A DNA stretch of 13,001 nucleotides from Deltaproteobacteria bacterium (GTDB lineage Bacteria > Desulfobacterota > Desulfobacteria > Desulfobacterales > ETH-SRB1), in assembly GCA_030627475.1 (NCBI GenBank), contig DAOURZ010000011.1:1-13001 (forward strand). The letters run 5' to 3'. The notes beneath the pieces are model-generated. The model was not told where the DNA came from and did not search any database. It was given only the letters and a program-made list of their open reading frames with translations. Positions 1-13,001 of the stretch are shown one piece after another. A program made the position numbers and the translations under genes. The stretch's first letter is position 1; each line of letters starts with the position of its first letter.

Positions 1-67
1 TAATAGCCCTATTTGCTGTCAAATTCCATTTCCAAACCATAAGTATCTGAAAAAGACAAAAAAACCG

Positions 68-86
68 GATCTTTCTTTAAAAGATC
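68..86. other. Small hairpin upstream of the retron element
   Basis: A 7-bp inverted repeat, GATCTTT at 68-74 and AAAGATC at 80-86, encloses a 5-nt loop. It is followed by TTACGTTTT. It may be a weak terminator of a gene left of the window or part of the leader of the retron transcript. No coding region was recognised in 1-94 and no convincing promoter was found there. Confidence 0.3.
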
Positions 87-94
87 TTACGTTT

Positions 95-220
95 TGATAC
101 CGGGGCCACAGATTTTAGAGTAGTAGTATAGCGTTACGCTATGCAAGCACGTTGCCTTGCTTCGCACTGTCGCAACTATCCTGCGACGGTTGTATCAGGT
201 AAAATAAGACCCCGGTATCA
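95..220 (+). ncRNA. Candidate retron msr-msd ncRNA with a1/a2 repeats
   Basis: TGATACCGGGG at 95-105 is exactly complementary to CCCCGGTATCA at 210-220, which matches the a1/a2 repeats that close retron ncRNAs. Between them are three hairpins: ATAGCG/CGCTAT (128-133 with 137-142, loop TTA), GCAAG/CTTGC (143-147 with 156-160) and ACTGTCGCA/TGCGACGGT (166-174 with 182-190, one G-U pair, 7-nt loop). The last is a candidate msd stem. The element ends 8 T's before the reverse transcriptase ATG, the usual place for a retron ncRNA. In known retrons the RT copies the msd part and joins the DNA 2'-5' to a branching G just after a1; G111 or G105 are possible, but this cannot be settled by eye. At about 126 nt it is compact. 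Main doubt: the fold was made by eye without covariation. Confidence 0.62.
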
Positions 221-228
221 TTTTTTTT

Positions 229-1449
229 ATGGAACAAAAAATGGATCACGGATACCTGTGCAATAATAAAGAAAAGTTTATCAAGAATCTCAGGCTTACT
301 AATCAAAGAGCTGAGGTTGAACCGGAACTTGTTGATCTGATTGAGGCCTATGCCAGACTGAGGTTAAATCAGGGCAAAGAGATTCGTTATTACGGTAACA
401 GGATAAGTAGCAAAAACAAAGAACTACAGGAGTTCCTCAATAAAAACAGACATCTTGATCACAGGATTCTGAACTTCCTGGCCTCCTATTTTTTGGAAAT
501 GCAAAAGAGGAGATTCAGGTGTGTATTTACTTCATCCCACCTTGCCCACTTTCTTAAGATATCCAATAGAAGATTGAACTGGCTGACTAACGACAGGATA
601 AAACATTATACCTGTTTTGATATAAAAAAAAGAGATGGGAACAAAAGAGAAATCTTTGCACCAAGGTCTTATCTAAAAGGAGTCCAAAGAAAAATATTGG
701 ACGATCTTTTACAAAGGGTGGGATTAAATTCCCACGCTGAAGGATTTCGAAAGAGAAGATCCATTCTCACCAATGCCGAAAGACATATAGGGAAAAAAGT
801 CGTTATAAAAATGGATATAAAAGATTTCTTCCCCAGTATAACATTTAAAAGAATACTGGGGATGTTTATCTCATTGGGTTATCCTCGCCAGGTATCCTTG
901 CTGCTGACAAGATTAGTTACTCATGATGGAAGATTGCCAATAGGCGCTCCGACAAGCCCTGCCATAGCCAATATAGTAAGTACAAAATTGGACAAGAGGT
1001 TTTCCGGGCTGGGAGATAAAATGGGCTTTGATTACTCCCGCTATGCAGATGATATGACTATTTCGAGTAATAATAGAGATATAACTAAAATAATACCTTT
1101 TTTAAAGGAGATAATAATAGAAGAGGGATTTGAAATAAATGAAACAAAAATGAGGATATTGAGAAACGCGGGAAGACAAAAAATAACCGGTATTGTGGTA
1201 AACGAAAAGCCTAATATTGATAAAAAAGAAATAAAAAAACTAAGGGCGGTAATCTATAACTGTCACCATAAAGATATTAAGCATGAGGTGAAAAAATGGG
1301 CCAAAAAGGAAAAAAGCCTGAACAATCCCTCCGATTACACCCTAAACGAGTTCAAGTCCTCATTATTGGGGAAGATAAATTTTGTAAAAATGGTGAATCC
1401 CAAGGCAGGCAACAGGCTTCTTGAACAACTTGGACAATTAAGCATATAA
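229..1449 (+). CDS. Retron-type reverse transcriptase
   Basis: An RNA-directed DNA polymerase of the retron family, expected to make msDNA from the adjacent ncRNA. Visible motifs, numbered from the ATG at 229: APRSYLKGVQRKIL (144-157), the retron region-X signature NAERH (182-186, consensus NAxxH), KMDIKDFFPSI with the catalytic Asp (195-204), IGAPTSP (238-244), RYADD catalytic pair (271-275) and KITGIVVN (318-325), which matches the retron region-Y VTG motif. The polymerase region starts near residue 100. The first ~95 residues are an N-terminal extension I do not recognise. No maturase or HNH domain is seen, arguing against a group II intron, and the SP of GAPTSP argues against a diversity-generating RT. 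The ATG at 229 follows eight T's and lacks a ribosome site; ATG 241, with GGA at 231-233, is a plausible alternative. The nucleosidase gene starts 3 nt downstream. Confidence 0.9.
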   Translation: MEQKMDHGYLCNNKEKFIKNLRLTNQRAEVEPELVDLIEAYARLRLNQGKEIRYYGNRISSKNKELQEFLNKNRHLDHRILNFLASYFLEMQKRRFRCVFTSSHLAHFLKISNRRLNWLTNDRIKHYTCFDIKKRDGNKREIFAPRSYLKGVQRKILDDLLQRVGLNSHAEGFRKRRSILTNAERHIGKKVVIKMDIKDFFPSITFKRILGMFISLGYPRQVSLLLTRLVTHDGRLPIGAPTSPAIANIVSTKLDKRFSGLGDKMGFDYSRYADDMTISSNNRDITKIIPFLKEIIIEEGFEINETKMRILRNAGRQKITGIVVNEKPNIDKKEIKKLRAVIYNCHHKDIKHEVKKWAKKEKSLNNPSDYTLNEFKSSLLGKINFVKMVNPKAGNRLLEQLGQLSI

Positions 1450-1452
1450 GCG

Positions 1453-2247
1453 ATGAGATATTTCATAATAGGGTATATAACACCAATCCTGGTATTAATC
1501 TCAATAAACATCAGCGTAGCTGACATCGGAATAATAGTTGCCTTTAATTCAAATCTGGAACAGATAAAAAAAAGCCTGAAGATAAAAAAGATTTCAAAAA
1601 AGGCCGGAAGGGAATTCTATTCAGGCAAGATAAATAATATAGATGTTGTTCTGGTAAGATCTCCCATGGGCAAGGTGAATAATGCCATAACCGCTCAGGC
1701 CCTGTTATCTCATTATCCTGTAACATCCGTCATTTCCATAGCTCCGGCAGGCTCAATAAACAAAAGCCTGAACATTGGGGATATCATCATTGCAACTGAA
1801 GTCTTTCAGCATGATTTTGGCACCATCAAGCCCTATGGTTTTATCTGGAGCAAAGTCCCCGATGGCACTAACAGGGATGAACCTGGCTATAATATGGCGG
1901 ATAAACGGCTCAGGAAATTGGCCATCCTTTATGCCAATAATAAGAAAACCAAAAATAGAATCATAGAAGGTATAATAGTTACCGGAGATCAGTTTATATC
2001 TGCTCAGAATAAAAAGGAGTGGCTCTTTAAGAAATTCAAAGCCATGGCCGTTGATATGGGAGCCGGTGCAATTGCTCAGGTTTGTTATGCAAACCGGGTC
2101 TCATTTTGTATCTTAAGAATAATTACAGATAAAGCCAAAATAGGCGCCCGCATCAATTTTGAGAAATCTGTTCCGGGGTATCAATCAGATATAGATATTT
2201 TGAAGTTCGTAAAAAGTATCATTCAAAGATCACAAGACAAAAGATAG
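1453..2247 (+). CDS. Exported PNP/MTA-SAH nucleosidase-fold protein
   Basis: Member of the nucleoside phosphorylase superfamily (PNP_UDP_1), closest in layout to 5'-methylthioadenosine/S-adenosylhomocysteine nucleosidase, which cleaves the N-glycosidic bond of adenine nucleosides. A hydrophobic N-terminus (residues 3-22, ending SVA-D) looks like a signal peptide, although this enzyme family is normally cytoplasmic. The core follows: IGIIVAF (25-31), RSPMGKVNNA (69-78), SIAPAGSIN (95-103), IVTGDQFIS (175-183), AVDMGAGAIAQVC (199-211) and RIITDKA (222-228). Against E. coli MTAN, the catalytic Asp197 is kept (D226), but Glu174, which holds the ribose hydroxyls, is Gly203, and Glu12 aligns with Asn34. 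Activity may be lost or altered. The start lies 3 nt after the RT stop, suggesting translational coupling. Nucleosidase-type proteins are known effectors of some defence systems, including ATP-cleaving PNP proteins and ribosyltransferase effectors of certain retrons; an effector role here is inference. Confidence 0.8.
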   Translation: MRYFIIGYITPILVLISINISVADIGIIVAFNSNLEQIKKSLKIKKISKKAGREFYSGKINNIDVVLVRSPMGKVNNAITAQALLSHYPVTSVISIAPAGSINKSLNIGDIIIATEVFQHDFGTIKPYGFIWSKVPDGTNRDEPGYNMADKRLRKLAILYANNKKTKNRIIEGIIVTGDQFISAQNKKEWLFKKFKAMAVDMGAGAIAQVCYANRVSFCILRIITDKAKIGARINFEKSVPGYQSDIDILKFVKSIIQRSQDKR

Positions 2248-2269
2248 CCTGTGGTTAGAAGATATTATT

Positions 2270-3970
2270 ATGTACAATATTAATAAAATATCGTTTTTTA
2301 TACTGGCCTTTCTCTTACTGTTTGCCGGCAATACACTTGCCTTGGGCAAATACTACCTTCTCGGCAAGGGAAACATCGCAAGAGATGAAGGCAGAATTGA
2401 AGAGGCCATAAAATATTACCGGGAATATATTGAATCCCACCCAACCACGCGGGATGTACACTCCGCTCAATACCATAAAAGAATACAATATTACATAAGA
2501 AATCTGGTCATAGTCTATTCAAACTTACTTGACTTATACAGGGAAAACAGGGAAAGCGAGGCAGTCGATAAATGGATCAATAAATTAAAGGGGGCCTATT
2601 TAAGCAGTAGTTTTGGATCAAAAAATATGTATAGCCTTGCCTTAATTTATCTTGACAATAGCTATTTAGAAGATGGCACAGACATTTTCAGGCGAATAAT
2701 CAAGGAACAAAAAGAATATTATGCCCCTTTTAACAATAAGGTTACTCTAAGAGCCTTTTCAAAACTTCTTAAGATATACCAATCTCAGGGAGAAGATGAA
2801 AGACTGGCTTCACTGCTTGAATCCCTGAAATCGAACTATCCAACCCCTGATTTTGATCTGAAGGATAGATACAAGCTTGCCACGTTATATCTGAGACACG
2901 GGTTAGAAGCAGATGGAAAGAAATTACTAAAAGAAATAATTGATGATGAAGAATACGATCCTGATTCTTCCAGCATTAATACCCTGATAAAAACATCCTT
3001 AAAATTATTAAGCATTTACCACAAGAAAAAAGATAAAGACTCCATTAAAACATTATTTGAACAGATATCTCAGAAATACCCTGCAGAAAATCTCTCCCCC
3101 AACAACATATATAAAATTGCCGTGAGCTATCTGAAATGTGGGAAAAAGCAAGAAGGCTCAAGTCTTCTTGTAGAAATAGCCGATCAGTACTCATATACAA
3201 CCTTTGGCCGAAAGGCTTTGTTTCTGTTAGGCAGACTATCCCAGAGCAATGAGGATTGGGATTCTGCGATAAAGTATTATGCTGAATATATTAACAGATA
3301 TCCGGCCCCACCCTTTTTTGCCCTTAAGGCATATTCCAGATTGATAGATTCTTACTGGTCAAGAGATGCAGATCCGGAGTTGGTTCAGAATGAGATGAAA
3401 AAGCTTTCAGACATAGTCAATGATATATCAGATTTCGAGACCTCGCTGAATCTGGCCAGAGATTTGAAATGGAAAGGCATGGATCAACTCTCATCAGCTA
3501 CCTTTAGCCTTGGGCTATCTTCTGCCAGGGAATTTATTTCAGAAAATGAAGATACATACATGGCATTAAGAGCGCAATGGATCATAGAAAAATATGCCTA
3601 TGCCTTAGAACGATATGATTTAGTTCAGGAAAGCGCCAATAGTGTCCTAACGATTGCCGACAAATTAAAAAACATTTCTTTAAAACCGGCAAAAAAAGAA
3701 AAGATAAAATATATAAAATCCCAGACCTATCTCTGGCTTGCAAAGGTTTACGGTAATAAGAAAGATTATCCGAAGGCTAAAAAATTTCTGAAAATGTTTA
3801 TTAAAGCCCATCCCAACCATAAAGAAATCAATTATGTCAGATATGAGTTAGGCAAGGTTTATGAGGATGCAAACCAGGCAGATGAAGCAATAAATATGTA
3901 TAAAATGGTTGAAGATAGTATGTGGAAAAAGAAGGCACGCAAAAGACTGTTAAAGATTCAAAACAGATGA
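2270..3970 (+). CDS. Exported tetratricopeptide-repeat protein
   Basis: A 566-residue protein with a Sec-type signal peptide: Lys near the start, hydrophobic run at about 8-24 and likely cleavage after LALG or nearby. The rest is almost entirely helical repeats of TPR type. Clear ones are at about 34-57 (GRIEEAIKYYREYIESHP), in the middle (DWDSAIKYYAEYINRYPAPP) and at the C-terminus (KKDYPKAKKFLKMFIKAHPNH, then ADEAINMYKMVEDS). Such proteins act as periplasmic or outer-membrane scaffolds, comparable in layout to YbgF or BamD, but no specific family was recognised. No lipobox Cys follows the signal, so it is probably soluble or exported. It lies 22 nt after the nucleosidase gene and overlaps the next gene by 4 nt (ATGA), which supports one operon. 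The partner is unknown. Confidence 0.8.
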   Translation: MYNINKISFFILAFLLLFAGNTLALGKYYLLGKGNIARDEGRIEEAIKYYREYIESHPTTRDVHSAQYHKRIQYYIRNLVIVYSNLLDLYRENRESEAVDKWINKLKGAYLSSSFGSKNMYSLALIYLDNSYLEDGTDIFRRIIKEQKEYYAPFNNKVTLRAFSKLLKIYQSQGEDERLASLLESLKSNYPTPDFDLKDRYKLATLYLRHGLEADGKKLLKEIIDDEEYDPDSSSINTLIKTSLKLLSIYHKKKDKDSIKTLFEQISQKYPAENLSPNNIYKIAVSYLKCGKKQEGSSLLVEIADQYSYTTFGRKALFLLGRLSQSNEDWDSAIKYYAEYINRYPAPPFFALKAYSRLIDSYWSRDADPELVQNEMKKLSDIVNDISDFETSLNLARDLKWKGMDQLSSATFSLGLSSAREFISENEDTYMALRAQWIIEKYAYALERYDLVQESANSVLTIADKLKNISLKPAKKEKIKYIKSQTYLWLAKVYGNKKDYPKAKKFLKMFIKAHPNHKEINYVRYELGKVYEDANQADEAINMYKMVEDSMWKKKARKRLLKIQNR

Positions 3971-5004
3971 ACAGGTTAAGAACAAAAATACTATTGTTTT
4001 CATTGATAATACTGGTTTTTCATCCAGTTTTTACATATGCATGGGAATGTGAGGTAACACTTGATGGGCCAAATGTAATAAAAGAAGGCCAGACAATTAC
4101 CTTAAGCGCTTCAGGTGCTCCTGCCGGTGGTTCCTATTCCTGGTCCAATACGCCCAACCTTGTGCCAAATGGTTCAACAGCACAACTAACAGGTTATAAG
4201 CCTTTATCTTCAGAATATATTTATGTTACAATGACATATACAAGCCCTAAAGGTAAAAAATGTCATGCAAGGAAAGCTATATGGGTCTGTATATGTTATG
4301 TAAAGATAAACGGCCCCGAGGAGATTAAGGTAGGCGATCCGCCTATTACCTTAACTGCAGAAGGAGATCCATCCGGAGGAACTTATGAATGGTCTGCTAC
4401 GCCAGGACTGGTTCCTGATGGTTCAATTGCCCAATTCACAGGGCAGGAGCCAGGTGATGTAACCATTGAGGTTACCTATACAACCCCTGATGGAAAGGTA
4501 TGCACTAATACACATACTGTTACAGTATTAAAAGAGTGTTCAGTTGCCATATCAGGACCATCAGTGATCGGTGTAGAAAATCATATTACTCTCACTGTAT
4601 CCGGCAGCCCGGAAGGTGGGACATATTTCTGGAAAAAAATTCCAGGCCTTCGCCCAGGCACCACTTCAGCTAGTTTCACAGGGCAGGAACCAGGGGATGT
4701 AGCTATTGATGTTGTTTACAAGCCCCCTGAGGGTGGTGAACCATGTTCCGCTACACATAATGTAACCGTCTTTGGTTTAGAATCAATTGCCGGACCATCT
4801 TGTGTTAATTCCGGAACAACATTAACCGGGGGGGATTTCAGCATTATTACCAACCCATCCGGATTTGAGGATCTTGTGATAGTCAAACCACTATCATTTA
4901 GCACATTATCTCAATCTGCCGAAGTGACAGTAACAGCCTATAGTGGTACAGGAGCAGGGCGGATGAGGCAACAACGACGATTACAGTTGTTAACAGCGAT
5001 ATAA
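3967..5004 (+). CDS. Exported Ig/PKD-like repeat protein, N-terminal part
   Basis: The start at 3967 is chosen because it opens a signal peptide (MNRLRTKILLFSLIILVF, likely cleavage after TYA) and overlaps the TPR gene stop as ATGA. An upstream in-frame ATG at 3922 would lie deep inside that gene. After the signal come three repeats of about 80 residues, each built as Cys-x-V-x-I-x-GP, GG-x-Y-x-W, a FTG-x-EPGDV turn, YT-x-P-x-GK-x-C and a closing VTV. This is an Ig/PKD-like beta-sandwich with a conserved Cys pair. Repeats 2 and 3 are the most alike. From about 4957 the frame changes: the last ~15 residues before the stop at 5004 are basic and unlike the rest, whereas the natural continuation lies in another frame. 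A surface or periplasmic binding role is likely; no specific function was recognised. Confidence 0.75.
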   Translation: MNRLRTKILLFSLIILVFHPVFTYAWECEVTLDGPNVIKEGQTITLSASGAPAGGSYSWSNTPNLVPNGSTAQLTGYKPLSSEYIYVTMTYTSPKGKKCHARKAIWVCICYVKINGPEEIKVGDPPITLTAEGDPSGGTYEWSATPGLVPDGSIAQFTGQEPGDVTIEVTYTTPDGKVCTNTHTVTVLKECSVAISGPSVIGVENHITLTVSGSPEGGTYFWKKIPGLRPGTTSASFTGQEPGDVAIDVVYKPPEGGEPCSATHNVTVFGLESIAGPSCVNSGTTLTGGDFSIITNPSGFEDLVIVKPLSFSTLSQSAEVTVTAYSGTGAGRMRQQRRLQLLTAI

Positions 5005-5627
5005 AGAGTGGTAAGTCTATTTCTTTTGAGATTCCTAATTACGTAAAAAAACCACTGAAAGTAATAGGGCTTGCAGACAAAATAGATATTGCTGCAAAAG
5101 ACGATTTTAAGGATTTTAAAGAGTGTTGTGTATTTGGCATGGCACAATCAAAAGATGGGAGTTTTAGTGTCAGCTTGTCTGTTGATGCCGGTCCATTCAC
5201 TATCGTAGGGGTTCCAATACCACCCAAGTTCAAGAAATGGGTTGTAGCAGATTTATTAAATGTTACTCTTTCCGGAGTTGGAAGTGTTGGGTTGACTGGA
5301 AGTTACAAGGCTTGTGAGGACAACACAACATGGCGTGGAGGAGGAGATCTCATTGCTGAACTAAAGTTGGGGGGCTTGGTTAATGCAGAAGTTCCCAAGG
5401 TCATTATTCTCAAAGGAAAGATAGCAGGTTCGACTATCGTAACTGAAAAGCTCAGAACAGAATTAACAAACTTGAAGATTACAACTAATTGGGGCGGGCT
5501 AACGGCAAGCGGGAATGTGACACTCCTAATAAGAAAAAGGAAAATTCTAAATTTTGAAGTAAGCAGAACCTGTTTTGAGAAAGATAATCTTTCAACAGTA
5601 ACGATTGCCCTTCCTTCTCTGGAATAA
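4959..5627 (+). pseudogene. C-terminal part of the Ig-like protein, out of frame
   Basis: Reading from 4959 gives ADEATTTITVVNSDIKSG, a smooth continuation of the beta-rich chain before the shift, running without a stop to 5627. Adding one G to the GGG at 4957-4959 would join both parts into a single protein of about 553 residues (3967-5627). The shift may be a homopolymer sequencing error, a real mutation or phase variation. If the break is real, ATG 5139 could start a separate 162-residue product, but it has neither a signal peptide nor a good ribosome site. The C-terminal region is rich in beta-type sequence (GVGSVGLTGSYKAC, LTASGNVTLLI) with Cys residues, and no known family was recognised. 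The next gene follows after about 27 nt. Confidence 0.7.
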
Positions 5628-5654
5628 GAAAGGTGTATGAGAGGAATACCTAAT

Positions 5655-6833
5655 ATGAATACAATACAAACAACAGGCATTAAATATACCATCACTTCCA
5701 TGTTGTGCTTAACTATTTTTTTTATAAATGGGATTAGCTATGCTGAGGAAAAGAAGTACCCCATGAAAGTGACGATTATAACCAGAGACCAAGCAAAATA
5801 TGACACTCCTGAAAATACCCTTTTCGCTATACGTTCTGCTTTGGTAAATGAAGACCTCGAATGGTCAGATGAAACATTAACTCAAGAATCACTAGAAGAA
5901 CAAAGGAGACTTCTTGAAAAGGCCGGCATTGATCCCAACGTTGACTTTAATTTGGAAAAAGATGTAAAGGATACTTTCATAATTGACAAGATAGAATACA
6001 AGGATGCTGTTGTGTTAATAGTTGAGGATCAAGATAAAGACGGTAGTATTATTAGGATGCCCTTTACATTTGTGAAGGAAAATGGAAAGTGGAAAATGAC
6101 CAATAAATTTGCAGGTGACGAAGAACTGCACGAGCATCTGGATTATATCAAGCCCGAAGAAATCATATCCTCTACCATAAAAATCCACCCGGACAGATGG
6201 AACCTCAACTGGTACAACTGGATAAAAGAACATATGGAGGGAAAAGAGTGGATTGAGCACTTTGCCGAAAAAGTCACTATCCTCTGCATGATAGCCGACT
6301 TTAAAGACAATCAAGGGAAACCCTATAGTATAAAAGAAATAGTTCCTGAGACAATCTTATTAAATTATCTGCTACATCCCCAGCCCTGGAGGTTTAATAG
6401 CGAGGAAAAGACAACTTTAATCGTAAAATCAAAAGAAAATCAATACCTCAAAGAAAGGGAAGGCTTTAAAGAGTGGCATAACGAAAGCAAGTTATTAAAG
6501 AAATACAAAAGCCCTGTGATGCTGGTTAAATTCAACAAATTTAAGGCCATGAAAACCCTTCCCGAGATGATCCCCGGAAAGGAACATGAGGCAACCCTTT
6601 CAGGTGAGCTAAAAAACGGAAAACGATTCAAGGGAACAACAAAAATCATAATAACCGGGTGGAATGTGAAACATAGCTGGAAATGGAATCACCCTGATTG
6701 GCTGAACTCAGAAAAAGATATAGATAACTGGTGGAATAAAGAAAATGACTTTGAGGATTGGTGGAAAAAAACAATAAAAACGCACAAGCGACAAAACAAC
6801 AGAAAAGAAAAAGGTTGTAGCCGCACGAAATAA
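5655..6833 (+). CDS. Exported protein with NTF2-like region and Trp-rich tail
   Basis: No named family was recognised. The start at 5655 is preferred over ATG 5637 because GAGAGGA lies 9 nt upstream and it opens directly into a signal peptide (hydrophobic 11-28, likely cleavage SYA-EE). Residues ~50-160 (DTPENTLFAIRSALVNEDLEW, later MPFTFVKENGKWKMTNKF) resemble the layout of small NTF2/SnoaL- or DUF4878-like domains of exported proteins: a helix after PENT, then strands ending in GKWK. The middle is mixed alpha/beta. The C-terminal 55 residues carry nine Trp, with WKWNHPDW, NWW and DWW, followed by a basic tail (KTHKRQNNRKEK). It is the last gene of the RT-nucleosidase-TPR-Ig series, about 27 nt after the previous frame. 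The export signal and context suggest a partner of the TPR and Ig-like proteins; this is inference. Confidence 0.7.
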   Translation: MNTIQTTGIKYTITSMLCLTIFFINGISYAEEKKYPMKVTIITRDQAKYDTPENTLFAIRSALVNEDLEWSDETLTQESLEEQRRLLEKAGIDPNVDFNLEKDVKDTFIIDKIEYKDAVVLIVEDQDKDGSIIRMPFTFVKENGKWKMTNKFAGDEELHEHLDYIKPEEIISSTIKIHPDRWNLNWYNWIKEHMEGKEWIEHFAEKVTILCMIADFKDNQGKPYSIKEIVPETILLNYLLHPQPWRFNSEEKTTLIVKSKENQYLKEREGFKEWHNESKLLKKYKSPVMLVKFNKFKAMKTLPEMIPGKEHEATLSGELKNGKRFKGTTKIIITGWNVKHSWKWNHPDWLNSEKDIDNWWNKENDFEDWWKKTIKTHKRQNNRKEKGCSRTK

Positions 6834-6929
6834 GTTCGCATACATTCTTAATGTAGTGCCATGCAGTAATGTCCGGTTAGGTTTTTGGGCTACCAACTTA
6901 AAGCGGGACAGTTTCTGCTATGTCGGCTC

Positions 6930-6964
6930 TGAAGAATTTCTTCATTCAAAATTAATTTTTTTTT
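6930..6964 (+). terminator. Weak candidate terminator after the retron operon
   Basis: TGAAG at 6930-6934 pairs with CTTCA at 6940-6944 around a 5-nt loop, and a T-run at 6956-6964 follows after a gap. The stem is short and AT-rich, so this is only a possible stop for the upstream operon. The 252-nt gap 6834-7085 shows no gene. Confidence 0.22.
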
Positions 6965-7048
6965 ATCTAATGAGTTTAGGGTTCGCACAAAAATGGGATT
7001 AATATTTCAAACCGTTTAGTTTTAGTTTACATCACCCCAGTTTTCTCC

Positions 7049-7077
7049 TTGATAAAATTACTTTTTTTAAATAAAAT
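7049..7077 (+). promoter_or_regulatory. Sigma-70-type promoter for the methyltransferase operon
   Basis: TTGATA at 7049-7054 and TAAAAT at 7072-7077 are each one mismatch from the -35 and -10 consensus, separated by exactly 17 nt. Transcription would start near 7084, only about 2 nt before the ATG at 7086. The methyltransferase has no Shine-Dalgarno site, so a leaderless or near-leaderless mRNA is likely. Confidence 0.5.
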
Positions 7078-7085
7078 ATTTAATT

Positions 7086-7820
7086 ATGGGTTATGTATTT
7101 AATTTTAATGATGCTGTAAATTACGATCAGTGGTATGACAAATCACAAAACAGATTTGCCGCTGACCTTGAATTTCGACTTATGCTGGATATGCTGAAGC
7201 CGATGGATGGGGGTTCTCTTCTTGATATAGGGTGTGGTACCGGTGCAAGCCTTCTTCCTTTTTTAGATAGAAAACTACATATTACAGGCATTGATCCATC
7301 TCAGTATATGCTTGATATTGCTTTTAAAAAAGTTGGGCATTGCGTGGATTTACATCGCGGATTTGCTGAAGATCTACCTTTTGATGATAATTCATTTAAC
7401 TATGCTTGCTTTATAACAACACTGGAATTTGTTAAAGATCCCCAAAAAGCAATTGAAGAAGCATGCAGGGTTGCAAAAGACAGGATTTTCATAGGTGTAC
7501 TTAACAGGTATGCTCTTAAAGGTGTACAACTGCGAATTAAAGGGATATTCACCAGAAGCATTTACAACCGGGCACAGTTTTTCAGTGTCTGGGAATTAAA
7601 GAAAATCATCCGTACCATTTTAGGAGACGTTCCTGTATCATGGAGAACTGTTTGTCAGTTTTTATCAGCATCAGGGAAAATAACCAAAGGGATAGAACAT
7701 TCGAAACTGGTTCAAAGATGCCCGTTTGGTGCCTTCGCAGGTATTGTGTTTGCGCCTGTTCCACGCTATAGAACCATACCGCTTTCAATAAAACAGACAA
7801 GCGATGCATTGGCAGGTTGA
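7086..7820 (+). CDS. Class I SAM-dependent methyltransferase
   Basis: A cytoplasmic Rossmann-fold methyltransferase of the type-11 group, 244 residues, using S-adenosylmethionine. SAM-binding motif I is LLDIGCGTGAS (45-55). The acidic end of strand 2 is in ITGIDPSQ (D70), and AEDLPFDDNSFNYA (94-107) is the adenine-side motif followed by the strand-4 region. The N-terminus NFNDAVNYDQWYD is typical of the family start. The substrate cannot be read from the sequence. It is the first gene of a tight set with amrS, a UbiA prenyltransferase and ubiX, so a quinone or prenylated-aromatic substrate is possible, but it is not clearly UbiE/MenG. The stop overlaps the first possible start of the next gene. 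No ribosome site precedes the ATG, in keeping with the promoter that ends just upstream. Confidence 0.8.
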   Translation: MGYVFNFNDAVNYDQWYDKSQNRFAADLEFRLMLDMLKPMDGGSLLDIGCGTGASLLPFLDRKLHITGIDPSQYMLDIAFKKVGHCVDLHRGFAEDLPFDDNSFNYACFITTLEFVKDPQKAIEEACRVAKDRIFIGVLNRYALKGVQLRIKGIFTRSIYNRAQFFSVWELKKIIRTILGDVPVSWRTVCQFLSASGKITKGIEHSKLVQRCPFGAFAGIVFAPVPRYRTIPLSIKQTSDALAG

Positions 7821-7827
7821 AAGAACT

Positions 7828-8844
7828 ATGGAAGCATATCTTTACGAATCTCTTAACAATGAAAAAAAAATAAAATGCAATCTTTGCAACCATCGTTGCG
7901 TCATAAAAAATGGCAGACGCGGAATATGCGGTGTACGGGAGAATAAGGAAGGAATTCTGAAAACCCTGGTTTATGGAAAGCTCATTGCAAGGAATATAGA
8001 CCCGATTGAAAAAAAGCCTTTGTTCCATGTTTTGCCGGGAAGTCTATCTTATTCTGTAGCAACGGTGGGCTGCAACTTCAAATGCCTGTTTTGCCAGAAT
8101 GCAGACATCGCCCAGATGCCTTCAGACCATAATGGAATGATAATGGGTAATTTTTTTACACCTGAAGATATTGTGAACGCCGCTATACAAGGAAACTGCA
8201 AAAGCATAGCTTATACTTATACTGAACCCACCGTATATTTTGAATTTGCATATGATACCGCCAGGATAGCGCATGAGAAAGGAATTCTGAATGTATTCGT
8301 GACAAATGGGTACATGACTTCCGGGGCTATTGAGATGATAAGTCCTTATCTTGATGCGGCAAATGTTGATTTAAAGGCTTTTAACAAAAAATTTTATAAG
8401 GAAATCTGCAAAGCTGAAATAGAGCATGTGAAAGAAACTTTGAGACATATGAAGTCGCTTGGTATTTTTATCGAAGTAACAACGCTTCTTATTCCGGGGC
8501 TGAATGATGACAGGCATGAGCTTGAAATGCTGGCTGAATTTATTGTAGAGTCTCTTGGCCCGGAAACACCATGGCATATAAGCGGATTCTATCCAACATA
8601 TAAACTTCTTGATCGACCATCCACACCTCTTGAGACACTTATTATTGCCCGTGAGATAGGTATTAAAACAGGCTTGAAATATGTTTATACAGGTAATGTG
8701 CCAAGTGAAAACGGTGAAAACACGTTTTGTTATAACTGCAACAATCTCCTTATTGACAGACAAGGTTTTTATGTAAAAAAGAACCTTATAGAAAACGGTA
8801 AGTGTGCACATTGTGGAGCACATATCGACGGAATAGGGTTGTAG
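7828..8844 (+). CDS. amrS: AmmeMemoRadiSam system radical SAM enzyme
   Basis: A radical SAM protein of the AmrS family, named after its usual company with AMMECR1 and Memo proteins; its reaction is not settled. The cluster-binding motif CNFKCLFC gives ligands C82, C86 and C89, numbered from ATG 7828. It is preceded by a family-typical Cys-rich N-terminus (CNLCNHRC at 17-24, RRGICGVREN) and the segment DPIEKKPLFHVLPGS. The C-terminus (CYNCNN ... CAHCGAHI) forms a four-Cys zinc-ribbon-like end. ATG 7828 is chosen because family members start with an MEAxLYE-like sequence; ATG 7804 would add 8 residues overlapping the methyltransferase. It is followed 2 nt later by the UbiA gene. Neither AMMECR1 nor Memo is present in the window. 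Confidence 0.88.
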   Translation: MEAYLYESLNNEKKIKCNLCNHRCVIKNGRRGICGVRENKEGILKTLVYGKLIARNIDPIEKKPLFHVLPGSLSYSVATVGCNFKCLFCQNADIAQMPSDHNGMIMGNFFTPEDIVNAAIQGNCKSIAYTYTEPTVYFEFAYDTARIAHEKGILNVFVTNGYMTSGAIEMISPYLDAANVDLKAFNKKFYKEICKAEIEHVKETLRHMKSLGIFIEVTTLLIPGLNDDRHELEMLAEFIVESLGPETPWHISGFYPTYKLLDRPSTPLETLIIAREIGIKTGLKYVYTGNVPSENGENTFCYNCNNLLIDRQGFYVKKNLIENGKCAHCGAHIDGIGL

Positions 8845-8846
8845 TG

Positions 8847-9713
8847 ATGCTGAAACGGATTCTGGCATACGGAAAGATGATAAAGTTCAGCCATACTGTA
8901 TTTGCTCTTCCCTTTGCTTTTTCGGCAGTAATACTTGCCCAGCGCCAATATCCAATAATTTTATCGGATATCTTTTGGGTTTTGCTTGCCATGATTGGAG
9001 CACGCTCCTCTGCCATGGGCTTTAACAGGATAGCAGATGCAAGCATAGACGCAAAGAATCCACGTACATCCGATCGCGAGATACCATCAGGAAGGCTTTC
9101 TTTATCTTCAGCAATATTATTTGTATTTTTTTTTTCAGGTCTTTTTATATTTTCTTCAGCAATGCTCGGGAAGCTCTGCTTTTATCTTTCCTTCCCTATA
9201 CTTGTTTTACTTTTCTCCTATTCCTATGCAAAAAAATTTACATGGCTTTCCCATATTTATCTGGGTTTCGTCATATCTCTTGCCCCTATAGGAGCATGGA
9301 TAGCCATTGCCAAAACCTTTTCGTGGCCGGTTCTTATCCTTTCAATTGCTCTCATGACCTATATTGCCGGCTTTGATATTCTTTATGCATGTCAAGATAT
9401 TAAATTTGACAGGAATGAAGGGCTTTTTTCCATACCTGCTCATTTCGGTATAAAAAAAGCGCTTATTATAGCTTCTATTATACACTTTGCTTCTTTTTGT
9501 TTTTTCTTTCTGATCTATATTGTTTTTGATATGAACCTTCTGTACTTTTTCGCAGTAGTTATAATCGGACTTTTATTAATTATTGAGCACCGGCTCGTTA
9601 AACCGGATGATCTCAGCAACGTTAATTTTGCCTTTTTTCATGTAAACAGTTTAATTGCCATAACTTTATTTCTCGGTATCCTTGCAGACGAGTTGGTCAG
9701 GAGGTGGATGTGA
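8847..9713 (+). CDS. UbiA-family prenyltransferase (MqnP-like)
   Basis: An integral membrane prenyltransferase, 288 residues, that attaches a polyprenyl chain to an aromatic acid. Two Asp-rich motifs that bind Mg and prenyl diphosphate are intact: NRIADASIDAKNPRT (60-74, with D64 and D68) followed by REIPSG, and DILYACQDIKFDRNEG (177-192, with D184 and D188). Several strongly hydrophobic stretches account for the usual bundle of membrane helices. The sequence type and pairing with ubiX suggest the menaquinone futalosine-pathway enzyme MqnP (1,4-dihydroxy-6-naphthoate prenylation) or a 4-hydroxybenzoate prenyltransferase; these cannot be separated here. ATG 8847 is chosen because AGGG at 8835-8838 lies 8 nt upstream; GTG 8844 is adjacent. 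The 3' end overlaps ubiX by 4 nt (GTGA). Confidence 0.87.
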   Translation: MLKRILAYGKMIKFSHTVFALPFAFSAVILAQRQYPIILSDIFWVLLAMIGARSSAMGFNRIADASIDAKNPRTSDREIPSGRLSLSSAILFVFFFSGLFIFSSAMLGKLCFYLSFPILVLLFSYSYAKKFTWLSHIYLGFVISLAPIGAWIAIAKTFSWPVLILSIALMTYIAGFDILYACQDIKFDRNEGLFSIPAHFGIKKALIIASIIHFASFCFFFLIYIVFDMNLLYFFAVVIIGLLLIIEHRLVKPDDLSNVNFAFFHVNSLIAITLFLGILADELVRRWM

Positions 9714-10303
9714 ACAAAAAAATTGTAGTGGCCATATGCGGGGCTTCGGGGTCTATATACGGAATCAGACTTCTCAAGGCTCTTTTAAAAAATCCGGTAA
9801 AAATATATCTTGTAATATCAAGAGTCGGCTACAAAGTACTTGAGCATGAAACTGGTTACAAAGGTGAATCCTTTTCATCTTTTTTAAAGGATAACGGTAT
9901 TACATTTAATGAAAAAGCTTGTTTATATACATACAATCAGGATGATTTTTTTGCTCCTCCAGCCAGCGGATCCTTCAGGAATGACGGCATGGTTATTATC
10001 CCATGCTCAATGAAAACACTTGGAGCAATTGCATCCGGTATGGCAGATAACCTTATTCATAGAGCTGCTGATGTAAATCTGAAGGAAAAACGTCCGTTGA
10101 TTCTGTTGCCAAGGGAAACGCCGTTAAGCATTATTCATTTGAAAAATATGTACGTGGCAGCTAAAGCCGGCGCTACTATCATGCCTCCCTCACCCTCATT
10201 TTATCACAACCCTGAAAATATCTCCGACCTTGTAGATTCCGTAATTGCAAGGGTTCTTGACCATATTAAGATTAAACACGATCTTGTTGAGCAATGGGGA
10301 TAA
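9710..10303 (+). CDS. ubiX: UbiX-family flavin prenyltransferase
   Basis: Makes prenylated FMN from FMN and dimethylallyl (mono)phosphate, the cofactor of UbiD-type decarboxylases. The flavin-binding GASGSIYGIRLL (11-22), the PCSMKTLGAIASG segment (98-110), NLIHRAADVNLKEKRPLILLPRETPLS (114-140) and AGATIMPPSPSFYHNP (153-168) are all family signatures. The length, 197 residues, is normal. The GTG at 9710 is chosen as the start because AGGAGGT at 9699-9705 lies just upstream; the GTG at 9704 would sit inside that ribosome site. It overlaps the UbiA stop as GTGA, so the two are probably translationally coupled. With MqnP it would serve as MqnM in menaquinone synthesis, but the partner UbiD-type decarboxylase (MqnL) is not in the window. 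Confidence 0.92.
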   Translation: MNKKIVVAICGASGSIYGIRLLKALLKNPVKIYLVISRVGYKVLEHETGYKGESFSSFLKDNGITFNEKACLYTYNQDDFFAPPASGSFRNDGMVIIPCSMKTLGAIASGMADNLIHRAADVNLKEKRPLILLPRETPLSIIHLKNMYVAAKAGATIMPPSPSFYHNPENISDLVDSVIARVLDHIKIKHDLVEQWG

Positions 10304-10311
10304 AATCCTGA

Positions 10312-10336
10312 TTGTGTCAACGATATGACAAATTTT
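10312..10336. terminator. Candidate bidirectional terminator between ubiX and fliW
   Basis: TGTCA (10315-10319) and TGACA (10326-10330) form a short stem, extended by TT/AA with one bulged G, and are followed by AATTTT on the + strand. It lies in the 32-nt gap between convergent genes. The stem is weak. Confidence 0.3.
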
Positions 10337-10761
10337 CAAAAGACAGGATATTTGTGAGAATATGAGCTATCATGGATAACCATCTGATCAGCTTCATATC
10401 TTTTTATGTTGATAAGAAGCGGACCGATTAAATTGGCTGTTATCTTATCAGGTACACCTTTAGAGGTATTTACCACCACATAAATTTCCACGTTCTTTTT
10501 CCCATCCGTTTCCCACGACATTTCCTTAAGCGTCTGCGTTAGATCAACCGAATAATCCGGCTTGAAAAGACAAGGATTAATAATCACAAATGCCAGGTCA
10601 GGGTCATCCACACACTGGTACCAGTAAAATGGTCGCGTTTTTTTACGCTCCAGAATAATAAAGTATTTCCTTCCCGGAAAGCCGGGCATATCGGCCGGCA
10701 TGGTGATAATCTTTTTTTCCTCAATCTGAATCGTTCCAAACTGTGTGGTTTCTATTTTCAA
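10336..10761 (-). CDS. fliW: Flagellar assembly factor FliW
   Basis: A small cytoplasmic protein that binds CsrA (and flagellin) and relieves CsrA repression of flagellin translation. Family features are GFPGRKYFIILE near residues 27-38, PFYWYQCVDDPDLAFVI and the C-terminal ITANLIGPLLINIKR. The start is set at TTG 10761, giving 141 residues, because AAGGAG (complement of 10769-10774) sits 7 nt before it and family homology begins there with KIETTQFG. An ATG at 10839 would add 26 residues unlike the family. It lies 85 nt downstream of csrA on the same strand, and the two likely share a transcript. Its ribosome site contains AAGGA, a CsrA-type core, so CsrA could act on it; this is inference. 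Confidence 0.9.
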   Translation of the reverse strand: MKIETTQFGTIQIEEKKIITMPADMPGFPGRKYFIILERKKTRPFYWYQCVDDPDLAFVIINPCLFKPDYSVDLTQTLKEMSWETDGKKNVEIYVVVNTSKGVPDKITANLIGPLLINIKRYEADQMVIHDSSYSHKYPVF

Positions 10762-10846
10762 TACCTTACTCCTTAAACCTAAATTGAGCAATTTTTGCGA
10801 ATCCTTATGCATCAAGATCACAGCACATTTCTTCCCCAAAAATCGT

Positions 10847-11092
10847 TCAACTTAGGTTAAAACCTTTTTTCCGCCAGAGACGAGCTGCCTTTGCAACATC
10901 ATCGGAAATTCCTTGCGATGAGTTGAGGTTCTCTTGCCTGATTTTTTCATAAACCTCATGCCTGAGGATAGATATTTGTTTTGGGGCATCAATACCTATT
11001 CTCACACTTCCTCTGCTGATTTCAAGAACACTGATAACAATATCATCACCAATGTTAATCCGTTCACCAATTTTCCTTGTTAGTACAAGCAC
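10847..11092 (-). CDS. csrA: Carbon storage regulator CsrA
   Basis: RNA-binding dimer that binds GGA-containing leaders and blocks or stabilises translation; in FliW-bearing bacteria it controls flagellin synthesis. The sequence MLVLTRKIGERINIGDDIVISVLEI, then RGSVRIGIDAPKQISILRHEVYEKI, is the full family core. The 81-residue length includes a C-terminal extension (GISDDVAKAARLWRKKGF) as in FliW-type CsrA proteins, the part thought to contact FliW. It starts with GTG (complement of 11090-11092), with AGGGAG (complement of 11098-11103) as ribosome site 5 nt upstream. A sigma-54 promoter candidate lies about 77 nt upstream by predicted start. No other flagellar gene is in the window. Confidence 0.95.
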   Translation of the reverse strand: MLVLTRKIGERINIGDDIVISVLEISRGSVRIGIDAPKQISILRHEVYEKIRQENLNSSQGISDDVAKAARLWRKKGFNLS

Positions 11093-11098
11093 AAGCTC

Positions 11099-11153
11099 TC
11101 CCTGGCATTAAGTTATGCGCCTACTTGTGGAAGTTAATTCATCCACGTTCCTT
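11099..11153 (-). promoter_or_regulatory. Possible CsrA binding sites in the csrA leader
   Basis: In the predicted leader, minus-strand AAGGA (complement of 11149-11153), a GGA at complement of 11142-11144 and AGGGA (complement of 11099-11103) occur. The last overlaps the ribosome site. This is the arrangement used for CsrA autorepression in other bacteria; the motif is short, so chance is possible. Confidence 0.35.
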
Positions 11154-11179
11154 AAAAATCGACTTTATCTTTAATATGA

Positions 11180-11195
11180 AGCAAATTGTGTGCCA
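11180..11195 (-). promoter_or_regulatory. Sigma-54 (RpoN) promoter for csrA-fliW
   Basis: On the minus strand, 11195 to 11180 reads TGGCACACAATTTGCT, an exact fit to TGGCAC-R-N4-TTGC-W with the invariant GG and GC at the correct spacing. Transcription would start near 11169, giving a csrA leader of about 77 nt. Sigma-54 control fits flagellar regulation; an enhancer-binding activator would be needed. Confidence 0.6.
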
Positions 11196-11342
11196 TACAA
11201 TACAAGTATGCAGATATACATTCAAATAAAGTAGTTACGCCAAAATGGAAAGAGAATAATATTTAAAGGCAGGAACAAAGAGACAAAATTTTGACGCAGG
11301 ATAGAAAAAATTGAACAATACAATTTTAACCAATGATAGAGT

Positions 11343-11371
11343 TTGACTACCACGTTAGCAGGTGGTATATA
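11343..11371 (+). promoter_or_regulatory. Promoter of the Uma2 gene with palindrome in the spacer
   Basis: TTGACT (11343-11348), a 17-nt spacer and TATATA (11366-11371) form a sigma-70-like promoter. TACCAC (11348-11353) and GTGGTA (11362-11367) are inverted across the spacer, touching both elements, so a repressor bound there could block the polymerase. Confidence 0.42.
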
Positions 11372-11374
11372 TTT

Positions 11375-11405
11375 TATCAAACAGGTGGGCATAACCTGTT
11401 GATAA
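11375..11405 (+). repeat. Imperfect inverted repeat in the Uma2 leader
   Basis: TTATCAAACAGGT and ACCTGTTGATAA pair over 12 bp with a single bulged A around the loop GGGCATA. It lies where the predicted transcript would begin, about 45 nt before the ATG. It could be an operator or a structured leader, and is not followed by a T-run, so it is not a terminator. Confidence 0.5.
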
Positions 11406-11448
11406 TGTTACAAAGTACATCAAACTACAATAGGAATGGAGAAAAAAT

Positions 11449-12027
11449 ATGCCTTTACTGCAAAATGAACCGGATAGAGTATTCACTTATAAAGATTATT
11501 TAACATGGAATGACAACAAAAGATGGGAATTGATAAACGGAGCTGCATACAACATGGCCCCCGCCCCGTCTGTGAATCATCAAAGAGTTTCAAGACAATT
11601 ATTGTTGCAAATCGGAATTTTTTTATCTGATAAGCCTTGCGAAGTCTTTTCTGCTCCTCTTGATGTGAGATTGCCTGAACTAAATGAAAAAGATGAAGAT
11701 ACTAAAAATGTGGTTCAGCCTGACATAGTTGTGGTTTGCGATTCCTCAAAATTAGATGAAAAAGGGTGCCAGGGAGTGCCTGATCTGATTATTGAAATCG
11801 TTTCACCTTCAAGTGCTTCTATAGATAATATTAAAAAGTTGAACCTGTATGAAAAGAATGGTGTAAAGGAATATTGGATTGTGCATCCGATATATAAAAT
11901 TGTAACGATATATAAAATAATGGAAAACGGTTTATACGGAAAACCGGAAACCTATTCTGAAAAAAATAAGATAGAAGTTGAACTCTTAAAAGGATTGACC
12001 ATAGATTTGAGTCAGGTTTTTTGCTGA
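11449..12027 (+). CDS. Uma2 family PD-(D/E)XK nuclease-fold protein
   Basis: A DUF820/Uma2 protein of 192 residues with the restriction-endonuclease-like fold; the family's biological role is poorly known. Fold residues visible are E27 in RWELINGA, D92 in VQPDIVVV, E116 in LIIEIVSPSS and K129/K130 in the following helix. The ending VKEYWIVHPIYKIVTIY is also typical. The start is supported by GGAG at 11438-11441, 7 nt upstream. It has its own candidate promoter with inverted repeats. The DUF2065 gene follows after 36 nt with its own ribosome site, so the two may or may not share a transcript. These genes are often solitary and mobile between genomes; no partner was seen. Confidence 0.88.
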   Translation: MPLLQNEPDRVFTYKDYLTWNDNKRWELINGAAYNMAPAPSVNHQRVSRQLLLQIGIFLSDKPCEVFSAPLDVRLPELNEKDEDTKNVVQPDIVVVCDSSKLDEKGCQGVPDLIIEIVSPSSASIDNIKKLNLYEKNGVKEYWIVHPIYKIVTIYKIMENGLYGKPETYSEKNKIEVELLKGLTIDLSQVFC

Positions 12028-12063
12028 AAATGGGTTCAACCTGAGACTTTTGAAGGGATAAAT

Positions 12064-12249
12064 ATGGAATTTTTCTTATGTTTACTTGGTATGCTGATGA
12101 TTGTTGAAGGGCTGCCATATTTTGCTTTTCCTGAAAAAATGAAATTTTGGTTACACACAATTGTTGAAATGCCGGACGAAGCATTGCGGAAATTCGGTTT
12201 TATAATCATGTCACTTGGATTATTTTTAGTTTATTTGGGGAAAAGGTAG
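12064..12249 (+). CDS. DUF2065 small membrane protein
   Basis: A 61-residue protein of the YjeT/DUF2065 family, of unknown function. Two hydrophobic segments, FFLCLLGMLMIVEGLPYFAF (about 3-22) and FGFIIMSLGLFLVYLG (about 44-59), flank a loop with the family pattern PEKMKFWLHTIVEMPDEALRKFG. It is probably a two-helix inner-membrane protein. GAAGGG at 12052-12057 lies 6 nt before the ATG. queA starts 5 nt after the stop, so the two are likely cotranscribed. Confidence 0.8.
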   Translation: MEFFLCLLGMLMIVEGLPYFAFPEKMKFWLHTIVEMPDEALRKFGFIIMSLGLFLVYLGKR

Positions 12250-12254
12250 AAATC

Positions 12255-13001
12255 GTGTTTTCAATAAATCACTATAACTACAACCTCCCGAATGAACTTA
12301 TAGCTCAAAAACCGATTGAAAAAAGGGACAAATCGAAACTCATATTTTTGCATCGAAAAACAGGTAGGCTATCTCATCATAAATTCTATGAGATTTGTGA
12401 TTTTCTGTTACCATCCGATATACTGATTGTTAACAACACTGAAGTTGTTCCCGGAAGACTAATCGGGAAAAAAGACACTGGCGGAAAAGCGGAAATACTG
12501 ATTCTTGATTACGCAAAAGGCATCAACAAAAGAAAAGATGACGATACTTTTATATATGAGTGCCTGATAAAAAGTTCAAAACGCACGAGGCAGGGTGCAA
12601 CTATTTTTTTCGATCAGGGATTGAAGGCTGAAGTAATAAACTCTTGCAATGAAATTTATTCGGTAAAATTTACCTGCAAAGGGGATTTTGAAGAATTACT
12701 TTACCGGATCGGTAAAATTCCACTTCCCCCTTACATAAGGCGGGATAAAGAAGATATCACCTGCGATGACAAACAGTCATATCAAACAGTTTACGCCTCT
12801 CAAAAAGGCGCTATTGCAGCACCTACGGCAGGCTTTCATTTTACGGAAAAACTCATCAAAAGATTAGAATCAAAAGGCATCAAGATAGTTGAAATTACCC
12901 TGCACGTGGGATATGGTACTTTTTTGCCTGTAAGAGTTTCAGATATAAGGGATCATGAAATTCATTCCGAATGGTGTACGATTCCTGAAAAAAGCGCAGA
13001 A
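12255..13001 (+). CDS. queA: tRNA ribosyltransferase-isomerase QueA, 3' truncated by window
   Basis: S-adenosylmethionine:tRNA ribosyltransferase-isomerase, which turns preQ1 at the wobble position of tRNAs into epoxyqueuosine in the queuosine pathway. The visible 249 codons carry family motifs: NYNLPNELIAQKPIEKRDKS near the start, DILIVNNTEVVPGRLIGKK, GKIPLPPYIRR, AAPTAGFHFT and LHVGYGTFLPVR. The reading frame is open to the last base; roughly the last quarter of the protein lies outside the window. It starts with GTG at 12255, with AAAGG (12242-12246) 8 nt upstream, and follows the DUF2065 stop by 5 nt. Confidence 0.93.
   Translation, partial: MFSINHYNYNLPNELIAQKPIEKRDKSKLIFLHRKTGRLSHHKFYEICDFLLPSDILIVNNTEVVPGRLIGKKDTGGKAEILILDYAKGINKRKDDDTFIYECLIKSSKRTRQGATIFFDQGLKAEVINSCNEIYSVKFTCKGDFEELLYRIGKIPLPPYIRRDKEDITCDDKQSYQTVYASQKGAIAAPTAGFHFTEKLIKRLESKGIKIVEITLHVGYGTFLPVRVSDIRDHEIHSEWCTIPEKSAE

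Follow-up and report, generated by a model that had tools for sequence, protein, structure and literature searches.

A retron-family reverse transcriptase encoded with apparently exported proteins and a fast-changing RNA hairpin: a possible envelope-acting retron type

The retrons described so far rely, to our knowledge, on effectors located in the cytoplasm or inner membrane. According to PMC12887533, retron msDNA is characterized by a branching guanosine, two RNA stem-loops and one or more DNA stem-loops. PMC12405507 attributes NDT-type effectors to type II retrons (Retron-Eco1), describes Retron-Eco6 (Ec48) as compromising membrane integrity, and reports that a retron can be triggered by DenB, a nuclease of phage origin.

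In this work, a 13,001-nucleotide stretch (the window) of a contig assigned to a Deltaproteobacteria bacterium was analyzed by comparative genomics. Its retron-family reverse transcriptase (RT) lies in an operon in which nearly every other protein carries an export signal, unlike described retrons as far as we know. We give about even chances to the reading that the locus represents a new retron type, combining envelope executors with a fast-evolving msDNA hairpin.

The operon and its recurrence with the reverse transcriptase

The features of the operon are collected in Table 1. The spacings between its open reading frames agree with the first-pass annotation of this DNA: gaps of 3 nt between the RT and nucleosidase genes and 22 nt between the nucleosidase and TPR genes, and an overlap of 4 nt between the TPR and Ig genes. 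Further downstream, the region 8802-10303 contains a flavoprotein gene (Pfam) and what we take to be a UbiA-like gene, both menaquinone-like.

Table 1. Positions in the window of the predicted genes and RNA elements
Feature	Position	Strand	Remarks
TatZn gene, 3' end	1..97	+	5' part beyond contig; stop codon 95-97
Retron-like ncRNA (msr-msd)	95..220	+	a1 95-107, a2 209-220; CM R1 130.5 bits
Candidate branching G in conserved TTTTAG	118	+	TTTTA pairs with TAAAA adjoining a2
Two constant RNA stem-loops	126-144, 145-162	+	helices 3 and 4
Hypervariable template hairpin	167..189	+	8-bp arms 167-174 / 182-189, loop 175-181
Retron-family reverse transcriptase, 406 aa	229..1449	+	RVT_1 2.7e-23; PADLOC RT_XIII 349 bits
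Exported MTAN-like nucleosidase (PNP_UDP_1)	1453..2247	+	signal peptide at about residues 1-23
Exported TPR protein, 566 aa	2270..3970	+	TPR_6 1.8e-21
Exported tandem Ig-like protein, N-terminal 345 aa	3967..5004	+	frame broken near the 3' end of the ORF
Ig gene remainder, out of frame, C-terminal beta-rich domain	5139..5627	+	matches the C-terminal region of Ig ORFs from L171, L172, L010 and others
Exported protein with NTF2-like N-terminal domain and Trp-rich C-terminal part	5637 or 5655..6833	+	

The RT possesses the NAERH, GAPTSP, YADD and ITG motifs by which it had been recognized. Residue D196 and the YADD motif are invariant in 29 aligned RTs, so that the catalytic YxDD and the upstream aspartate of a retron-kind enzyme are intact. 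The best match to retron RT models has an E-value of 9.5e-105, and the NCBIfam St85 RT model scores 230.2 bits, just under its cutoff of 235. A phage-borne origin was considered and rejected: the RTs in viral contigs share at most 38% identity, and no relatives of the last protein of the operon were found in those contigs.

The order RT-nucleosidase-TPR, whose recurrence in distant genomes had been proposed as a check, was present in all 14 fetched loci (Thermodesulfobacteriota and Nitrospirota; RT identity of at least 47%), where the nucleosidase gene always adjoins the RT gene. The Ig gene is present in 13/14 loci; ten loci have a stretch long enough to include the last gene, and eight of them possess it; in L015, neither was recognizable. 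The RTs of these loci form one clade (support 100/98) against 36 other RTs, while nucleosidase, TPR or Ig relatives were found near none of 70 more distant RT loci. Among 389 sampled genomes of the class, the RT (E <= 1e-60) occurs in eight and the nucleosidase in nine, namely the same eight and G116, whose protein is an ordinary MTAN lacking a signal peptide and is therefore not counted as an exception to the co-occurrence. The retron RNA was found in the same eight genomes, only at the RT loci. Sequence identities of the RT, nucleosidase, TPR and TatZn proteins are correlated (rho 0.68-0.85, the pairs not being independent).

These observations bear on the alternative that a retron lies by chance next to an unrelated envelope operon or reads through into it, for which the tight spacing is all that would need explaining within one genome. 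Recurrence of the set with the RT, together with the lack of a plus-strand terminator-like site near the RT end, makes read-through into an unrelated operon, as entertained in the first-pass annotation, very unlikely; terminator-like sites in positions 1-7100 are at chance level (6 found, 5.7 expected). Recurrence throughout the clade, congruent divergence and the 0/70 count elsewhere speak against chance adjacency so strongly that we assign it hardly any weight.

Partial gene sets were also observed. L189 retains the RT and the exported genes, but no TatZn gene and no RNA match were seen there. Genome G300 has the TPR-Ig-NTF2 genes with neither RT nor nucleosidase; its contig ends at the TPR gene, and it is thus uninformative about an RT-less set. 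Relatives of the last protein occur in two genomes without other operon genes, hence the last gene also exists outside the system.

The retron RNA and its variable hairpin

The region 85-232 folds better than 199 of 200 shuffled sequences (z -3.5). In the alignment of relatives, which reveals covariation, 97.1% of cells are paired, a level reached by none of 500 shuffles. The covariance model matches 12 of 15 RNA copies strongly, including three held out of the model; held-out loci score 71.7-103.6 bits, whereas the higher score of the window (Table 1) is that of a sequence belonging to the training set of the model. No Rfam match was obtained. The predicted structure is that of an msr-msd RNA: it precedes the RT gene and contains a1/a2 repeats as well as a DNA stem. 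Helices 3 and 4 are paired in 100% and 93.3% of cells, respectively, and the conservation of G118 makes it the candidate branching guanosine by analogy with retron anatomy.

Upstream of the RNA, the end of an additional operon gene was overlooked in the first-pass annotation, as was the hypervariable hairpin. The window encodes ...QIPFPNHKYLKKTKKPDLSLKDLTF*, and QIPFPNHKYLKKTKKPDLSLKDLTF matches the C-terminus of a 123-136 aa protein with CxxC pairs encoded before the RT in relatives, a small Tat-signal/zinc-ribbon protein that we term TatZn. The a1 arm begins with the stop codon of this gene. A ribosome terminating there would cover a1, which may couple RNA folding to TatZn translation.

The arms of the hairpin are distinct in all 14 copies, yet 110 of 114 pairs, counted with arms drawn by eye, are Watson-Crick; in helix 5, 7/9 pairs change on both sides. 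In a comparison of four congeneric operons (six pairs, dS 0.08-0.20), the hairpin diverges most among all 23-nt windows between the TatZn gene and the end of the nucleosidase gene in 6/6 pairs, although over a longer alignment other windows diverge more in 4/6. As a control for this speed, the upstream regions of nine other retron RT pairs were aligned, only two of which are both similarly diverged and non-coding upstream: L111/L113 and L152/L155 (96.9% and 95.2% RT DNA identity), with hairpins conserved or nearly so by eye. Hairpin variation was seen by eye in L091/L092 (85%). Calling the speed of the hairpin exceptional therefore rests on few controls. Ec67-type loci of E. coli were rejected as a matched control, the mutual similarity of those covering most of the query (13 genomes) being too high at 98.4% or more, and L028 had no match in the E. 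coli set searched.

The proteins with export signals

Apparent export signals, claimed in the first-pass annotation, exceed the background. By a simple rule of our own, they are present in 14/14 nucleosidases, whose N-termini are Sec-like, 12/14 TPR proteins, 13/13 Ig proteins and 6/8 last proteins, compared with 1/14 RTs and 294 of 2176 crude ORFs, a background that includes the operon genes.

The nucleosidase belongs to the PNP_UDP_1 family (8e-43) and passes two curated MTA/SAH nucleosidase models (NF004079, 180.3 against a cutoff of 169; TIGR01704, 112.9 against 73.8). The catalytic residues of MTAN, which we take to be E12, E174 and D197 in E. coli numbering, are incompletely preserved when compared by eye: the D197 position is Asp in 14/14 proteins, the E174 position is Gly or Ser in 14/14, and the E12 position is N, S, T or A in 12/14, with Glu in L014 and L190. 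Base-binding residues are mostly retained. Because E174 is lost throughout and the E12 glutamate is absent in 12/14, the enzymatic activity of this altered MTAN-like protein is uncertain as judged from its sequence. PADLOC matches at E <= 0.01 are weak and partial (“Effector, PN-superfamily”, E 0.0018; PDC-M60C, E 0.005). The nucleosidase, encoded next to the RT, is the putative retron effector.

Two other roles of the nucleosidase were considered. Its PDB matches include aminodeoxyfutalosine nucleosidases, and with the flavoprotein and UbiA-like genes at 8802-10303 this would fit an enzyme of the downstream menaquinone-like genes. However, the gene follows the RT in relatives, a synteny that disfavors an MqnB role; the stretches fetched from those relatives did not show the downstream genes, the export signal is conserved, and we regard this role as highly improbable. 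Alternatively, the exported nucleosidase could be harmless until infection stops export, then kill by accumulating in the cytoplasm; RT-msDNA would provide an additional lock. The signal peptide, the invariant catalytic Asp and the mostly kept base-binding residues agree with such a mislocalization effector, and infection in general disturbs the membrane, but the export signals of the TPR, Ig, TatZn and most last proteins would be left unexplained; we consider it unlikely.

For the TPR protein, PADLOC gave a single match, generic and weak (E 0.00033). For the Ig-like repeat protein reported in the first-pass annotation, the fold holds up, an Ig-like structure being predicted for the L171 relative, but the window gene is frame-broken, a defect missed in that annotation; relatives such as those in L171, L172, L010 and L011 have a single ORF of about 555 aa. 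The Trp-rich tail of the last protein is present in the window as described, but is missing from shorter relatives (266-287 aa; L011, L173, L189 and L219). This protein has 53 relatives, a low-confidence predicted fold (pLDDT 68.4) and NTF2-like matches, none at E <= 0.001; PADLOC gave no match to it or to 16 relatives. KHSWKW occurs in 2 of 17 aligned last proteins, the window protein included, and KHRWKW in 8 of 17.

Domain content raises a further alternative, in which a retron-derived RT serves a surface or contact-toxin system, with RT-msDNA regulating an exported polymorphic Ig/RHS-type surface protein that acts against competitors or in attachment. The tandem Ig fold, the L190 Ig gene, whose Ig part is followed by MopE motifs, RHS repeats and a Tlde1 domain, and the Laminin_G end of the L012 last protein are consistent with it. 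On the other hand, RHS was seen in L190 only: scans of the Ig proteins from the window, L171, L011, L173 and L012 gave none, the Ig proteins of L172, L010, L013 and L189 align with the L171 protein over their whole length, and the sequences from L170, L174 and L014 are truncated. The ORF that follows the RHS gene (117 aa) matched nothing in Pfam. We hold this explanation to be possible, with odds well short of even.

Proposed mode of action and comparison with known systems

Under the reading of a new retron type, the RT would prime at the TTTTAG guanosine and reverse-transcribe the RNA's 3' part, yielding a short msDNA that carries the 8-bp hairpin. Together, RT and msDNA would sense or restrain a stress response, the stress most likely being phage infection, and the exported proteins could form an envelope assembly with the TPR protein as scaffold and the Ig protein as surface part. 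The executor may be the altered MTAN-like enzyme or, in L190, the RHS-Tlde1 part, and TatZn is a natural candidate for a bridge from cytoplasm to periplasm. The hairpin letters might turn over quickly because they are an arms-race target, attacked for instance by phage nucleases or by proteins that bind msDNA, and function requires only the shape. Of the new envelope-acting class suggested in the first-pass annotation, the set that recurs with the RT stands, and envelope or phage action, like msDNA synthesis and export themselves, is what we infer.

In a more speculative variant, which we think quite improbable, the RT would rewrite its own msDNA hairpin by fold-back arm copying and the product would re-enter the locus, giving a paired 8-bp lineage barcode, while TatZn would carry RT-msDNA across the membrane to the periplasm to work with the nucleosidase and the TPR and Ig proteins. 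The locus raises the testable question of how msDNA might act across a membrane, and a hairpin that keeps its pairing while its letters are replaced far above the synonymous rate is a natural readout of selection on msDNA hairpins.

Neither this operon nor a hypervariable retron hairpin appears to be described in the literature found, as judged from titles and abstract openings and mostly outside subscription papers. Among PADLOC types, the window RT scores best with RT_XIII, closely followed by RT_III-A (329 bits), and the L014 RT scores higher with RT_III-A. The label that we take to belong to type XIII, “ARM + WHSWXW”, is similar to the TPR protein and, in the last protein of the window, to the KHSWKW motif; the label was not found in the literature examined. 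Myxobacterial RT_XIII loci have other neighbors than this set. No type XIII accessory protein was matched here, nor among the neighbors of the RT_XIII RTs L087 and L030, so the PADLOC library may lack models for such accessory proteins.

With diversity-generating retroelements, the locus shares an RT beside exported Ig-fold surface proteins and fast-changing sequence. However, among the PADLOC models its RT best matches those of retrons, and the variable part is the RNA's own hairpin; sought as a template/variable pair with up to three mismatches, the window's hairpin string occurs once, at itself, in four congeneric draft genomes. PNP-domain ATP-cleaving immune effectors are cytoplasmic and resemble the nucleosidase in its putative role as a phosphorylase-fold effector in defense. 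Retron-Eco6 would share an effect aimed at the envelope, whereas here the partner proteins carry export signals and no two-TM effector was recognized. The NDT-type retrons are alike in combining an RT, an msr-msd RNA and a nucleoside-bond enzyme in one operon, and differ in that the enzyme here has an MTAN/PNP fold and a signal peptide, and is accompanied by TPR, Ig, TatZn and NTF2-like proteins.

Operon layout and recurrence of the gene set

The window is a complete contig of 13,001 bases from a 2.07-Mb draft genome (483 contigs, 90% complete). The first-pass annotation had described a retron reverse transcriptase (RT) linked to an exported nucleosidase and to TPR, Ig-like and Trp-tailed proteins, with read-through into an unrelated operon as the alternative. 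The Ig-like gene is present, but its frame is broken, by mutation or assembly error, since relatives carry a single ORF of about 555 aa spanning both pieces found here. The product of the final gene ("last protein") has a predicted NTF2-like N-terminal domain and a Trp-rich C-terminal part. These halves look modular: P0167 matches mainly the Trp-rich half and P0173 mainly the NTF2-like one. A 91% relative, P0121, is labelled Methanococcoides (archaeon) and probably comes from a mis-binned contig.

Features of the window and of three related loci
Feature	Position	Strand	Basis
End of additional gene (TatZn)	1-97	+	likeness to protein preceding RT in relatives
Retron-like RNA (msr-msd)	95-220		
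Template hairpin	167-189		
RT	229-1449	+	ORF call
Nucleosidase	1453-2247	+	ORF call
TPR protein	2270-3970	+	ORF call
Ig-like ORF	3967-5004	+	ORF call
Second ORF (other Ig piece)	5139-5627	+	ORF call
Last protein	end at 6833	+	ORF call
Methyltransferase, radical SAM, flavoprotein and UbiA-like genes downstream of operon; possibly quinone biosynthesis	7086-10303		UbiA-like: name presumed from sequence
Adjoining CsrA-like and FliW-like genes	10336-11092	-	names presumed from sequence
Uma2-family putative restriction endonuclease	11449-12027		Pfam 8.1e-32
Second G108 operon copy; RT match shortened (query 188-404), hairpin different, contig stops within nucleosidase	L175:6748-9212		
Ig-RHS-Tlde1 gene	L190:1566-6467		
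Other inverted-repeat-flanked stretch before RT; TatZn and standard RNA not found	L189:3080-3220		by eye

Recurrence was assessed at the 14 fetched loci with an RT at least 47% identical to that of the window (the window, L170, L171, L172, L010, L011, L173, L174, L013, L012, L015, L189, L014 and L190), which were picked by RT and not by neighbours; the partial copy L175 was excluded from gene counts. The RT, nucleosidase and TPR genes occur together in 14/14 loci (TPR identity to the window 27-92%), and the Ig gene in 13 (absent from L015, fused to the TPR protein in L012). TatZn, encoding a small Tat-signal/zinc-ribbon protein, was found in 13 (11 through search, the window through the gene end that it carries, and L190 by ORF and motif) and not in L189. 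The last protein is present in 8 of 10 testable loci, the contig ending earlier in L010, L170, L174 and L014. Among 74 more distant RT loci (L016-L089) the RT ORF was located in 70, and none of these had a nucleosidase, TPR or Ig relative up to two genes before or four after the RT, as far as the locus extends. The proposed gene set thus recurs with this group of RTs. In a tree of 50 RTs, the 14 operon-bearing ones form one clade (support 100/98) without any of the other 36, namely those whose aligned part exceeded 220 aa. Sequence identity was also compared gene by gene over locus pairs: the values for RT, nucleosidase, TPR and TatZn rise and fall together (Spearman 0.68-0.85; pairs not independent), as co-inheritance predicts.

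The RT was detected in 8 of 389 genomes sampled from the class (E <= 1e-60), in 3 of 395 from the phylum, the source genome included (E <= 1e-90), and in 4 of 8 from the genus. Nine class genomes carry a nucleosidase hit (E <= 1e-25): all eight RT genomes and G116, whose protein was rejected as an ordinary MTAN without signal peptide. The last-protein family (E <= 1e-10) is found in 11 class genomes: the eight RT genomes; G300, where a contig ends at a TPR-Ig-NTF2 set; and two genomes, G200 and G292, with the last-protein relative alone. The two solitary relatives argue against strict exclusivity, for that gene only. The recurrence of the set makes simple read-through from the retron very unlikely.

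The RT, its RNA and the upstream gene

The RT matches RVT_1 and the PADLOC retron models RT_XIII (349 bits) and RT_III-A (329), and its D196 and YADD do not vary across 29 aligned relatives, which upholds the earlier assignment as a retron RT. RT and RNA both have the features of a retron; the msDNA part of this identity is predicted. The RNA that separates the TatZn stop from the RT start comprises a1/a2 arms, TTTTAG, two constant stem-loops and the template hairpin, and the TTTTA pairs with TAAAA immediately inside the arms. Rfam gave no match anywhere in the window. In nine sequences, 97.1% of cells of a 38-pair structure are paired (0/500 shuffles; slid versions 38-41%), a value favoured by our having drawn the structure on that same alignment; 11 pairs are altered on both sides, seven of them within the template hairpin. 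A covariance model built from these nine sequences recovered the held-out loci L011 (103.6 bits), L015 (77.0) and L012 (71.7) and, weakly, L014 (27.8); L189 and L190 gave no match at E <= 1, nor did any of 15 other RT loci match. Across the 389 genomes, matches were confined to the eight RT genomes, at RT loci only.

TatZn lies directly 5' of the RT and in relatives has 123-136 aa (91-92 in L014 and L190), CxxC pairs and a C-terminus around IPFP...KP...F. Its N-terminus is mostly [ST]RR-x-F-[LI] (10/11 by rule, L015 having NRRQFM; 17/2176 crude ORFs pass the same rule). The L171 protein had no match in Pfam (E <= 0.1) or NCBIfam (E <= 0.01); 24 relatives were retrieved from 5.8 billion proteins by a word-based search. 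In all 14 copies having both parts (13 loci and L175; by eye), the RNA 5' arm opens with the TatZn stop codon (TGA or TAG) as its first triplet, a hint that TatZn translation may be coupled to RNA folding.

Fast paired turnover of the template hairpin

The hairpin has 8 bp and a 7-nt loop, which begins ACT in 11 of 14 copies (window, L170-L175, L010-L015 and L190; L189 omitted). All 14 left arms are distinct, and 110 of 114 pairs are Watson-Crick, two G-U and two mismatched, a count raised by delimiting the arms by eye for complementarity; with fixed columns, 97.5% of helix cells in nine sequences are paired. Pairs among four congeneric operons have a dS of 0.08-0.20 in RT, nucleosidase and TPR, yet differ at 5-14 of the 23 hairpin nucleotides. 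When 2.2-2.5 kb are aligned, beginning with TatZn (or the window start) and taking in most of the nucleosidase gene, the hairpin tops all 2,171-2,473 non-touching scan windows in 6/6 congeneric pairs, this range having been narrowed after a longer run including TPR had been seen. In that first run the hairpin was top in 2/6 pairs only, some outside scan windows equalling or exceeding its value in the remaining four; three of these include L170, with a shorter TPR gene that probably misaligns; the fourth, the window against L171, has 27 such outside scan windows (5 differences in the hairpin, maximum elsewhere 6). L171 and L172 differ by 2.7% overall, by 0/72 and 0/34 in the RNA flanks and by 14/23 in the hairpin; in a second clade, the two G108 copies differ at 2/72 5'-flank bases versus 10/16 arm bases. 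The window's hairpin string occurs once in four draft genomes (up to 3 mismatches). Comparable turnover was not seen in a small control of two usable pairs of other retrons at similar divergence.

Putatively exported proteins and a proposed mode of action

Export signals were scored by a rule of our own, distinct from SignalP (positive n-region, uncharged hydrophobic 11-mer, small-x-small site). It was passed by the nucleosidase in 14/14, TPR in 12/14, Ig in 13/13, the last protein in 6/8 and the RT in 1/14 cases; the background is 294/2176 crude ORFs, operon genes among them, in line with the apparent signal peptides noticed earlier on the four partner proteins. The nucleosidase exceeds two curated MTAN cut-offs, and its alignment to cytoplasmic MTANs starts at residue 25, immediately past the predicted signal. 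Its catalytic Asp is kept in 14/14 loci. Since all 14 loci have Gly or Ser in place of MTAN E174, which we take to be the residue for sugar hydroxyls, and only L014 and L190 retain E12 (both by eye), the protein may take an unusual substrate or merely bind.

The predicted structure of the L171 Ig protein (pLDDT 81.7) has tandem Ig domains and a C-terminal sheet of long strands, and many of its top Foldseek matches are Ig-type or adhesion proteins. In L190, the gene at the Ig position starts as Ig and then encodes MopE motifs, RHS repeats and a Tlde1 domain; the 117-aa ORF after it has no Pfam match. A Laminin_G domain forms the C-terminal end of the last protein in L012. The downstream exported parts thus vary, and TatZn-RNA-RT-nucleosidase-TPR is the steadier core, with TatZn a possible bridge or carrier.

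In the proposed mechanism, the RT would produce msDNA, sensing would lead the exported proteins to act at the envelope in defence, and the hairpin letters would turn over in an arms race. We give even chances to this reading, a retron that works through executors at the envelope and has an msDNA hairpin subject to such turnover. A literature search turned up no apparent description of this gene set; the main retron classification lay outside its scope, so the operon may belong to retron type XIII. In PMC12887533, the msDNA of the Eco8 retron is described as having a branching G, two RNA stem-loops and one or more DNA stem-loops; for Eco2, PMC12405507 reports a phage nuclease as a trigger.
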